Of a stretch of 64,000 bases of DNA, positions 1 to 64,000 are shown piece by piece. A model generated the notes under the pieces. The model had not been told where the DNA came from, did no database searches, and worked only from the letters and a program-made list of their open reading frames with translations. Made by a program: the position numbers and the translations under genes. Positions within the stretch are counted from its first letter, which is position 1. Every line of letters begins with the position of its first letter. Source of the stretch: an uncultured Tateyamaria sp. (GTDB lineage: Bacteria; Pseudomonadota; Alphaproteobacteria; Rhodobacterales; Rhodobacteraceae); the NCBI RefSeq assembly GCF_947488715.1, contig NZ_CANLAG010000002.1, positions 1 to 64,000 of the forward strand, written 5' to 3'.

Positions 1-43
1 CAACCAGAAAAGATCAGACATACTAACCGCTCGTTTGTGAATC

Positions 44-1025
44 GTGAATCACCACAATAAGCGGAAATCAATGGGTCATAACCCTAGTGAACTGACGCCA
101 ATCACAACTGTCGCCCTTGTAAAACTCGCAGAAAGTGTGGGCTTGCCTGCGGGCTTGGTCAACGTGCTTTGTGGTCTGGGTCCAACATCAGGACAGGCTG
201 CGATCGCGCACGAGGCGGTTCGCAAGGTCGTCTTTGTTGGCTCTCCTGAAACCGGAAAACGTGTTGCGATTGCGGCAGCCGAAGCGTTGAAGCCGGCGGT
301 CCTGGAACTTGGCGGCAAATCTGCGAACATCGTCTTTGATGATGCAAATCTCGAACATGCATGTCTTGGTGCCCAAGCGGCGATCTTCTCTGGGGCAGGG
401 CAAAGCTGTGTGGCTGGGTCACGCCTGCTCGTGCATAAATCCGTTCACGCAGAGCTGGTCGATATGCTGTCGAAGGGCATGAACAACATCAAACTGGGCG
501 ATCCACTGGATGAAGCCACGGAAGTTGGCCCTATCAGCAATGGTCGCCAATTCGCACATGTCAGTGACATGGTTGCACTGGCCGAGAACGAAGGCGCGTC
601 GGTTCTCACGCGCACCGATATCCAGGAAACAGGTTACTTCGTCCCACCGACCATTTTTGAACGGATTGTCCAATGCTGCAAAGGCCGCGCAGCAAGAGAT
701 TTTTGGTCCTGTCGTCACCGCAATACCGTTTGAGGACGAAGCTCATGCTATCGCGCTTGCGAACGCCACCAATTTTGGACTGGCCGGCGCTGTTTGGACC
801 GCCGATGTGGGACGGGCACACCGAATGGCCGATGCCGTTCGTGCGGGTACGTTTTGGATCAACAGCTACAAGGCGATCCACGTCTCCTCGCCTTTTGGTG
901 GCTCACTTAGCTCTGGTTTTGGGCGCTCCAGCCGGACAGATGCGTTGATGGAATATACCTCTGCCAAAAGCGTTTGGCTTGATAGCGCACCAAAGCCACG
1001 CATCGCGTTTGGGTATGTTTCTTAG
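44..1025 (+). pseudogene. Aldehyde dehydrogenase, 5'-truncated and frameshifted
   Basis: This is the C-terminal two thirds of an NAD(P)-dependent aldehyde dehydrogenase. Homology begins near base 80 at NPSELTP and continues through VFVGSPETGK, the catalytic-glutamate motif LELGGKSANIVFDD and the catalytic-cysteine motif GAGQSCVAGSR. The frame breaks near base 662: one frame ends PPTIFER and the next resumes GLSNAAKAAQQEIFGPV, so a single extra base after the gaa codon would explain it. The rest (EIFGPVV, NFGLAGAVWT, FGGSLSSGFGR) is intact to the stop at 1023-1025. About the first 170 family residues are absent, and the bases before 80 do not look like the gene. A true pseudogene is the simplest reading; a sequencing error could explain the frameshift but not the missing N terminus. 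Confidence 0.85.
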
Positions 1026-1037
1026 AGGGTAAATCTG

Positions 1038-1769
1038 ATGAAACTGGTTGATGACGTCCAAGCACTCCTTAACGGCAATCCGCCATTGGTGCAGGTCCTT
1101 AACCTTGGCCCATTCGAGGATTTTCCGCAATTTGCGGGGGCCTTGTTCAGTCAGTTCTGCAACAGCGATGCCATTGGGAGTGTTTTTCAATCGGTTTATG
1201 CTGAAGATAGCCTGCTGGTTGAAATCACGCTTTACGATATTGCCGAAACCGCGCGTCGCAATTTCGAGCCCGGCGGCCAGGCCGCAACAGCGCTGTTCTC
1301 GCGGTGGGTACAGGCGATTATGGCGCACCGCGTTGCCCACAAACTTTGGGTGGGCGGTGACACGAACCTCGCTCTGGCGATCAAGGCCAGTTGCGGTCGC
1401 GCATTCGCGACGGACATTCATCCTGCCGCGCAGATCGGCGCTGGGCTGTGGCTTGACCATGGCTTAGGCTTTGTTGTGGGCGAGACAGTCGTGATCGAAG
1501 AAGACGTATCGATTTGGCACAACGTCACCTTAGGCAGCACTCTGAATGACAGTGGTGCGCATCGGCATCCCCATGTCGGCACGGGGGCGGTGATAGGTGC
1601 AGGTGCTGTCCTATTGGGCGGTATCTCCATTGGGGCACACGCCAATATCGCGGCGGGTTCAATTGTTGTGGACGACATTCCGGAAGGGATGGTTGCCGTT
1701 GGATCAAAGGCCTGCGTTCGTGGTTCATCCCGCGTCAGTTTCGTTCCGACAAAAGGAACCCCCTCATGA
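1038..1769 (+). CDS. Serine O-acetyltransferase-like (CysE family) hexapeptide-repeat protein
   Basis: This 243-residue protein has an N-terminal helical half and a C-terminal left-handed beta-helix. The segment DIHPAAQIGAGLWLDHGLGF, followed by VVGETVVIEEDVSIWHNVTLGS, matches the CysE core including the catalytic LDH motif, and RHPHVGTGAVIGAGAVLLGG gives further hexapeptide turns. CysE transfers acetyl from acetyl-CoA to serine in cysteine synthesis. The gene starts 12 bases after the broken aldehyde dehydrogenase and overlaps the next gene by 4 bases (ATGA), so the three were probably one operon. It may be a specialised acetyltransferase rather than the housekeeping CysE, since the sequence lacks nearby cysteine genes. 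Confidence 0.75.
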   Translation: MKLVDDVQALLNGNPPLVQVLNLGPFEDFPQFAGALFSQFCNSDAIGSVFQSVYAEDSLLVEITLYDIAETARRNFEPGGQAATALFSRWVQAIMAHRVAHKLWVGGDTNLALAIKASCGRAFATDIHPAAQIGAGLWLDHGLGFVVGETVVIEEDVSIWHNVTLGSTLNDSGAHRHPHVGTGAVIGAGAVLLGGISIGAHANIAAGSIVVDDIPEGMVAVGSKACVRGSSRVSFVPTKGTPS

Positions 1770-2650
1770 ACGCTTCTTTTGGAATTGATCACCCACTGCT
1801 TGCGACCAACGATATTGTTGCGTTGCGCGAACGCTTGATACTTTTGGGTTTCAACATGACGGCTATCGGCAAGCATCCGTGGGGCACCAGTACCAGCCTT
1901 GCGATGTTTGACGGATGTCTCCTCGAGATCATGGGCATCTATGATGACACGCTGTTGGACGAAGTGCCCGCAGGTCATTTTCGGTTTGGACGGCATATCC
2001 ATAAGCATTTGAATATCCGCGAAGGCGTTGCCCTATCGGCGTTGCACAGCACCAATTCTGTTGAGGATGCCAAGCATGCAGAGAAAGCGGGTTTGGTCGT
2101 CGCGGGGCACTTGGAGTTTGGTCGCGATGTGATCCTGCCTGACGGTACTGAGGGGCGTACAAAAACCACGCTGGCGCTTTTGCCTGATAACAACTTCCCA
2201 CGTTTGTCGCTTTTTCTGTGCCAACAACATCGCCCGGATCTGATTTATGTGCCTGAATGGTTAGAGCACCCCAACACAGTTGATGGCATCCGCGGTGTAA
2301 ATGTCGTTGCGCATGAAAAGCATCACGAAGCCCTGCGGACACAGTTTGGCAACTTGTACCAAGGCTTCGAGGTTTTGAAAGGTGGCTTTCAATGCGTCAC
2401 GGCAAATGGGATGTTAAGGGTCCTGAGCGCCGATGCCTTTGAAGACGACATCGGACCTCTTTCCGATCAAATTCGAAAAGAAGACAGCCCATGTATTGCC
2501 GGTATGGATTTCACGGCCGGCGACCTGAATGCTTTGATGGGCTATATTGCCAACAGTGAAGTCGAGCATCGTGCTGTCGAAAACGGTGTGGCTTTGACCA
2601 ACCAATCACTTACTGCAAACACAATCATGCGCTTTTTTGAACGCCAGTAG
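1766..2650 (+). CDS. VOC-family (glyoxalase-like) protein
   Basis: This 294-residue protein begins with IDHPLLATNDI, the His-containing opening of the glyoxalase-like fold in which a lactone or ring-cleavage substrate is often bound by a metal centre. The pattern TSTSLAMFDGCLLEIMGIYD continues that first beta-alpha-beta module, and a second half follows (IRGVNVVAHEKHHEALRTQF). The size and internal duplication fit the glyoxalase-like domain family rather than small dioxygenases. The start codon overlaps the stop of the acetyltransferase by 4 bases, which implies translational coupling. The substrate cannot be deduced; a link with the aldehyde dehydrogenase and acetyltransferase in a small catabolic operon is inference. 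Confidence 0.6.
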   Translation: MNASFGIDHPLLATNDIVALRERLILLGFNMTAIGKHPWGTSTSLAMFDGCLLEIMGIYDDTLLDEVPAGHFRFGRHIHKHLNIREGVALSALHSTNSVEDAKHAEKAGLVVAGHLEFGRDVILPDGTEGRTKTTLALLPDNNFPRLSLFLCQQHRPDLIYVPEWLEHPNTVDGIRGVNVVAHEKHHEALRTQFGNLYQGFEVLKGGFQCVTANGMLRVLSADAFEDDIGPLSDQIRKEDSPCIAGMDFTAGDLNALMGYIANSEVEHRAVENGVALTNQSLTANTIMRFFERQ

Positions 2651-3239
2651 GGTTCACTGCGAAAGACAGATCGAAGACCGGCGTGTGAGCTCGTCCAAAC
2701 ATGTGATGACTGCTTCGCAATTTTGTATGCAGCAACGGTCAGAATGGGCTAAATGTCCACCTCGGAGGCGCCGCGGCATCGTGCTTAGTCTGGGGCGTCC
2801 GGCGGTGCATGGGCGTCCTAGGGGGACCTTGATGTCAATGCTGCAATGCTTTGGCCGCGAGGTTCAGAGCAAACCTCGGCTGATATTGCGGCATTTCAGG
2901 GCGCCCAGACCTTCGGTTTGCACCCACCACTCTTTGTTCTGCACGTGAGAATTGTCAGGAAATTTCTAAGCCTACGATTGCAATCCGCCTTGGCACTCGC
3001 GTGAATTGCTCAAACTTGAGCATGCCCCATGGTACTACTCTTGGATAGCGCTGTTTTGGACTGACCCGATGCATCCACCTTGCCGTGGATCGTGGCGATC
3101 GACCCACGAAAAGTCGGAATTGGCGTTGATGTGGCAGGGTAACTGGCGTTTGTGTCTTGAGACTGGAATACCTAGCGTCTGCAAAATGGATCAATTCAAG
3201 GCAATGGGAGCCGCCTAAGAAGGCGACCCCAATTCAGTC
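2651..3239. other. Gene-free stretch with one weak hairpin
   Basis: No convincing gene is seen in these 589 bases. Short open frames on both strands (for example around 3006-3218) show no family motifs and look like chance. The only structure noted is a 5-bp hairpin with a 4-base loop at 3212-3225 (CGCCT/AGGCG), lying just beyond the cynS stop; it could weakly terminate the minus-strand cyanate operon. The stretch may hold worn mobile-element sequence, but no terminal repeats were found. Confidence 0.4.
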
Positions 3240-3692
3240 CTACCAACTGTTGTAGCCAAGGTATTTGCCCGACATTTCAACTTTCACGCGGTCCCCTTTG
3301 GGGTTTTCGACCCGTGTGACAGACATATCAAAATCAATCGCGGACATGATGCCGTCGCCGAACTTTTCCTGGATCAACGCCTTGAGAGTTGGTCCGTAGA
3401 CTCCGACGATTTCGTAAAAGCGGTAGATGCAAGGGTCGGTCGGAACCGCCTGTTCCCAGATCTTGGTGGGGCTTTCGGCCAGGATGCTTTCGGCCTCTTG
3501 TGGCAGGCCCATGACCTTGACCATCAACGCTGCTTTTTCCGCGGGAAAGGCGTTCATGCCCATCGCCGCCGAATGGGTCCAGACGGGAGACATGTCTATC
3601 TTTTCGGCAATGCCTTCCCATGTCATTCCGGCGGTCTTTTTGGCCGAAAGGATCATTGCTGTGACGTCCTCTTTGGTCATCATGTCGGTCAT
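3240..3692 (-). CDS. cynS: Cyanate hydratase (cyanase)
   Basis: Cyanase converts cyanate and bicarbonate to ammonia and CO2, detoxifying cyanate and supplying nitrogen. The 150-residue protein has the N-terminal helical DNA-binding-like domain (TWEGIAEKIDMSP) and the C-terminal catalytic domain with IYRFYEIVGVYG and KFGDGIMSAIDF. These contain the known catalytic Arg, Glu and Ser (Arg96, Glu99, Ser122 in the E. coli enzyme). The start at 3692 was chosen over the upstream in-frame ATG at 3734 because it gives the usual length and has an AGAAGGA ribosome site. It is the last gene of the minus-strand transporter operon, 31 bases after the NTF2-like gene. Confidence 0.95.
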   Translation of the reverse strand: MTDMMTKEDVTAMILSAKKTAGMTWEGIAEKIDMSPVWTHSAAMGMNAFPAEKAALMVKVMGLPQEAESILAESPTKIWEQAVPTDPCIYRFYEIVGVYGPTLKALIQEKFGDGIMSAIDFDMSVTRVENPKGDRVKVEMSGKYLGYNSW

Positions 3693-3723
3693 TGGTGTGG
3701 TGTCCTTCTTTTGTATTGATGTC

Positions 3724-4203
3724 TTACAGCCCAAGCTCTGTCAGGCCGGGGTGATCATGGGGGCGGGGCCCGGAGGCGTCCCAGTGAAACAGGCGTTCTG
3801 CTTCTTTGATGGGAACATCGTTGATCGAGGCGTGACGCTGCGCCATGTAGCCAAAGGCGTCAAATTCCCAGTTTTCATTCCCATGAGCGCGAAACCACTG
3901 CCCATTGGCGTCGTGGCATTCATAGCAAAACCGAACCGCGATTTTGTCGTCGCTGTGGGTCCAGATTTCCTTGATCAGGCGATAGCCATTTTCGGTGGCC
4001 CATTTGCGGGTTAGGAAAGCCTCCACCTCGGCCCGCCCGTTCAGAAACTCTGATCGGTTGCGCCATTTGGTGTCAGGCGTATAGGCCAGCGCAACCTTGG
4101 CAGGGTCGCGCCCGTTCCAGGCGTTCTCGGCCATCCGCACCTTTTGCACAGCGTCATCGTAGCTGAACGGTGGAATGGGCGCGCGCTGCGGCTGGTCCGT
4201 CAT
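3724..4203 (-). CDS. NTF2/SnoaL-like protein (DUF1348 type)
   Basis: This 159-residue protein carries the sequence style of the DUF1348 branch of the NTF2-like fold: [20 protein letters not shown], then [20 protein letters not shown] and a long [10 protein letters not shown] strand. Such proteins form a conical pocket that binds or converts small molecules, but no reaction is established for this branch. The start codon overlaps the stop of the ABC ATPase gene by 4 bases (ATGA), so it is part of the cyanate transporter operon, directly upstream of cynS. A role in handling cyanate or a related nitrile or amide is inference from position only. Confidence 0.8.
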
Positions 4204-5099
4204 GTTTTGACCGCCTGCAACAACGGCTGCTCATCCGCCGCATGATCTGTCTTTTCAATGAGAACAGTTTCCGGCGCATGGGTCTCGCCTTCCGCACTTG
4301 TTTGACCTGCCAGTTCCGCTGAGCGTTTCCCAAGAAACTGGACGAGATGATTGCGGATGGCATAGTAATTCGGGTGCTCCACTATGTCGGTGCGCACGCG
4401 TGGTCTTGGGATGGTGATCTCCACGCTTTCTGCGACGCGGGCCAGCGGTCCGTTTGTCATCAACAAAATGCGGTCCGCCAGCAGGATCGCCTCGTCGATG
4501 TCGTGGGTGATCATAAATACCGTCTGATCGGTGCCGCTCCAAACCTTGAGCAGCTCTTCCTGAATGGTGCCGCGGGTCAACGCGTCCAACGCGCCAAAGG
4601 GCTCATCCAACAACAAAAGTTTGGGTTCATTGGCAAAAGCGCGGGCGATTGACACACGCTGCCGCATGCCCCCTGACAGTTGGCTGGGCTTGCGGTGGAT
4701 GGCATCGCCCGACAAACCGACTTTGTCCAAAAACGCGATCGAGTGGTCCTCGATCTTTTGTTTGCTCCAGTCGGGAAAGCGCGCGGCCACCCCGAACGTC
4801 ACGTTTTTCAAGGCTGTCAGCCACGGCAGCAGCGAATAGTTTTGAAAGACCACGCCCCGGTCCAGGCTGGGGCCGGAGATTGCATAACCGTCCATTTTTA
4901 CGACGCCCTCAGTCGGCTCAGAAAGCCCAGCAAGGATGTTCATAATGGTGGATTTACCGCAGCCCGAATGACCTAGAATGCAAACAAACTCGCCCTTTTC
5001 GATGCCAAAGCTGGCGTTTTCGAAAACCGTGAACTCGCCGCCTTTGCCGTCGGGATAGCGCTGGGTCAGCTTTTCGATGCTCAGAAATGAATTGGCCAT
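4200..5099 (-). CDS. cynD: Cyanate/nitrate-type ABC transporter ATP-binding protein
   Basis: This 299-residue ATPase energises an inner-membrane importer of the nitrate/taurine/cyanate family. Walker A is GHSGCGKST, the Q-loop is in [12 protein letters not shown], the signature is [14 protein letters not shown] and Walker B is [16 protein letters not shown], followed by the H-loop in MITHDIDEA. It keeps the single-ATPase form seen in NrtD/CynD, followed by a tail of about 40 residues without clear homology. It lies between the permease gene (9 bases) and the NTF2-like gene (4-base overlap). The cyanate assignment rests on the cynA-B-D-S gene order; nitrate or nitrite cannot be excluded from this protein alone. 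Confidence 0.85.
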
Positions 5100-5108
5100 T
5101 GGTTTACC

Positions 5109-5945
5109 TTATTCGACGTAAGCGACGCGTCGCTGAAGCAGGCCAAAGGCCGCGTCTAGAAACATGCCAACAATGCCGATCATGAGAATTGAGAAGATTA
5201 CGGAGGTCAGATCGAGGTTGTTCCACTCGTTCCAGACGTAGTAGCCAATCCCGGTCCCGCCGACGAGCATCTCTGCCGCAACAATGACCAGCCATGCGAT
5301 CCCGATAGAAATCCGCATGCCCGTCACGATGGTGGGTGCAGCGGCGGGCAAGACAACCGTAAAGGCGGTTTTGAACGCCCCAAGTTCATGGGTGCGGGCC
5401 ACGTTCACCCAATCTTCGCGCACGCCAGCCACGCCAAAGGCTGTGTTCAGCAGCATTGGCCAGATAGAGCAGATGAAGATGACGAAAATAGCCGACGCCT
5501 CAGAATCCTGAATGATGAACAGCGCCAATGGCATCCACGCGAGCGGCGAAATTGGCCGCAGAACCTGAATGAACGGGTTAAGCGCCTTGTAGGCCACCGA
5601 TGACATGCCGATCAGAAATCCAAGCGGGATCGCGATGATTGCTGCCAGAAAGTACCCAGTCAGGACACGGTAGATCGAATAGCCGATCTGGATGCCAATG
5701 CCCTTATCGTTTGGCCCTGCATCATAGAAAGGGTTGGACAGCTCCTGCCACGCCTTGACTACGACTTCGCTGGGGGGCGGCACGCCCGCTTTCGCCGTGC
5801 CCGCCCCTGTCAGCAATTCATATTCGGTGAGCTCGCCGGTGTTGACCGTTTGCGCGGAAATCGAGATTTCCCACACAAACAGACCAACAAACAGCAAGAC
5901 GACCGACCAGATTGCTGCACGCCTGTTTTCTGATAAACGCTCCAT
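5109..5945 (-). CDS. cynB: Cyanate/nitrate-type ABC transporter permease
   Basis: This 278-residue integral membrane protein belongs to the NrtB/SsuC/TauC permease family. An N-terminal membrane segment (AAIWSVVLLFVGLFVWEIS) is followed by a periplasmic stretch and about five more membrane spans. The cytoplasmic coupling loop that docks on the ATPase is visible as ARTHELGAFKTAFTVVLPAA. The start codon shares one base with the stop of the binding-protein gene (TGATG), so translation is coupled. Substrate is inferred from the adjacent cyanase gene. Confidence 0.85.
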   Translation of the reverse strand: MERLSENRRAAIWSVVLLFVGLFVWEISISAQTVNTGELTEYELLTGAGTAKAGVPPPSEVVVKAWQELSNPFYDAGPNDKGIGIQIGYSIYRVLTGYFLAAIIAIPLGFLIGMSSVAYKALNPFIQVLRPISPLAWMPLALFIIQDSEASAIFVIFICSIWPMLLNTAFGVAGVREDWVNVARTHELGAFKTAFTVVLPAAAPTIVTGMRISIGIAWLVIVAAEMLVGGTGIGYYVWNEWNNLDLTSVIFSILMIGIVGMFLDAAFGLLQRRVAYVE

Positions 5946-7336
5946 CAGTCGCCCGCTTTGATCGCAAAGCTGTCGACATATGCTTCGGGCTGTGCCGGAT
6001 CGAAGGTCTTGCCCATGATCATGTGCGATTTGTAGCTTTCAGCCGGTGCTTCATACCCCAGATCGGTCATGACTTTGCGGGCGTCGGAGGCGAGGTAGAC
6101 TTGTTCTGCTACGCCTTTGTAATCGACATCGCCTTCGATATAGCCCCAACGTTTCATCTGAGTGAGGATCCAGACGCCCATCGAATGCCATGGGAAGGGA
6201 TCGAAATCGATACGGTCCGGCACACGCTGAACTTCGCCCAGACCGTCGGCATAGGTGCCCGTCAGGACCTGTTCGATCACCGTGACCGGCTGGTTGAGAT
6301 AGTTCGTCGGCGCGATGGCCGCCGAGATTTCTTTGCGGTTCTCGGGGTTTGATGCGTACTGTGTCGCGTCAATGATCGACTTGAGCAAAGCGCCGTAGGT
6401 ATTTGGCAATTCGGTCGCGAAAGACAAAGGCGCAGCAAAGGCACAGCATGGGTGACCTTCCCAGATTTCTTTGGTGAGGATGTGTATGAAGCCAATGCCT
6501 TCGTACACGGCACGTTGGTTGAACGGGTCAGGCGACAGGTAGCCATCAAGATTTCCGGCCCGCAGGTTGGCGACCATCTCTGGCGGGGGCACAACGCGGA
6601 TCTGGATGTCCACATCAGGGTCCAGCCCGAATTCAGCAACATAGTAGCGCAGCAGGAAGTTGTGCATGGAGTATTCAAACGGCACGCCAAAGGTGAAGCC
6701 CTTCCACTGGCTCGGGTCACGCTTGTCGAGGTGTTCATTGGAGAGAACAATCGCCTGCCCGTTGATGTTTTCCACGGCTGGCATGATGTAGGGTTCGGCC
6801 ACGGAACCTGCCCCCATCGTCATCGCCAAAGGCATGGGCGTCAGCATGTGTGAAGCGTCGTATTCACCGGACAGGGATTTATCGCGTGCCACGGCCCAGC
6901 CCGCAGTCTTGATAACCTGAGAATTCAAACCGTAACGCTCATAAAAGCCCAAGGGCTGCGCCATGATGATCGGCGTGGCGCAGGTAATCGGTACAAAGCC
7001 GATGTTCAGGTCAGTCTTTTCTGGAGGGCCGAGATCATCCAGAATATTGGCCACCGCCTGTTTGACAGGAAAGACAGAAGCCAGCGCCGCCGCAACGGAT
7101 GTGCCGCCCAGCATGCCCATAAAAGACCGCCGCGCGATGTCGTTCTGACCGAAAACGGATCGGACGACCGCACTTTCAACCGCCCGTTCCATCATCTCTT
7201 CTGAAGACATGGATGTCGGTTCTTTGTGGTTCTTGTCGTGTCCGTGACCCGTCAGGCAGCTATCGCACCCGCAATCAGCGCCATGTCTCAGGTCGGTCTT
7301 TACGGAAAATGGATTTCCAAGGCTTTTGATCGTCAT
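5945..7336 (-). CDS. cynA: Cyanate/nitrate-type ABC transporter substrate-binding protein, Tat signal, Cys/His-rich N terminus
   Basis: This 463-residue protein is of the NrtA/CmpA type, with LNIGFVPITCATPIIMAQPL and LRAGNLDGYLSPDPFNQRA typical of that family. A twin-arginine signal (ARRSFMGMLGG, Arg69-Arg70) precedes a hydrophobic segment and a likely cleavage after AVA near residue 96, suggesting Tat export of a folded protein. The first 40 residues hold a Cys/His cluster (Cys22, Cys24, Cys27, His31, His33, His37) that would stay ahead of the signal and be removed on cleavage, which is odd. The start has an AGGAGA ribosome site. It is the first gene of the minus-strand operon, divergent from the AAA+ regulator, with operator-like repeats in between. 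Confidence 0.85.
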   Translation of the reverse strand: MTIKSLGNPFSVKTDLRHGADCGCDSCLTGHGHDKNHKEPTSMSSEEMMERAVESAVVRSVFGQNDIARRSFMGMLGGTSVAAALASVFPVKQAVANILDDLGPPEKTDLNIGFVPITCATPIIMAQPLGFYERYGLNSQVIKTAGWAVARDKSLSGEYDASHMLTPMPLAMTMGAGSVAEPYIMPAVENINGQAIVLSNEHLDKRDPSQWKGFTFGVPFEYSMHNFLLRYYVAEFGLDPDVDIQIRVVPPPEMVANLRAGNLDGYLSPDPFNQRAVYEGIGFIHILTKEIWEGHPCCAFAAPLSFATELPNTYGALLKSIIDATQYASNPENRKEISAAIAPTNYLNQPVTVIEQVLTGTYADGLGEVQRVPDRIDFDPFPWHSMGVWILTQMKRWGYIEGDVDYKGVAEQVYLASDARKVMTDLGYEAPAESYKSHMIMGKTFDPAQPEAYVDSFAIKAGD

Positions 7337-7386
7337 GTCCGTCTCCTGTCATTGGTTAACAAGATGTTTTCACGCGACGCCGCGGT

Positions 7387-7400
7387 GCAGAAGACCTTCC
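7387..7400 (-). promoter_or_regulatory. Weak sigma54-type -24/-12 promoter candidate for the cyanate operon
   Basis: On the minus strand, GG and GC dinucleotides lie 10 bases apart (plus-strand GC at 7387-7388 and CC at 7399-7400), about 50 bases upstream of the cynA start. The match to the full -24/-12 consensus is partial (GGAAGG then CTGCA). It is proposed only because the divergent regulator has a sigma54-activator-type AAA+ domain. Confidence 0.25.
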
Positions 7401-7458
7401 TCCAAATGCCTTCAAAGCAGGTTGGTATTGATTTTGTTGGTTAATTTTTGAGCGAGCG

Positions 7459-7491
7459 TTACGAATTATCGTAAGTTACGGGATTTCGTAA
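7459..7491. promoter_or_regulatory. Two tandem perfect inverted repeats TTACG-N6-CGTAA
   Basis: TTACG (7459-7463) and CGTAA (7470-7474) form one perfect inverted repeat; TTACG (7476-7480) and CGTAA (7487-7491) form a second, 17 bases from the first centre to centre. Both have exactly 6-base spacers. They end 8 bases before the GTG start of the regulator and lie about 120 bases upstream of cynA. This arrangement fits an enhancer or operator bound by a dimeric Fis-type helix-turn-helix, most likely that of the adjacent regulator, which would allow autoregulation. Confidence 0.7.
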
Positions 7492-7499
7492 TTTGCTCG

Positions 7500-9371
7500 G
7501 TGCCTGCGGACTCACATCATCTGCTCATGCTCGATGAAACCGAACCTGCAGATCTAATCGCCCATCATCCGATGCCAACGATCATTGTCGACACCCGCTG
7601 CGACAGTATCGTCGCTGCCAATGAGGCAGGGCGTGCCTTGTTGGGGGAGACGGCGCTGTCTGTGCCGCTCTCTCGCCACATGGAAAATGACCTCTCGGTC
7701 GCCATGGTGTTTTTCGATGCTGTTGCGCATTTCGGATCGTATGTGGACCGTAGCCTCTCACTGACGAACGCGAAGGGGATGCCTTTGCGGCTTCAGACCT
7801 ATGGGGCGCAACTCAAGTCGGGGTTGGTGCTGCTCAGCTTTCTGGACCTTGACGAACACGACCGTCGCAACCAGCAAGCAGAACGGGAGGCGCATCAGAA
7901 CGCAGGCCTTTCCCAATGGCAAAACATTTATGGCTTCTTTCAAGAGGTCGAGGCCCAGAACCATCTGATCCTCGAAGCTGCTGGCGAAGGCATCTATGGC
8001 ATCAACTCCAAAGGGCAGGCCACCTTCGTGAACCGCGCGGCGCAGGAAATGTTGGGTTGGTCGTCGGACGATCTGATTGGGCGCGAATTGCATTCAATCA
8101 TCCACCACAAACACCTGAGTGGTGATCACTTCCCCGCCCATGAATGCCCAATCTACAAATCGTTCCGCCGCGACCAGACCATGCGCGTGGAAGATGATGT
8201 GTTTTGGCGCAAAGACGGCAAGCCGATCCTTGTGGAATATGTTTCGACCCCGATCTACGACCACGATGTCCTGGCCGGTGCCGTGGTGATCTTTCGCGAT
8301 GTGACCGAGCGCAAAGAAAATGAACGCAGGCTGCGGGATGCTCTGGCGCAGGTCGAAGAGTTGAAGGTGAAGCTGCAACAGGAAAACGAATACCTTCTGA
8401 CAGAGATACGCTCGGCGCGGTCGCACACGGGTGTGGTTGGCGTGTCACCCGCAATCAAATCGCTGAACGCTCAGATTGATCTGGCCGCGCAAAGCGGTGC
8501 CCATGTGCTGGTCTCTGGCCCGTCTGGATCCGGCAAAAGTATGACAGCCTCGGCGATCCACGAAGCAAGCGACCGTCACCACCGCCCCCTCGTGCGCATC
8601 AACTGTGATCAGAAAAAGGCCGCCGATCTAGAAGCAGAGCTTTTCGGGTATCGCCGCGGTGCCTTTGCAGGTGCCACGCGGGATATGACGGGCAAATTGC
8701 TCATGGCCCACAACGGCACCCTACATCTGGACGAGGTCGCGAGCCTACCCGCCAAGGTGCAAGCGAGCCTGCACGACGTTCTTCAAACGGGCCACTTCCG
8801 GCGTCTGGGTGACGGCTCTGACATTCCCGTCGCGGCCAAGGTTATCGCCACCACAAGCTATGATCTGCTGGCCGAGGTGCGGGCCGGAAGGTTCCGGCAA
8901 GACCTCTATTTTGCGTTGAACGTGCTGCCGATCATGACCGAACCCCTCAAGAACCGGCCCGAAGACATCCCCTACCTCGCGCGGCACTACCTCGATCGCA
9001 CGATGCGCCGTCTGCGCCTGCCAAAGATGACACTGACCAAAGCCAACATAGAAACGCTACAATCCTATGACTGGCCGGGAAACGTGCGGGAGCTGGAAAA
9101 CGTTATAGAGCGCACAGCGATCCTTGCTCAGGGTGGTCGGTTGCAGTTCGACATCCAAAGCGGCCCATCAGATGCGCCCACGCAAACAAACCGCGTCCTG
9201 ACCCAGAAAGAGTTGCGCCAATTGGAAATTGCGAACTTCGAGGCAGCGCTGCGCCGTGCCAAAGGCAAGATTTCAGGCAAGTTCGGCGCAGCAGCGATCC
9301 TCGGGCTTGCGCCAACAACCGCCTATTCAAAGGTCAAATCGCTTGGCATCCAGATGAACCAATTCTCATAG
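7500..9371 (+). CDS. PAS-domain, sigma54-activator-type AAA+ transcriptional regulator
   Basis: This 623-residue protein has a PAS-like sensor at about residues 20-120, a second PAS domain at about 150-275 (ILEAAGEGIYGINSKGQATF) and a short coiled coil near 270-300. An AAA+ domain at about 312-545 has Walker A GPSGSGKS (340-347) and Walker B-like LHLDEV (408-413). The C-terminal Fis-type helix-turn-helix includes the segment AAAILGLAPTTAYSKVKSLG. The sigma54-contact motif, normally GAFTGA, is GAFAGA at 387-392. The GTG start at 7500 follows the tandem operators closely. Divergence from the cynABD operon suggests it controls cyanate uptake and use, probably as activator; the GAFAGA change leaves sigma54 dependence open. 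Confidence 0.85.
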   Translation: MPADSHHLLMLDETEPADLIAHHPMPTIIVDTRCDSIVAANEAGRALLGETALSVPLSRHMENDLSVAMVFFDAVAHFGSYVDRSLSLTNAKGMPLRLQTYGAQLKSGLVLLSFLDLDEHDRRNQQAEREAHQNAGLSQWQNIYGFFQEVEAQNHLILEAAGEGIYGINSKGQATFVNRAAQEMLGWSSDDLIGRELHSIIHHKHLSGDHFPAHECPIYKSFRRDQTMRVEDDVFWRKDGKPILVEYVSTPIYDHDVLAGAVVIFRDVTERKENERRLRDALAQVEELKVKLQQENEYLLTEIRSARSHTGVVGVSPAIKSLNAQIDLAAQSGAHVLVSGPSGSGKSMTASAIHEASDRHHRPLVRINCDQKKAADLEAELFGYRRGAFAGATRDMTGKLLMAHNGTLHLDEVASLPAKVQASLHDVLQTGHFRRLGDGSDIPVAAKVIATTSYDLLAEVRAGRFRQDLYFALNVLPIMTEPLKNRPEDIPYLARHYLDRTMRRLRLPKMTLTKANIETLQSYDWPGNVRELENVIERTAILAQGGRLQFDIQSGPSDAPTQTNRVLTQKELRQLEIANFEAALRRAKGKISGKFGAAAILGLAPTTAYSKVKSLGIQMNQFS

Positions 9372-9606
9372 ATCGTACCTGAATGAAGGCGGAGAAGAGA
9401 CAGGTCTGCAGGCCAAAACCGAATGGCCGCTTAGCACCTCCTTCCCAATTAAAGCGCGCGCGCAGCGAAATACTGCTTTCCACCGTCCACGCTAGTATTC
9501 ACTACATACATCAGTATGTTTTTGCTAAATTTTTTTTGCACTCGCATGGATTTTTGTTCCTTATATGTTTTCATTCGTTCAATGTTTTTTAGTAAGGAGT
9601 ACATTT
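9372..9606. other. AT-rich intergenic stretch ahead of the decayed mobilisation module
   Basis: This gap is markedly richer in T runs than its surroundings, especially near 9520-9600, and no gene was recognised in it. A good ribosome site (AAGGAG at 9594-9599) sits at its end, in front of the degraded small gene that follows, so part of the stretch is probably that gene's old promoter and leader. Confidence 0.4.
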
Positions 9607-9868
9607 ATTAGTAACGAACACAGATCAGGAACCAAATCCGCCAGCAACAAACCGTTCATGTTGGGCTACACCGTGACGGCCATTGGTGATGGCCAAACGT
9701 CTTTCTGGAGCAAGATTGCAGCCGCCTGGGCGCATAAAGACAGTGAAGGCTATGAAGCGCGCATGGATGCGTTACCCCTTCGACGGGCGCTTAGTCCTCC
9801 GGACCGTCAAGGGCGATCAGCAGCCGGGCAATGAGTTTGTAGAACCATCCATGGATGGCCCCGCCTAG
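9607..9868 (+). pseudogene. Small plasmid/ICE-associated hypothetical gene, frameshifted, start codon lost
   Basis: The reading SNEHRSGTKSASNKPFMLGY, then TVTAIGDGQTSFWSKIAAAW and HKDSEGYEARMDAL resembles a small conserved protein common beside relaxase genes in Rhodobacterales and Rhizobiales, as I recall the family. The frame then shifts within the CCCC run near 9776-9779, after which PFDGRLVLRTVKGDQQPGNE completes the family pattern in another frame, ending at 9868. The codon expected to be the start, placed correctly after the ribosome site, reads ATT instead of ATG. The gene is therefore doubly damaged. Confidence 0.55.
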
Positions 9869-9944
9869 CATTCTGCGTCGTTGCGTGTTGGGAAGAGGCG
9901 TGCCGAGAGGTACGCATCTTTCTTATTTGCTGTATCAGATGAGT

Positions 9945-10265
9945 TTACTTTGCGATCCGCAGGTCTTCGAGTGACTTGCCATTGGCGAGCGCGTCTTTGA
10001 CCCAGCTCGGTTGACGGCCACGGCCGGTCCAGGTCTTGGCTGGGTTTTCGAGGTGGCAATATTTGGGCGTGGATTTAATGCCTTTGGCTTTGGCACCGCC
10101 CGTCAGCTCGCTCAGGGAAAAGCCCAGTTCAGCCGCTCTGGCTTCGACTGCCGCAAGTGCTTCGTTGCGCTTGCGGGCTTCAAAACTCTCGATGGCTTTT
10201 GTCGCGGTCTTTTGGATGTTCCTCAGCTCATCCAGCGAAAACGCGTCCCAGTTGATTTCCGTCAT
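9945..10265 (-). CDS. H-NS family nucleoid-associated DNA-binding protein
   Basis: This 106-residue protein has the two-part H-NS design: an N-terminal coiled coil for oligomerisation (SLDELRNIQKTATKAIESFE) and a C-terminal DNA-binding domain. The latter contains YCHLENPAKTWTGRGRQPSW, with the TWTGRGRQP loop that enters the minor groove of AT-rich DNA. H-NS proteins silence horizontally acquired genes. The start at 10265 gives the family length and has an AGAGGGA ribosome site. The gene appears intact although it sits among pseudogenes of a mobilisation module, so it may be cargo of the old element kept for function, or may predate it. Confidence 0.9.
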   Translation of the reverse strand: MTEINWDAFSLDELRNIQKTATKAIESFEARKRNEALAAVEARAAELGFSLSELTGGAKAKGIKSTPKYCHLENPAKTWTGRGRQPSWVKDALANGKSLEDLRIAK

Positions 10266-10752
10266 GTTCTGTCCCTCTTTTGATTGGTCCGCGCTATGCC
10301 AATTGCGGGAATGTCTCAAGGCAAGGATCGTATAGAGTGTATTGCTTCGCCTTTTACGGGCGATAGATTGCTGACTCAGTCCCAAACGTTCCATTTCTTT
10401 TGGGCGTCTCCCATGCCGGGCCGGGTGCGCGTGAACGGAACCTGCGCTGCGCTTGTTTCTACCCTGCGGGCTTTGCTCCCTGACGCATTTATTGCGGCGG
10501 TTATCACCGCCACTTTCCTCCATTCATCGGGGAGGTCGAGAGGCTTTGCCTCTTCTCTCCCCGCAAGCAAAACAGAGCGCTCAGGATCTTTCGTTGCCGG
10601 TGCCTCCCGCAGCTTTCATCTGCGGGTGCCTCCCACAAGGAAGAGATCCTTTCGCCGATTTTTCGTGTCCCCTCCCATCTCCACTCTCGGAGAGAGCCAA
10701 GGGTTGCAGGCGCAACCCCTCCCCAAGGGAGGAAAAAGAGAAGGACAAGACA
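10266..10752. other. Intergenic region with several hairpins between hns and the ardA remnant
   Basis: No gene was recognised in these 487 bases. Structures seen are a hairpin of CCCGCAG (10606-10612) with CTGCGGG (10620-10626), a direct repeat of GGTGCCTCCC at 10599-10608 and 10625-10634, and a 7-bp hairpin GGGTTGC/GCAACCC at 10701-10718. A strong ribosome site (GGGAGG) lies near 10727-10732 upstream of the ardA start. The hairpins may be the leader of an ArdA transcript or remains of a transfer origin; neither can be settled from the sequence. Confidence 0.4.
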
Positions 10753-11194
10753 ATGACCGTTCAATTACCTGCACAACCCTATGACCTTGCAGCGACAGGG
10801 TTCTATTTTGACAGCTATGACGGCGACGCTGAGAAGTCAGTAAAGCTGCGGAATGACTACGATGATCCCGTTGAAGAGTTCGAAATCCAGTTCATTGATT
10901 GCGATCTGGCAAAGGCCTTAGGCATCATTCAGGCCAATCTCAAGCAGTATTTGGATGTGGTTGAAGACTGGGACGAGGACGACAAACCCGTGTCATTCTA
11001 GCGGTAGGTGAGTGCGGGTATCAGTTGAAGACAATACCCAGCCAGGCGATTTCGACCTTGATATCTACCATGTCGATACGATGCGTGAGCTTACCGAGGA
11101 CTTTGTTGAACAAGGCCTGTTTGGCGACATTCCTGAGCCGCTGCATTTCTACATCGACTATGACGCCATCGCGCGGGATTTGAGCGTCGATTAA
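10753..11194 (+). pseudogene. ardA: ArdA-type antirestriction protein, broken by two frameshifts
   Basis: ArdA mimics DNA and blocks type I restriction enzymes during plasmid entry. The first frame gives GFYFDSYDGDAEKSVKLRND and PVEEFEIQFIDCDLAKALGI before a stop at 10999-11001. A second frame carries ILAVGECGYQL at about 10994-11026. A third carries GDFDLDIYHVDTMRELTEDF and IPEPLHFYIDYDAIARDLSVD to the stop at 11194. Together these follow the ArdA order, including the acidic composition and the closing YIDYDAIARDL motif. Two frame changes make a functional full-length protein very unlikely. Confidence 0.75.
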
Positions 11195-11736
11195 GCGCCG
11201 CACGATCCCGGCCTGTGCGTTTGGCCTGTTGCGACTCTTGCCGAGAAGTGTTGAGAGGATCACGCTCTTTAAATCGCTCAAAGCCTTTGGGCACGTCCCA
11301 GCCCTGTTTCAGATAAATCTCATGCGCCTGCCGTGTCAGCTTGCGCTTGAAATGGCGCATGTTGATGGCTGTCATGGACGCCGCATCAATGCGCGACCAC
11401 ACCACATGAGTATGCCGAGGTCCGTTGTTCTCATGGAAAAGAACCGCGCGGGGCTGGCCCGCCAGACCAAGCTGTTTCTCCGCCTCTGCAAAGGTCGCTT
11501 CAAACAGATCGATGGAGACTGATTGATCCGGAGGCGGATTGAGCGACAGCGAGAACAGCTACTTTTGGCATTGCGTGGCCTGTGCGATGGCTTCTGTCTC
11601 CGCAAAGGCTCCAAAGAGATCGTCAGCCACAAAGACTTCAATGCCGTGCACGGTCACATGGTCATTGTCGCGCGGATTGAGCAGATGCAGGGCCGACTTT
11701 GCGCCAAAAACCGCGCGTGTTGCCTTCGAGGATCAC
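11195..11736 (-). pseudogene. Mobilisation relaxase (MobA/VirD2-like), nonsense, frameshift and 3' truncation
   Basis: Reading the minus strand from a GTG at 11736 gives VILEGNTRG, a frame change, then FGAKSALHLLNPRDNDHVTV and FVADDLFGAFAETEAIAQAT. A TAG then interrupts QCQK/LFSLSLNPPPDQSVS where a Tyr codon is expected. Further on, GQPRAVLFHENNGPRHTHVV with WSRIDA contains the HxH metal-binding motif of relaxases that nick a transfer origin. The frame continues to GWDVPKGFERFKERDPLN and then stops making sense at about 11195, exactly where the ardA remnant ends on the other strand, so the 3' part was lost by deletion. The start overlaps the end of mobC, the usual order. Confidence 0.7.
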
Positions 11737-12176
11737 GAGGATTTCCCTAACGCGGTGACCAGCAGTGCCCGGATCGCCAGCACATGCGCGTAGGCTTCAT
11801 CGATCTTCGCACGCTCGGTCGCCACAACATCCAGCGTCCCGATATTAGCGTGATAGGCAAGCTGGTTGAGGTTGTTCGCAATCCGTGACTGCCCAAGCAG
11901 GGCCAGCGCCTCAGCCGCTGCTTTCTTGTCGGCAACAGCATCTTTGGGCCGTCTCTTTCCCGCTTGGCTCCCTGAGCAGGCACACACGCCCGGACATAGG
12001 CCGACATAGTTATGCCTGCGGCCAGTTCCTCCAGTCGCGACCGCTCCGACTGTCAGGCGGATGACAAGAGGCAAGGGTTCACGGCGTTTGCTGCGGTTGC
12101 GCTTCGGATCAGAAATGGCTGCCGGCTTTGCCGTATCGTTGAAAGCGCACGTAGTGTTTTGAGAGGCACTCGTCAT
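11733..12176 (-). pseudogene. MobC-like mobilisation protein, frameshifted
   Basis: The beginning (EPLPLVIRLT) and end (DAVADKKAAAEALALLGQSR, then IANNLNQLAYHANIGTLD) lie in one frame, while the middle portion that fits the family (ITMSAYVRACVPAQGAKRER) lies in another. Two compensating frame changes therefore bracket the centre. MobC-type accessory proteins bind the transfer origin through a ribbon-helix-helix and help the relaxase; the gene directly precedes the relaxase remnant. A continuous frame exists across the region, so a chimeric protein could be made, but the centre of the fold would be wrong. Confidence 0.65.
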
Positions 12177-12178
12177 GG

Positions 12179-12346
12179 CTACGGCTCCTCTGGCGGAGCG
12201 TGCGGCACAGTTTCTTCCAACAGATTATCTGCGACTTCGTCGTCCGGTTTCACCCCTGTTGCCGCCGCCTGAAACTCCGAAAGCTTCGCAATAACCTCTG
12301 GCTCCGCCCGCAGAACCGTTCTCCAGTTCTCCAGTTCTCCAGTTCT
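12179..12346 (-). pseudogene. Unidentified C-terminal gene fragment upstream of mobC
   Basis: The minus strand reads WRTVLRAEPEVIAKLSEFQA and PDDEVADNLLEETVPHAPPE, ending in a TAG at 12179-12181, three bases before the mobC start. The acidic C terminus and tight spacing suggest the tail of a real gene of the same operon. Its upstream part runs into the 8-base tandem repeat at 12318-12346, beyond which the frame is lost. I do not recognise the family. Confidence 0.4.
12318..12346. repeat. Tandem 8-base repeat (GTTCTCCA, 3 copies plus 5 bases)
   Basis: GTTCTCCA occurs at 12318-12325, 12326-12333 and 12334-12341, with a partial copy to 12346. Because 8 is not a multiple of 3, each gain or loss of a unit shifts the frame of any gene crossing it. 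Here it lies at the broken edge of the unidentified fragment upstream of mobC. Confidence 0.85.
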
Positions 12347-12535
12347 AACAGCAGCTCATCGCTCGAAAAAGGTTCTAGGTTGTTCTTCTCCGGTGCACCA
12401 TCTTCTCACTATCATGTTGTACGACCTTGGAATGATCTGAGTTCCAACGAGCACTATATGTTCAATTCGAAATAGGCGACTGAACCGTCTTCGCTTGCGC
12501 GTGAGAACCGTTTCAGGAAACGCAGCGCCAGGCAT

Positions 12536-12561
12536 GTGCAGGGCGCCGAAACGCCCTACAC
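12536..12561 (-). terminator. Hairpin downstream of the RTX gene
   Basis: Plus-strand GTGCAGGGCG (12536-12545) and CGCCCTACAC (12552-12561) form a 10-bp stem with one non-Watson-Crick position and a 6-base loop. It lies 9 bases past the RTX stop. No strong T run follows on the minus strand, so it may stabilise the transcript end or terminate inefficiently. Confidence 0.5.
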
Positions 12562-12569
12562 CTCATTGC

Positions 12570-15500
12570 TTAGACAAAGGTCAGATCATCGTCGATCTGA
12601 GCGAGGGATGTTACCCCGTTGAAGGTGAGGCTGTCGCCGCCGCCAAATGTCAGGACCAGGAAACCGTCCGCACTTGTTGATGCGAGGGCGGACAAAGCAG
12701 CAGCGGTGGGCGCCGTACCTCCAAAGAGGTCCAGATCCAATTCGACTGCGTCCACACCAACCTGGAAGTCGGTGATGCTGTCATTGTCGTCACCGGCAGA
12801 GAACACAAACGTGTCTGCCCCGATCCCGCCCTTGAGCGTGTCCTGACCCGCCCCACCGGTGAGCGTGTCGCTGCCAGCGTTGCCCTCGACACGGTCATTG
12901 CCGCCGCCGCCGTCCAGCATGTCGGCGCCATTGCCGCCCAGCACGGTGTCGTTGCCTTCACCGCCGCGCAACGTGTCCTGGTTAATCCCGCCATTCAGGC
13001 GGTCATCGCCTGCGCCGCCTTCGAGCAGGTCAGCACCCGCATTGCCGTTCAGGGTGTCATTGTCAGCGCCCCCGTTCAGCACATCAGAACCTGCGCCGCC
13101 GACAAGCAGGTCATTGCCTGCATTGCCGTTCAGCGTGTCAGTCCCGATGCCGCCGTTCAACGTGTCGTTGCCGACGCCGCCTGACAACAGGTCAAAGCCG
13201 TCATTGCCGTTCAACACGTCGTCTCCGCCGCCACCGTTCAGGGCGTCAAAACCCGCAAGTCCTGTCAGAACATCATCGTCCTGTCCGCCGTTGATCGTGT
13301 CGAAACCGATGCCGCCGCTGATGACGTCGTCTCCGGCGCCGCCGTCGACGCTGTCGTTGCCCGCGCCACCTGACACCTGGTCATCGCCGTCGCCACCGTT
13401 CAGCGTATCGGCACCGTTCTGACCGTCGATCGTGTCGTTGCCCGCGCCGCCCGTTACATCATCAAAGCCGAAGCCACCGGACAGCATGTCGTCACCTTCG
13501 CCGCCATCCAGCGTGTCATTGCCGCCATTGCCAGAGATATCATCGTCGCCCCCAAGCCCGGACAACTGGTCCGCGTTCGACAGCCCTTCGATCAGGTCGG
13601 AAATGCCTGTCCCGAGCAGGAAATCCGCCATGGCGTCGCCAAACAGACGCAACACATCCGTGTCGTCGATCACCGTATCGTCGTCGAGGATTTGAGGCGT
13701 GACAATGACCACCCAAATGCCGCCAAATTCGGCAATGCCCACACTGTTGTTGTCCAACCCGACAAGCAAGGCCGTGCCCGCCAGCGAGTTGTTGATGTAC
13801 TCATAGACCTCTTCGATAGAAGTGCCGGGATTAAACGCACCGAGGATCGAGGCTTGCCCGAGGAAAATGCCGCTTTCGGTGGCCAAATCCGCCAATGCGT
13901 CGTTCCAGATCTCGCCATTGGACAGTTCGGTGATCCATCCCGCAGCGTTTTCGGAAATGGCACCGCCCAGTGGGGCGCCGTTCTGGTTGACGACCAGGTC
14001 AATGGCCACGCGGTTTGCCAAGGCAGACAGCGCCGCGTTGAAGGCAAACTCGGTGCCTTCGGTGCGCTGTTCGTTGATGAAATCGGCCAGTGCGCTTTCG
14101 CCGGTGGACACGGCGTCTCCGGCCAGGTCGCCTGCCGCCGCTGTGAATACACCAAAGTTGTAGAGGTTGGCGGCATTGGCGATTTCGAAATCACCGGCGA
14201 GGTCGCCGGGATCGACAACTGCACCGCCTGCGTTGATCTCATAGCCGAGGCCGATACCTGTGGTGAGGTAGTGAACAATCGCGCTGATCGCTTCGCCAGA
14301 TTCTACGGCTTCTGCCGCGTCCGGGTAGGTTGCGAGGTAAAACTCTGCGTCAAAGGTAAAGTCAGTCAGATCAATCTGCGCACTGAGCAACGTGTTGAGG
14401 TTCAATTGTTGGCTCGGGTTGCCCACGAGATCGTCGTAGAAGTCTCCGGCTTCGTCGCGCACACCGTCACTGATGAAGTTGGTATAGACGACGCCCGATA
14501 CAACGCCGCCCAGAATACCGGCCAGCGGTGTGCCGACGTAGGTAGCACCTGCACTGACCACCCCGGTGATCGCAATCCCAGTAAGCATGTCAATTGTTTC
14601 GACAAAGGCCTGCTGGTCAGGCTCTTCGGCTGCGATGACGTTGTCGATCCGCCCGGCAATGTCGAGGGCCAGGCCGATCAATCCCAACTTCTTGCCGAAA
14701 TCATCCAGGAAGCCTGTCAATTCGTCGATGTTGCCAGCATTCGTACGGAAATAGGTCGCCAGGTCAGCCGAGACTTCTGCTAAGTTGAACACACCACCCA
14801 GCAGTTCTTCGAGCAGGTCGTCGATGATCTCTTCGCGCGGTGTGGTTTCGGCGTCCACCACGGAAAAGGTGACCACGTAGTCTTCGGCGTTCTCATAAGC
14901 TTCGAGGGGCGCGACGTTCACGAAATTGACGCCTTCGGTCAGATTGACCGTAAAGGTCGACACGTTACCGGAATTGCTGGCCAGAAAGACATTGAATGTG
15001 GCGACCATGTCTTCGGCCACATTGATCCGCAATGCGTCCTCGGTGTCGGTTCCGCCAACAGACCCTTGGTAAAAGAATGTGGCTCCTTCATCTACGGTGC
15101 CGAAATTCCGGTCAATTGTTGCGGGCGCACTGTCCAGCAGGCTAACGGCAGGTGGCGGCAATTGTTCTACGTTTTCGCCAAAAACAACTGTATCGACCGA
15201 AAAGCCCGACGCGTCGAAGGATTCGTCGATGGCCGCAACGGATGCGATCCCTTCCTCCGATGCGAATGAAAAGGTCAGAACACCAAGGTCGTCATTGTTG
15301 GTCGAGAACAGCAATTCCCCGGCGGCATTGCGAAATTCAATACGAGTGCTGCCCAGATTGTCAAAAAAACCAACGTCCAATGATACGAAATCAACGGGGA
15401 TGTCGAAATTGATGAAAACGGGCCCGAGATAACTGAAATTCGCGGCAATGACGGGCGAAGCGGGTTGTGCGCTATCCCCCAGGATCACGCCATCAAATGT

Positions 15501-15575
15501 GACCGTATTGTCGTCAAATACATATGTGGGGTCGACCGTGCCGAATCCCTGTTCGCTGAACGTAATTGTGTCCAT
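12570..15575 (-). CDS. Large secreted RTX calcium-binding protein
   Basis: This 1001-residue acidic protein has no Sec signal. Roughly residues 1-270 are beta-rich (FINFDIPVDFVSLDVGFFDN is typical). A middle helical and Gly/Ala-rich region follows, then FDAEFYLATYPDAAEAVESG, a motif seen in other RTX and surface proteins, and then FINEQRTEGTEFAFNAALSA with the appearance of a CAP/SCP-like domain near residues 490-620. From about residue 650 to 950 there are more than 30 GGxGxDxLxGG-type nonapeptides that form calcium-filled beta rolls. The C terminus (ADTFVFSAGDDNDSITDFQV) is the usual type I secretion signal region. No type I secretion genes lie nearby. The start has an AGAGGGTG ribosome site. 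Target and function are unknown. Confidence 0.9.
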   Translation of the reverse strand: MDTITFSEQGFGTVDPTYVFDDNTVTFDGVILGDSAQPASPVIAANFSYLGPVFINFDIPVDFVSLDVGFFDNLGSTRIEFRNAAGELLFSTNNDDLGVLTFSFASEEGIASVAAIDESFDASGFSVDTVVFGENVEQLPPPAVSLLDSAPATIDRNFGTVDEGATFFYQGSVGGTDTEDALRINVAEDMVATFNVFLASNSGNVSTFTVNLTEGVNFVNVAPLEAYENAEDYVVTFSVVDAETTPREEIIDDLLEELLGGVFNLAEVSADLATYFRTNAGNIDELTGFLDDFGKKLGLIGLALDIAGRIDNVIAAEEPDQQAFVETIDMLTGIAITGVVSAGATYVGTPLAGILGGVVSGVVYTNFISDGVRDEAGDFYDDLVGNPSQQLNLNTLLSAQIDLTDFTFDAEFYLATYPDAAEAVESGEAISAIVHYLTTGIGLGYEINAGGAVVDPGDLAGDFEIANAANLYNFGVFTAAAGDLAGDAVSTGESALADFINEQRTEGTEFAFNAALSALANRVAIDLVVNQNGAPLGGAISENAAGWITELSNGEIWNDALADLATESGIFLGQASILGAFNPGTSIEEVYEYINNSLAGTALLVGLDNNSVGIAEFGGIWVVIVTPQILDDDTVIDDTDVLRLFGDAMADFLLGTGISDLIEGLSNADQLSGLGGDDDISGNGGNDTLDGGEGDDMLSGGFGFDDVTGGAGNDTIDGQNGADTLNGGDGDDQVSGGAGNDSVDGGAGDDVISGGIGFDTINGGQDDDVLTGLAGFDALNGGGGDDVLNGNDGFDLLSGGVGNDTLNGGIGTDTLNGNAGNDLLVGGAGSDVLNGGADNDTLNGNAGADLLEGGAGDDRLNGGINQDTLRGGEGNDTVLGGNGADMLDGGGGNDRVEGNAGSDTLTGGAGQDTLKGGIGADTFVFSAGDDNDSITDFQVGVDAVELDLDLFGGTAPTAAALSALASTSADGFLVLTFGGGDSLTFNGVTSLAQIDDDLTFV

Positions 15576-15704
15576 AACACCCTCTATTTAAATGCAATTC
15601 CAATGAATCACGTTAAGAAAAATTTTCAGTATTCCAAAACGCTACGCAGAATTGCGGAGTCTGGAAAGAAAATTTTTGTAAAATGAGAGGGGCTGGTCGG
15701 GGCG

Positions 15705-15995
15705 TCAGTCGATTGTCAGGGTGTTTCGCAATGTGCCCGTGACTTGATCAAAGATCAGGATTTGATCGTCTTCGGTGACGACGGCAAACCAGTCTGATCC
15801 AACCGTAAACGCTGTTGCCGTAGCGCCGCCCGGCAGGGTGACTTTTTCGGGCAAGGGCAGGGGAGCGGGCCCTGCGTTCAACCGGATGACAAGCAGCGCA
15901 ACCACCGTTACAACGCCCCCGATCATGATGATCGTCAACACCGTGACCAACCGGCGCAGGAACGCGAGGTTGGCGGGTTCTTCTGGGGTGTCCAT
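15705..15995 (-). CDS. Small single-span membrane protein (DUF6476-like)
   Basis: This 96-residue protein has a short charged N terminus, one membrane helix at about residues 14-40 (VLTIIMIGGVVTVVALLVIR) and a C-terminal soluble part (VTLPGGATATAFTVGSDWFA, then VVTEDDQILIFDQVTG). The latter resembles a beta-propeller blade strand pattern. The family is conserved beside rluD in Rhodobacterales as I recall; its function is not known. Its ATG is interleaved with that of the divergent rluD gene inside one CATG palindrome at 15993-15996, so each promoter must lie in the other gene's coding region. An alternative GTG start lies 9 bases upstream. Confidence 0.75.
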   Translation of the reverse strand: MDTPEEPANLAFLRRLVTVLTIIMIGGVVTVVALLVIRLNAGPAPLPLPEKVTLPGGATATAFTVGSDWFAVVTEDDQILIFDQVTGTLRNTLTID

Positions 15996-17019
15996 GTCGT
16001 CCACGTCCGTGTCCTTTGTGATTGCTGCCGATCCGCCGCCGCGCCTTGATAAGGCGATTGCACGGGACGTGCCAGAGGGTGCCGCCCTGTCGCGCACGCG
16101 CCTCGCGCGGCTGTTGGCGGACGGTGCGGTGACCGTAGACGGCATCGTTGCGACTGACCCCAAGGCGCGGGTGTCCGAAGGGGCCACCATCGAGGTGCGC
16201 GTCGAGGAAGCCACGGAAAGCCACATCGCGGCTGAGGACATTCCACTTGATGTCGTGTTCGAGGACGACGCACTGATCGTGGTGAACAAGCCCGCAGGTA
16301 TGGTTGTGCACCCGGCACCGGGTTCGCCTTCGGGAACGCTGGTCAATGCGCTCATGTTTCATTGCGGTGATGATCTGTCTGGTGTCGGCGGTCTGAAACG
16401 CCCCGGCATCGTGCACCGCATCGACAAGGACACCAGCGGTTTACTGGTTGTCGCCAAAAGCGATGCCGCCCATCACGGTTTGGCCGCGCAATTTGCGGCG
16501 CACAGTGTCGAACGGTACTACCGGGCGCTGGTCTATGGAGTGCCGGACGCCAACGATCCCCGTTTGCGCGGCATCAAAGGCACGAATTTCGAACCGGGCA
16601 ATGTGCTGAAACTGACCACGCAACTGGCGCGCCACAAGACTGATCGCCAACGGCAGGCCGTCTTGTTTCACGGTGGCCGCCATGCCGTGACGCGCGCGCG
16701 TGTCGTGGCGCGGTACGGGACACCCGCTGTACTGGCGCAGGTCGAATGCTGGCTGGAAACCGGGCGCACACATCAGATCCGTGTTCACATGGCTCATGCC
16801 GGTCACGGACTGGTCGGCGATCCTGTTTATGGCGGGCGGCGCAAACTGGCGCGCGGTGCGGTTAGCGACAATGCAGCGGCGGCGGTGCAAAACTTTGCGC
16901 GGCAGGCTCTGCACGCCGCAGTTCTGGGATTTGAGCATCCCGTGACGGGTGAACTGTTACGATTTGAGGCACCTTTGCCGGAAGATTTCAGCGCATTGTT
17001 GGACCATCTGGCCGCCTGA
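15994..17019 (+). CDS. rluD: RluA/RluD-family 23S rRNA pseudouridine synthase
   Basis: This 341-residue enzyme isomerises uridines in large-subunit rRNA. An S4 RNA-binding domain occupies about residues 15-75 (RLDKAIARDVPEGAALSRTR, then LADGAVTVDG), followed by the catalytic domain with VVNKPAGMVVHPAPG and GIVHRIDKDTSGLLVVAKS, which contains the catalytic Asp of the HRIDxxTSG motif. TGRTHQIRVHMAHAGHGLVG is also typical. The length fits RluD. The start at 15994 overlaps the start of the divergent small membrane protein gene. It precedes rpoH, as in other Rhodobacterales. Assignment to RluD rather than RluC is by overall pattern. Confidence 0.9.
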   Translation: MSSTSVSFVIAADPPPRLDKAIARDVPEGAALSRTRLARLLADGAVTVDGIVATDPKARVSEGATIEVRVEEATESHIAAEDIPLDVVFEDDALIVVNKPAGMVVHPAPGSPSGTLVNALMFHCGDDLSGVGGLKRPGIVHRIDKDTSGLLVVAKSDAAHHGLAAQFAAHSVERYYRALVYGVPDANDPRLRGIKGTNFEPGNVLKLTTQLARHKTDRQRQAVLFHGGRHAVTRARVVARYGTPAVLAQVECWLETGRTHQIRVHMAHAGHGLVGDPVYGGRRKLARGAVSDNAAAAVQNFARQALHAAVLGFEHPVTGELLRFEAPLPEDFSALLDHLAA

Positions 17020-17234
17020 CGGGCCACTGCGCTCATTATTTACGTTTTGTTAAGATGCGGCTGTAACGAACAGCACATGCGCGTGAGAGCGCAGGCAATG
17101 CCCTGCCAAACCGGTGCGGGGCGTGCGATATTCACATCTGCGACGACCCGTGCCCCTTGAACGCACGAGATCGCCGTCCCATATGCAATGTTAAGCCCCT
17201 AAACATAAAGGAACAGGGGTACAGGAGGGACATC

Positions 17235-18131
17235 ATGGCCAACTACGCAAATCTGCCCGCACCCACACCCGAAGGCGGTCTGAACCGCTATATGCAGGAA
17301 ATCCGCAAGTTCCCGCTGCTGGAGCCGGAAGAGGAATACATGCTGGCCAAAGCCTGGGTCGAGAAAGAAGACACAGGCGCTGCGCATAAAATGGTCACAA
17401 GCCACTTGCGTCTCGCAGCCAAGATCGCGATGGGCTATCGCGGCTATGGTCTGCCGCAGGCCGAAGTGATTTCCGAAGCAAACGTGGGCCTTATGCAGGC
17501 GGTCAAACGGTTTGACCCCGAAAAAGGGTTCCGCCTTGCGACCTATGCGATGTGGTGGATCCGCGCCTCGATCCAGGAATACATCCTGCGCTCGTGGAGC
17601 CTTGTGAAACTTGGCACCACCTCGGCACAAAAGAAGCTGTTCTTTAACCTCCGCAAGGCCAAGGCCAAGATTGGCGCATTGGAAGAAGGCGATTTGCGCC
17701 CCGAGAACGTGGCACAGATTGCGACCGACCTGGGCGTGACAGAAGCCGAAGTTGTTAGCATGAACCGGCGTCTGTCCGGTGGTGACGCGTCCCTGAACGC
17801 GACCGTCGGCTCCGAGGGCGAAGGGTCCATTCAGTGGCAGGACTGGCTGGAAGACGAAAGCGCTGACCAGGCGGGCGACTACGAGGCTCGTGACGAGCTG
17901 GAAGTGCGCCGCGAGATGCTCGCCGAGGCGCTGGGCGTGCTGAACGACCGGGAAAAAGACATCCTGACCCAACGCCGTCTGAGCGACAAGACCGTCACCC
18001 TTGAGGACCTGTCGGCCCAGTACAACGTCAGCCGTGAACGCATCCGCCAGATCGAGGTGCGCGCGTTCGAAAAGCTGCAGAAAAAGATGCGCGACATCGC
18101 CAAGACTAAAGGTCTTTTGGCAACGGCCTGA
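17235..18131 (+). CDS. rpoH: RNA polymerase heat-shock sigma factor RpoH
   Basis: This 298-residue sigma factor has region 1.2/2.1 (NRYMQEIRKFPLLEPEEEYM), region 2.3-2.4 with the melting and -10 recognition residues (FRLATYAMWWIRASIQEYIL), the RpoH box just after it (QKKLFFNLRKAK), and region 4.2 (YNVSRERIRQIEVRAFEKLQ). It directs heat-shock and related stress genes; Rhodobacteraceae often have two paralogues, and this one looks like the RpoHI type. The start at 17235 was chosen for the perfect AGGAGG at 17223-17228 and the conserved MANYANLPAP opening. A terminator follows directly. Confidence 0.95.
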   Translation: MANYANLPAPTPEGGLNRYMQEIRKFPLLEPEEEYMLAKAWVEKEDTGAAHKMVTSHLRLAAKIAMGYRGYGLPQAEVISEANVGLMQAVKRFDPEKGFRLATYAMWWIRASIQEYILRSWSLVKLGTTSAQKKLFFNLRKAKAKIGALEEGDLRPENVAQIATDLGVTEAEVVSMNRRLSGGDASLNATVGSEGEGSIQWQDWLEDESADQAGDYEARDELEVRREMLAEALGVLNDREKDILTQRRLSDKTVTLEDLSAQYNVSRERIRQIEVRAFEKLQKKMRDIAKTKGLLATA

Positions 18132-18154
18132 CCCAACGCGACCGACAGAAAACG

Positions 18155-18182
18155 AAAAGCCTCGCCTTCGGGCGGGGCTTTT
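18155..18182 (+). terminator. Intrinsic terminator of rpoH
   Basis: AAAAGCCTCGCC, a TTCG tetraloop and GGCGGGGCTTTT form a 12-bp stem with one G-U pair, followed by a T run. It lies 23 bases after the rpoH stop and 14 bases before the next start. Confidence 0.95.
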
Positions 18183-18196
18183 GCCTATCTGATGCC

Positions 18197-19117
18197 ATGT
18201 CCGACCTCGTTTTTCACGTCCCCCGATCCTGGTTTTCGCTGAGCGGAGAGGGGTTTCGCCCGTTCTATGTCCGCCTGATGAAAGGGCTGGATGCGCGTGG
18301 CGTGGCCTATGAGGTCGAGGTGCTGGACCGGGACACCCTGCCACAACGGGTCGAGGCGGACAGCGCCATCCATGTGGTGCATCACGGGCGGTTTGCACAC
18401 CCGCGCGCGCGCAATGCCGACGTGGCGTACATCTATCCGTTCTGGAATTTCGACGCGCAGGGCATTCGGGCTTTTTCCTCGATTGGAAAGACCGCCTTTC
18501 CACAAGACGACATTGACCCCGAGGTGGCCCGCCCGTTCTTTCGCAGATTGCGCAAGCGGATCGTTGGTGGACGGACGTCCCGCTATGAACAGCCCACAGA
18601 TGCGGCGGCAGTAAACCCGGCCAAGGCTGCTGTGTTTCTGCAATCCGAAGGGCACCGCATCGTTGGTGAAACCTGCTATCTGGACCGCTGGCAGATGCTG
18701 CGCGGCGTCTGCGCGGACACGGACGGGCCAGTGTTGGTCAAGCCGCACCCACGCGACACTGACCCCACCACACATGAGATGTTGAGGGCATTGGCGGACG
18801 AGTTTCCGCATATGACGCTCAGTTCCGGCAATATCCATGACCTGATTGCGGCCACTGACCGCGTGGTGACGATCAACTCTGCTGTGGGGGTCGAGGCCTA
18901 TTTGCACCGCAAGCCTGTCGTTCTGTGCGGCCAGTCGGATTTTCACCACATCGCCGACGTGGCCCGCAGCCCGCAAGACCTCTCACAAATCCTGTCCCGC
19001 CCGCCCCGCAAACGGGCCTATGACAAGTTCATCTGGTGGTACTTTGGCGACCGCTGCCTCAGCAGCACGGATCCCGATCTGGCCGACCGCGTGTTGGGAC
19101 GGTGTGGCCTCGCGTGA
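18197..19117 (+). CDS. Capsule polysaccharide biosynthesis-type glycosyltransferase (KpsS/KpsC-like)
   Basis: This 306-residue protein resembles the capsule synthesis (Kdo transferase) family. The opening FHVPRSWFSLSGEGFRPFYV has no signal peptide. Later motifs are VLVKPHPRD, where the His-Pro pair is conserved in this fold, and VVTINSAVGVEAYLHRKPVV, the usual nucleotide-sugar-side loop that ends in a phosphate-binding Ser. Typical KpsS proteins are near 400 residues, so this is a short form. It stands alone between the rpoH terminator and a convergent dipeptidase gene; the acceptor is unknown. Confidence 0.65.
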   Translation: MSDLVFHVPRSWFSLSGEGFRPFYVRLMKGLDARGVAYEVEVLDRDTLPQRVEADSAIHVVHHGRFAHPRARNADVAYIYPFWNFDAQGIRAFSSIGKTAFPQDDIDPEVARPFFRRLRKRIVGGRTSRYEQPTDAAAVNPAKAAVFLQSEGHRIVGETCYLDRWQMLRGVCADTDGPVLVKPHPRDTDPTTHEMLRALADEFPHMTLSSGNIHDLIAATDRVVTINSAVGVEAYLHRKPVVLCGQSDFHHIADVARSPQDLSQILSRPPRKRAYDKFIWWYFGDRCLSSTDPDLADRVLGRCGLA

Positions 19118-19128
19118 ACCCCTAGACG

Positions 19129-20304
19129 TCAATTCAGCCGTGCACGCAGCACGCGGATCATGTTTCCGCCCATGACTTTGGCGATGGTGTCGTCGTCCAA
19201 CCCTGCAGCGGTCAGTGCGTGGGTCAACGCGGGCAATTCGGATGTGTCGAATGCCGTCTTGACCGATCCATCAAAGTCGGACCCAAGCGACACGTGATCC
19301 GCCCCCACCGTATCCACTGCCTGCACGATCATGGCGGCAATGGCGTCGGGCGTTGCGTCACGGCACAGGATCGAACCCCAGTAACCCAGCCCGATCACAC
19401 CACCTGTCTGGGCGACCGCGATCATCACTTCATCCTCGAAATTACGCTGCACCGGGCAAAACCCGTGTAGCCCCGTGTGACTGACAATCACGGGCATGTC
19501 CGTCATGGCGATCACATCGCGCGCCACGTTTGCGTGCGAATGTGCAAGGTCCAGCACCATGCCGCGCGCCTCGATCTCGCGCACCACAGCGCGACCAAAA
19601 TCGGTCAATCCTTCTCCGCTCACGCCGTGCAAGGATCCGCCCAGCTCATTGTCAAAGAAATGATGCAATCCGATGATCCTGTGTCCCGCGGCCTCCAGTC
19701 GCTCCATGTTCGCAATCTCGCCTTCGAGCGCATGCGCGCCTTCGATCCCGAGCAAGCCACCCACGGCCGTTCCACCGTTGGCGCGCATGTCCAGATGCGC
19801 CTCCAGGTCAGCGCGCGAGGTGATGACGCTCAACCGGTCTGGCGCACGTTTGGCGACGCGGTGCAGCCGTTCGGCCTGGTAAACGGCCCGCTCCAGCAAC
19901 GAATCCCACGTGCGCGGCGGCCAAAGCTGACCGATAGCCAAGGGCGTGATGTTGTCAAACGTGTCGGCTGAATTCGAACTGTAGTTTTGCCCCGCAGGAG
20001 ATTTCGTCACAGCAGAAAACACCTGCAGCGCCACACCCCCTTCGATCAGGCGGGGCAGGTCCACATGACCACGCGTGGCGCGTTTGGAAATATCGCGCTG
20101 CCACAGCAGGCTGTCCGCGTGCCAGTCACCCACCATCAGTGTGTTGTGCAGTGCCCGCGCCGTGTCAGAAACAGGGTAGGGATCATGCGGCACAACTTCG
20201 TTGCGGCTGCGTTCCACATAGCCCGGCGCGATCGCCAGAAACGCACCAACCGCGACGACGACAAGGGCCAGCAAGACTGCAAGAATACGTTTGACCAGAC
20301 GCAT
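19129..20304 (-). CDS. Membrane-anchored dipeptidase, peptidase family M19
   Basis: This 391-residue zinc dipeptidase has an N-terminal anchor or signal (ILAVLLALVVVAVGAFLAIA). The metal-binding HxD is in GDWHADSLLW, the bridging Glu in LLGIEGAHALEG, and His ligands are seen in IIGLHHFF and VIVSHTGLHGFC. DHVSLGSDFDGSV is the usual late motif. Such renal-dipeptidase-like enzymes cleave dipeptides, including D-residue substrates, in the periplasm. The start MRLVKR at 20304 was chosen over longer in-frame options because it begins the signal and follows an AGAGG ribosome site. Confidence 0.9.
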   Translation of the reverse strand: MRLVKRILAVLLALVVVAVGAFLAIAPGYVERSRNEVVPHDPYPVSDTARALHNTLMVGDWHADSLLWQRDISKRATRGHVDLPRLIEGGVALQVFSAVTKSPAGQNYSSNSADTFDNITPLAIGQLWPPRTWDSLLERAVYQAERLHRVAKRAPDRLSVITSRADLEAHLDMRANGGTAVGGLLGIEGAHALEGEIANMERLEAAGHRIIGLHHFFDNELGGSLHGVSGEGLTDFGRAVVREIEARGMVLDLAHSHANVARDVIAMTDMPVIVSHTGLHGFCPVQRNFEDEVMIAVAQTGGVIGLGYWGSILCRDATPDAIAAMIVQAVDTVGADHVSLGSDFDGSVKTAFDTSELPALTHALTAAGLDDDTIAKVMGGNMIRVLRARLN

Positions 20305-20447
20305 GGCGACACCTCTGCTGTGAAACATCAGTGTAGCCCCGGTCGGGTCAAAGCACCAACCCTGACCCGGCGGCAGGTCGGGGTTGTGGGGCGCGCGCCT
20401 TTGGGTATGGTAGCGCAAACAGTGACCATGAAAGAGGGCGTTCAGCT

Positions 20448-21428
20448 ATGTCAGATCCAATCCGATGGGGTATTCTGGGCGCCAGCGCCTTTGCACGGCG
20501 CGACATGGCGCCCGCGATCCACGCGGCACGGGGCGCCGAACTGGTCGCTCTGGCCACGTCCGCTGCCGCCAAAGCCGAGCCGTTCCAGGCGTTTTGCCCC
20601 GGTTTGCAGGTTTTCGAGGACTATGACGCGATGCTGGCCGATCCGGGCATCGACGCGGTCTACATTCCCCTGCCGAACCACTTGCATGTGGAATGGTCGC
20701 TCAAGGCACTGGCGGCTGGCAAACACGTGCTGTGTGAAAAACCGATGGCGATGGCGGCGGATGAATACGCGCCGCTGATTGCCGCCCGCGACAGCTCGGG
20801 CCTGTTCGCCACAGAGGCCTATATGATCGTCAACCACCCGCAATGGCAACGCGCGCGCACGCTTTTGCGCGACGGTGCGATTGGCAAGTTGATCCACGTC
20901 GAAGGCACGTTCGGTTACAACAATGCGACTGATACCGGCAATGTGCGCAACCGGCCGGAAACCGGTGGGGGCGGCATTCCGGACATTGGCGTCTACACCT
21001 ATGGCGCAACCCGCTGGATGACCGGAGAAGAGCCGGAAGCCATCACGCACACGGATGTCGATTTTGAAAACGGCGTGGACGTCGTGGCGCGTGTTTCGGC
21101 ACGGTTCCCCAGCTTTACCGCCCATTGGGTGAACTCGATGCGCACCCACCCGGTGCAGGACATGACCTTTGTCGGTGATGCGGGGGTGATCCGCCTGACC
21201 GCGCCATTCAACCCGGCGCGCTTTGCCACGGCACGGCTTGAATTGCATCAGGGCAGCGTCATGACCGAAGAACGGTTCCCCGGCGTGGACCATTATGTGC
21301 TACAGGTTGAGGCGTTCACGGCGCATGTGCGCGACGTTGCACCATATCCGTGGACGTTGGAGGACGCGCGCGGCACGCAAGCCATGATAGACGCGATCTT
21401 TGACAAGGCGAGGAATGACAACGGCTGA
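20448..21428 (+). CDS. Gfo/Idh/MocA-family NAD(P)-dependent oxidoreductase
   Basis: This 326-residue protein has the N-terminal Rossmann motif WGILGASAFARRDMAPAI, the mid-domain CEKPMA motif with its catalytic-site Lys (GKHVLCEKPMAM), and the C-terminal sheet domain starting near residue 120 (GKLIHVEGTFGYNN). GGGGIPDIGVYTYGATRWMT holds the Asp and Tyr-type substrate residues expected here. Members oxidise sugars, cyclitols or trans-dihydrodiols. Neighbouring genes do not reveal the substrate. It is followed 14 bases later by a zinc-finger gene. Confidence 0.85.
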   Translation: MSDPIRWGILGASAFARRDMAPAIHAARGAELVALATSAAAKAEPFQAFCPGLQVFEDYDAMLADPGIDAVYIPLPNHLHVEWSLKALAAGKHVLCEKPMAMAADEYAPLIAARDSSGLFATEAYMIVNHPQWQRARTLLRDGAIGKLIHVEGTFGYNNATDTGNVRNRPETGGGGIPDIGVYTYGATRWMTGEEPEAITHTDVDFENGVDVVARVSARFPSFTAHWVNSMRTHPVQDMTFVGDAGVIRLTAPFNPARFATARLELHQGSVMTEERFPGVDHYVLQVEAFTAHVRDVAPYPWTLEDARGTQAMIDAIFDKARNDNG

Positions 21429-21442
21429 ACAGCGAGGTGACG

Positions 21443-21712
21443 ATGGCAGGCGGTTGGGCAAAAGACGGCGCAGTATCGGAACAGATCGAAGCATCGGTTT
21501 CAGATGAATTGGCACGGATGCAGGCACGCCGCCGCCCCGTGGGTGAAAGCCTGACCCACTGCGCTGAATGTGAAGAACCCATTCCCGAAGCGCGCCGGGC
21601 AGCCTTGCCAGGGGTCAAACTCTGCGTTGATTGTGTCGCCGAACGCGATGCCGCGTTCCAGGCGCGGGGTGGCATCAACCGACGTGGGTCAAAAGACAGT
21701 CAGCTCAAATAG
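21443..21712 (+). CDS. DksA/TraR-type C4 zinc-finger protein
   Basis: This 89-residue protein has a helical N terminus (VSEQIEASVSDELARMQARR) and a four-cysteine zinc finger with CAECEEPIPEARRAALPG and CVDC, ending in a basic tail. That is the short TraR-like layout, without the long DksA coiled coil. Such proteins bind the RNA polymerase secondary channel. The ATG at 21443 follows GAGGTG and was chosen over an in-frame GTG at 21437. The gene overlaps the convergent acetyltransferase by 8 bases. Confidence 0.85.
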   Translation: MAGGWAKDGAVSEQIEASVSDELARMQARRRPVGESLTHCAECEEPIPEARRAALPGVKLCVDCVAERDAAFQARGGINRRGSKDSQLK

Positions 21713-22181
21713 ACACCAGCGTCATCACCATGACGTTTTGCGGGCCAGCATCCCCATGCGGCCATATCTGTCCGGTGTCCACAAAGCCGCCCTTGCAATA
21801 GGCCCTGTAGGCTACCGGGTTGCCAATGTTCACAGTCAGCCACAGCGCACTGCGCCCCGGATACTGGCGGGTCATATACGCAGGCAGCGCGTGGCAGGCC
21901 CGTGTGCCGAAACCGCACCCCTGATGCGCTGTATCGATCATGAAGGCGCGCAATCCCAGACCATCGGGTGCTGCAAACGGATACCGTGTGGCATATGCCC
22001 GGTCGATCTTGAAAAAACCAACCGGGGTCGCGTCGTTTAGGATGGCGTGAAAATCGACGTCCGGTTCTGCGGCGTCAAACGCCTCTGAAACGGTGCCGGA
22101 ATAGCGGATTTGGTCGTGGCGCACTTCAATGTGCGCCACGCGGTCCAGGTCTTGGGGCGAAAGCGGGGCGAGGGTGATCAT
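21705..22181 (-). CDS. GNAT-family N-acetyltransferase
   Basis: This 158-residue protein has the GNAT fold: an opening strand MITLAPLSPQDLDRVAHIEV, the central strand FMIDTAHQGCGFGTRACHAL with an acetyl-CoA pyrophosphate-binding loop Q-G-C-G-F-G-T, and a closing ALWLTVNIGNPVAYRAYCKG with the Asn and Tyr typical of the family. The substrate is unknown. It converges on the zinc-finger gene. Confidence 0.8.
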   Translation of the reverse strand: MITLAPLSPQDLDRVAHIEVRHDQIRYSGTVSEAFDAAEPDVDFHAILNDATPVGFFKIDRAYATRYPFAAPDGLGLRAFMIDTAHQGCGFGTRACHALPAYMTRQYPGRSALWLTVNIGNPVAYRAYCKGGFVDTGQIWPHGDAGPQNVMVMTLVSI

Positions 22182-22217
22182 CCGATCACCAAAGCAGCTG
22201 ATTTCGCAGGAGTGGGG

Positions 22218-24038
22218 TCACCCCTCCATGGCCTCCAGCTCGTCGATAAAGCCCGAGATCATGCTCAAACCCTTGTCCCAGAATTTGGGATCAGAGGCGT
22301 CCAGCCCGAAGGGGGCCAACAGCTCTTTGTGGTGCTTTGAGCCACCAGCCTTAAGCATGTCGAAATACTTGTCCTCGAACCCTTCGGCACCATCGGCATA
22401 GACCGAATACAGGGCATTCACCAAGCCGTCGCCAAAGGCGTAGGCATAGACATAGAACGGCGAGTGCACAAAGTGCGGGATGTAGGCCCAAAACGTCTCG
22501 TAACCGTCCATGAACTCAAAGGCAGGCCCAAGGCTCTCCGCCTGAACAGACATCCACAAGGCATTGATGTCCTCCGGGGTCAATTCGCCCCCGCGGCGTG
22601 CCTCGTGCAGTTTGCATTCGAAGTCATAGAACGCGATCTGGCGCACGACGGTGTTGATCATGTCTTCGACCTTGCCGGCCAACATCACCTTGCGCTGGGC
22701 ATCTGTCTTGGCCCCATCCAGCATCTTGCGGAATGTCAGCATCTCACCGAACACAGACGCGGTTTCGGCCAGTGTCAAAGGCGTCGACGACAGCATCTCG
22801 CCCTGACCGGCGGCCAGCACCTGATGCACACCGTGCCCCAATTCGTGGGCAAGCGTCATAACATCGCGCGGTTTGCCGAGGTAGTTCAGCATGACATAGG
22901 GGTGCACATCGGTGACGGTCGGATGCGCAAAAGCGCCGGGCGCCTTGCCGGGTTTCACGCCCGCGTCGATCCACCCCTTGGTAAAGAACGGGTGCGCCAA
23001 CTCTCCCATCCGGGGATCAAAGGCATTGTAGGCATCCATCACGGTCTGTTGCGCTTCGTCCCAGCCGACAATGCGCGGGTCTTCCATCGGCAGCGGTGCA
23101 TTGCGGTCCCAGACTTGCATCGTTTCCAGGCCCAGCCACTTGCGCTTCAGCTCATAGTAGCGGTGGCTCAGCTTGGGATAGGCCGCAACGACCGCGTTGC
23201 GCAGCGCCTCGACCACCTCGGGTTCCACCTGGTTGCTGAGGTGTCGGCCAGATTGGGCAGTCGGCATGCCACGCCAACGGTCCAGGATTTCCTTTTCCTT
23301 GGCTTGCGTGTTGTGAACGCGGGCAAAGGTCTTGATATTGCTCGAAAACACTTCGGCCAGCTCGCGGGCCGCGGTCTCGCGCTTTTTGCGGTCCGGGTCG
23401 GTGAGAAAGTTGAGCGTGCCCTCGATGTTCAGCGCCTCACCGTCGATGTCAAAGGTCAGACCGGCAATAGTTTCGTCAAACAGGCGTTCCCAGGCATCGC
23501 CCACCACACCCAGATCGTGCAGAAACTTTTCCATCTCGTCGGACAGTTGGTAGGGCTTCATCGCCCGGATCTTGTCAAACACCGGCTTGTAGCGGGCCAG
23601 TTCGGCGCTTTGCTGCATGGCCGCGCTCAAATGGTCGTCCTCCAACCGGTTCAGTTCCAGCGTAAAGAACACGAGCGGCGTGGTGAAGTTGGTGATGTCT
23701 TCCTGGCAGTCGGACATGAACTTTGCCCGATCCGCATCCGTGGTCAGCTGGTAATAGCGCAGTCCCGCATAGGACATGATGCGGCCCGCAATCTGGTTGA
23801 TGCGTTCCTGACGCTGGATACAGGTCAGCAGACCCGCCGCGTCCAACGCGGCCAACTTACCTTCGTAGTCGGCGGCAAAACTGGTGCAGGCCTGCTCCAA
23901 CCAGTCCAGATCGCGCTTGAGTTCGGGCGCGTCCTCGCCGGCATAGAGATCATCAAGGTTCCATTCGGGCAAATTGCCCAAGGGTTGATCCCCGGATGCG
24001 GCGTTTGCGTCTCGGACAGGGAAGGGAAGGTGGAACAT
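22218..24038 (-). CDS. pepF: Oligoendopeptidase F (peptidase family M3)
   Basis: This 606-residue zinc endopeptidase degrades short peptides in the cytoplasm. The gluzincin motif is TLAHELGHGVHQVL (HExxH), and the third ligand Glu lies in PLTLAETASVFGEML. The N-terminal helical oligopeptidase-F domain (about residues 100-170) is present, and the substrate-site HSPFYVYAYAFGDG segment near the end is typical. The start at 24038 (MFHLPFPV) was preferred to the ATG at 24068 because the extra 10 residues are not family-like and an AAAGGT lies upstream of it. Confidence 0.92.
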   Translation of the reverse strand: MFHLPFPVRDANAASGDQPLGNLPEWNLDDLYAGEDAPELKRDLDWLEQACTSFAADYEGKLAALDAAGLLTCIQRQERINQIAGRIMSYAGLRYYQLTTDADRAKFMSDCQEDITNFTTPLVFFTLELNRLEDDHLSAAMQQSAELARYKPVFDKIRAMKPYQLSDEMEKFLHDLGVVGDAWERLFDETIAGLTFDIDGEALNIEGTLNFLTDPDRKKRETAARELAEVFSSNIKTFARVHNTQAKEKEILDRWRGMPTAQSGRHLSNQVEPEVVEALRNAVVAAYPKLSHRYYELKRKWLGLETMQVWDRNAPLPMEDPRIVGWDEAQQTVMDAYNAFDPRMGELAHPFFTKGWIDAGVKPGKAPGAFAHPTVTDVHPYVMLNYLGKPRDVMTLAHELGHGVHQVLAAGQGEMLSSTPLTLAETASVFGEMLTFRKMLDGAKTDAQRKVMLAGKVEDMINTVVRQIAFYDFECKLHEARRGGELTPEDINALWMSVQAESLGPAFEFMDGYETFWAYIPHFVHSPFYVYAYAFGDGLVNALYSVYADGAEGFEDKYFDMLKAGGSKHHKELLAPFGLDASDPKFWDKGLSMISGFIDELEAMEG

Positions 24039-24173
24039 GTGCGTACCTTTTGTTGGGCGTTGCGTCATAGGTATGAGGTGCCGTCAGCGGGGGCAAGGGT
24101 TTCGCGGTGCAGGCCGTCTGGCGTCGCACCAAGGCTCTGTCTTTAAAACACCGCCGTGTGAATATTGTTCAAT

Positions 24174-25031
24174 TCAAGGGCAGAAAAGGCCCGTTGGCGT
24201 GTCCACAAAGATCTTCTGCCGTTCCTCGGCGGTGGTGATGGCGCTCAGGCCGTCGGCAAGGGCCGCCGCCCGCGGCATGCCCGCACCGTTCAACATGATA
24301 TGTGGCCAGTCTGATCCCCACAGACACGCATCGGGATTGGCGTCGATCAGACGGCGCATCAGGGGGGCGGCCAGCGCGATGTCATTCGTCAGCCGGTAGG
24401 GCGCAGACAGTTTGACGATCACATGCCCCTCCGCCATCAAATTGCACAACGTATCGATTGCTGGCGTGTCAGGGTCGAGGTTGGTGGGCCAACCGCAATG
24501 GTCGATCACCAGCGGCACGGGCAGGGCGCGTATATCATCTGACAATTCAACAATGTGCTGATCTGCATGCAGCAGCATCTGGATGTGCATGCCCTGATCG
24601 GCCAGCATCGGTGCCATCGCCCGCGCCCCGTCCCAGGTCAGAACACCGCCATGCACATAGTTCAGACGCACGGCGACAACTTCGTTCTGCGCCAGATGCG
24701 CCACCTCCGCCTGGCTGGCGCCATCGGGCAACAAGCCCACGCCCTTGAACCCCCGTCCGAGCGCGCGCACCGCATCCAATGTCACGCTGTTGTCCGTTCC
24801 ATAGATGATCGAATGGACAATCAGGCTGCGCGTACATCCCAATGCGCCCAGATGCGCACGAAAGAGCCTCAGCCAATCGTCAAAGTCATGGCCCGGCGCG
24901 GGGTCCTCGGCGCGGGTAGGCGACAGGGGATGCTGTGGCCCACCCAGCATGTGCACATGGGCGTCCCACGCGTTTTCCGGCAGGGCAATAGTGGGCGCAG
25001 ACGCGGCAAAAGGAGCTTGGGCACTATCCAT
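24174..25031 (-). CDS. Amidohydrolase-2 family metal-dependent hydrolase
   Basis: This 285-residue TIM-barrel hydrolase begins NAWDAHVHMLGGPQHPLSPT, with the HxH of strand 1, and ends with CLWGSDWPHIM, holding the catalytic Asp. LVIDHCGWP carries a further metal or substrate His. The closest style is that of lactone hydrolases and related decarboxylases of the amidohydrolase-2 family; the substrate cannot be named. Its start overlaps the 3' end of the ligase gene by 8 bases, so it is transcribed with the exonuclease and ligase, an unexpected partner for DNA repair genes. Confidence 0.8.
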   Translation of the reverse strand: MDSAQAPFAASAPTIALPENAWDAHVHMLGGPQHPLSPTRAEDPAPGHDFDDWLRLFRAHLGALGCTRSLIVHSIIYGTDNSVTLDAVRALGRGFKGVGLLPDGASQAEVAHLAQNEVVAVRLNYVHGGVLTWDGARAMAPMLADQGMHIQMLLHADQHIVELSDDIRALPVPLVIDHCGWPTNLDPDTPAIDTLCNLMAEGHVIVKLSAPYRLTNDIALAAPLMRRLIDANPDACLWGSDWPHIMLNGAGMPRAAALADGLSAITTAEERQKIFVDTPTGLFCP

Positions 25032-26616
25032 AGGTATTCAACATCTCGTTCAGGTCGTCGAGGCTGTTGGCCTCTTGGATCGGTTTGTCGTGACGCCAGC
25101 GCGACATGCGCGGAAACCGCAGCGCGACGCCTGACTTGTGGCGGCTGGAGGCTTGAATGCCCTCAAATGCAATCTCGAACACATGTTCCGGCGTGACCTG
25201 CCGCACGGGTCCAAAGCGCTGTTGCGTGTTCTTTTTCACCCATGCAGTGATCTTGCGAAACTCCTCATCGGTTAGCCCGGAATAGGCCTTGGTAAATGGC
25301 ACCAGATCGTTGCCGTTCCATACCGCAAAGGTGAAATCGGTGAACAGGTTGGCCCGGCGGCCATGCCCCGACTGCGCATAGATCATGACCGCGTCGATGG
25401 TCAGCGGGTCCAGCTTCCATTTCCACCAATCGCCCTTCTTGCGTCCGGTCAAATAGGGGCTGTCGCGACGCTTGAGCATCAGACCTTCGGCCTGTGCCGC
25501 GCGCGCCGTGGCGCGCTGGTCGGCCAAGTGTTCCCAAGCGTCGAACGGCACTGTCGGGGACAGTTTCACAGGAGCATCTGTGGGCAGGTTTCCGCATACC
25601 TCTTCGAGGGTTGCACGCCGCACCTCAAGCGGCTCTTGTCGATAATCAACACCACCCCATTCAAGCAGATCATAGGCATAGAGGATCACGGGCGCTTCGC
25701 TCAACAGCTTCTTGGGAACCGTTTTGCGCCCAATACGCTTTTGCAGGGCGTTGAAGCTTTGCGGCGCGCCGTCACCCCAGGCCAGCAGTTCTCCGTCCAG
25801 AACGGTGCCATTCGGGATGAAATCCAACGCCCGCGCCAATTCGGGAAACCGGTCGGTCATCAACTCTTCGCCACGCGACCAAACGTAATGCGCACCGTCG
25901 CGCAGGATCAATTGCCCGCGGATGCCATCCCACTTCCACTCTGCTTGCCAATCCTCTGGATTCCCGAGGGATTCCGGCGCGTCATCAAACGCATACGCCA
26001 AGTAAAACGGATAGGGCCGCGATGCGTTGGCCGCCGGGTCATCGTCGACTGTCAGCTGCGCCCACGTGATGCGGGCCGGATCCCAATCGCCCATGAGGCG
26101 ATGCGCCATCTCGGCCTCGTTCTTGCCGGTCGCACGAGCCAGCGCGCGGGTCATCAGTTTTTGACTGACACCCACCCGAAACCCGCCCGTCAGCAACTTG
26201 TTGAACAGGAACCGCTGCGTGGTGTCGAGGCTGCGCCACGCCTCCAGCACAAAGTCCTTGCGCGCGGGTTCTTCCACATTTGCAAGATTGCGTAACGCAT
26301 TGATCCAATGGCTCAATCCGTGATCTGTGTCCGTGTCCGGCAGGGGGAGGACAAGGGCGATGGTCTCTGCCAAGTCGCCAACAATGGGATAGGCCTCTTC
26401 AAAGAGCCACAGCGGTATGCCCGCAACCTCAGCGGCCCATTCGCGCAACCGGGTCGAGTTGACCGCCCGCTTGGGGCGACGGCCAGAGAATATGGCAATG
26501 GTCCAGATCCGGTCCTCTTCGGGTGCGGTCAGGAAATAGTCGGTCAAGGCCGCGACTTTTACGGTTGTCTTGGTCGATTGGTCGATGGCGTTGAACAACG
26601 CAGCAAAGCGTTTCAT
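25024..26616 (-). CDS. ATP-dependent DNA ligase
   Basis: This 530-residue ligase seals nicks using ATP. An N-terminal DNA-binding domain occupies about residues 1-200. The adenylation domain has motif I EWKWDGIRGQLI with the nucleophilic Lys, motif IIIa-like ILYAYDLLEW, motif IV EGLMLKRRDSPY and motif V WWKWKLDPLTID; an OB domain closes the protein (EIAFEGIQASSRHKSGVALR). The start at 26616 overlaps the stop of the exonuclease gene by 4 bases (ATGA). This exonuclease-ligase pair is known in proteobacteria as a ligase-associated repair system; the helicase and PdeM-type endonuclease that usually accompany it are not in the next positions. Confidence 0.92.
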   Translation of the reverse strand: MKRFAALFNAIDQSTKTTVKVAALTDYFLTAPEEDRIWTIAIFSGRRPKRAVNSTRLREWAAEVAGIPLWLFEEAYPIVGDLAETIALVLPLPDTDTDHGLSHWINALRNLANVEEPARKDFVLEAWRSLDTTQRFLFNKLLTGGFRVGVSQKLMTRALARATGKNEAEMAHRLMGDWDPARITWAQLTVDDDPAANASRPYPFYLAYAFDDAPESLGNPEDWQAEWKWDGIRGQLILRDGAHYVWSRGEELMTDRFPELARALDFIPNGTVLDGELLAWGDGAPQSFNALQKRIGRKTVPKKLLSEAPVILYAYDLLEWGGVDYRQEPLEVRRATLEEVCGNLPTDAPVKLSPTVPFDAWEHLADQRATARAAQAEGLMLKRRDSPYLTGRKKGDWWKWKLDPLTIDAVMIYAQSGHGRRANLFTDFTFAVWNGNDLVPFTKAYSGLTDEEFRKITAWVKKNTQQRFGPVRQVTPEHVFEIAFEGIQASSRHKSGVALRFPRMSRWRHDKPIQEANSLDDLNEMLNTYG

Positions 26617-27614
26617 GCGGCGTCTTCCTCTGCGTCTTCGCCGCCAAATTCGGTTTGTAGGACCTGCGCATTCCACCCCTGTTCATTCAGGTAGCGCGTA
26701 AATATATCCGTATAACCGTGCGTAACGTATATGTTTTCTGCGCCCGTTTCCCGGATCGCGGACAACAGGCCCGACCAATCGGCATGGTCAGAGATGACAA
26801 ATCCCCGGTCGCCCGCGCGTCGCCGACGGATGCCGCGCACCGCCATCCATCCAGAGGCAAATGCCGTCTCTTGTGGACCAAATTTGCGCGCCCATGCGGA
26901 TCCAAGTGCCGAAGGCGGGGCCAGCACAATAGCGCCCGGATGATCCTTGTGAACAAGGTCGCCACCCGCCTGAATGGTTGCGGCCAACGGGATACCCTGC
27001 GCGCGCATCACTGCGTTTGTGTTCTCGATTGCCGTGTGCGTCAGGATCGGGCCGATGTCAGGGTCCAGCATCGACATCAGCCGTTGCGCCTTGCCCAGGG
27101 CATAGCAGCCCAGAAATGCGGTCTTGTCGTTGGCGGCACATCCGCGCCACCAGTCATTGATCTGTGCCGCAATCACGTCCTGACTTTGCCAGCGGAACAC
27201 GGGCAGGCCGAATGTACTCTCAGTGATGAAATGGTGGCACTTCACCGGCTCAAAGGGCGTGGATAACCCGTCGCCCACGACCTTGTAGTCGCCCGATGCC
27301 ACCCAGACCTCGCCGCCAACCTCGACCCTGATCTGCGCCGAGCCGGGTACGTGACCGGCGGGGTGGAACGACACGGTTGCACCACCGATGCGGCGCGTTT
27401 CGCCGTAGCGTACCGTGTCGATGGACACGTCACCAAGACGGTGGCGCATCACCGGCGCTGCGATATCGGTTGCCAGATAGTGCCCCATGCCCCACCGGGC
27501 GTGATCCGCATGTCCATGCGTGATCAAAGCCCGATCAACCGGTTTCCACGGATCAATGTAGAAATCCCCGGCGGGGCAATAGATGCCCGAAGGCGTAAAG
27601 GTCAGCGCAGCCAT
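26613..27614 (-). CDS. Ligase-associated DNA exonuclease (metallo-beta-lactamase fold)
   Basis: This 333-residue protein is of the SNM1/beta-CASP-like, ligase-associated exonuclease group. The metal motif is ALITHGHADHARWGMGHYL (HxHxDH), with HPAGHVPGSAQ and WVASGDYKV as later ligand motifs and FVISDHADW near the end. It is expected to trim 3' or 5' ends before sealing by the partner ligase. The gene heads the minus-strand operon exonuclease-ligase-amidohydrolase. Confidence 0.9.
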   Translation of the reverse strand: MAALTFTPSGIYCPAGDFYIDPWKPVDRALITHGHADHARWGMGHYLATDIAAPVMRHRLGDVSIDTVRYGETRRIGGATVSFHPAGHVPGSAQIRVEVGGEVWVASGDYKVVGDGLSTPFEPVKCHHFITESTFGLPVFRWQSQDVIAAQINDWWRGCAANDKTAFLGCYALGKAQRLMSMLDPDIGPILTHTAIENTNAVMRAQGIPLAATIQAGGDLVHKDHPGAIVLAPPSALGSAWARKFGPQETAFASGWMAVRGIRRRRAGDRGFVISDHADWSGLLSAIRETGAENIYVTHGYTDIFTRYLNEQGWNAQVLQTEFGGEDAEEDAA

Positions 27615-27660
27615 GTGCGCAAACCTAGCATGCTATTTTCCGGGGGCCAGTGGCGCGTGG

Positions 27661-28602
27661 TCAGGCGGCCTCGGCAAAGCGTGTGGTCATAGTGTCAAAG
27701 ATGCCGGCGCGTGTCGTGGCGTCTTCCATCAGCACCTCGTGCTCACCGCCCTGCATCATGTGCAGCGTGCCGTGGGTCCAGGTGTCCATCCGCGCTTCGA
27801 TCCGCCCGGTGTGCACGATCCGTTCGTTTGTGCCGAGAAAAGCGTCGCAAGGCACCTGAGGCGCGGGCATACGCGCCAGCGCCAGCGTTTCGTCCAGCGC
27901 CTCGCGCAACCAGACAAAGCTTGGTCCCCCCAAGGCCAGTTCGGGATGGGCCTGCAGCTGCTGCCGCATCATGTCGAACATCTCGAAATCGGTGGTCAGG
28001 ACGTTGTCGTCGAAATCCGCAGTCAGCACATAGGAATCTAGGATCGTCCCCGGCGGCAAACGGTGCCCTTGCCCGATCGCAGGCATCATCCGCCCCAGCG
28101 CCCAGGCCACAGGGCGCAGGTGTGGAGAAATGCGGATGCCCCACATCGGCCCGGTAAACGCTGCGGATCGCACATCGAGGCCGTCATGCAACGACCGCAG
28201 GCCGATGCAGCCGCCCATCGAATGCGCCAGCAGGTAGTAGGGTTTTGGCAGGTTCAGCTCTTGCGCGGCGGCAACCATGGCCGCCACGTCCAACTGGTAG
28301 TCGCCAAATGTCTCGACATGTCCAATCCGGGCGTCGTCGAGCAGCCGGTCCGCCAACCCCTGGCCACGCCAGTCGATCACAATCGTCGCATAGCCGCGCG
28401 CCGCCAGATCACCTGCGGCGGGTGCGTACTTTTCCACGTATTCCGTGCGCCCCGGAAACAGCAGGACTGTCCCCTTGGGCGCGTCGGGCTGATACACGCC
28501 GACGCGCAGGCGCACGCCGTCGGACGCATGTGTCCAATAAGCTGCCCCGTCGATCGGCGCAGGGCTCACATCGGTGAAAAGAGGGGCAGCCGTCAGGGTC
28601 AT
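27661..28602 (-). CDS. Alpha/beta hydrolase, lysophospholipase-like
   Basis: This 313-residue hydrolase has the nucleophile elbow LLAHSMGGCIGL, an oxyanion-side FPGRTEYVEKYAPAAGDLAA and the late acid and His positions (DAFLGTNERIVHTG, then GGEHEVLMED). The pattern is that of PldB-like lysophospholipases or monoacylglycerol lipases. No signal peptide is seen, so it acts in the cytoplasm or at the inner membrane. The start overlaps the stop of the SCP2 gene by one base, hinting at a lipid-related pair. Confidence 0.8.
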   Translation of the reverse strand: MTLTAAPLFTDVSPAPIDGAAYWTHASDGVRLRVGVYQPDAPKGTVLLFPGRTEYVEKYAPAAGDLAARGYATIVIDWRGQGLADRLLDDARIGHVETFGDYQLDVAAMVAAAQELNLPKPYYLLAHSMGGCIGLRSLHDGLDVRSAAFTGPMWGIRISPHLRPVAWALGRMMPAIGQGHRLPPGTILDSYVLTADFDDNVLTTDFEMFDMMRQQLQAHPELALGGPSFVWLREALDETLALARMPAPQVPCDAFLGTNERIVHTGRIEARMDTWTHGTLHMMQGGEHEVLMEDATTRAGIFDTMTTRFAEAA

Positions 28603-28892
28603 CAGGCCAGCACAGATGCCAATTTCATGGCCATCCCCATATCGCCGTCCACTTTCAGCTTGCCGGTCATAAAGGCGGCTGTCGGGTTGGTGTCGCCTTC
28701 AAGGATGGACCGGAACGTGTCTGCATCCGCCGACAGGGTCACATCGGCCTCTTCGTCAGCCGCACGCGCGCCATTTGCATCCATCATGATGGCACCTTCG
28801 CCGTCGATGTCGAATTTCGCGGTGCCGCTGAAATCGGCATTGGCCAGCTTTTCATTCAGCACGGCCACGGCTTCGGTCACTGTGTCACTCAT
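28602..28892 (-). CDS. SCP2 sterol-carrier domain protein
   Basis: This 96-residue protein is a stand-alone SCP2 domain: KFDIDGEGAIMMDANGARAA, then ADVTLSADADTFRSILEGDT and FMTGKLKVDGDMGMAMKLAS follow the family closely. SCP2 domains bind lipid or acyl chains in a hydrophobic tunnel. The TGA shares a base with the ATG of the downstream lysophospholipase-like gene, so the two are probably made together. The cargo is unknown. Confidence 0.88.
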   Translation of the reverse strand: MSDTVTEAVAVLNEKLANADFSGTAKFDIDGEGAIMMDANGARAADEEADVTLSADADTFRSILEGDTNPTAAFMTGKLKVDGDMGMAMKLASVLA

Positions 28893-28966
28893 CTTTGATG
28901 CCCTTTTTGGTCAGTGGACGGGAGGCATGTCTGGAATTTGCAGCCCGGCCTGTTACATTCACCGTT

Positions 28967-29524
28967 ATGGGCACTCGTATTCGCAAACTCTACCCTGTCG
29001 TCACGGCACTTTTACTGACAGTAGGGAATTCCTTACCTGCACAGGCGCAATCCACGCTTGACGAGATGATGCAGGCCTTGCGTGACGCCGAACCGGCCGA
29101 GGCCACACACCTCACCCGCGAGATCGAGCGCACATGGGCGCAATCGGGCTCGACATCGCTGGATATGCTTCTGCGCCGGGGCCGCGCCGCCCTCGAAGAA
29201 GAGGACATCGATGTGGCCATCGAACACCTCACCGCGGTGACCGACCATGCGCCAGATTTCGCCGAAGGCTGGCACGCCCGTGCCACTGCCTACTACATGA
29301 AGGGCCTTTATGGCCCCGCGCTCGACGATCTGCAGCGCGCGTTGATTCTCAATCCCGACAATTACAACGCGATCTTTGGACTGGGCGTAATGTTACAGGA
29401 ATTCGGCGACTACGTGCGCGCCGAACAGGCCTTTGGTGAGGTGCTCGACTTGCATCCCAACCACGAAAACGCCACCAAGGCGCTAAAGCAGCTGCAAGCC
29501 AAGGGCATTGGCCGCACGCTCTGA
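28967..29524 (+). CDS. Secreted TPR-repeat protein
   Basis: This 185-residue protein has a Sec-type signal peptide (VVTALLLTVGNSLPAQAQ, cleavage expected after AQA) and two to three tetratricopeptide repeats, for example HARATYYMKGLYGPALDDLQ-like helices at about 95-165 ending RALILNPDN and EVLDLHPNHENA. TPR proteins of this size act as periplasmic scaffolds. The start MGTRIRK was chosen because it begins the signal peptide. It lies 21 bases ahead of the helicase gene. Confidence 0.8.
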   Translation: MGTRIRKLYPVVTALLLTVGNSLPAQAQSTLDEMMQALRDAEPAEATHLTREIERTWAQSGSTSLDMLLRRGRAALEEEDIDVAIEHLTAVTDHAPDFAEGWHARATAYYMKGLYGPALDDLQRALILNPDNYNAIFGLGVMLQEFGDYVRAEQAFGEVLDLHPNHENATKALKQLQAKGIGRTL

Positions 29525-29545
29525 CGAGGGATCGGGGGACTGCCC

Positions 29546-32443
29546 ATGTCGGGCGACACGCGCGTGGTGGCCGTTCTCGGCCCCACCAACACAGGCAAGA
29601 CAACCTATGCCATCGAACGGATGCTGGGCCACCGCACAGGTGTGATCGGCCTGCCGTTGCGGTTGCTGGCGCGCGAGGTTTACGACCGCATCGTGTCGTT
29701 GCGTGGCCCGTCCGTCGTGGCACTTGTCACCGGCGAGGAACGAATCGTCCCGCCCCGGACCCAGTACTGGGTCTGCACTGTTGAGGCGATGCCCGAAGGG
29801 ATGGGATGCGATTTCCTGGCCATAGACGAAATCCAGCTCTGCGCCGACCCTGAGCGCGGGCATGTCTTTACCGACCGGCTGCTGCGCAGTCGTGGACTGC
29901 ACGAGACCTTGTTTCTTGGGTCCGACACAATGCGTGGCCCCATCGCGGCGCTGGTGCCAGAGGCGCAGTTCATGCGCCGCGAACGGATGAGCCAATTGGT
30001 CCATTCCGGGCAGAAAAAGATCAGCCGCATGCGCCCGCGCAGCGCCATCGTCGGGTTTTCCGTCGACAACGTCTATGCCATCGCCGAACTGATCCGCCGC
30101 CAAAAGGGCGGGGCCGCCGTGGTCATGGGCGCGCTCAGCCCGCGCACCCGCAACGCGCAGGTTGATATGTACCAAAACGGTGAGGTCGACTATCTTGTGG
30201 CCACCGACGCCATTGGCATGGGCCTCAACCTCGACATTGACCACGTGGCGTTTTCCTCGCTCACCAAATTCGACGGACGACGGATGCGTCCGCTCGCGCC
30301 CAACGAATTGGCCCAGATCGCAGGCCGGGCAGGGCGCGGGCAAAAGGATGGTACGTTTGGCGTGACAGGCGACGTGCGCCCGCTCGACGATGGCGTGGCC
30401 CAGGCGATCATGGACCACCGCTTTACCCCGCTGTCCAAACTGCAATGGCGCAACCACGCGCTGCAATTTGGCACCATCGACGCCCTGATCCGCAGTCTCG
30501 AGGCGCCCTCGGATCACGAGGTGCTGGTCAAGGCGCGCGAGGCGGACGACCTTCAGGCGCTCAAATCGCTCGCTGAATCCGCCGAAGTCACCGCGCGTTG
30601 CACGGACGCGCTGTCGGTCCGGTTGCTTTGGGATGTGTGCCGCGTGCCCGATTTTCGCGGTATCAGCCACCAGGAACACGCCAATCTGCTCGACGTCATT
30701 TTCCGCTATTTGCACGAACGCGGCACGATCCCGAACGACTGGATGGCGCGCCAGATCAAGCGCATCGACCGGTCCGACGGCGACATCGACGCCATCAGCA
30801 AACGATTGGCGTTTATCCGCACATGGACCTACGTGGCGCAGCGGAAGGGCTGGGTCGATGACGAAAGCCATTGGCGGGACGCAACACGCCATGTAGAAGA
30901 CCGCTTGTCAGATGCTCTTCACGAAAAGCTGACACAAAGATTTGTAGACCGGCGCACATCTGTTTTGCTGCGCCGGCTAGGCCAGAAGGAGGCCATGGTG
31001 GCCGAAGTAAATGACGCAGGTGAAGTGACTGTCGAAGGCGAGTTCGTCGGCAAGTTGGACGGGTTCCGGTTCTCTCAGGACAAGGGGGCGGGCGCGGCCG
31101 AGGCCAAGACGATCAAGACGGCGGCGCTTCAGGCGCTTGCACCGCATTTCCACCTTCGGGCTGATCGGTTCTATAACGCGCCGGACACCGAACTGGACTT
31201 TACCGAACAGGGTGGCCTCATGTGGGGCGCATCGGCAGTCGGCAAATTGGTGGCGGGCGCGGACGCGCTCAAACCCATGGTCGAGGTGTTCGTGGACGAC
31301 GTGGCCGGCCCTGAGGTCGCGCAAAAGGTTCAACGCCGCCTGCAACACTTCATCGACCGCAAGGTTGCTGCACAGTTTGAACCGCTGATGAATATCCAGC
31401 GCGACGAGACGCTGACCGGTCTGGCCAAGGGTTTTGCCTTTCAGATGGTCGAGGGTCTGGGCGTGTTGCCCCGTGCCACGGTGGCCGATGACGTCAAGGC
31501 GCTGGATCAGGATGCGCGCGGTGCGCTGCGCAAACATGGCATCCGCTTTGGCCAATTCACGATCTTCATGCCGCTCCTGCTGAAACCCGCACCAACACGG
31601 CTGCGCCTGGTGCTGTGGTCATTGGTCAACGGCCTGTCAGAATTCCCGGAATCGCCGCCCCCCGGTCTGGTGACCGTGCCTGCGATGACCGATGGACCGC
31701 GCGGCGTGGACACGATGTCAGGCTACCGTAATGCGGGCGACCGGGCCATCCGCATCGACATGTTGGAACGGCTGGCGGACATGCTCCGCTCCGAAGATTC
31801 GCGCGGCGGTTTCGAGGCCAAGGCCGACATGCTGTCGATCACCGGCATGACGCTGGAACAGTTCTCTGGTCTGATGGAAGGTCTTGGGTACAAGGCTGAA
31901 AAGGGTGAGCGCGAAAAGGTCAAAGCGGTTGATACCGTGATTGCCGCCAAGCCCGAAGCAGACACGCCGGTGATGGATGCGGGCGACACAGCACCTGCCA
32001 CGGCAGGGGGCGAAACACCCGCGCCCGCGGATGTGTACGAGGGTACGGCAGACATCGCCGATGCAGGGCAGGCGCCCATCATCGCCGAGGCCGCCGAAAC
32101 ACCCGAAGTGGCCGCCGACATCCCGCAGTCTTCCGAGACTGAAACGGATCCCGGCACGGCACCTGATGCGGCCACGTCCGAGACTGAGATGGAAGTGTTT
32201 TACACCTTCACCTGGGGGCGCAACGCAGGTGGCAACCGCCGCCCGCAGCAAGGTGGCAACCGCCGGCCCAACCAGGGTGGCAAGGGCGCACCCAAAGGCA
32301 AACCCAAGGGCAAAGGTGGTCCGCGCCGCGATGGCGGCAACAAGGCCCAGAACTTCTCGGCGCGCCCGCCCAAAAAGGAAAAGGCGATCGACCCCGACAA
32401 CCCCTTTGCCGCAGCCCTCATGGGGCTCAAGGACGGCAAGTAA
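29546..32443 (+). CDS. SUV3-like RNA helicase with Arg/Gly-rich tail
   Basis: This 965-residue superfamily 2 helicase has Walker A GPTNTGKTTYA, motif II FLAIDEIQL, motif Ib/III-like LFLGSDTMRG, motif V LVATDAIGMGLNLDID and motif VI QIAGRAGRGQ. It matches alphaproteobacterial relatives of mitochondrial Suv3, which unwind RNA with the degradosome. After about residue 780 an Ala/Glu/Pro-rich linker leads to a basic, glycine-rich end (NRRPQQGGNRRPNQGGKG), which probably binds RNA. The stop is directly followed by the GTG of the S4 gene, with no bases between. Confidence 0.9.
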   Translation: MSGDTRVVAVLGPTNTGKTTYAIERMLGHRTGVIGLPLRLLAREVYDRIVSLRGPSVVALVTGEERIVPPRTQYWVCTVEAMPEGMGCDFLAIDEIQLCADPERGHVFTDRLLRSRGLHETLFLGSDTMRGPIAALVPEAQFMRRERMSQLVHSGQKKISRMRPRSAIVGFSVDNVYAIAELIRRQKGGAAVVMGALSPRTRNAQVDMYQNGEVDYLVATDAIGMGLNLDIDHVAFSSLTKFDGRRMRPLAPNELAQIAGRAGRGQKDGTFGVTGDVRPLDDGVAQAIMDHRFTPLSKLQWRNHALQFGTIDALIRSLEAPSDHEVLVKAREADDLQALKSLAESAEVTARCTDALSVRLLWDVCRVPDFRGISHQEHANLLDVIFRYLHERGTIPNDWMARQIKRIDRSDGDIDAISKRLAFIRTWTYVAQRKGWVDDESHWRDATRHVEDRLSDALHEKLTQRFVDRRTSVLLRRLGQKEAMVAEVNDAGEVTVEGEFVGKLDGFRFSQDKGAGAAEAKTIKTAALQALAPHFHLRADRFYNAPDTELDFTEQGGLMWGASAVGKLVAGADALKPMVEVFVDDVAGPEVAQKVQRRLQHFIDRKVAAQFEPLMNIQRDETLTGLAKGFAFQMVEGLGVLPRATVADDVKALDQDARGALRKHGIRFGQFTIFMPLLLKPAPTRLRLVLWSLVNGLSEFPESPPPGLVTVPAMTDGPRGVDTMSGYRNAGDRAIRIDMLERLADMLRSEDSRGGFEAKADMLSITGMTLEQFSGLMEGLGYKAEKGEREKVKAVDTVIAAKPEADTPVMDAGDTAPATAGGETPAPADVYEGTADIADAGQAPIIAEAAETPEVAADIPQSSETETDPGTAPDAATSETEMEVFYTFTWGRNAGGNRRPQQGGNRRPNQGGKGAPKGKPKGKGGPRRDGGNKAQNFSARPPKKEKAIDPDNPFAAALMGLKDGK

Positions 32444-32830
32444 GTGGCCGAAAACACGGGTAAACTGCGCCTCGACAAGTGGCTGTGGTTCGCCCGTTTC
32501 TTCAAAACACGATCTCTGGCCGCCACACGTGTTGCGGCAGGCGATGTGCGGGTCAACGGTGACCGGGTGACAAAACGGTCCACGACCATCACACCCGGCG
32601 ACATCCTCACCTTTTCACAAGGTCGTGTGGTGCGCATCATCGAGGTCGTGGCCATCGGTACGCGCCGGGGACCCGCGCCCGAAGCGCAGGCACTTTACAC
32701 GGATATGTCCCCGCCACCGCCGCCAAAAGAGACGCCCGTTCCGGAAAATCCACGTTTCGAGGGAAAAGGCCGCCCGACCAAGCGGGACCGCAGGCAGGGT
32801 GATCTTTCGCGCGCGCGCCATCTTGAATGA
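32444..32830 (+). CDS. S4-domain RNA-binding protein (Hsp15-like)
   Basis: This 128-residue protein begins with an S4 domain: LRLDKWLWFARFFKTRSLAA, then AAGDVRVNGDRVTKRSTTIT. It ends with a basic tail (RPTKRDRRQGD). Hsp15-like proteins bind stalled 50S subunits carrying nascent chains. The GTG start abuts the helicase stop, so its translation depends on the helicase ribosomes, which agrees with a shared RNA role. Confidence 0.88.
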   Translation: MAENTGKLRLDKWLWFARFFKTRSLAATRVAAGDVRVNGDRVTKRSTTITPGDILTFSQGRVVRIIEVVAIGTRRGPAPEAQALYTDMSPPPPPKETPVPENPRFEGKGRPTKRDRRQGDLSRARHLE

Positions 32831-32881
32831 TTGGGTCTGCTGATTTAGCTAGGCCTCTGACTGACACATGAGACAACTCGC

Positions 32882-33217
32882 ATGACCTATATCGTCAACG
32901 ATGCCTGCATTGCCTGCAAATACACCGACTGCGTCGAGGTATGTCCGGTGGACTGCTTTTACGAAGGCGAGAACATGCTGGTGATCCACCCGGACGAATG
33001 TATCGACTGTGGTGTATGCGAACCCGAGTGCCCCGCCGACGCGATCCGCCCGGACACCGAGCCGGACATGGAACAGTGGGTCGAATTCAATCGCAAGTAT
33101 TCCGAGATGTGGCCGGTCATCATTACCAAGAAAGACCCGCTGCCAACGGCCGAGGACATGGACGGTAAACCCGGCAAGATTGATCTGTTTTCCGAAAATG
33201 CTGGCGAAGGCGGCTGA
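32882..33217 (+). CDS. fdxA: Seven-iron ferredoxin FdxA
   Basis: This 111-residue ferredoxin has the two cluster motifs of the 7Fe family: [18 protein letters not shown] for the 3Fe-4S side and [18 protein letters not shown] for the 4Fe-4S side, followed by the long C-terminal stretch that typifies FdxA. It carries low-potential electrons in the cytoplasm. In Rhodobacterales it lies between the S4 gene and carD, as here. Confidence 0.95.
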
Positions 33218-33522
33218 GGCACCGATTCGGCTTTTGACGTGGTAACGCTGCGCCTGCGGTATGAATTGCGGGATATAACGGCCTGAAAACGCCATGGTTT
33301 TCGGAAAATGACCCTAGGTCAACTTTCGAATGCGTCGTTTTTGTGCTATGCTGCTTGAACAACTGACATACGGATGCCGCCCTGACCCGCCGCACTTGCT
33401 GGTGGGCCTGATAAAATCTTTGACCGTAAACCGCACCTGGACGGGGCAGAGGATGCCCCGCCTTATGCGGTTTTTGACTGTCGAAATTTGCCGGAGGTGC
33501 CGTGGTCGCATGAGGATCAGGA
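33218..33522. other. Leader region upstream of carD
   Basis: No gene was recognised in these 305 bases. An extended -10 candidate (TGC-TATGCT near 33344-33353) without a good -35 suggests that carD has its own promoter and a 5' leader of more than 150 bases. A short open frame overlapping this stretch has no family features. A strong ribosome site was not obvious; GGAGG lies at 33491-33495. Confidence 0.35.
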
Positions 33523-34035
33523 ATGACAAAATCTAAAAAACTCGACTTCCGCCCCAACGAATACGTGGTCTATCCCGCCCATGGCGTTGGCCAGATCACG
33601 TCGGTGGAAAAGCAGGAAGTGGCCGGCCTTGAGCTGGAACTGTTCGTCATCTCGTTCGAGAAAGACAAGATGACGCTGCGTGTGCCGACACACAAGGCGA
33701 CCGAGATCGGGATGCGCGCTCTGTCCAGCCCCGATGTCATCAGCCAGGCCATGAAGACGCTCAAGGGCAAGGCCAAGGTCAAACGCGCCATGTGGTCGCG
33801 CCGGGCGCAGGAATACGAGCAAAAGATCAACTCCGGCGACCTGATCGCCATCGCCGAAGTGGTTCGCGACCTGCACCGCACCGACGACCAGCGCGAGCAG
33901 AGCTATTCCGAGCGTCAGCTTTATGAAGCGGCGCTGGAGCGGCTGACCCGCGAAGTGGCCGCCGTATCCGGCGGTGACGAGATCGCCGCCGCCAAGGAAG
34001 TCGGCGACGTCCTGACCAGCCGTGTGGCTGCGTAA
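33523..34035 (+). CDS. carD: CarD-family transcription factor
   Basis: This 170-residue protein has the N-terminal RNA-polymerase-interacting Tudor-like domain (FRPNEYVVYPAHGVGQITSV) and the C-terminal helical DNA-binding part (MWSRRAQEYEQKINSGDLIA, then VVRDLHRTD). CarD binds the polymerase beta lobe and stabilises open complexes, notably at rRNA and many housekeeping promoters of alphaproteobacteria. A strong terminator follows directly. Confidence 0.95.
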   Translation: MTKSKKLDFRPNEYVVYPAHGVGQITSVEKQEVAGLELELFVISFEKDKMTLRVPTHKATEIGMRALSSPDVISQAMKTLKGKAKVKRAMWSRRAQEYEQKINSGDLIAIAEVVRDLHRTDDQREQSYSERQLYEAALERLTREVAAVSGGDEIAAAKEVGDVLTSRVAA

Positions 34036-34067
34036 CGCGATCTTCGGATCAAAAATCGTTTGAAATC

Positions 34068-34097
34068 AGGCGTGTCCCCGCGGGGACACGCCTTTTT
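34068..34097 (+). terminator. Intrinsic terminator of carD
   Basis: AGGCGTGTCCCCG (34068-34080) and CGGGGACACGCCT (34081-34093) form a perfect palindromic hairpin followed by a T run to 34097. It lies between the convergent carD and cobS genes and reaches the cobS stop, so it can also mark the end of cobS transcription. Confidence 0.95.
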
Positions 34098-34861
34098 CAT
34101 GCGGCAAGGGTCACGAGAATGACCAAGACGGTGATCTCGGTGGCGATCTGGGTCGCGCCGAGAATGTCACCTGTCTGACCGCCGATCTTCGTGCGCGCCA
34201 GTTTGGCCATGCCGCCCATGACACATCCCGCCGCCGCCACAGCGACAAGTCCAGCAGCACCTGCGCATAAAATCGCGCCAACAGCGCCGATCAGCACTGC
34301 GGCGCATGTCGGTCCAAAACTGGCGCTGCCGACGGAGCGCGACAGCCCGACGTCGCGAGCATGGGGCAGGGCGTACATGAGCGGCACCATCATCGCGCGG
34401 CTGACCATCAATGCCGCCAGCAAGCCGACCCAAGAGATGTCAGCCAATGCGGTCCAGCGCAGTCCCATGGCGATGATCAGGGCCAGAACGCCGTAGGCGC
34501 CGATGCGGCTGTCTTTCATGATCTCAAGGCGTCGCGTAATGTCGTGTCCGCCCCAAAGCCCATCTGCGGTGTCGGCAAACCCGTCTTCGTGCATGGCACC
34601 TGTCAGCATTGCCAGCGCGCCCAAGGTCACACCGGCAGTCAGCGGCGCGGGCACCCCCATTGCGGCAAGGCCACCAAATAAGGGCGAGAGGATCAGCGCC
34701 AGTATGAGGCCCACCAGCGGATAGGCCCAAACAGCGCGTGCACCGTTGGCAAAGGCCCGGTCCGGCAATGCGGGCAGCGGCAGCCGTGTCAGCAGAACAA
34801 GCGCGGCCGGTACGTCCCAAAGGCGGGCCGCAACGGGGATGTCGGTTTCTTTCTGTGGCAT
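34097..34861 (-). CDS. cobS: Adenosylcobinamide-GDP ribazoletransferase (cobalamin synthase)
   Basis: This 254-residue membrane enzyme joins adenosylcobinamide-GDP to alpha-ribazole in the last steps of vitamin B12 synthesis. The family motif GAMHEDGFADTADGLWGGHD, with its acidic residues, is present near residue 85, followed by RRLEIMKDSRIGAYG, and several membrane spans are visible. The start at 34861 was chosen over much longer upstream frames because MPQKETDIPVAARLW gives the normal length. It is divergent from cobT across a 71-base gap. Confidence 0.93.
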   Translation of the reverse strand: MPQKETDIPVAARLWDVPAALVLLTRLPLPALPDRAFANGARAVWAYPLVGLILALILSPLFGGLAAMGVPAPLTAGVTLGALAMLTGAMHEDGFADTADGLWGGHDITRRLEIMKDSRIGAYGVLALIIAMGLRWTALADISWVGLLAALMVSRAMMVPLMYALPHARDVGLSRSVGSASFGPTCAAVLIGAVGAILCAGAAGLVAVAAAGCVMGGMAKLARTKIGGQTGDILGATQIATEITVLVILVTLAA

Positions 34862-34932
34862 GTCCGGTCCTGACTTGCGGGCGCGTGCGCATTGGGTAAA
34901 GAGCGTGACAGCAACAGGCAAGGATGACGCAC

Positions 34933-35940
34933 ATGAGTTTTGACACACTGGACGGGCTTCGCGCTCTTTTGGCAGACATGCCTGTGGCAGATGATGCAGC
35001 GGTGGCAGGGGCCACGGAGCGGAACGGACAACTGACCAAGCCACCGGGTGCGTTGGGACGGCTGGAAGATCTGGCGATTTGGTATGCAGGCTGGCGCGGC
35101 GACGCACGCCCGCAGATCACAGCGCCTCAGGTCATCGTTTTTGCCGGAAACCACGGTGTTGCGGCGCGGGGCGTGTCTGCCTTTCCGCCGGAAGTCACTG
35201 TGCAGATGGTGGCGAATTTTGAACATGGTGGCGCGGCGATCAACCAATTGGCGCAGGCCTTTGGCGCGCGGATGGATGTGGTGGCGCTCGATCTGGACGT
35301 GCCAACGGCTGATTTCACGACGGGTCCTGCAATGAACGAGGTCGAAGCCGTTGCTGCCTTGCGCGCGGGCTGGGACGCGGTGGATGCGGGCGCGGACCTG
35401 TTGGTTGTGGGTGAGATGGGGATTGGCAACACGACCTCGGCTGCGGCCATTGCGGCGCGCCTCTTTGGCGGTGTTGCCGGGGACTGGACCGGGCGTGGGA
35501 CTGGTGTTGCGGATGATGCGCTGGCGTTGAAGACGCAGGTCGTCGACGATGGGTTGGCTGCACATGGTGCTGCGACCGATGGTTTGGATGTTTTGATGCG
35601 TTTGGGCGGGCGCGAGTTGGCCGGTATGGCTGGGGCCATAGCTCGGGCGCGTGCGCTGCGCATTCCGGTGATCATGGACGGGTTTATTTGTACGGCAGCT
35701 GCGGCCTGTTTGGAAAAGACGGTGGCCGGTGCGCTGGATCACGTGGTGGCTGGCCATCAGAGTGCTGAAGGGGCGCATGGTCGGATGTTGGAGGCTTTGG
35801 GCAAGGCGCCGCTCTTGTCGCTTGGGTTGCGACTGGGCGAGGGGTCAGGTGCTGCGTTGGCAATCGGGGTTTTGAAAGGCGCGATTGCCTGTCACTCCGG
35901 CATGTCGACCTTTGCAGAGGCGGGTGTGTCAGACGGTTGA
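34933..35940 (+). CDS. cobT: Nicotinate-nucleotide--dimethylbenzimidazole phosphoribosyltransferase
   Basis: This 335-residue enzyme makes alpha-ribazole phosphate, the lower-ligand precursor of cobalamin. [39 protein letters not shown], the catalytic-region [20 protein letters not shown] and the closing AEAGVSDG are typical of CobT/CobU. The ATG at 34933 was preferred to 34924 because an AAGGATG lies about 9 bases upstream. Pairing with the divergent cobS indicates a nucleotide-loop assembly unit. Confidence 0.94.
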
Positions 35941-35942
35941 GC

Positions 35943-35987
35943 CGGTGGGTGCTCTGTTTTGCTGACGCAAAAGGCGCCCACCCACCG
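35943..35987. terminator. Nested hairpin between convergent cobT and the antiporter gene
   Basis: CGGTGGGTG (35943-35951) pairs with CACCCACCG (35979-35987). Inside this stem a second perfect hairpin is formed by TTTTGC (35957-35962) and GCAAAA (35967-35972). It lies between two convergent stops and can serve both strands, although T runs are short. Confidence 0.7.
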
Positions 35988-36011
35988 ACCCTTTTGGGGC
36001 AAGTTTAGTTT

Positions 36012-37886
36012 TCAGGCGCGCTTAGGTTCTTCCTGGCGGGCGGACAACGCGGCTTCGAGGGTCTTTTCAAGGGACTTGGCCCGTTCGACATAGGCGTCAT
36101 TTTTGGATGCGGGAATGTCTGGGTTCCAGACTTCGGCCAGTTGCCGGACAGCATCGCGGTCATGGGCGTAGAACACGCGCTCGGCTTCGGCGGCTTCGTA
36201 TTCGGTGAGGCCCAGATTTTCGAGCGCATAGCGGCCTGCGCGCAGCGAGCTGTCGAACATTTCGCGCACGATGTCGTCAGCGCCTGCCTGGTAGAGTTTG
36301 TAGACATGCACCCGGTCATAGGCGCGGGCGATGATGTGCAGGTTGGGACGTTCCTTGCGGGCATAGGCCACGAGTTTGGTGGCCACGTTCGGATCGTCCA
36401 GCGCCACAACCAGGATGCGCGCGTGGTGCAGGCCGGCCGCGTGCAGGATGTCAGGGCGGCTGGGGTCGCCCAGAAACCCCTTGAACCCAAAGCGGCGCAT
36501 CAGTGCGATGGTTTCCATGTCGTGATCCAGCACAACGGTTTTGAAGCCTGAACCTTGCAGCAGTCGGTTTACGATTTGGCCGAACCTGCCGATGCCTGCG
36601 ATGATCACCGGGCCTTCGGTGTCGATGGTGTCGGCCTCGACTTCTTCGGACGTGTCGCCCATGCGGCGTGTGATCAATTCGTAGAGGATGAACAGCAGCG
36701 GCGTGATCAGCATGGTCAGTGCCACCACGAGCAGCAGCGTCTCAGCGACCCCGCGGGGCAGGATGCCCTGACCCACGGAGAAGGCGACGAGGACGAAGCC
36801 GAACTCGCCCGCCTGAGCAAGGCCCAAGGTAAAGAGCCAGCGGTCGCGGCCGGCTATGGCAAAGGCACGGGCCAGACCGTAGAGGACGGCACCTTTGATC
36901 GTGATCACAAGGATGGCCATGGACAGCAGGGCGGGCCAGTCTTCGAACAGCAGCGTGAAATTGATGCCTGCGCCCACTGTGATGAAGAAGAGGCCCAGCA
37001 GCAGCCCCTTGAACGGTTGGAGGTCGGATTCCAGTTCGTGCCGGAATTCTGAGCTGGCCAGCACGACGCCCGCGAGGAAGGCGCCGAGCGCAGGCGACAG
37101 GCCCACCAACATCATCAGGAACGAGATCGATACCACGATCAACAACGCAAGCGCGGTGTACATTTCCGGCAAGCGTGCAGCGTGGATAAAGCGGAAGACC
37201 GGGCGTGTCAGGAACACACCTGCAAAGATCACTGCACCGATTGCCGCGATTGTAACGAGGGTCACGCCCCAGGCGGGCAGGCCGTCAACGAGGCTCATCG
37301 CGGCGTGGCCGTGGCCATGTCCGTCGGCGGCGTTACGCGCGATCGAGCCATCTGCGCTGATTGTCATCGGCAGCGTGACGACAAGCAGCGGCAGAAAGGC
37401 GAGGATGGGGATGACGGCGATATCCTGAGTGAGCAGCACGGAGAACACGTTGCGCCCGCCATTGGTTTGCATCAGCCCCTTTTCCGACAGGGTTTGCAGC
37501 ACAATGGCCGTGGACGACAGCGCCAGTGTCAGCCCGATGGCGAGCGCCACGCCCCAAGGCTGGCCGTAGGCCATGGCAACCCCCATCAGGGCCAGCGCCG
37601 AGATTGTCACCTGCATCCCGCCGAGGCCCAGCAGCTTGTGCCGCATGTCCCAGAGCGCGCGCGGTTCCAGCTCCAACCCGATGAGGAACAGCATCATCAC
37701 CACGCCGAATTCTGCAAAATGCTGCAGGTCTTCGGTTTCGGACCCGACCAGGCCCAGGACAGGCCCGACAATGATCCCGGCGGCGAGATAGCCCAATACC
37801 GATCCGAGGCCCAGCCGCGCGGCGATGGGTACGGCGATGACAGCGGCAGCGAGGTAGATTGACGCCTGGTAGAGGAAGCTTTCCAT
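36012..37886 (-). CDS. Kef-type monovalent cation:proton antiporter with RCK domain
   Basis: This 624-residue CPA2-family antiporter has about 12 membrane spans (for example AEFGVVMMLFLIGLELEPRA, which carries the LELEP motif, and LTQDIAVIPILAFLPL with its Gln-Asp). After about residue 400 comes a cytosolic RCK/TrkA-N nucleotide-binding domain with VIIAGIGRFGQIVNRLL. A His-rich loop (DGHGHGHA) lies between spans. It is expected to exchange K+ for H+ in protective acidification or osmotic control. No KefF/KefG ancillary gene is adjacent, so it is not named KefB or KefC. Confidence 0.9.
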   Translation of the reverse strand: MESFLYQASIYLAAAVIAVPIAARLGLGSVLGYLAAGIIVGPVLGLVGSETEDLQHFAEFGVVMMLFLIGLELEPRALWDMRHKLLGLGGMQVTISALALMGVAMAYGQPWGVALAIGLTLALSSTAIVLQTLSEKGLMQTNGGRNVFSVLLTQDIAVIPILAFLPLLVVTLPMTISADGSIARNAADGHGHGHAAMSLVDGLPAWGVTLVTIAAIGAVIFAGVFLTRPVFRFIHAARLPEMYTALALLIVVSISFLMMLVGLSPALGAFLAGVVLASSEFRHELESDLQPFKGLLLGLFFITVGAGINFTLLFEDWPALLSMAILVITIKGAVLYGLARAFAIAGRDRWLFTLGLAQAGEFGFVLVAFSVGQGILPRGVAETLLLVVALTMLITPLLFILYELITRRMGDTSEEVEADTIDTEGPVIIAGIGRFGQIVNRLLQGSGFKTVVLDHDMETIALMRRFGFKGFLGDPSRPDILHAAGLHHARILVVALDDPNVATKLVAYARKERPNLHIIARAYDRVHVYKLYQAGADDIVREMFDSSLRAGRYALENLGLTEYEAAEAERVFYAHDRDAVRQLAEVWNPDIPASKNDAYVERAKSLEKTLEAALSARQEEPKRA

Positions 37887-37905
37887 GTCGGTCTCCGTCG
37901 TCGGA

Positions 37906-38361
37906 TCAGGTCGGCAGCGGCCCGTCGCGTTTGAGGTGGTCCATGACGATCTGGCTGTGCACCCGCGCGACAGCGGGATGGGGCAGCAGGATGTCGTGTA
38001 TTAACGTGTTCAGGGCGGCGAGATCGGTGCAGTACACGCGCAACAGATAATCCGCATCGCCGGTCAATGTCCAAGCACTTGTGACCTGTGGTTGTGCATT
38101 GATCAACCGGGCAAAGCCTACGGCGTGTTCTGGCCCATGTGTGGCCAGATGCACTTGAACAAACCCTTGCACCCCGAGGCCCAGTTTGGCCGCGTCGAGC
38201 CGGGCGACATAGGCCTCGATGTATCCTTCGGCCTCCAGACGTTGCTTGCGGCGGCCAATCTGGCTGGCCGACAGGTTCAACGCCTCGCTAAGCTCCTGCG
38301 CGGTCAGAGAGGCGTCACGTTGCAAGGCGGCCAAAAGGCGGGTGTCTGTGCTGTCCAGCAT
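37906..38361 (-). CDS. Lrp/AsnC-family transcriptional regulator
   Basis: This 151-residue regulator has an N-terminal helix-turn-helix (LTAQELSEALNLSASQIGRR, then RLEAEGYI) and a C-terminal RAM ligand-binding domain (VTSAWTLTGDADYLLRVYCT). The start at 38361 (MLDSTDTRLL) fits the family length; longer frames upstream are not family-like. It is divergent from hppD, so it probably senses an aromatic amino acid or a tyrosine-derived keto acid; that ligand is inference. Confidence 0.9.
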   Translation of the reverse strand: MLDSTDTRLLAALQRDASLTAQELSEALNLSASQIGRRKQRLEAEGYIEAYVARLDAAKLGLGVQGFVQVHLATHGPEHAVGFARLINAQPQVTSAWTLTGDADYLLRVYCTDLAALNTLIHDILLPHPAVARVHSQIVMDHLKRDGPLPT

Positions 38362-38390
38362 GTGCGGTAGTCTCGCGTTAAATAACAGAA

Positions 38391-38409
38391 ATGTGCGGGT
38401 TTCGCGCAT
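38391..38409. promoter_or_regulatory. Imperfect inverted repeat, candidate Lrp operator
   Basis: ATGTGCG (38391-38397) and CGCGCAT (38403-38409) form a 7-bp inverted repeat with one mismatch and a 5-base spacer, between the divergent lrp and hppD genes. Size and place suit a dimer of the Lrp-type regulator. Confidence 0.4.
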
Positions 38410-38497
38410 CTTTTGAAAGACCACACTGGGAGAATGCGCGCTATTGCCGCGGCACACGGGGTATTCTGTGCGCAGACACCCGAGCAGGAGACAGCAA

Positions 38498-39592
38498 ATG
38501 GGACCCTTTCCGCACAACGCCCCCAAGTCGAAGATCACCGCAGACAATCCGATGGGCACAGACGGGTTTGAGTTCGTCGAATTTGCGCACCCTGAGCCGG
38601 AGGCCCTGCGCGAGGTGTTCACCCAGATGGGCTATGCCCGTGTGGCGCGGCACAAGACACGTGACATTGAGCTGTGGCAGCAAGGGGATATCACCTATGT
38701 CCTGAACGCGGACCCAGGCAGTTTTGGCGCGCAGTTCGTGGATGCGCACGGGCCTTGCGCGCCGTCGATGGGGTGGCGGGTTGTGGATGCACAGCACGCC
38801 TTTGAAAGGGCGGTGCAGCTGGGCGCCAAACCCTATGAGGGTGCGGGCAAGGTGCTGGACGTGCCTGCCATCTACGGCATCGGCGGCAGCCTGATCTATT
38901 TCGTGGACCAGTATTACGAAACATCGCCTTACAACGACGCCTACGAATGGCTGGAGCAGTCCAAGCCGCGCGGCGTGGGGTTCTTTTACCTCGATCACCT
39001 CACGCACAATGTCCACAAGGGCAATATGGACACATGGTTCCGGTTCTACGGCGACCTGTTCAACTTCAAGGAAATCCGGTTCTTTGACATCGAGGGCAAA
39101 TTCACCGGGCTGTTCAGTCGCGCGCTGACGTCGCCCTGTGGGCGCATCCGTATCCCGATCAACGAAGATCGTGGCGAAACCGGGCAGATCGTGGCGTACC
39201 TCAAGAAGTACAAGGGCGAGGGCATTCAGCACATCGCAGTTGGGTCGGATGACCTTTATGACAGCACCGATGCGATTGCGGGCAACGGGCTAAAGTTCAT
39301 GCCTGGCCCACCTGCCACCTATTACGCGCTCAGCAAGGATCGCGTGGTGGGACACGACGAGCCGCTGGACCGGATGCAGCGTCACGGCATCCTGATTGAT
39401 GGCGAAGGCGTCGTGGATGGCGGAGAAACAAAGATCCTGCTTCAGATATTTTCCAAAACGGTGATTGGCCCGATCTTTTTCGAGTTCATTCAGCGCAAGG
39501 GTGATGACGGATTTGGCGAGGGGAACTTCAAGGCGCTGTTTGAAAGCATCGAGCAAGAGCAGATTGACAGCGGCGAATTGGTGACGGATTGA
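38498..39592 (+). CDS. hppD: 4-hydroxyphenylpyruvate dioxygenase
   Basis: This 364-residue non-heme iron enzyme converts 4-hydroxyphenylpyruvate to homogentisate in tyrosine breakdown. Two VOC modules are seen: FEFVEFAHPEPEALREVFTQ and, in the second, FFYLDHLTHNVHKG with the first iron His, GIQHIAVGSDDLYDS with the second His, and FEFIQRKGDDGFGEGNFKAL with the Glu ligand and the closing catalytic segment. The ATG at 38498 follows CAGGAG. The divergent Lrp regulator probably controls it. Confidence 0.95.
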   Translation: MGPFPHNAPKSKITADNPMGTDGFEFVEFAHPEPEALREVFTQMGYARVARHKTRDIELWQQGDITYVLNADPGSFGAQFVDAHGPCAPSMGWRVVDAQHAFERAVQLGAKPYEGAGKVLDVPAIYGIGGSLIYFVDQYYETSPYNDAYEWLEQSKPRGVGFFYLDHLTHNVHKGNMDTWFRFYGDLFNFKEIRFFDIEGKFTGLFSRALTSPCGRIRIPINEDRGETGQIVAYLKKYKGEGIQHIAVGSDDLYDSTDAIAGNGLKFMPGPPATYYALSKDRVVGHDEPLDRMQRHGILIDGEGVVDGGETKILLQIFSKTVIGPIFFEFIQRKGDDGFGEGNFKALFESIEQEQIDSGELVTD

Positions 39593-39605
39593 GACGGCTT
39601 GGGCG

Positions 39606-42155
<2,550 letters not shown>

Positions 42156-42321
42156 ACTGGGCCTTTAGCAATTTCAAGTCATGGATGGAATGGCATCCAT
42201 CGTCGCGGTCAGGATAAAGCAGGACTTTGCCCATGCAAAGCAAAAGCCCACCGATGTGGTTGAGTTCTGTGTCGGGACAGGCTCACATGCGGCTGCGCAT
42301 GGCGCACCACACAGGAGCAGG

Positions 42322-43002
42322 ATGAATATGAGATCATGGATGATGGCCGGTATCGTGACGCTGGCGATGACAACGGCGGGGCTGGCGCAGGACGCGACGG
42401 GCACCGTGTCGGTGGTGGGCGAAGGCCAGTCGACAGCCGTGCCGGACATGGCTGTGATCTCGCTTGGGGTGACGCACAGCGATGCGTCGGCCAAGGCGGC
42501 AATGGACCGGGTCAGCGCCGACGCGCGGGCGCTTTTGGGGGTGCTCGAAGCGTTCGGCGTCATGCCACGTGATGTCCAGACCGAGCAGGTGGGTGTGCAA
42601 CCGCTGTGGAACAACGACCACGGGCACCGTCACATCGCGGGTTATGTGGCGCGCAACGGTGTGTCGGTGCGTGTCCGCGACCTGTCCCAACTGGGTGCGG
42701 TCATCGACGCGGCCCTGAATGTCGGTTCAAATGACTTTGGCGGGGTGCAATTCCAGCTGTCCGATCCGGCCCCTGCGATGGCAGAGGCGCGGGCGGCAGC
42801 GGTGCGTGACGCCCGCGCACGCGCCAGCCAGATGGCCGCGGCGGCAGAGGTCGCGCTGGGCCCCATTGTCACGATGTCCGAAGCGGGCGCAGGTGGCCGC
42901 CCGGAAATGTTCGCCGCCGCGCGGTCTGCGGATGTGCCCATTGCAAGTGGCGAAGTGTCGGTGACCGCGCGGGTCGCGGTCACCTTTGGTTTGCTGCCCT
43001 GA
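42322..43002 (+). CDS. Secreted SIMPL-domain protein (DUF541)
   Basis: This 226-residue protein has a Sec signal peptide (MMAGIVTLAMTTAGLAQ) and a single SIMPL domain: GTVSVVGEGQSTAVPDMAVI, VSVRVRDLSQLGAVIDAALN and ARAAAVRDARARASQMAAAA follow the DUF541 pattern. These periplasmic proteins have no settled function; some relate to oxidative stress. The ATG at 42322 follows AGGAGCAGG and begins the signal peptide. Confidence 0.85.
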   Translation: MNMRSWMMAGIVTLAMTTAGLAQDATGTVSVVGEGQSTAVPDMAVISLGVTHSDASAKAAMDRVSADARALLGVLEAFGVMPRDVQTEQVGVQPLWNNDHGHRHIAGYVARNGVSVRVRDLSQLGAVIDAALNVGSNDFGGVQFQLSDPAPAMAEARAAAVRDARARASQMAAAAEVALGPIVTMSEAGAGGRPEMFAAARSADVPIASGEVSVTARVAVTFGLLP

Positions 43003-43015
43003 ACGGGCGCTATAG

Positions 43016-44308
43016 TCAGCTGACGGCCTTGGACAGCGCCTGATCCAGATCGGCAATCAGGTCGTCGGCATCCTCTGTACCGATAGACACGCGCACCACT
43101 TCGGGTGCGGCGCCCGCTGCGCGTTGCTGTTCGACGGTCAACTGGCGGTGCGTGGTCGAGGCCGAGTGGATGATGAGCGAACGCGCATCGCCGAGGTTGG
43201 CGACATGGCTAAAGATCTCCAGCGCGTTCACCAGTTTGACGCAGGCGTCATAGCCACCCTTAACCGCAAAGGTGAACAGGCCACCCGCACCGCGCGGGCA
43301 AATCTTGGCCACGCGGTCGAAATAGGGCGAGCTTTCGAGGCCTGCGTAAGTGACGTAGTCCACGCGGTCGTCTGCTTCGAGCCAGTTGGCGATTTTGACG
43401 GCGTTTTCCACGTGGCGGTCCATGCGCAGGGACAGGGTTTCTGTTCCCATCAGCGTATAGTGCGCCGCTTGCGGGTTCATGGTCATGCCCAGGTCGCGCA
43501 AACCGATTGCGATACCGTGGAAGGTGAAGGCCAGCGGACCAAAGGTCTCGTGGAACTTCAGGCCGTGATAGGCCTGTTCCGGGGCCGACAGGGACGGGAA
43601 CTTGTCATTCGCGGACCAGTCGAATTTGCCGGAGTCGACGACGCAACCGCCTGTGACGGTGCCGTTGCCCGTCAGGTATTTGGTTGTCGAGTGCACCACC
43701 AGCGTCGCGCCATGTTCGATGGGGCGGCAAAGGTACGGCGTGGCCGACGTGTTGTCGACAATCAGCGGGATTTCGGCCGCATCCGCGATGGCGGCAATGG
43801 CGTCGAGGTCGGTGATGTAGCCGCCGGGGTTCGCAATGGATTCGCAGAACACGGCGCGCGTGTTTTCGTCGATGGCGGCCTTGACCGCGTCCAGATCGTC
43901 AAAGTCGACAAAGGTCGCCTCCCACCCAAACCGTTTGATGGTCTGGCTGAACTGGGTGACCGTGCCGCCATAGAGGCGCGTTGACACAACCACATTCAGG
44001 CCCGGTGCCATCAGCGGGAACAGTGCCATGATCTGTGCCGCGTGGCCCGATGAACAGCACACACCGCCAACGCCGCCCTCGAGTGTGGCAATGCGTTCCT
44101 GCAATACGGCCACAGTGGGGTTGGTCAGACGCGAGTAGATATAGCCAACCTCTTGCAAGTTAAACAGCGCCGCCGCGTGTTCGGCATCGCGGAACACGTA
44201 TGCTGTGGACTGGTAAATCGGTGTTTGCCGCGCACCGGTGGCGGGGTCTGGCCGCGCGCCAGCGTGGATCTGAAGGGTGTCAAAACCGTATTTTGGGCCG
44301 TCGTTCAT
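43016..44308 (-). CDS. metY: O-acetylhomoserine aminocarboxypropyltransferase (sulfhydrylase)
   Basis: This 430-residue PLP enzyme makes homocysteine directly from O-acetylhomoserine and sulfide. Its motifs are YGFDTLQIHAGARPDPATGA, SSGHAAQIMALFPL, VDNTSATPYLCRPIEHGATL and the PLP-Lys motif VVHSTTKYLTGNGTVTGG. The length and the insert before LIIHSASTTHRQLT distinguish it from cystathionine synthases. The start at 44308 (MNDGPKYGF) fits the family better than upstream frames. No SAM riboswitch was recognised in its leader. Confidence 0.93.
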   Translation of the reverse strand: MNDGPKYGFDTLQIHAGARPDPATGARQTPIYQSTAYVFRDAEHAAALFNLQEVGYIYSRLTNPTVAVLQERIATLEGGVGGVCCSSGHAAQIMALFPLMAPGLNVVVSTRLYGGTVTQFSQTIKRFGWEATFVDFDDLDAVKAAIDENTRAVFCESIANPGGYITDLDAIAAIADAAEIPLIVDNTSATPYLCRPIEHGATLVVHSTTKYLTGNGTVTGGCVVDSGKFDWSANDKFPSLSAPEQAYHGLKFHETFGPLAFTFHGIAIGLRDLGMTMNPQAAHYTLMGTETLSLRMDRHVENAVKIANWLEADDRVDYVTYAGLESSPYFDRVAKICPRGAGGLFTFAVKGGYDACVKLVNALEIFSHVANLGDARSLIIHSASTTHRQLTVEQQRAAGAAPEVVRVSIGTEDADDLIADLDQALSKAVS

Positions 44309-44474
44309 GTCGTCTGTCCTCTGCCAGGCAATTTCTGCACCATCGTTAGGCAATGGCGCGAGGCGGAGCAAGGCAGAGCGGGAATAATGCTGTGCGCATA
44401 CTCATCATATATGTTGCAATCTGCATATGCATCATGTATGAATCGTGCCAGTTATCGTCAAAAGGAGCCTGGAA

Positions 44475-45059
44475 ATGGCCGATACGGAAACTCTGACCCC
44501 AGACACCGCCACGCCGTCACGCGGCAAACGCGCGGCCAAGCTGGAAAAACTGAAACAGGCGGACACCATCAACTTTGCCGTTGATCCTGCGGTACGCACG
44601 TATCTCGCGCAGACAGCCAAGGCCGAGGGCCTCGACCTGTCGCACCTGATGCAGAAAATCGTCGAAGGTTATGTGATCGACACCGCGCCTGCGGATCTGG
44701 CCCTGTCCAAACGACTGGCGGCCAAGCGCACTGTGATCGACACGGTGCAGGCGACGGCCACGAAACTGGATGCCGATGGCGCCTTCGACGCGGATTTCAT
44801 CCTGAAGGTCGTGAACACGGCGGCGGCGGATGCTGCGTTTACCACAGCCTACGAGACTGCGACCGCAGCGGACGGCGAGAGCGAGAAGGCCGTCGCACGG
44901 GCGCGCCGCGTGCGCACCGCGCTGAACCAACAGCTGGGGCGCGTGATCAAACGCACAGTGGGTGCCAAAAGTGTACGCAAGGAAACGGGCGGTATTGCAC
45001 GTGGAACGGCCACGGATGCGTTGATCGCGACCTATACATTGCTGGCCAAACCCGCCTGA
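44475..45059 (+). CDS. Hypothetical protein with ribbon-helix-helix-like N-terminal region
   Basis: This 194-residue basic protein is not recognised. Residues 31-75 (INFAVDPAVRTYLAQTAKAE, then SHLMQKIVEGYVID) have the strand-helix-helix pattern of ribbon-helix-helix DNA-binding domains, and the C-terminal half is Ala/Lys/Arg-rich and helical. The ribosome site AAAGGAG is excellent. The leader is AT-rich and carries a perfect palindrome TGCATATGCA at 44422-44431, a possible self-operator. DNA binding is inference. Confidence 0.6.
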   Translation: MADTETLTPDTATPSRGKRAAKLEKLKQADTINFAVDPAVRTYLAQTAKAEGLDLSHLMQKIVEGYVIDTAPADLALSKRLAAKRTVIDTVQATATKLDADGAFDADFILKVVNTAAADAAFTTAYETATAADGESEKAVARARRVRTALNQQLGRVIKRTVGAKSVRKETGGIARGTATDALIATYTLLAKPA

Positions 45060-45087
45060 GTCAAACCAAACGGCGTGGCGGCTGCGA

Positions 45088-45516
45088 TTACGCGGTCGCC
45101 ATGGCTGGCATGTCGTCGTTCACCTCGGGAAAGGCCTGAACGGTGTAGTCGACCATTTCGATCTTGGGAAACAGCGCGCCGGTTTCCTGAAACAGGACAT
45201 AGCGGACTTGGCTTGTGCGCATGCAGACGCCTGCGTGGTCAAAGTGGTCCCATTCCACCCAGACATTTGAGTATCCCCGGATCGTCATGCCTTCGGCGAC
45301 GATGCGTGGCGTGATCCGATCAACGCCATTCGCTTTGCAGGCCTGATGGTACAATGCCAGGCCTTCGGACAATGTGCCTGTGCTGCCAAAAACGACCAAC
45401 CCATGATCCGAGTAATAGGGCATGGGGTAGACAAAATGTTCGGCCACCTGAACCAGATGTCCCGCACAAAAGGCGTGCGCAAGCCGCTCCAGAAACTGTT
45501 GGTGGGAGGCGGACAT
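45088..45516 (-). CDS. NTF2-like fold protein
   Basis: This 142-residue protein has the helix-helix-sheet pattern of the NTF2/SnoaL fold: HQQFLERLAHAFCAGHLVQV at the start, then HFVYPMPYYSDHGLVVFGST and strands VWVEWDHFDH and TSQVRYVLFQ. No catalytic pair can be assigned. The start at 45516 has a GGAGGGA ribosome site. It stands alone between a plus-strand hypothetical gene and the next minus-strand gene. Confidence 0.6.
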   Translation of the reverse strand: MSASHQQFLERLAHAFCAGHLVQVAEHFVYPMPYYSDHGLVVFGSTGTLSEGLALYHQACKANGVDRITPRIVAEGMTIRGYSNVWVEWDHFDHAGVCMRTSQVRYVLFQETGALFPKIEMVDYTVQAFPEVNDDMPAMATA

Positions 45517-45643
45517 GACGTCCCTCCGTATCATGTTGAAAAAGGTATTTGCCTTACGGGTCACATAAGGACGGGATAGGACGGCGTCACGGGGCGGGGC
45601 CATGGTGGCGCGCGCATACCCGCTATGTTCCGCAGCGTCAGTT

Positions 45644-46651
45644 TCAGCGCATCCAGAAACCGTTGGATTTGATCCGGTTGCGGATCGCCTGTTCACGCCG
45701 AGGCATGTCGTTTTGGTCGAACAAGGCACGCACCTTTTCGCCGCGCCCCTGGAACACCATCCGCTTGATCGGGTCGTAGCCCTTGAGCACCTTCTTGATC
45801 TTGTTGGGGGCTGCAATCTCTTCGAGGGTGTCGATCACGGCCTCGCTTTCGCGCGCATAGAGCAGGGGCAGCAGGCGGTAGTGACAGCTCACGGGCCCAT
45901 CCAGATGGTCGTGCACCGCGCTGTCTCGCCCACCGCCAAGCGCATGGATCACCAAGGGCAGGGCCACCTGATCAAGCCAGGGGTCCAGCGACTGACAGAC
46001 CAGTGCGGCGGGTGGCGTGTCGCGGATCGCAAGCGCATAGTCCAGGAACTTGGTTCCGAATACATGCGGGCAAGTGCCGAAAAAGAAGCCCGCGTTGAAA
46101 TAGAGATACCGCTGCCAATATTCGTCTGGCTCGGACATATCGAGGCTGCTGTCAAAATCCAGACCAAAGGCGTCATAGAGCGACTGCCAGATTTCACCGT
46201 AGCCGGGGCCATAGAGTTCGATCTGTGGCCAGGTGCCTTCGCGGCGCAGCGACGCGCTGGGATAATCGAAATCAAAGGGCACCGACATCAGGTCCCCGGT
46301 GATCAGGGTGTCACTGTCGAAAAACACAAAAGGCGTGTCCTTGGGCAGGGCGGTCAGCATTTCGATCTTGTTGCCGTAGGGATAGGCCTCGCCGAAATGA
46401 ACGCTGTCAAAGGGGACAACTTCTGCGTCCATCGCGGCCAGCGCGTCGCGCACATCCTCCGTCATCCGCGGGTCCTTGGTCCACAGCGGGCCGGGCTGCG
46501 GCTCTGCAATCAATACACGGCCAGCGAAATTCGGGCTCTTGGCGCGCAAGGACGCCACAAACAGCATAGCCTCATAGCCCAGCCGACCGGATTGCCCGAC
46601 AAGGGCCACGTTGAACGCGGGTGTGGGGGGTGCTTTGGTTGTGCGTGCCAT
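45644..46651 (-). CDS. Putative glycosyltransferase-like protein
   Basis: This 335-residue protein is not firmly identified. It opens with VALVGQSGRLGYEAMLFVAS and contains TPFVFFDSDTLITGDL, a DxD motif in a GT-A-like setting, followed by FFFGTCPHVFGTKFLDYALA. These are features of retaining glycosyltransferases that bind a nucleotide sugar through a metal. No signal peptide is seen. Family naming is tentative. Confidence 0.55.
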   Translation of the reverse strand: MARTTKAPPTPAFNVALVGQSGRLGYEAMLFVASLRAKSPNFAGRVLIAEPQPGPLWTKDPRMTEDVRDALAAMDAEVVPFDSVHFGEAYPYGNKIEMLTALPKDTPFVFFDSDTLITGDLMSVPFDFDYPSASLRREGTWPQIELYGPGYGEIWQSLYDAFGLDFDSSLDMSEPDEYWQRYLYFNAGFFFGTCPHVFGTKFLDYALAIRDTPPAALVCQSLDPWLDQVALPLVIHALGGGRDSAVHDHLDGPVSCHYRLLPLLYARESEAVIDTLEEIAAPNKIKKVLKGYDPIKRMVFQGRGEKVRALFDQNDMPRREQAIRNRIKSNGFWMR

Positions 46652-46732
46652 ATGCCTGTCGCCCGTGCTGGGTCTGTTTGAGTTACGCAAACTATAGAAC
46701 GGTTCGACCGCGCGCAAAAGACCTGCTTGCGG

Positions 46733-46996
46733 TCACTCTGGCGGCGGGTTGAGCAGATCGTACAGCTTTTGCAGTGCGGTCAGCACCAGAAACGCGCCCA
46801 CGGCCCAGATCAGCAATTCAAACGGGGCCAGATCGGTGCCGCGCACCCATTGGCCCACCAACCCGCCCTGCGGGCGCAGTGCTTCGATCCCGAAAAGGCC
46901 ATCGCGCGACCACAGACGGAAATCCCAGAACCGCGAGACATAGAACAGTGCAGCCGTCACAGCGCCCGCGATGATCAGCCAGATGACACGTTTCAT
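46733..46996 (-). CDS. Small two-span membrane protein of a redox operon
   Basis: This 87-residue protein has two hydrophobic helices (VIWLIIAGAVTAALFYVSRF and LLIWAVGAFLVLTALQKLYD) separated by a hydrophilic stretch containing WSRDGLFGIEALRPQGGLVG. It is the last gene of the four-gene minus-strand operon, overlapping the preceding gene by 4 bases. No family is recognised; a structural or assembly role in the membrane complex is inference. Confidence 0.65.
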   Translation of the reverse strand: MKRVIWLIIAGAVTAALFYVSRFWDFRLWSRDGLFGIEALRPQGGLVGQWVRGTDLAPFELLIWAVGAFLVLTALQKLYDLLNPPPE

Positions 46997-47748
46997 TCCG
47001 TCACCTCGATTGTGTCCACGTCGATTTCCCAGACCAGCAGGTCGCCGCGTTTGGTGATCTCGCCCTCGGCGGTGATGAATTGCGCCACATAGTCATAGGC
47101 GTCACGGGGCAGGCGGGTGCCATCCGGGCCCGTCACCAGCAGGAACTCGGATCCCAAAACGGGCTGCGACGACACAAAGATCGGCGGTACGTCCCCCAAG
47201 AGGCAAAGGTTTGCGCAGGCCTTGTGGGCCAACCCGCGACCGGGGCGCATCGCACCTGCAAGGCATTTGCCGTCGCATATCTCGCCCGTCAGTTGCCACC
47301 GCCCTTGCGGTTCGATGGGGATGGCCGGGGCGTCGCCTTCGGCTGCGCGCAAACCGTTCCGGCCGCCGCGCAACTGCATCATGTAGAGATCACCGCGTTC
47401 CAGCACGATTCCGGAGACTTGCGCCAGTTGGCCGTTCAGCGGCATGGCGCGGCTGTCCACGCCGGATTTCCCGCCTGCCGTCATCATAAAACTGTCGCCG
47501 GGTTTGATCCGGTCATTGCCCTCGGTCACGTGGATCACCGGATAGGGTGTCATCTCGACCACGCCCGTCACGGTCTGACGGCCATAGTCGAACCGGAACG
47601 CGCCCGGACCGGGATCATCCTGCGCGGCGCCCATCAGGTAACCCGCCGTGCCAAGGCCCGCGATCACCAGCATACACGCCGCCAGCAGAAAGACCCGCAA
47701 AGGGCCCGGCGCAGGCAGGTATCCGACGAAAAAGGGTTTCTCGCTCAT
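46993..47748 (-). CDS. Membrane-anchored protein with Cys/His metal-site motif, redox operon
   Basis: This 251-residue protein has one N-terminal membrane helix (VFLLAACMLVIAGLGTAGYL) and a periplasmic domain. Two halves of a beta-rich fold surround the motif CDGKCLAGAMRPGRGLAHKA followed by CANLC. It holds Cys158, Cys162, His175, Cys178 and Cys182, a spacing suited to a metal or cofactor site. I recall related proteins beside ferric-reductase/Rieske genes, but no established function. It overlaps both neighbours by 4 bases, so it is translationally coupled to the Rieske fusion. Confidence 0.6.
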   Translation of the reverse strand: MSEKPFFVGYLPAPGPLRVFLLAACMLVIAGLGTAGYLMGAAQDDPGPGAFRFDYGRQTVTGVVEMTPYPVIHVTEGNDRIKPGDSFMMTAGGKSGVDSRAMPLNGQLAQVSGIVLERGDLYMMQLRGGRNGLRAAEGDAPAIPIEPQGRWQLTGEICDGKCLAGAMRPGRGLAHKACANLCLLGDVPPIFVSSQPVLGSEFLLVTGPDGTRLPRDAYDYVAQFITAEGEITKRGDLLVWEIDVDTIEVTE

Positions 47749-48818
47749 GCCGGTGTTCCTTCTTCGGGCAGGGGGTCCGCGGGGGCAGGGACAGGCACGG
47801 GATCGACATAGGTGCCGGGCGGGTTCGCGTCGGGGTGGACTTCGACCATGTCTTCGACAATGCGCAAACGGTATGTCGGCACCATTTCGGTGAAGGGCGC
47901 AGGCGACCGACCCGACCGTACATCATACTGAAACCCGTGCCAGGGGCAGGTGACCAGACAGTCGATGATCTTGCCCTCGCCCAGCGGCCCGTTCTGGTGC
48001 GCGCAGGCGTTCGAGATGGCGCTCAGTTGCCCCTCCATCAGGTACACGGCGACACGTTCGCCATTGGCCAGCTTTGCGATCTTGGCAAATCCTTCGCGGA
48101 AATCGCCGACCCGCGCCACTTCGGCCCAGGCACCGTCCTTGGCCGCGGCCTCCGACCGTTCCGACAGCCACGCAGCCACATGCAGCACGATCACCGCCGC
48201 CGCACCTGCCATGAACAGCAGTGTGAACAGGTGGTTCTGCTGATCCTGCAGGATGCCCAGACTGATATGCGCGGCCACTGAAAAATAGGCTGCATAAATC
48301 AGATAGTGCAGCCGCTTCCACACCGGTGGGGTCAGGAACTTGAGCCAGAAATCGTGGCTGGTCGCCGCAAGGATCAGCAAGCAGACCAGTGCAAAAATGC
48401 CAAAGAGTTCAAAGGGGAAACCGGCAATCTGGCCAAAGCTCGAATTGGCATAGAGCAGGCCCACATATTTGTCAGAGCTGGAAAAATTGAAGTACCAGTT
48501 CAGGATATAGCCCGCATGGGTGATCGCCACAAAGGCGGTCATCACCCCAAAATGCCGACGGTTGTAAAGCAGCGGCAAGAACCGCCGGTCCAGCCGCGCG
48601 GCGGGGCCGATGCACAGGATCACGGTCAGCATCATGAACGCACAGGCCCCAAAGGCGCGCGCATTGTGGATCTGCGGGTTGATCGCGCGTTCGTGGTTCA
48701 GCACGTCGGGCGTCACATAGAGAAACACCCACAAGAACGCGGCAACGCCTGCAAGCATCACGGCGTCATAGATCCACTTGTTCCGGTTCCACTGGACGGG
48801 CGTGTATTTGACGCTCAT
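47745..48818 (-). CDS. Ferric-reductase-like membrane domain fused to a Rieske [2Fe-2S] domain
   Basis: This 357-residue protein has about six membrane helices with His residues placed as heme ligands (HAGYILNWYF, RLHYLIYAAYFSVAAHISLG), as in the FRD/MsrQ family. A soluble domain at about residues 240-330 carries CAHQNGPLGEG and CPWHGFQYDVRSG, the CxH and CxxH pairs of a Rieske cluster. Normally such membrane hemes receive electrons from a flavin domain; here a Rieske centre takes that place. It lies between two coupled genes (4-base overlaps). Electron donor and acceptor are unknown. Confidence 0.8.
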   Translation of the reverse strand: MSVKYTPVQWNRNKWIYDAVMLAGVAAFLWVFLYVTPDVLNHERAINPQIHNARAFGACAFMMLTVILCIGPAARLDRRFLPLLYNRRHFGVMTAFVAITHAGYILNWYFNFSSSDKYVGLLYANSSFGQIAGFPFELFGIFALVCLLILAATSHDFWLKFLTPPVWKRLHYLIYAAYFSVAAHISLGILQDQQNHLFTLLFMAGAAAVIVLHVAAWLSERSEAAAKDGAWAEVARVGDFREGFAKIAKLANGERVAVYLMEGQLSAISNACAHQNGPLGEGKIIDCLVTCPWHGFQYDVRSGRSPAPFTEMVPTYRLRIVEDMVEVHPDANPPGTYVDPVPVPAPADPLPEEGTPA

Positions 48819-49186
48819 TGCGTGACCCCTTCACTGAGTTGCACAGGCGCCACGTCACCGGGCCAGGTCTGGCGGATGCTGAGGCCGGAGAACACGATCA
48901 CGACGATGCCGAGGCTCATCAGGCACACAGCCGCGCCGTAGTAGGCGCGCACCGGGCGGTAACGTGCGGCCCAGGCGGCGCGTTCTGTCTCGATCTGCCA
49001 CCAGCGCCACAGCACAATCGGCCAGATCAGCAGTACCGCCGGGATCAGCAGGGGGCGGAATACGTAGGCACCGCGCGCGTCTTCGTCGATGCGGTCAATG
49101 CCAATCGTCAGGAAAATCAGGGCCACGATGGCGCCGATGATCCCCCATGTCTGCATCCCCATCACCAGGGCCTGTGCAACGTCCAT
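48815..49186 (-). CDS. Membrane protein, first gene of the redox operon
   Basis: This 123-residue protein has three hydrophobic helices (WGIIGAIVALIFLTIGIDRI, VFRPLLIPAVLLIWPIVLWR and YGAAVCLMSLGIVVIVFSGL) and little soluble sequence. It heads the operon and overlaps the Rieske fusion gene by 4 bases, which suggests a subunit of the same membrane complex. The family is not recognised. Confidence 0.65.
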   Translation of the reverse strand: MDVAQALVMGMQTWGIIGAIVALIFLTIGIDRIDEDARGAYVFRPLLIPAVLLIWPIVLWRWWQIETERAAWAARYRPVRAYYGAAVCLMSLGIVVIVFSGLSIRQTWPGDVAPVQLSEGVTQ

Positions 49187-49432
49187 GTTGAACCTTTCAT
49201 GCGTCGTCGTCGTTCCAAGTTGCTGGACCCTAACAAGCCCAGAGGCCCGGACCCAAGGGCAAATTGTTCAATTCGCTCGCTTGGGCAAAATTGTGATCTG
49301 CCATTGGGCAGGTTGATCAAAAAATGCGGCCTGCGGGTCTGTGGGGGAAATTGGACTGTTATGTCGCTCCGGTTTGGGGCTATCACTTTGGCCATCTTCT
49401 GCGACACTGACGCAAGAACAGGGAGAACCAAG

Positions 49433-50398
49433 ATGAAGAAACTCGCATTTGCCGCCACCCTTATGATGGGCACCAGCGCGGCGTCCATCGCTGCCGCCGA
49501 CTGTGGCGCGGTGTCGATCACCGAAATGGATTGGGCCTCGGCCGCCGTGGTCACCAACGTCGCCAAGTTCCTGCTGGAACAGGGCTATGGCTGTAACGTG
49601 ACTGTGGTGCCAACCACCACCGTGCCCGCCATGGCGTCGGTGGCCGAAACCGGCGAACCCGACATCCTGACCGAGCTGTGGACCAGCTATACCGAGGTCT
49701 ACGAAGAGCTGCGCGACGAGGGCAAACTGGTTGAAATGTCCAAGGTGCTGTCCGATGGCGGTGTCGAAGCATGGTGGATCCCCGACTACCTCGCGGCGGC
49801 CCATCCCGAGCTGAAAACGCTGGACGGCATCAAGGCCAACCCCGAACTGGTCGGTGGCCGGTTCCACGACTGCCCGTCGGGCTGGGGCTGTGACATCACC
49901 AACCACAACAACTTCAAGGCCGCAGGTCTGGCCGATGCCGGCGTCGAACGCTTCCAGCACGGCTCGGGCGAGACACTGGCTACTGCCATCGCCGCCGCCT
50001 ACGAGGCCAAAGAACCATGGTTCGGCTACTACTGGGCCCCCACATCCGTTCTGGGCAAATACCCGATGGTGCAGGTGGAAATGCCCGCCTATGACGCCGA
50101 CAAGCACACCTGCAACGGTCTTGAGGACTGCGGCACACCCGCTCTGTCGTCCTATCCGGTGTCCAACGTGGTGACCGCTGCGACGCAGACCTTTGTTGAC
50201 CGCGAACCTGATGCGGCGGCGCTGATGCAGAACCTGACCTTTACCAACGCCCAGATGGGCGAGGTGCTGGCCTGGCAGGAAGCCAATGAGGCCTCGAACG
50301 AAGAGGCGGCTGTCTACTTCCTGACCACCTACAACGATGTGTGGGGTGCGTGGCTGAACGACGACGCGCGCGGCAAGCTGGCGGCGCTGCTCAAGTAA
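49433..50398 (+). CDS. Glycine betaine-type ABC transporter substrate-binding protein
   Basis: This 321-residue periplasmic protein has a Sec signal (LAFAATLMMGTSAASIAAAD) and the OpuAC/ProX fold: ITEMDWASAAVVTNVAKFLL, then ILTELWTSYTEVYEELRDEG, and WFGYYWAPTSVLGKYPMVQV, where clustered aromatic residues form the quaternary-ammonium cage. It is the first gene of a three-gene importer. Betaine, choline or a related compound is expected. The ATG at 49433 follows AGGGAGA. Confidence 0.88.
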   Translation: MKKLAFAATLMMGTSAASIAAADCGAVSITEMDWASAAVVTNVAKFLLEQGYGCNVTVVPTTTVPAMASVAETGEPDILTELWTSYTEVYEELRDEGKLVEMSKVLSDGGVEAWWIPDYLAAAHPELKTLDGIKANPELVGGRFHDCPSGWGCDITNHNNFKAAGLADAGVERFQHGSGETLATAIAAAYEAKEPWFGYYWAPTSVLGKYPMVQVEMPAYDADKHTCNGLEDCGTPALSSYPVSNVVTAATQTFVDREPDAAALMQNLTFTNAQMGEVLAWQEANEASNEEAAVYFLTTYNDVWGAWLNDDARGKLAALLK

Positions 50399-50407
50399 AA
50401 CGACCTT

Positions 50408-50435
50408 CCGCGCCGGGGCAGGGGCCTTGGCGCGG
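50408..50435 (+). terminator. Intercistronic hairpin after the betaine-binding protein gene
   Basis: CCGCGCC (50408-50414) and GGCGCGG (50429-50435) form a 7-bp stem with a 14-base loop and no T run. It probably protects the binding-protein message from 3' decay or lowers expression of the permease, which would give the usual excess of binding protein. Confidence 0.6.
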
Positions 50436-50478
50436 ATCGCCTCTTTAGGCACCACATCCAACACATCCGGGGACGACA

Positions 50479-51513
50479 ATGGCACAGTATGACGGCCTTT
50501 TTGACGGTTTGGGCCTGCGCGACTGGTGCGACGCGGACAAGCAAGACGCGCCCATGTCCATGGCGCAATTGCTGGCCCAGAGTGGCGCGAGCGACAGCAC
50601 CGAAGAGGGCGGCGGTCTGCCGTTCCCGTCGCTTGACGCGCTGCACGAAAGCTGCGCCGCCGTGCCCCAGACCCGCGACCTGACCGCTGGCATCGAGGCG
50701 GGTTTTCTCGCCATCCGCGCCGAGCTGAAATTTGTCCTCGACCCGATCACGCAACCGCTGAGCTGGATGTTGGACGGGGCGCTTTGGGTGTTCGAAAGCG
50801 CGCCGTGGTGGGTCATGATCCCGGCGTTGCTTGCGTTGACCTATTGGGTCAGCCGCTCGCGGCCCGTGACGGGTTTCGTGGCACTGGTGCTGTTGTTCTT
50901 TGGTCTGATCGACCACTACGAAGTTGCGATGCAGACGCTGGCAATCGTGTTCGTCTGCACCGGTCTCTCGGTTGTTCTGGGGGTGCCCATTGGCATCGGG
51001 ATGTCGAAATCCGACACCGCACAGCGCACCATTGTACCAATCCTTGACCTGCTTCAGACCTTGCCGACATTTGTCTACCTGATCCCGCTGATCTTCCTGT
51101 TTTCCGTCACGGAATCAAAGCTTTATGGCATCGCCATCATCCTCTACGCCATCGTACCGGTGATCCGCCTGACTGATCTGGGCATCCGCCTTGTGGACAA
51201 GGACGTGATCGAGGCGGCAAACGCCTTTGGCCTAACCGCGTGGCAGAAACTGGCGCGGGTCGAGTTGCCGCTGGCGCTGCCCAACATCATGGCGGGCGTG
51301 AACCAGACCATCATGATGAGCCTCGCCATGGTCGTGATCGCCTCTCTGGTGTCTGCACCGGGGTTGGGCGTGCTGGTCCTGCGCGGCATCCGCAATCTGG
51401 AACTGGGCGTGGGCATTGTCGCGGGCCTCGGTATTGTGCTGCTCGCCGTGATCCTCGACCGGGTGTCCAAGGCCGCACTGGCCCGTGTCGACACGCAACG
51501 CAAGGACGCCTGA
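50479..51513 (+). CDS. Glycine betaine-type ABC transporter permease
   Basis: This 344-residue protein is of the ProW/OpuAB type, with an N-terminal hydrophilic extension of about 95 residues and then five to six membrane spans (LALTYWVSRSRPVTGFVALV onward). The coupling loop AANAFGLTAWQKLARVELPL and IMMSLAMVVIASLVSAPGLG are characteristic of the family. The start is 80 bases after the binding-protein gene; the ATPase gene follows one base after its stop. Confidence 0.9.
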   Translation: MAQYDGLFDGLGLRDWCDADKQDAPMSMAQLLAQSGASDSTEEGGGLPFPSLDALHESCAAVPQTRDLTAGIEAGFLAIRAELKFVLDPITQPLSWMLDGALWVFESAPWWVMIPALLALTYWVSRSRPVTGFVALVLLFFGLIDHYEVAMQTLAIVFVCTGLSVVLGVPIGIGMSKSDTAQRTIVPILDLLQTLPTFVYLIPLIFLFSVTESKLYGIAIILYAIVPVIRLTDLGIRLVDKDVIEAANAFGLTAWQKLARVELPLALPNIMAGVNQTIMMSLAMVVIASLVSAPGLGVLVLRGIRNLELGVGIVAGLGIVLLAVILDRVSKAALARVDTQRKDA

Positions 51514-51514
51514 C

Positions 51515-52555
51515 ATGACAGCCAAAGTATCCATTCGCGGACTCTACAAGATCTTTGGGCCGAATGACGCGGCGATGGTGGACCACGTCCGGGGCGGCAT
51601 GGACAAACCCACGCTGCTTGAGCGTCACAGCCACGTGCTGGGTCTGCAGGACATCAATGTCGACATGCAGCCGGGCGAAATCACCGTGATCATGGGCCTG
51701 TCCGGGTCCGGCAAATCGACGCTGATCCGCCACCTCAACCGCCTGATCGAACCCTCGGCGGGCGAGATCTTGGTCGACGGCGGCGACGTGATGAAGCTGG
51801 GCCAAAGCGCCCTGCGCGACCTGCGGCAAAAGAAGATGTCGATGGTGTTCCAGAAATTCGCGTTGCTGCCACACAAATCGGTGCTGGAAAACGCGCAACT
51901 GCCGCTCAGCGTGCAGGGGGCGGATGCGGCGACCTGTGACGCGGAGGGTCGCAAATGGTTGGCCCGCGTTGGCCTCGAAGGGTTCGAGGATCGCTATCCC
52001 GCACAACTGTCCGGGGGCATGCAGCAACGGGTGGGCATCGCCCGCGCGCTGACCGCAAACACCGACATCATGCTGATGGATGAGGCGTTCTCGGCCCTTG
52101 ATCCGCTGATCCGCACGGACATGCAGAACCTCTTGCTGGAGCTGCAAAAAGAGCTGTCCAAGACCATCATCTTTATCACGCATGACCTGGACGAAGCGTT
52201 GAAACTTGCCGACCACTTGGTGATCCTCAAGGATGGCGCGGTGGTGCAACAGGGCGAGCCGCAGGGCATCCTGCTCAACCCGTCCGATCCTTACATCGAA
52301 GACTTTGTCAGTGACATCAACCGCGCGCGGGTGCTTCGGGTGCGGTCGGTCATGCAGCCGCTGACCGGCACGAGCTTTGCCAACGATGTTAGCCCGTCCA
52401 GCACGCTTGAAGATCTGATTGCGCAATCTGGCGGGGACACCGAACAGGTCTACCGCGTCGTCGAAAATGGCACGGCGGTGGGGCAGTTGGAAATGACCGA
52501 TCTGGTCAAGGCATTGGTGCCGCGCGTGTCCGAAGGGCGCACCGCCGCACGCTAG
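51515..52555 (+). CDS. Glycine betaine-type ABC transporter ATP-binding protein
   Basis: This 346-residue ATPase has Walker A GLSGSGKST, the Q-loop in MVFQKFALLPHKSV, signature LSGGMQQRVGIARA, Walker B IMLMDEAFSALDPLI and the H-loop in IFITHDLDEA. A C-terminal region (VRSVMQPLTG, VGQLEMTDLVKALVPR) resembles one CBS module, the osmotic-sensing part of OpuA/ProV-type transporters. It ends the operon before a terminator. Confidence 0.92.
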   Translation: MTAKVSIRGLYKIFGPNDAAMVDHVRGGMDKPTLLERHSHVLGLQDINVDMQPGEITVIMGLSGSGKSTLIRHLNRLIEPSAGEILVDGGDVMKLGQSALRDLRQKKMSMVFQKFALLPHKSVLENAQLPLSVQGADAATCDAEGRKWLARVGLEGFEDRYPAQLSGGMQQRVGIARALTANTDIMLMDEAFSALDPLIRTDMQNLLLELQKELSKTIIFITHDLDEALKLADHLVILKDGAVVQQGEPQGILLNPSDPYIEDFVSDINRARVLRVRSVMQPLTGTSFANDVSPSSTLEDLIAQSGGDTEQVYRVVENGTAVGQLEMTDLVKALVPRVSEGRTAAR

Positions 52556-52587
52556 GCTTTGATTCGCCTGATTTCAGTACCTTGGAG

Positions 52588-52625
52588 AAGGCGCGCGTGC
52601 TTGGGCTGGCCCTGCGCGCCTTTTT
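52588..52625 (+). terminator. Intrinsic terminator of the betaine-type operon
   Basis: AAGGCGCGC (52588-52596) pairs with GCGCGCCTT (52614-52622) across a 17-base loop, and the right arm runs into TTTTT at 52621-52625. It separates the transporter operon from the puc leader. Confidence 0.9.
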
Positions 52626-52725
52626 GGCGCGTGCGCGCATTGGTCCGGAATGTCCGTTACAGCGTTGAATTATATTGCGCCTTTTCTCACGGCTGCCGGG
52701 GTATTTGTGTCCTGAGTGATTTAAG

Positions 52726-52743
52726 TGTCAGTAAAAATAGACA
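52726..52743. promoter_or_regulatory. PpsR/CrtJ-type site 1 (TGT-N12-ACA)
   Basis: TGT at 52726-52728 and ACA at 52741-52743 are separated by exactly 12 bases, inside a longer perfect inverted repeat AAGTGTC-N10-GACACTT (52723-52746). TGT-N12-ACA is the established binding pattern of PpsR/CrtJ, the light and oxygen repressor of photosynthesis genes, and it lies 145 bases upstream of pucB. Confidence 0.85.
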
Positions 52744-52751
52744 CTTTTCAC

Positions 52752-52769
52752 TGTCAATAATGTGTGACA
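52752..52769. promoter_or_regulatory. PpsR/CrtJ-type site 2 (TGT-N12-ACA)
   Basis: TGT at 52752-52754 and ACA at 52767-52769 flank exactly 12 bases, giving a second site 26 bases from the first centre to centre. Tandem sites are needed for cooperative PpsR binding in Rhodobacter, so the pair strongly suggests repression of puc by light and oxygen. Confidence 0.85.
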
Positions 52770-52887
52770 TATTGCTCCCATGGTCCGAGTGTGCGTGTCG
52801 CGACCAGGAGCTGCGCGGCAGCACCACGTCTCTATTTCTGGGGCCGTCGTCGCACTTCAATCGAAGCAGACTTGGAGGAACATTTAT

Positions 52888-53043
52888 ATGTCCGACGATC
52901 CCGATAAGGTTTGGCCAACTGGTCTCAACCTTCACGAAGCCGAAGAGGTGCACAGCTATCTGATTGATGGCACGCGCGTCTTTGGTGCCATTGCCCTGAT
53001 CGCACACATGCTGGTCGCGGCGTCCACGCCCTGGCTCGGCTAA
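52888..53043 (+). CDS. pucB: Light-harvesting 2 beta polypeptide
   Basis: This 51-residue membrane peptide binds bacteriochlorophyll and carotenoid in the peripheral antenna ring. It has the conserved HEAEEVHSYLIDGTRVFGAI with the His and Arg contacts of the B800 region, and the membrane helix with its axial His in ALIAHMLVAASTPWLG. The closing TPWLG is typical of beta chains. It follows a TGGAGGAA ribosome site and is 12 bases ahead of pucA. Confidence 0.95.
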   Translation: MSDDPDKVWPTGLNLHEAEEVHSYLIDGTRVFGAIALIAHMLVAASTPWLG

Positions 53044-53055
53044 AGGAGGAACACC

Positions 53056-53403
53056 ATGAACAACGCAAAAATGTGGCTTGTTGTGCCACCAGCGGTTGGC
53101 GTTCCCGTCTTTCTCGGCGCCGTCGCCGTTGGATCGTTCGCGGTCCACGTCGCTGTCCTGAGCAATACATCCTGGGTTGCTGACTTCCTGTCCGGTGTTG
53201 AGCTGGGAACAGGGGATGCACAGGCTGCAGCCGAAATGCTCAAGCAGGACAATGTCGCCAAGGCGTCATATGTGCTGCCGCATGCAGACGGCGGCCAGCA
53301 GGTGCTTGTGATCATGCCGGATGGCACGACGCAATCGGCTGTGTTGCAGCCATCGACGACCGTTCACGCCAGTGCGGTGCTGCCGCGCGTAGTCGAACAG
53401 TGA
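53056..53403 (+). CDS. pucA: Light-harvesting 2 alpha polypeptide, C-terminally extended, Phe44-Leu45 type
   Basis: This 115-residue protein begins with a complete alpha chain: MNNAKMWLVVPPAVGVPVFL, then the axial His31 in SFAVHVAVLSNTSW. It aligns without gaps to the Rhodobacter sphaeroides alpha chain over the first 46 residues as I recall that sequence. At positions 44 and 45, where Tyr/Trp-Tyr residues hydrogen-bond B850 pigments, it has Phe and Leu. That pair is known from B800-820 antennae. About 60 extra residues follow (AEMLKQDNVAKASYVLPHAD, STTVHASAVLPRVVEQ); normal alpha chains end near 55. The extension would lie on the periplasmic side. Confidence 0.92.
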   Translation: MNNAKMWLVVPPAVGVPVFLGAVAVGSFAVHVAVLSNTSWVADFLSGVELGTGDAQAAAEMLKQDNVAKASYVLPHADGGQQVLVIMPDGTTQSAVLQPSTTVHASAVLPRVVEQ

Positions 53404-53404
53404 C

Positions 53405-53439
53405 GCGAGGTCCCTCGTCATGATCGGCGAGGGACCCGC
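53405..53439 (+). terminator. Strong intercistronic hairpin between pucA and pucC
   Basis: GGTCCCTCG (53409-53417) pairs perfectly with CGAGGGACC (53428-53436) across a 10-base loop, and GCG/CGC outside extend it past one bulged A. No T run follows. In other purple bacteria such hairpins stabilise the abundant pucBA message relative to pucC, and the same role is likely here. Confidence 0.85.
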
Positions 53440-53498
53440 ACAAGATCGCGTGCCCGCAACCCGGTGCCGCGATCCAGAATTTCCACGGCGGGGGAGCC

Positions 53499-54956
53499 AT
53501 GTTTGACTATCGCACATTTGCCTTGCGCAAACTGGTCTCGATAGCGCCGCGCTACCTGCCTTTTGCGGATGTGGCGACCGACGATGTGCCGCTGTCGCGC
53601 CTGCTGCGCCTGTCTCTGTTTCAGATCACTGTGGGTATGGCTGTTGTGCTGCTGGTCGGCACGCTGAACCGCGTGATGATCGTTGAGCTGAACGTGCCGG
53701 CCAGCCTCGTGGCGCTGATGCTGGCACTGCCGCTGCTGTTTGCGCCCCTGCGCATGCTGGTGGGCTACAAATCCGACACCCATGTCTCTGCCCTCGGCCT
53801 GCGCCGTGTGCCCTATATCTGGAAAGGCACGCTGTATCAGTTCGGCGGCTTTGCGATCATGCCCTTTGCGCTGTTGGTGCTGTCGGGCTACGGCGAGGCG
53901 GTCGATGCCCCGCGCTGGATGGGCCTGTCTTCGGCGGCTCTCGCCTTCCTTCTGGTTGGGGCGGGTGTGCATATGGTGCAGACCGTGGGCCTTGCGCTTG
54001 CCACCGACCTTGTGCGCGAAGAGGATCAACCCAAGGTCGTGGGCCTGATGTATGTCATGTTGCTGGTCGGGATGGTGGTCAGTGCGCTCGTCTTTGGAGC
54101 GCTCTTGGCCGATTACACGCCCGGCCGCCTGATACAGGTGATCCAGGGCGCGGCGGTTGTCACCGTGACGCTGAACCTGGCTGCTCTCTGGAAACAAGAG
54201 GCCCGCAGCCGCGCACGCGCACAACAGATGCAGATCACACCCCGTGTACCGTTCGAAACCGCCTGCCGCGCCTTTGTGCGGCAACCGGGCAAGATGCGCC
54301 TGCTGGCAGTGATTGCGCTGGGCACCTTCGGGTTCGGGGCTGCCGACGTGTTGCTGGAACCCTACGGGGGACAGGCGCTTGGCTTTACCGTGGCCGAAAC
54401 GACGAAACTGACGGCCCTGCTGGCCGGAGGGACGCTCATCGGCTTTGGCATAGCATCGCGCGTTTTGGGCAAGGGCGGTCAACCGGCGCGGCTAGGCCTG
54501 ATTGGTGCGCTGATCGGTATTCCGGGCTTTGCGGGGATCATCCTGTCTTCGATGGGGGGCGGTGCGCTGATGTTCCTGCTGGGCACCATCGCAACCGGTC
54601 TGGGGGCGGGGCTCTTTGGTCACGCGACACTGACGGCGACCATCCGGTCTGCGGCATCCGACCAAATCGGACTGGCGCTTGGCACATGGGGCGCGGTTCA
54701 GGCGACCTCTGCAGGCATCGGCGTGGCGCTGGCCGGGGTGGTGCGTGACATCATCGTCGCCCTGCCGGACCAAGGCGCAATGCCCGCGCATGTGCCCTAC
54801 AATGCAGTTTTCCTCATCGAAATGGTTTTCCTCGCGCTTGCGTGCGCTATCCTTGTCCCACTGGTGCGCAAAAACCGTCGGGGCCATGTCCCGATACCTG
54901 ACACAACACAGCGGCCCGCGACGGGCCTGCCAAACAATCCGGCGGAGGCATCATGA
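53499..54956 (+). CDS. pucC: PucC-family light-harvesting assembly protein
   Basis: This 485-residue protein of the bacteriochlorophyll-delivery (BCD) branch of the major facilitator superfamily has about 12 membrane helices. It opens with the family-typical cytoplasmic segment (LPFADVATDDVPLSRLLRLS) and contains ALGLRRVPYIWKGTLYQFGG. PucC is needed for LH2 assembly, probably by handing pigment to the alpha and beta chains. The ATG follows GGGGGAG. Its stop overlaps the start of the repeat-protein gene by 4 bases (ATGA), so the two are translationally coupled. Confidence 0.93.
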   Translation: MFDYRTFALRKLVSIAPRYLPFADVATDDVPLSRLLRLSLFQITVGMAVVLLVGTLNRVMIVELNVPASLVALMLALPLLFAPLRMLVGYKSDTHVSALGLRRVPYIWKGTLYQFGGFAIMPFALLVLSGYGEAVDAPRWMGLSSAALAFLLVGAGVHMVQTVGLALATDLVREEDQPKVVGLMYVMLLVGMVVSALVFGALLADYTPGRLIQVIQGAAVVTVTLNLAALWKQEARSRARAQQMQITPRVPFETACRAFVRQPGKMRLLAVIALGTFGFGAADVLLEPYGGQALGFTVAETTKLTALLAGGTLIGFGIASRVLGKGGQPARLGLIGALIGIPGFAGIILSSMGGGALMFLLGTIATGLGAGLFGHATLTATIRSAASDQIGLALGTWGAVQATSAGIGVALAGVVRDIIVALPDQGAMPAHVPYNAVFLIEMVFLALACAILVPLVRKNRRGHVPIPDTTQRPATGLPNNPAEAS

Positions 54957-55999
54957 CCCAAGTCATCACGCGATATTTCGAGAACGCGTCACAGGCTTTT
55001 GTCGTCAAGCGATCTCTTGAAATCGAACGCTTTCCACGCAGCGACCTTGAGGTGCTGACCGACGCGGACACGGCAGGTGACGCGCTGACCGCGGCACAGG
55101 TTGATCCGGCCACCGTCAGTGCCTATGCCAAAAAGCTGGCAGACGGCGGTGCCGTTCTGGTGGCGCGCGCCACCTACAAACCGCTTGGGGCTGCACAGCT
55201 GACCCGCGACATGACCGCTCAGATGGGCGCCGCCGACATGGGCGATCTGGTCGAAGAGGTGTCGGTCAAAACCGCACCGGGCCGCAGCCTGTCCGTCTTC
55301 AGCGATCATCCCCACTACCTGACCCGCCGTCTGGGACAGATGGGGGACACGGTGCACATGGCCGATTGGCCGATTCCCCTGATCAGCCGTCGCAAGCCCG
55401 TTGATGCCTTTGCCTTCCCGCGTCACGCGCGGATGGCGGACTTCCCGATGGGTCTGATCAGCCGCCGCAAACCAAAGGACAAATTCGCCTTTCCCCGCCA
55501 TGCCCGCATGGCGCGCTTCCCGATCCCGCTGCTGAGCAAGCGCAAACCCTGGGATGCCTTTGCCTTTCCACGTCACGCCCGGATGGCAAATTTCCCGATC
55601 TCGCTGATCAGCCGTCGCAAGCCGTTTACCGGCACCGTGATTGGCCGCCACACCCGCATGGCCAACTGGCCCTTTCCGCATCTCATCAACGGCAAACCCG
55701 GCACCAACGCGCTGGTCCCCAACGGCGCACGCATGGCGAACTTTCCGATTTCGCTCATCAGTCGTCGCACCCCAAAGGACAAGTTTGCCTTTCCCCGTCA
55801 CGCGCGGATGGCCAACTTTCCAATTGGTCTGACCAGTCGGCGCAAGCCATTCACCGGCTCGATGATCTCGCGGCACGGCCGCATGGCCGATCTGTTCCTG
55901 CCGCTGGTCATCAAACACGGCGCGGCCAAACAAGCCGAGCAAGGGCAGGGCTTTTCGCTGTCTCGTCTCTTGGGCATGCCCACGATCCTACGGCGCTGA
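54953..55999 (+). CDS. Undescribed 25-residue-repeat protein of the puc operon
   Basis: This 348-residue protein has two parts. Residues 1-135 look like a compact domain reminiscent of general-stress (YflT-type) modules (VITRYFENASQAFVVKRSLE, SAYAKKLADGGAVLVARATY). Residues 136-310 are seven exact-length 25-residue repeats, consensus M-A-N/D-F/W-P-I-x-L-I-S-R-R-K-P-x-D-x-F-A-F-P-R-H-A-R, with an eighth begun at 311. The repeats are strongly basic, with a conserved His, Trp/Phe-Pro and FAFP. There is no signal peptide or clear membrane helix. Its ATG overlaps the pucC stop. A role in LH2 pigment loading, assembly or complex stabilisation, like PucDE elsewhere, is inference; it does not resemble those proteins. 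Confidence 0.8.
   Translation: MTQVITRYFENASQAFVVKRSLEIERFPRSDLEVLTDADTAGDALTAAQVDPATVSAYAKKLADGGAVLVARATYKPLGAAQLTRDMTAQMGAADMGDLVEEVSVKTAPGRSLSVFSDHPHYLTRRLGQMGDTVHMADWPIPLISRRKPVDAFAFPRHARMADFPMGLISRRKPKDKFAFPRHARMARFPIPLLSKRKPWDAFAFPRHARMANFPISLISRRKPFTGTVIGRHTRMANWPFPHLINGKPGTNALVPNGARMANFPISLISRRTPKDKFAFPRHARMANFPIGLTSRRKPFTGSMISRHGRMADLFLPLVIKHGAAKQAEQGQGFSLSRLLGMPTILRR
55358..55882 (+). repeat. Seven tandem 75-base repeats encoding the 25-residue units
   Basis: The repeat units begin at 55358, 55433, 55508, 55583, 55658, 55733 and 55808, each opening with ATG-GC and ending in the codons for H-A-R or a variant. Units 1, 2, 3 and 6 carry the FAFPRHAR ending, units 4 and 7 share an FTG-type ending, and unit 5 is the most divergent. 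The pattern points to growth by duplication followed by specialisation. Confidence 0.9.
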
Positions 56000-56125
56000 C
56001 GCGGGGGGCGCAGGCCTCGACCCAAAATTGCAAACATCTCTTCACCAGTGGATTTCAATGATCCACTGGTGAACATTTGGCAAAGAACGCTGATCAGCAC
56101 CGCCCAATATGTGCGGCGTGGGCCA

Positions 56126-59100
56126 CTAGGCCATCTGTTTCAGACGCTCATCCAGATCATGGATGTCCGTATAGAGTTGCGTGATTTCGCGGGCAAAGCT
56201 GATGTCGCGCACACGTCCCAAACTTTCTCGCGCCTCGTCGAGCTTGTTCACCATTTCGGTTTGGTGGTCGTCGACGTTCCTGGGCTTTTCCACCAGACAA
56301 GACACGTATTTGCACTTGGCCCGCAAGTATTGCGCCACGCCCAGTGACGGCAGGAAATCCAACTGACCGGCAAGCAGCTCTGCCCGTTCCAAATGCGCGC
56401 ACACTTTGTCCAGTATGGGCTTCAGAGTGCGCCGCGCTGTACCGGCTTCCCCCAGCACCTGAATTTTCTCAAGCGTCTGCGCAATCAGGATCTGCAACAC
56501 CTCCAGCTCAATCGCATGGCTCGCATTACCCTGACGGCACAATTCCAGCGCCTCTTCGGCATAGGACAACGCGCTGTCTTTCCAGCGCGCGGCCTGATCG
56601 GCATCCGTGTGCTTGGTCACTCGGCTGTAGGTGTACATCGACCGGTCGATAAACGCGCAAACCTGATCGGCACCGCCATAGTGCCGCAACCGGGCAATGT
56701 TGATATCAATCAGGCTGCAAATTGCGCTGTCCACCGCGTCGCGCAGCGCGGGATTGTCCTCGGGGACGGCATAGTCTTGCGACCGGATGAGGAACCGGAT
56801 GTAGCGTCGCGCAGTGCGCCCGCTGAAAATGACGGACGTCTTGCTCGAGGCGGGTTTTGCGATCGCTTCTTCGGCGGCGACAAGGCACGAATAGATCTCG
56901 TGGGCCTTGGCAATCTCGGGCCTGCTGCGATCAAATCCCTGATCCGTAGCCAGCAAGGACAGCACTTCGGCCTCTCTGGCCTTCAGGCGCATCCACGCCT
57001 TGCACCGACGGAACCCCGCAAGGCTGAGCGCGGCCAGCGCCTTCGGGTCGCCCGCCACCGCCTCATAGTCATCGTAGTGCGCCTCCAGCCACGACCGCAG
57101 CATAGCCAGCGTGCCATAGTGTGTCTGGTCAACCGTCTCATCGCAAAAGGTCCCGGCGGCCCGGATGCCACCAGTTTGAATACGGCTGTCGAGGATCGAG
57201 CAATAGATGCGTACGCCGCGGCCCAACAGCTTGCGACGCAAAGGCAGCGCATCTGGATCATCCGCAGGTGCATAGTGATCCAGCAGCAGCTCAAACTGTC
57301 CGCGCGCCCAGTCGATGATCGCAGGGCGCTGGCTGTGATAGCTGGCCAGCGCAATGGTTGTGAGCAATTCAATGATCTCGGTCGGGGTGAAACTCGCGCG
57401 GATTTGGTCCGGGATCTTGTCAGCAGGCAGGGTGCTGACCACATCCCAAATCTCATCCACCGACCCGCCATAGCGCCGCCCCAGCGGCAACCACGTCAGC
57501 AAATAAAGGCGCAGCCGGATCAGGTCAAAATCATAGAGCATGGACAGCTCGTGATCGTGATCAATCTCGCGGCGCAGAATTTGCAGCAACGCATATCGCA
57601 GCGCCGTCTGTGGCTGGAACACCTGCGTGTTGGTCGAAAAGACGATGTCTTCGGAAATGCTCAGCAACCGGGGCAGTTTCGGGGACAGACCCGTGCCTTG
57701 CACCAGATCGGCAATCGGCGCGTCCGCCGCAAAATCAGGCTGCCCGTCAAATGCCTGCGGCGGGATGCTGGCCAGCAGTGCTTCGTGGCACTGCATGTCG
57801 CGGCGCATCAGCCGGATGTTGCGGGGTTCGGCGATTGTGCTGGTGTGCAGGCGCCGGGTGCGCGCCCGCCAACGTACAAAATTCGCCAACTGCCTGCGCG
57901 CATCGCGCAACAAATCCGCGTGGACCGTCAGACGGTGCGGATCTTCCCCGCCCCTTTCGGCCCGGTACATGGCGTCGGTGATCCGGGACGCAATCGCGAT
58001 GTCGACTTCCCAAACGCGGTCATCGGCCTTGTGCTCTTCGCCGATGTCGTATTCGCGCGGGTCATAATTCGTGCACGGCTCGTACTTCACGAAAAACCGG
58101 ATGGCGAGGTCCTTGAGCGCTTCAAAGGTCGCGATGCGTGTGTCCCACGTGGGTGCATCCTTTGCGTAGTTCTCGCGCGACCACTGGTCGAAAATACGTT
58201 CCAATGACGCGCGGCGCACACCATCATCGGACGCGGCCACCACAAAGAACATGCCAAGGACCTTGCGCGCTTTCAATTCGTTCAACAGGATCGAAATCAG
58301 CTCGTCCTCGGCCCCTTCGGTCTTCTCCTCTCGGATCAACGCACAGAAACGCCCCAGCGCCTCAACGACCAACGTTTGCACCTCCGGGCGGTTGGCGCAG
58401 AGCTGATATGTCGCCGCAGCCAACAACAGGATGTCGCCGGGAATCTTCTTGGCCATGTTGTCTCGGAACACGCTCTTCCAAGGTTCCTTGGTACGGTCGA
58501 CGGTCCGCTCGTCCTCGAAATAGCGGAGGATTTCTTTGAAATCCGGATGCTCCATGCTCTCGATGAAGAACCGAGGCATGTTTCGGGGGATCTTCACCTT
58601 AGCGACGTCGGGCAAGGCCGACAGAACAACCCGCGACAAGGGGTTGGACTTGATCAGCAGCTCGATCAAATTCGCCCTTGGGGCATCCCGCAGCACGATC
58701 CGGTTCTGGTCAGGGGCAAAGTCCTGCCAGTCTGTGAAGATGAACACAGCCGGGTGGCCGCGGGTGCCTTCGGCATCATGTGCATGCAGGTCGCGGATTT
58801 CGTTCAGGATGTCAGAGACGTTGTCCAACGCAACCCGTTGTGGAAAATCCGCCTGAGCCTGATCCAGATGCGCGGCCGCTGACATGGACGGGTCTGCAAG
58901 ACGGCGCAGGAACGCCAGTGTCCGCATCAGCAAATCCCGATAGGAAAACCGCTGCGCGTTCAGCATGAGGACAGGCAACCGCTCAATGTGTCCGTCATCG
59001 TTCAGGTTCAGACGGGCCGTGCCGTTGAATTTCGGATCCAGCCGCCGCAGAAAGCTGACCAGAACCGCCGTTTTGCCAGCGTGCGGTGGGCCAGTCAGAA

Positions 59101-59902
59101 TGGCGATGCGCTTCGGTCTTACCATGTCGGACAGTTTGCCAAACAGGGTCTCCGCGCCCAGTTTGGTGATGTCGCGGGAATTGGGCAGGTTGGTGACCGC
59201 GTCTTCGGACAGGTATTGCACAATGCCTTCGGGCAGGTCGTTCAGATCCTCCAGAACAGGCTCCGGCGGCGGCAATTGCAAAGGCTGCACCGCGCGCGAT
59301 GTGCCCTCCGGTGCTGTGTAAGAACCGGCGAGACCGAGCTGCGCGACAAGATGATAGTAAGCGGTTTCGGTATCGACCTGCGCAGCCGGGTCGGTCAGCG
59401 CGGCCTGTATCTTGTTTACCACGTCGGTCACTGGCTGCCTGGCAAGTGGCGCGTTGGGCCGGACCAGACGCGCTGCGGTGGCCTTGATCAGGTTTTGCAC
59501 GCCAGTCTGCACACTTGCCTGATCGTAGTTGGCGGGTTTCGAACTGGTGACCTCGCTCAGGATTGCGGCGGCGAATTCCTGCAAATCCGTGTTGCGTTTA
59601 CCACCAAGAAAGCACCTGGCGAACTCAACAGGCTTGAGCACCTTGTCGGACGTATGGCGCCACAGCAACATGATGGCCCACATCATGTTTCGCTGGCCAA
59701 AGTGGGTATTGTGGTGCGCGCGGGTTTCTGTTTCGAACGGCCAGTCGTTGTGCCATGGCTCGGTGCAGAGCTCGTCCATGTCTCGCTGCGCAGTGTGAAG
59801 GGTTTCGAGCGCGATGGCCGCGTCTGATGCGTTGAACCACCGCTCGTGATTTGCGGGGCGCCCTCTTCTTCGGGCCGATTCAGGGTGTTGTTGGTCCGTC
59901 AC
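56126..59902 (-). CDS. Very large P-loop NTPase with helical C-terminal region, function unknown
   Basis: This 1258-residue protein starts at a GTG (59902) behind a perfect GAGGAGG; a longer frame to 59983 lacks that support. An N-terminal region opens with RRRGRPANHERWFNASDAAI. A P-loop domain at about residues 255-470 has Walker A GPPHAGKT (271-278), a Walker-B-like AVFIFTDWQDF (385-395) and a sensor-like RVVLSALPDV (424-433). The remaining 750 residues are mostly helical, with segments resembling TPR-like or alpha-solenoid repeats. The layout is that of STAND or conflict-type NTPases, which sense something through the C-terminal arm, but no effector domain was recognised at the N terminus. 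No partner gene lies on its strand. Confidence 0.7.
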   Translation of the reverse strand: MTDQQHPESARRRGRPANHERWFNASDAAIALETLHTAQRDMDELCTEPWHNDWPFETETRAHHNTHFGQRNMMWAIMLLWRHTSDKVLKPVEFARCFLGGKRNTDLQEFAAAILSEVTSSKPANYDQASVQTGVQNLIKATAARLVRPNAPLARQPVTDVVNKIQAALTDPAAQVDTETAYYHLVAQLGLAGSYTAPEGTSRAVQPLQLPPPEPVLEDLNDLPEGIVQYLSEDAVTNLPNSRDITKLGAETLFGKLSDMVRPKRIAILTGPPHAGKTAVLVSFLRRLDPKFNGTARLNLNDDGHIERLPVLMLNAQRFSYRDLLMRTLAFLRRLADPSMSAAAHLDQAQADFPQRVALDNVSDILNEIRDLHAHDAEGTRGHPAVFIFTDWQDFAPDQNRIVLRDAPRANLIELLIKSNPLSRVVLSALPDVAKVKIPRNMPRFFIESMEHPDFKEILRYFEDERTVDRTKEPWKSVFRDNMAKKIPGDILLLAAATYQLCANRPEVQTLVVEALGRFCALIREEKTEGAEDELISILLNELKARKVLGMFFVVAASDDGVRRASLERIFDQWSRENYAKDAPTWDTRIATFEALKDLAIRFFVKYEPCTNYDPREYDIGEEHKADDRVWEVDIAIASRITDAMYRAERGGEDPHRLTVHADLLRDARRQLANFVRWRARTRRLHTSTIAEPRNIRLMRRDMQCHEALLASIPPQAFDGQPDFAADAPIADLVQGTGLSPKLPRLLSISEDIVFSTNTQVFQPQTALRYALLQILRREIDHDHELSMLYDFDLIRLRLYLLTWLPLGRRYGGSVDEIWDVVSTLPADKIPDQIRASFTPTEIIELLTTIALASYHSQRPAIIDWARGQFELLLDHYAPADDPDALPLRRKLLGRGVRIYCSILDSRIQTGGIRAAGTFCDETVDQTHYGTLAMLRSWLEAHYDDYEAVAGDPKALAALSLAGFRRCKAWMRLKAREAEVLSLLATDQGFDRSRPEIAKAHEIYSCLVAAEEAIAKPASSKTSVIFSGRTARRYIRFLIRSQDYAVPEDNPALRDAVDSAICSLIDINIARLRHYGGADQVCAFIDRSMYTYSRVTKHTDADQAARWKDSALSYAEEALELCRQGNASHAIELEVLQILIAQTLEKIQVLGEAGTARRTLKPILDKVCAHLERAELLAGQLDFLPSLGVAQYLRAKCKYVSCLVEKPRNVDDHQTEMVNKLDEARESLGRVRDISFAREITQLYTDIHDLDERLKQMA

Positions 59903-60004
59903 TGCGCCTCCTCGTCCCGATTCTCTGTGGATCGGTTGGGAGCCGTTATACAGACGCGAAAGATTCGCAGGAATTAATTTCACTTTTATGACGGTTTTCT
60001 AGGT

Positions 60005-60063
60005 ATTTTCGCGACCCGAAAATGCGCCGGAAAATACAGGCAAAATGGCACTGATTTAATCAG
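60005..60063. promoter_or_regulatory. Two perfect inverted repeats in the divergent region upstream of the metK-metG operon
   Basis: ATTTTCG (60005-60011) and CGAAAAT (60017-60023) form a 7-bp inverted repeat with a 5-base spacer. CTGATT-T-AATCAG (60051-60063) is a perfect 13-base palindrome. Both lie between the divergent NTPase and GNAT genes and could be operators for either. Part of the second also resembles the GAUUUAA core of SAM-II aptamers, but the full pseudoknot could not be built convincingly. Confidence 0.5.
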
Positions 60064-60153
60064 GAATAAAAACCTGGATTAAAGTCACTTTCTGACGGTT
60101 CTAAGTGCAAAATCAGCGGCTTACCAAGTTCCTCACCGAACAGGAGGAACCAA

Positions 60154-60699
60154 ATGACCACATTTTCCACACTCACAACACGGGCGCGCATGCGCCCCAA
60201 GATCGCGGAGGCATACGCATCCGTGTTGCAAGAGCTCTGCAAAACCGAAGCCGCGGAGAACCTGTACAACACCACGGCCCAGGACCTGATCGACGCGAAC
60301 GCATGGATTCACGCGGTTCTGGACAGCAACGGTCAGCTCGTCAGCGCCTGCACAACCGCCTCGCGCGGTGAGGGCAACGCATTTGATCTGTGCGGTGTCG
60401 TCACCGATCCGCGCTTTGTGCGCAAGGGTCTGGCCACACGCGCCATCGAAGAGGCGGTGCAATCCGTCCGCGACCGTGGCGGGGAGTGGGTGTTTCTGGT
60501 GGTCCGTGTCTGGCACGGCGTTGTCAGCCCCGGCCCCGACAGGCTCTACCGTGGGCTCGGATGGCACCCCACCGGCCATTTCTGTTTCAGCACCATCACC
60601 GACGCGCAAAAGTGCCGCCACCTCACGGCGGACTACAACGGCGGCTACGTCTCGCTCGAATACGTGCGCGAACTGCCCGCCGAGCGGGAGGCCGCATGA
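60154..60699 (+). CDS. GNAT-family acetyltransferase, first gene of the metK-metG operon
   Basis: This 181-residue protein has the GNAT core: FDLCGVVTDPRFVRKGLATR, where R-x-x-G-L-A/T forms the acetyl-CoA loop, then AIEEAVQSVRDRGGEWVFLV and DRLYRGLGWHPTGHFCF, the usual final Tyr and Gly-Trp segment. The ribosome site CAGGAGGAAC is excellent. The next gene overlaps its stop by 4 bases. An acetyltransferase next to a duplicate MetRS could modify or detoxify a methionine-like small molecule; that is inference. Confidence 0.85.
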   Translation: MTTFSTLTTRARMRPKIAEAYASVLQELCKTEAAENLYNTTAQDLIDANAWIHAVLDSNGQLVSACTTASRGEGNAFDLCGVVTDPRFVRKGLATRAIEEAVQSVRDRGGEWVFLVVRVWHGVVSPGPDRLYRGLGWHPTGHFCFSTITDAQKCRHLTADYNGGYVSLEYVRELPAEREAA

Positions 60700-60986
60700 T
60701 GGAAAGTACAGTGATGGAATACGAAAATCTGGCGCTGCTGGCCGGGGCGACCATTACCCTGGCCAGCATCCCGCAGATTTGGACCAACCTCACTGATCCC
60801 GAGGCTGCGAAGAAACAGAGCATCAGCAGGAACGCCCTGATGGTCGCGGGCAATGCCGCCTGGACGTTTTACGGCGTGCAAAACGGCCTGACCGCGGTCC
60901 CGCTGTTCTGCAGCATCAACTGCCTGCTGATCGGTGTCCTGCTTTGCCAGCAACTGTCGCGCAAGTTCAGCCCGCCTCGAGGCTGA
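60696..60986 (+). CDS. SemiSWEET / PQ-loop small transporter
   Basis: This 96-residue protein has three membrane helices in the SemiSWEET order. Helix 1 carries the PQ motif (LAGATITLASIPQIWTNL), helix 2 is NALMVAGNAAWTFYGVQNGL with the Asn and Trp-Tyr-Gly positions, and helix 3 is VPLFCSINCLLIGVLLCQQL. A dimer would form a small-solute channel or carrier. ATG overlaps the stop of the GNAT gene. SemiSWEETs usually move sugars, but PQ-loop relatives move amino acids, and the context suggests a methionine-derived solute. Confidence 0.85.
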   Translation: MMESTVMEYENLALLAGATITLASIPQIWTNLTDPEAAKKQSISRNALMVAGNAAWTFYGVQNGLTAVPLFCSINCLLIGVLLCQQLSRKFSPPRG

Positions 60987-60994
60987 GAACGGCG

Positions 60995-61016
60995 CGGGGC
61001 CGCGTGCGTGGCCCCG
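60995..61016 (+). terminator. Intercistronic hairpin before metK
   Basis: CGGGGCC (60995-61001) and GGCCCCG (61010-61016) form a perfect 7-bp stem with an 8-base loop, between the SemiSWEET and metK genes. There is no T run, so it is more likely to adjust message stability or internal expression than to end transcription. Confidence 0.55.
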
Positions 61017-61054
61017 CCCATCCCAAAATCCAACCTACACACAGGAAATATCCA

Positions 61055-62173
61055 ATGTTCACTCCAATCCAACTGAATACCATCGCCACCGCCGAACATG
61101 TTGGCGCTGGCCACCCGGACAAGGCCTGCGACAAGATTTCGGATGCTGTCCACGACGCGATCTATATCGAAGGCGCACGTCAGGGCCACCCGCCGCACAC
61201 ATGCCGCGCCGCCATCGAGGTCTTTGCCAAGGCGGGTCTCGTCGTGGTGTCGGGCGAGGCCCGCGCGCCCGCCGGTGTCCTCGAAGCGATTGACGTGCCC
61301 GCCATCGTTCGCCGTGTCCGTGCCGAACTGGGCTACGCCACGCGCGTCGATCTGGTCATCATGAACCATATCCAGCCGCAGGCGAGCGAAATTGCCGCGA
61401 TCACCGGTGATGACGGGGCAGGGGATCAAGGCATCATGGTCGCCATGGCCTGTCGCGACACCGCCGAAATGATGCCGGTGGAATACGCGGCTGCGCGCAA
61501 CCTGATCCAGGCACTGGATGCAGCCCGCGCCGATGGGACGCTGCCCTACATCCGCCGCGATACCAAATCGCAGGTCTCGGTGGCGCCTGACGGTCGCATC
61601 ACCAGCGTGATCGTGTCGGCACAGCACGACCCGAACATCGCGCTGGATCAGCTGCGTCAGGACATCTTTGACAAGGTCGTCGTGCCGGTTCTGGGCGATG
61701 TGCCGCGCGAGATTGCCAAGATCAACCACAAGGGCAGCTTTGTCGAAGGCGGCACAGACGCCGACGCCGGGCTGACCGGGCGCAAGATCGTGGTGGACGC
61801 CTTTGGGCCATACTGGTCCGTAGGGGGCGGCGCGTTTTCGGGCAAAGACCCGTCCAAGGTTGACCGGTCCGGTGCCTACATGGCGCGGGCGCTGGCACGC
61901 ACGGTTCTGGAAAACGGCTTTGCCGACGGCCAGACCTGCCAGGTGGCGCTTGCCTACGGCATTGGCCAGGTCCAACCAGAGGCCGTGATGGCGGTGGTTG
62001 ATGGGCGCCACGACGTCTCCGACTGGATCGCGTCACAGTTCCCCGACTTGTCGCCCCGCGCCATTCAGGACCGTCTGGGCCTGTGGGAACGTGACGGCTG
62101 GACCTACGAGCAAACCGCGAGCTTTGGCCACTTCGGCCGCGCGGGCCTGCCTTGGGAAAAATCGCTTCTCTGA
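61055..62173 (+). CDS. metK: Divergent S-adenosylmethionine synthetase
   Basis: This 372-residue enzyme keeps the catalytic framework that joins methionine and ATP to SAM: GHPDK with its His near residue 18, DTKSQVS with its Lys, ADAGLTGRKIVVDAFG, and GGGAFSGKDPSKVDRS with the phosphate-binding Lys residues. It differs from ordinary MetK in that SEGHPDK reads GAGHPDK and the gating loop after GAGDQGIM is VAMACRDTAEMMP instead of the usual FGYA-type loop. The SAM/SAH riboswitch expected upstream of the housekeeping metK in Rhodobacterales was not seen. It is therefore probably a second, specialised copy. Confidence 0.88.
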   Translation: MFTPIQLNTIATAEHVGAGHPDKACDKISDAVHDAIYIEGARQGHPPHTCRAAIEVFAKAGLVVVSGEARAPAGVLEAIDVPAIVRRVRAELGYATRVDLVIMNHIQPQASEIAAITGDDGAGDQGIMVAMACRDTAEMMPVEYAAARNLIQALDAARADGTLPYIRRDTKSQVSVAPDGRITSVIVSAQHDPNIALDQLRQDIFDKVVVPVLGDVPREIAKINHKGSFVEGGTDADAGLTGRKIVVDAFGPYWSVGGGAFSGKDPSKVDRSGAYMARALARTVLENGFADGQTCQVALAYGIGQVQPEAVMAVVDGRHDVSDWIASQFPDLSPRAIQDRLGLWERDGWTYEQTASFGHFGRAGLPWEKSLL

Positions 62174-62239
62174 CACCTTTTGCCAGCTCTGCCCGCACGC
62201 GGTGGGGCTGGCGACCTCAGCACATCCAAAGGACATCCA

Positions 62240-63895
62240 ATGACACAGAACACCCCCACCCGCGTGGTGCAAACCATCGCTCTGGCCTATGCCAACGGCG
62301 ACCTGCATGTCGGGCACCTGGTCGAGGCAATCTTTGCCGACTGCCACGCCCGTCACCGCCGCGCCCGCGGCGACGATGTCGTCTTTCTCGGGGCCGATGA
62401 TTGCCACGGCACGCCGATCGAGATCAAAGCCGCAGCCCAGAACCAGACCCCACAAGAACTGATCGCCGACATCGGCGCGCGCCACCGCGCGGACTATGCC
62501 GCCTTCGACATTTCCTTGGACCACTATCACAGCACCGACAGCCCCGAAAACGAGGCCCTGTGCGCCGAAGTCTACCGCCACATGCAGGAGGCGGGCCTGA
62601 TCGACCGCCGCAATGTCGCGCAACTCTTCGACCCGGACGCAGGCCGTTTTCTCAGTGATCGGCACGTCAAAGGGGGCTGCCCGAAATGCGGGGCGCTGGA
62701 CCAGTATGGCGACAATTGCGAGGCTTGCGGCGCGACCTATCAGGCGACCGAACTGGCGCATCCCGTTTCAACGCTGACGGGCGCGACACCTGTCATTGCC
62801 GACTCCGAGCACCTGTTTTTTCGCGTCAGCGCGCTGGAACCCATCGTGCGTGCATGGGCGCAATCGGGGACGTTGCAGTCCGGTGTGTTGGCCAAAATCA
62901 GCGACTGGTTCGATGATGGTCTGCGCGACTGGGACATCTCGCGTGACGCGCCGTATTTCGGCTTTCCGATCCCGGACGAGCCGGGAAAGTTCTTCTACGT
63001 CTGGCTCGATGCACCGCTCGGCTACATCGCGTCGCTGATCGCCTATCTGAACGCCACTGGCAGCAGCCGGACGTGGCGCGATGATTGGGGCGAGGGGTCG
63101 GACACCGAAATCATCCACCACATTGGCAAGGACATCATCTCGTTTCACGCCGTGTTCTGGCCCGCCTTGCTGACGGCCGGCAAATGCCGGTTGCCCAGCC
63201 GCGTGCAAGCGCACGGCTTCCTGACGGTTGAGGGCGCCAAGATGAGCAAATCGCGCGGCACCTTCTTGCTGGCCAGCGATCTGGCGGCACATGTGGACAG
63301 CGACGCGGTGCGCTATGCGCTCTTGTCGCGCTTGGGCGATTTCACCACCGATATCGACTTTTCCGCCCGCGACGTGGTGGATCGGGTCAATGCCGAACTG
63401 GTGGGCAAGATCGCCAACATCCCCGTGCGGTTGCGCGGTCTGGTGCAGGACCCGGAGGCGGTGCACCTGTCTGACACCCTGCTGGACCCCGCACTCTGGG
63501 CCGAGTGCGCCGCACTTGCCGACGATGCGGTTGCGCAATTCCACGCCTTTGAACCGGGGCAGGCCATCCGCCGGATCGTCGACATCGCAACCCGCACCAA
63601 CGGCTTTATCCAGTCGCATGCGCCGTGGGCGCAAACCGATCTGGTGGCGCGCAATGCGGTCACCACGCAGGCGCTATGCCAGTTCCGCCTGATCGCCGCC
63701 CTGTTGCAGCCCGTTTCGCCACGCTTCGCGCAACGCTGCCTTGCGGTCTTTGGGACCGAGGCCGTCGCTTGGGCTGACCTGAGCACGCCAGTGCTGGGCA
63801 CAACTGCGGCCCTGCCCACACACCTGATGGACCGGCTCGACGCGGGCGGGATCGCCGCCCTGTTCAACCAACCCGCCACACCAAAGGAGGCCTGA
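62240..63895 (+). CDS. metG: Methionyl-tRNA synthetase, E. coli-type, probably an accessory copy
   Basis: This 551-residue class I synthetase has the HIGH motif as HVGH in ANGDLHVGH, a four-Cys zinc knuckle (CPKCGALDQYGDNCEACGAT) and KMSKS as AKMSKSRGTFLL. The anticodon-recognition residues of E. coli MetRS (Asn391, Arg395, Trp461) are matched by NIPVR and HAPW, so it should still charge tRNA-Met. Two changes lie near the methionine pocket: LPYANG is LAYANG and IVYFHSLFWP is IISFHAVFWP. It lacks the C-terminal tRNA-binding dimer domain. Alphaproteobacterial housekeeping MetRS is usually of another subtype, as I recall, which supports a duplicate role such as resistance to a methionine analogue. 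Confidence 0.9.
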   Translation: MTQNTPTRVVQTIALAYANGDLHVGHLVEAIFADCHARHRRARGDDVVFLGADDCHGTPIEIKAAAQNQTPQELIADIGARHRADYAAFDISLDHYHSTDSPENEALCAEVYRHMQEAGLIDRRNVAQLFDPDAGRFLSDRHVKGGCPKCGALDQYGDNCEACGATYQATELAHPVSTLTGATPVIADSEHLFFRVSALEPIVRAWAQSGTLQSGVLAKISDWFDDGLRDWDISRDAPYFGFPIPDEPGKFFYVWLDAPLGYIASLIAYLNATGSSRTWRDDWGEGSDTEIIHHIGKDIISFHAVFWPALLTAGKCRLPSRVQAHGFLTVEGAKMSKSRGTFLLASDLAAHVDSDAVRYALLSRLGDFTTDIDFSARDVVDRVNAELVGKIANIPVRLRGLVQDPEAVHLSDTLLDPALWAECAALADDAVAQFHAFEPGQAIRRIVDIATRTNGFIQSHAPWAQTDLVARNAVTTQALCQFRLIAALLQPVSPRFAQRCLAVFGTEAVAWADLSTPVLGTTAALPTHLMDRLDAGGIAALFNQPATPKEA

Positions 63896-63896
63896 C

Positions 63897-64000
63897 ATGA
63901 AAATGAGCACAGCCCAGGAGTTTCGCAGCCTGGAGATCAAGAACATCGCCCTCATCGGCATGAGCGGCGTGGGCAAGACGCACCTGTCCAACATGTTGCG
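63897..64000 (+). CDS. P-loop NTP-binding protein, N-terminal fragment cut by window end
   Basis: Thirty-four codons are visible. After a short lead the sequence IKNIALIGMSGVGKTHLSNM holds a Walker A motif G-M-S-G-V-G-K-T, in the style of shikimate-kinase-like small-molecule kinases or of nucleoside kinases. The AAAGGAGG ribosome site is excellent and the ATG lies one base after the metG stop, so it belongs to the same operon. The fold and substrate cannot be decided from this fragment. Confidence 0.75.
   Translation, partial: MKMSTAQEFRSLEIKNIALIGMSGVGKTHLSNML

Follow-up and report, generated by a model that had tools for sequence, protein, structure and literature searches.

In the 64,000-nt stretch of DNA analysed here (the window), from an uncultured Tateyamaria sp., the puc operon ends with a gene for a highly repetitive protein, which raises the question of whether, and in what way, such a protein serves the LH2 antenna. 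All genes of the operon lie on the + strand. The LH2 beta subunit is encoded by pucB (52888..53043; Pfam LHC, 1.8e-9 on the enclosing ORF, start set by eye at MSDDPDKVWP), the alpha subunit, 115 aa with a long C-terminal extension, by pucA (53056..53403; Pfam LHC, 4.2e-11, residues 3-41), and an LH2-type PucC, so assigned by its grouping with the LH2-type rows of the PucC search, by pucC (53499..54956; Pfam PUCC, 7.7e-143). The product of the 348-aa ORF at 54953-55999 is referred to below as the window protein. Its start was placed from the sequence and from homologues at the ATG at 54953, which overlaps the TGA of pucC by 4 nt (ATGA) and is preceded at a distance of 4 nt by GGAGG, a ribosome-binding-like site (54944..54948, + strand). 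The repeat protein gene is the last of pucB-pucA-pucC-orf, since the long ORF that follows it is read from the opposite strand. A previous interpretation of the DNA from its letters (the sequence-only reading) had described both the overlap with the pucC stop and the terminal position in the operon, and both were confirmed.

The gene is under purifying selection, with dN/dS values of about 0.06-0.29 against four relatives for the whole gene, the N-terminal domain or the repeats, dS being near saturation for some of these comparisons. The window protein gave no usable match to Pfam, NCBIfam or PDB sequences, and a phmmer search against the PDB returned nothing up to an E-value of 10. Among the papers listed in a search of the open-licence PMC literature, none dealt with the gene. 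No signal peptide was seen on inspection of the protein by eye.

The periodicity of the protein was assessed by self-comparison. Over residues 133-331, 84 of 174 residues were identical at a lag of 25, and the maximum among 2000 shuffles was 27 at any lag from 5 to 59; the 25-residue period is thus far beyond chance, and it is visible in the DNA as a 75-nt repeat. Repeat analysis of protein and DNA placed seven 25-residue repeats at residues 133-307 (55349..55873, + strand). Eight anchors were counted, and the arm therefore consists of seven exact periods and a partial eighth unit, HGRMADLFLPLVIK..., at residues 308-332 (55874..55948, + strand), which was delimited by alignment with relatives. 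It is followed by a C-terminal unit, SLSRLLGMPTILR, at residues 335-347 (55955..55993, + strand), identified with a class iv PSSM as being of the type that builds the class iv arrays described below. The sequence-only reading had counted seven exact repeats, which holds for the periods and leaves out the eighth anchor. It had also placed ISRRKP, FAFP and RHAR in every repeat, and this proved too generous, as exact copies occur in three, four and four of the seven repeats, respectively, and repeat 5 (residues 233-257, HTRMANWPFPHLINGKPGTNALVPN) is a different unit. This odd unit within the array is itself conserved among relatives. The repeat core conserved in 26 relatives is M-A-x-[F/W]-P-I-P-L-[I/L]-S-R-R-K-P. 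In the window protein, His occupies position 1 of units 2, 3, 4, 5, 7 and 8 and is absent from units 1 and 6. The arm is strongly basic (38 R/K vs 8 D/E in residues 133-331, net +30).

Residues 1-110 (54953..55282, + strand) were predicted by AF2 to form a compact alpha/beta fold with block pLDDT values of 70-93, in keeping with the globular N-terminal domain of the sequence-only reading. By the order of its predicted elements this domain appears ferredoxin-like; a Foldseek search of the model of the window protein against the PDB gave no match with E <= 0.001 and hence no confirmation. Past residue 110 the block pLDDT fell to 28-41, so that the arm is predicted to be unstructured as a single chain. 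The arm of a class iv relative likewise had no confident structure in AF2, and in the N-terminal domains of the two proteins the predicted elements followed one another in a similar way (predictions from alignments of 19 and 10 rows).

A scan of genome contigs yielded 20 loci, and the 18 aligned relatives were 54-79% identical to the window protein. The occurrence of the gene was determined in genomes of the same family, where a family profile matched 48 of 394 genomes. In the PucC search of the same 394 genomes, LH2-type rows (59-100% identity) were found in 54 genomes, to which one genome with a stop in pucC (G126) and one with an LH2-type fragment (G296) were added to give 56; the lower rows among the matches listed, at about 48-55% identity, were taken by inference as LhaA-type, the border having been placed after the gap was seen. 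All 48 matching genomes fell among the 56 with LH2-type PucC. Within the family, homologues in genomes without LH2-type PucC, which would have spoken against a link to the antenna, were not encountered: the count was 48 of 56 genomes with LH2-type PucC and 0 of 338 without. Judged by coordinates, 47 of the 48 genomes have a copy immediately 3' of pucC in the same orientation (overlapping fragments in G296); in the 48th (G022) the contig ends within pucC. This distribution supports the assignment of the gene to LH2 biology. A tblastn search of a plasmid collection with one protein each from class i and class ii gave no match. Seven of the 56 LH2-PucC genomes (G252, G386, G339, G111, G365, G091 and G051) showed no homologue with four profiles in the stretch around pucBAC, which indicates that LH2 does not need the repeat protein in general. 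In G363, which was not matched by the first family profile, an ORF beside pucBA on the strand opposite to pucBAC (L124:6207-6647; 147 aa from stop to stop; profile A4, 2.5e-8) has no N-terminal domain and consists of class iv-like units such as TPFSDILGFPCLSE and TPLSSRMGWSLLGG.

The relatives fall into four architectural classes. Class i is the long form with 25-residue units and includes the window protein. Eight units were in register in all 26 class i relatives (in an alignment split around the odd fifth unit), although single anchors can degenerate, e.g., unit 2 of L018. The spacing is 25 residues, with one of 26 in each of L014, L016 and L086. Among units 1-4, 6 and 7 of the 26 proteins (n=156), His was found at position 1 in 102, Met at position 4 in 151, Ala at position 5 in 151 and Pro at position 17 in 152. 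The repeat number is fixed in class i, which leaves no variation there to set against ring size; the other classes differ. Class ii proteins have 193-233 aa when complete, with an N-terminal domain as in class i and an arm of a few degenerate units such as MSRxFWPMPLLSxKPRR, in which the repeat His is not conserved. In class iii, the N-terminal domain is followed by mostly 15-residue units, GHKFMAKFPFGHIVP, 13 in L051 and 14 in L052 with one degenerate unit counted. Class iv combines an N-terminal domain with 15-16-residue units like SSFGLPLLSKN. A natural hybrid, L019, has 25-residue units followed by 15-residue units, and in G235 two copies, one long and one short, follow pucC in tandem. The unit counts exclude L060 and L054, which are broken or contain N, and the cut L020; L019, L051 and L052 were counted apart from class i.

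The sequence-only reading had further proposed translational coupling to pucC. Coupling of this kind is common: in 19 of the 23 long-form loci that adjoin pucC, the window and the hybrid L019 included, the start overlaps pucC by 4 nt, and the remaining four have offsets of -13 (L018), +3 (L086), +35 (L088) and +75 (L063). It is not universal, however, because seven long forms lie away from pucC (L012, L014, L016, L017, L087, L051 and L052). All seven genomes have an LH2-type PucC (67-77% identity). In six of them (G1130, G1132, G1133, G185, G001 and G378) a short form follows pucC; no short form was seen after pucC in the seventh, G1131 (L014).

Relatives beyond the family were sought with further profiles. 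The broader profile A2 matched 25 of 385 genomes of the class, including the window's own genome, at E <= 0.01. We examined 19 of the 24 others, leaving out five weak matches that had no locus (G667, G759, G405, G653 and G664), and found an arm by puc genes in five (L133, L134, L135, L138 and L142). The remaining 14 loci were N-domain-like or chance matches with neither an arm nor a puc gene in the stretch. Profile A3, built from eight rows (five of class iv, three of class ii), also matched 25 of 385 genomes, of which ten besides the window's own did so at E <= 1e-29; these represent eight families (f16 three times, f28, f39, f65, f91, f96, f99 and f123). Every one of the ten strong A3 loci lies by pucBA. 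Eight precede pucC in the same direction, L154 and L188 among them standing between two pucBA pairs; L152 is divergent from pucBAC, and L153 follows pucA in convergent orientation on a short contig that has no LH2 pucC. The weak A3 matches L168-L181 and L183-L185, as well as L191, L192, L205 and L206, were set aside for lack of an arm and of any puc gene in the stretch. Profile A4, purely class iv, matched 8 of 398 genomes in a phylum search at E <= 1e-6, six of them alphaproteobacteria, and did not reach the window's own genome at this threshold. In the newly examined G1104 (f182) and G966 the gene follows pucC; G822 and G1091, without arm or puc gene, were rejected. Puc-linked relatives are thereby carried by nine alphaproteobacterial families beyond that of the window, f182 included. 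Wherever the surroundings or the genome of an arm-bearing relative were examined, pucBA or an LH2-type PucC was present, apart from the cut locus L020, whose own stretch contains no puc gene.

The relationship between class i and class iv was assessed by hhalign and by a unit PSSM. Class i aligned with pure class iv at 97.8% probability (E 1e-12, 142 columns, chiefly the N-terminal domain) and at 99.8% with A3, in which three rows are of class ii. In the window protein, as in each of the 26 class i proteins, the best hit of the class iv-unit PSSM was C-terminal. Shuffles scored as well in 0 of 300 cases for the window protein and for 24 of the 26 class i proteins (9 for L083 and 1 for L086); for class iii the C-terminal match was not supported against shuffles. 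From these alignments we conclude that the window protein is homologous to class iv.

A precedent for an arm on the LH2 ring exists. The structural report describes the gamma subunit of Rhodopseudomonas palustris LH2 as an extended ribbon that runs round six alpha/beta pairs near the cytoplasmic side, with six approximate units in each of which a Ser ligands one of six extra BChls (PMC9618040; structures 7zcu, 7zdi, 7ze3 and 7ze8). It gives Rhodopseudomonas as the only genus in which gamma was found by BLASTp (PMC9618040; PNAS 2022). The sequence-only reading had known of no described LH2 protein of this layout; gamma, published in 2022, is one, and it is a pigment-binding subunit and not an assembly factor. 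The arrangement that this reading had further proposed, in which each unit of the array serves a single LH subunit or pigment on the membrane surface of the ring, is that of gamma (PMC9618040), a ribbon to which distant relatives of the window protein show resemblance.

We compared the gamma chain (7zcu_S, 97 aa) with the family. A search of 17 f16 genomes returned two matches with E-values up to 0.1. The better one (E 0.0065, 29% over 87 residues) fell on the class iv array of the G638 puc operon; the second (E 0.085; L194) had no profile or puc match and was discarded. Against the class iv arrays, the mean Smith-Waterman score of gamma was 45.9 vs 25.1 (sd 3.8) for 500 gammas with permuted unit columns, none of which scored as high. 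For individual class iv proteins, the controls as high among 1000 numbered 0 (L156), 6 (L186), 13 (L154), 30-51 (L190, L188, L153, L187 and L189) and 169-177 (L155 and L152), and exceeded 3% for six of the ten proteins. Among 4221 ORFs the top three matches of gamma were class iv (85, 56 and 55), and the fourth, unrelated, scored 53. Controls reached the class i units in 62 of 500 cases (first 15 of 26 proteins), which is not beyond chance, class ii in 32 of 500 (first 15 of 32 proteins) and class iii in 434 of 500. By hhalign, gamma and class iv aligned at 5% (A3, P 0.0077) and 15% (A4, P 0.0018), and the class iv-unit PSSM scored gamma negatively. Taken at the level of sequence, gamma is probably, and not provenly, related to class iv, and the window protein is tied to gamma with the same probable standing through the class iv intermediates alone. 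If gamma and class iv had instead converged on a similar ribbon, the functional reading would stand.

Several features are shared. Gamma and the window protein are both associated with LH2 (for the window family, 48/56 vs 0/338 genomes), and both are built from short tandem units without regular secondary structure, as observed in gamma and predicted in the arm. Class iv units match gamma in register at a 15-16-residue period, and the class iv-unit protein beside pucBA in G363 is headless, as is gamma. Gamma and the window protein differ in that gamma has 97 aa, no N-terminal domain and 16-residue units, whereas the window protein has an N-terminal domain and units of 25 residues (15 in class iii, about 15-16 in class iv). 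Gamma is also about neutral (10 K/R and 12 D/E in the 91 residues used), unlike the arm of the window protein. When the Pro-Leu cores were aligned by eye, the ligand Ser of gamma, directly before Gly, corresponded to Phe/Trp in the window repeats and had no counterpart in class i.

PucE of Rhodobacter capsulatus is a 14-kDa LH2 gamma chain. Compared by gene order alone, the R. capsulatus PucD and PucE resemble the window protein, as their genes come after pucC in the puc operon, for which the cited text uses the name pucBACDE (PMC9231093). An extra antenna subunit named gamma also exists in the LH1 of Blastochloris viridis; the gamma of palustris LH2 is called distinct from it in structure and function (PMC10212510).

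Given this evidence, we lean towards the window protein being a gamma-type LH2 accessory subunit, with the N-terminal domain as a head and a long basic arm that follows the ring along its cytoplasmic rim. The protein would be made together with PucC, and its folded N-terminal domain would stay on what we infer to be the cytoplasmic side of the membrane. The arm, lacking a stable fold alone, would run as an extended ribbon along the outside of the alpha/beta ring, at its cytoplasmic rim; prediction of the arms without structure as single chains is what would be expected of a ribbon. In each 25-residue unit a short hydrophobic anchor (M-A-x-F/W-P-I-P-L-I-S) would contact the ring, and a basic loop (R-R-K-P...R-H-A-R) would reach into the lipid head groups, and the units would register with successive alpha/beta pairs, presumably one per pair. 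The interchange of 25- and 15-residue units in L019 suggests one contact per unit plus an optional ten-residue basic loop. The arm would stabilise the ring and, by analogy with gamma, may contribute one monomeric BChl for each unit, close to the B800 level. On this analogy the binding of extra pigment is plausible; the repeat His (position 1 of six window units), Asn/Asp 6 or Ser 13 are only possible ligands. For the gamma-type reading we counted the operon position, the LH2-restricted occurrence, the fixed period and number, the purifying selection and the homology to the wider puc-linked family, whose class iv units resemble gamma. Against it we counted that the window's own units are not significantly like gamma, that hhalign and PSSM scores between gamma and class iv are low, that A4 did not reach the window's genome, that gamma differs in ligand Ser, pitch and head, that class iii arms of 13-14 units exceed the need of a nine-membered ring, that class ii has no conserved repeat His and that 7/56 LH2-PucC genomes have no homologue.

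A less probable, still serious explanation is a transient assembly factor, whose N-terminal domain would dock on PucC while the arm templates alpha/beta addition or hands over BChl before leaving. The 4-nt overlap with pucC in 19/23 adjoining long-form loci, the position of the gene after pucC rather than pucA in the window's family, and an N-terminal domain that links classes with differing arms would all suit such a factor. However, in class iv the gene stands with the structural genes: in eight of the ten loci it has pucA on one side and pucC on the other or is flanked by two pucBA pairs, and in the other two it lies beside pucBA on the other strand. Moreover, long forms can leave pucC, and gamma, the precedent, belongs to the finished complex as a subunit (PMC9618040).

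We consider it improbable that the protein is a membrane organiser, in which the basic repeats would bind anionic lipid and tie neighbouring LH2 rings together, or LH2 to RC-LH1, instead of encircling a single ring. The strong basicity of the repeat region (38 R/K vs 8 D/E), the class iii arms of 13-14 units that exceed one LH2 ring at loci away from puc, and the short form after pucC in 6/7 genomes with an unlinked long form, which suggests divided labour, are in keeping with an organiser, but the fixed unit number and the conserved odd fifth unit of class i point to a defined target and not to general lipid binding.

The N-terminal domain of the window family is probably a distant relation of the YflT heat-induced stress domain (PF11181). 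The window protein itself had no HMM match to PF11181, hence none above the Pfam gathering cut-off, and eight of 49 relatives matched weakly, the one score shown being 17.0, below the cut-off of 26.2. The YflT-like proteins examined have no arm and no puc neighbours, unlike the window protein. That the protein is a general stress protein of YflT type, brought beside pucC by chance and foreign to LH2, can hardly be right, since the weak N-domain likeness within the family (6/39 and 2/10 members at E <= 0.1, best 0.0013) and the non-puc relatives of that domain are set against arm-bearing relatives that, where examined, all come with pucBA or LH2-type PucC (L020 having no puc gene in its stretch) and non-puc N-domain proteins that lack the arm.

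Returning to the gamma-type reading, a BChl-binding ribbon on the LH2 ring is reported as confined to Rhodopseudomonas (PMC9618040). If the reading is true, gamma-type subunits would be a widespread LH2 component (48/394 family genomes and nine further alphaproteobacterial families), which may be relevant to the unusual spectra of LH2 in aerobic phototrophs; the arm, being countable and encoded in the gene, would offer a handle on ring size and pigment number. More speculatively, and with low expectation that the whole of it is correct, the gamma ribbons could be a branch of an old alphaproteobacterial LH2 subunit family that originally had a head. The eight anchors and the C-terminal unit of class i would then make nine contacts that close a nonameric LH2 with a full third BChl ring, the fixed count acting as a ruler of ring size, and elsewhere the arm would have been shortened, re-pitched (15, 16 or 25 residues) or left headless.

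Finally, the length of PucA was recorded alongside the gene. The C-terminal extension of PucA is on the periplasmic end by standard LH topology, so direct contact with the arm protein is not expected. With starts chosen by rule, PucA has 93-123 aa in the same-family loci that carry the gene (exceptions: L075, 51; L130, 61; L058, 87) and 52-73 aa in eight LH2 genomes unmatched by the family profile. In class iv operons PucA is mostly short, indicating that the extension is unnecessary for the arm protein.

PucA of the window (115 aa, 53056-53403) carries a C-terminal extension. Among the LH2 loci of genomes of the same family, a long PucA is found together with the repeat gene and a short PucA is found without it, with three exceptions.

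The 25-residue period is not the only one found in the arms of the homologues. A natural hybrid array, in which 25-residue units are followed by 15-residue units within a single protein, was observed in a Marivita assembly (L019:4161-5162). Two long forms (L051:6001-7050 and L052:6001-7095) carry 13-14 mostly 15-residue units, which exceeds the number that one nine-membered LH2 ring would take. Judged by eye, both are solitary among neighbours unrelated to photosynthesis; those near L051 include uvrB-like and trpB-like genes. In genome G363, a 147-aa frame that lacks the N-terminal domain (L124:6207-6647) is built of units of the type seen in the distant puc-linked relatives and lies on the strand opposite to pucBAC. 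The PucA of this genome is of the short, classical type. This headless frame is possibly a bridge to the headless gamma polypeptide of Rps. palustris.

The homologues at L152:4989-5573 and L153:5785-6369 are opposite in strand to the adjacent pucBA, and are therefore not on one transcript with pucBA there. At locus L054 (G126:C3), pucC contains a stop, the array is shortened and the repeat gene is broken across frames; the LH2 genes there look to be in decay.

In the window, the puc operon is faced by a 1285-aa ORF on the minus strand (56126-59983) with only weak AAA-type matches (Pfam AAA_22, E 0.0003, 21.5 bits, below the cut-off of 27). The upstream ORFs (48818-52555), judged by eye, read like the binding protein, permease and ATPase of a putative glycine betaine/proline ABC transporter.
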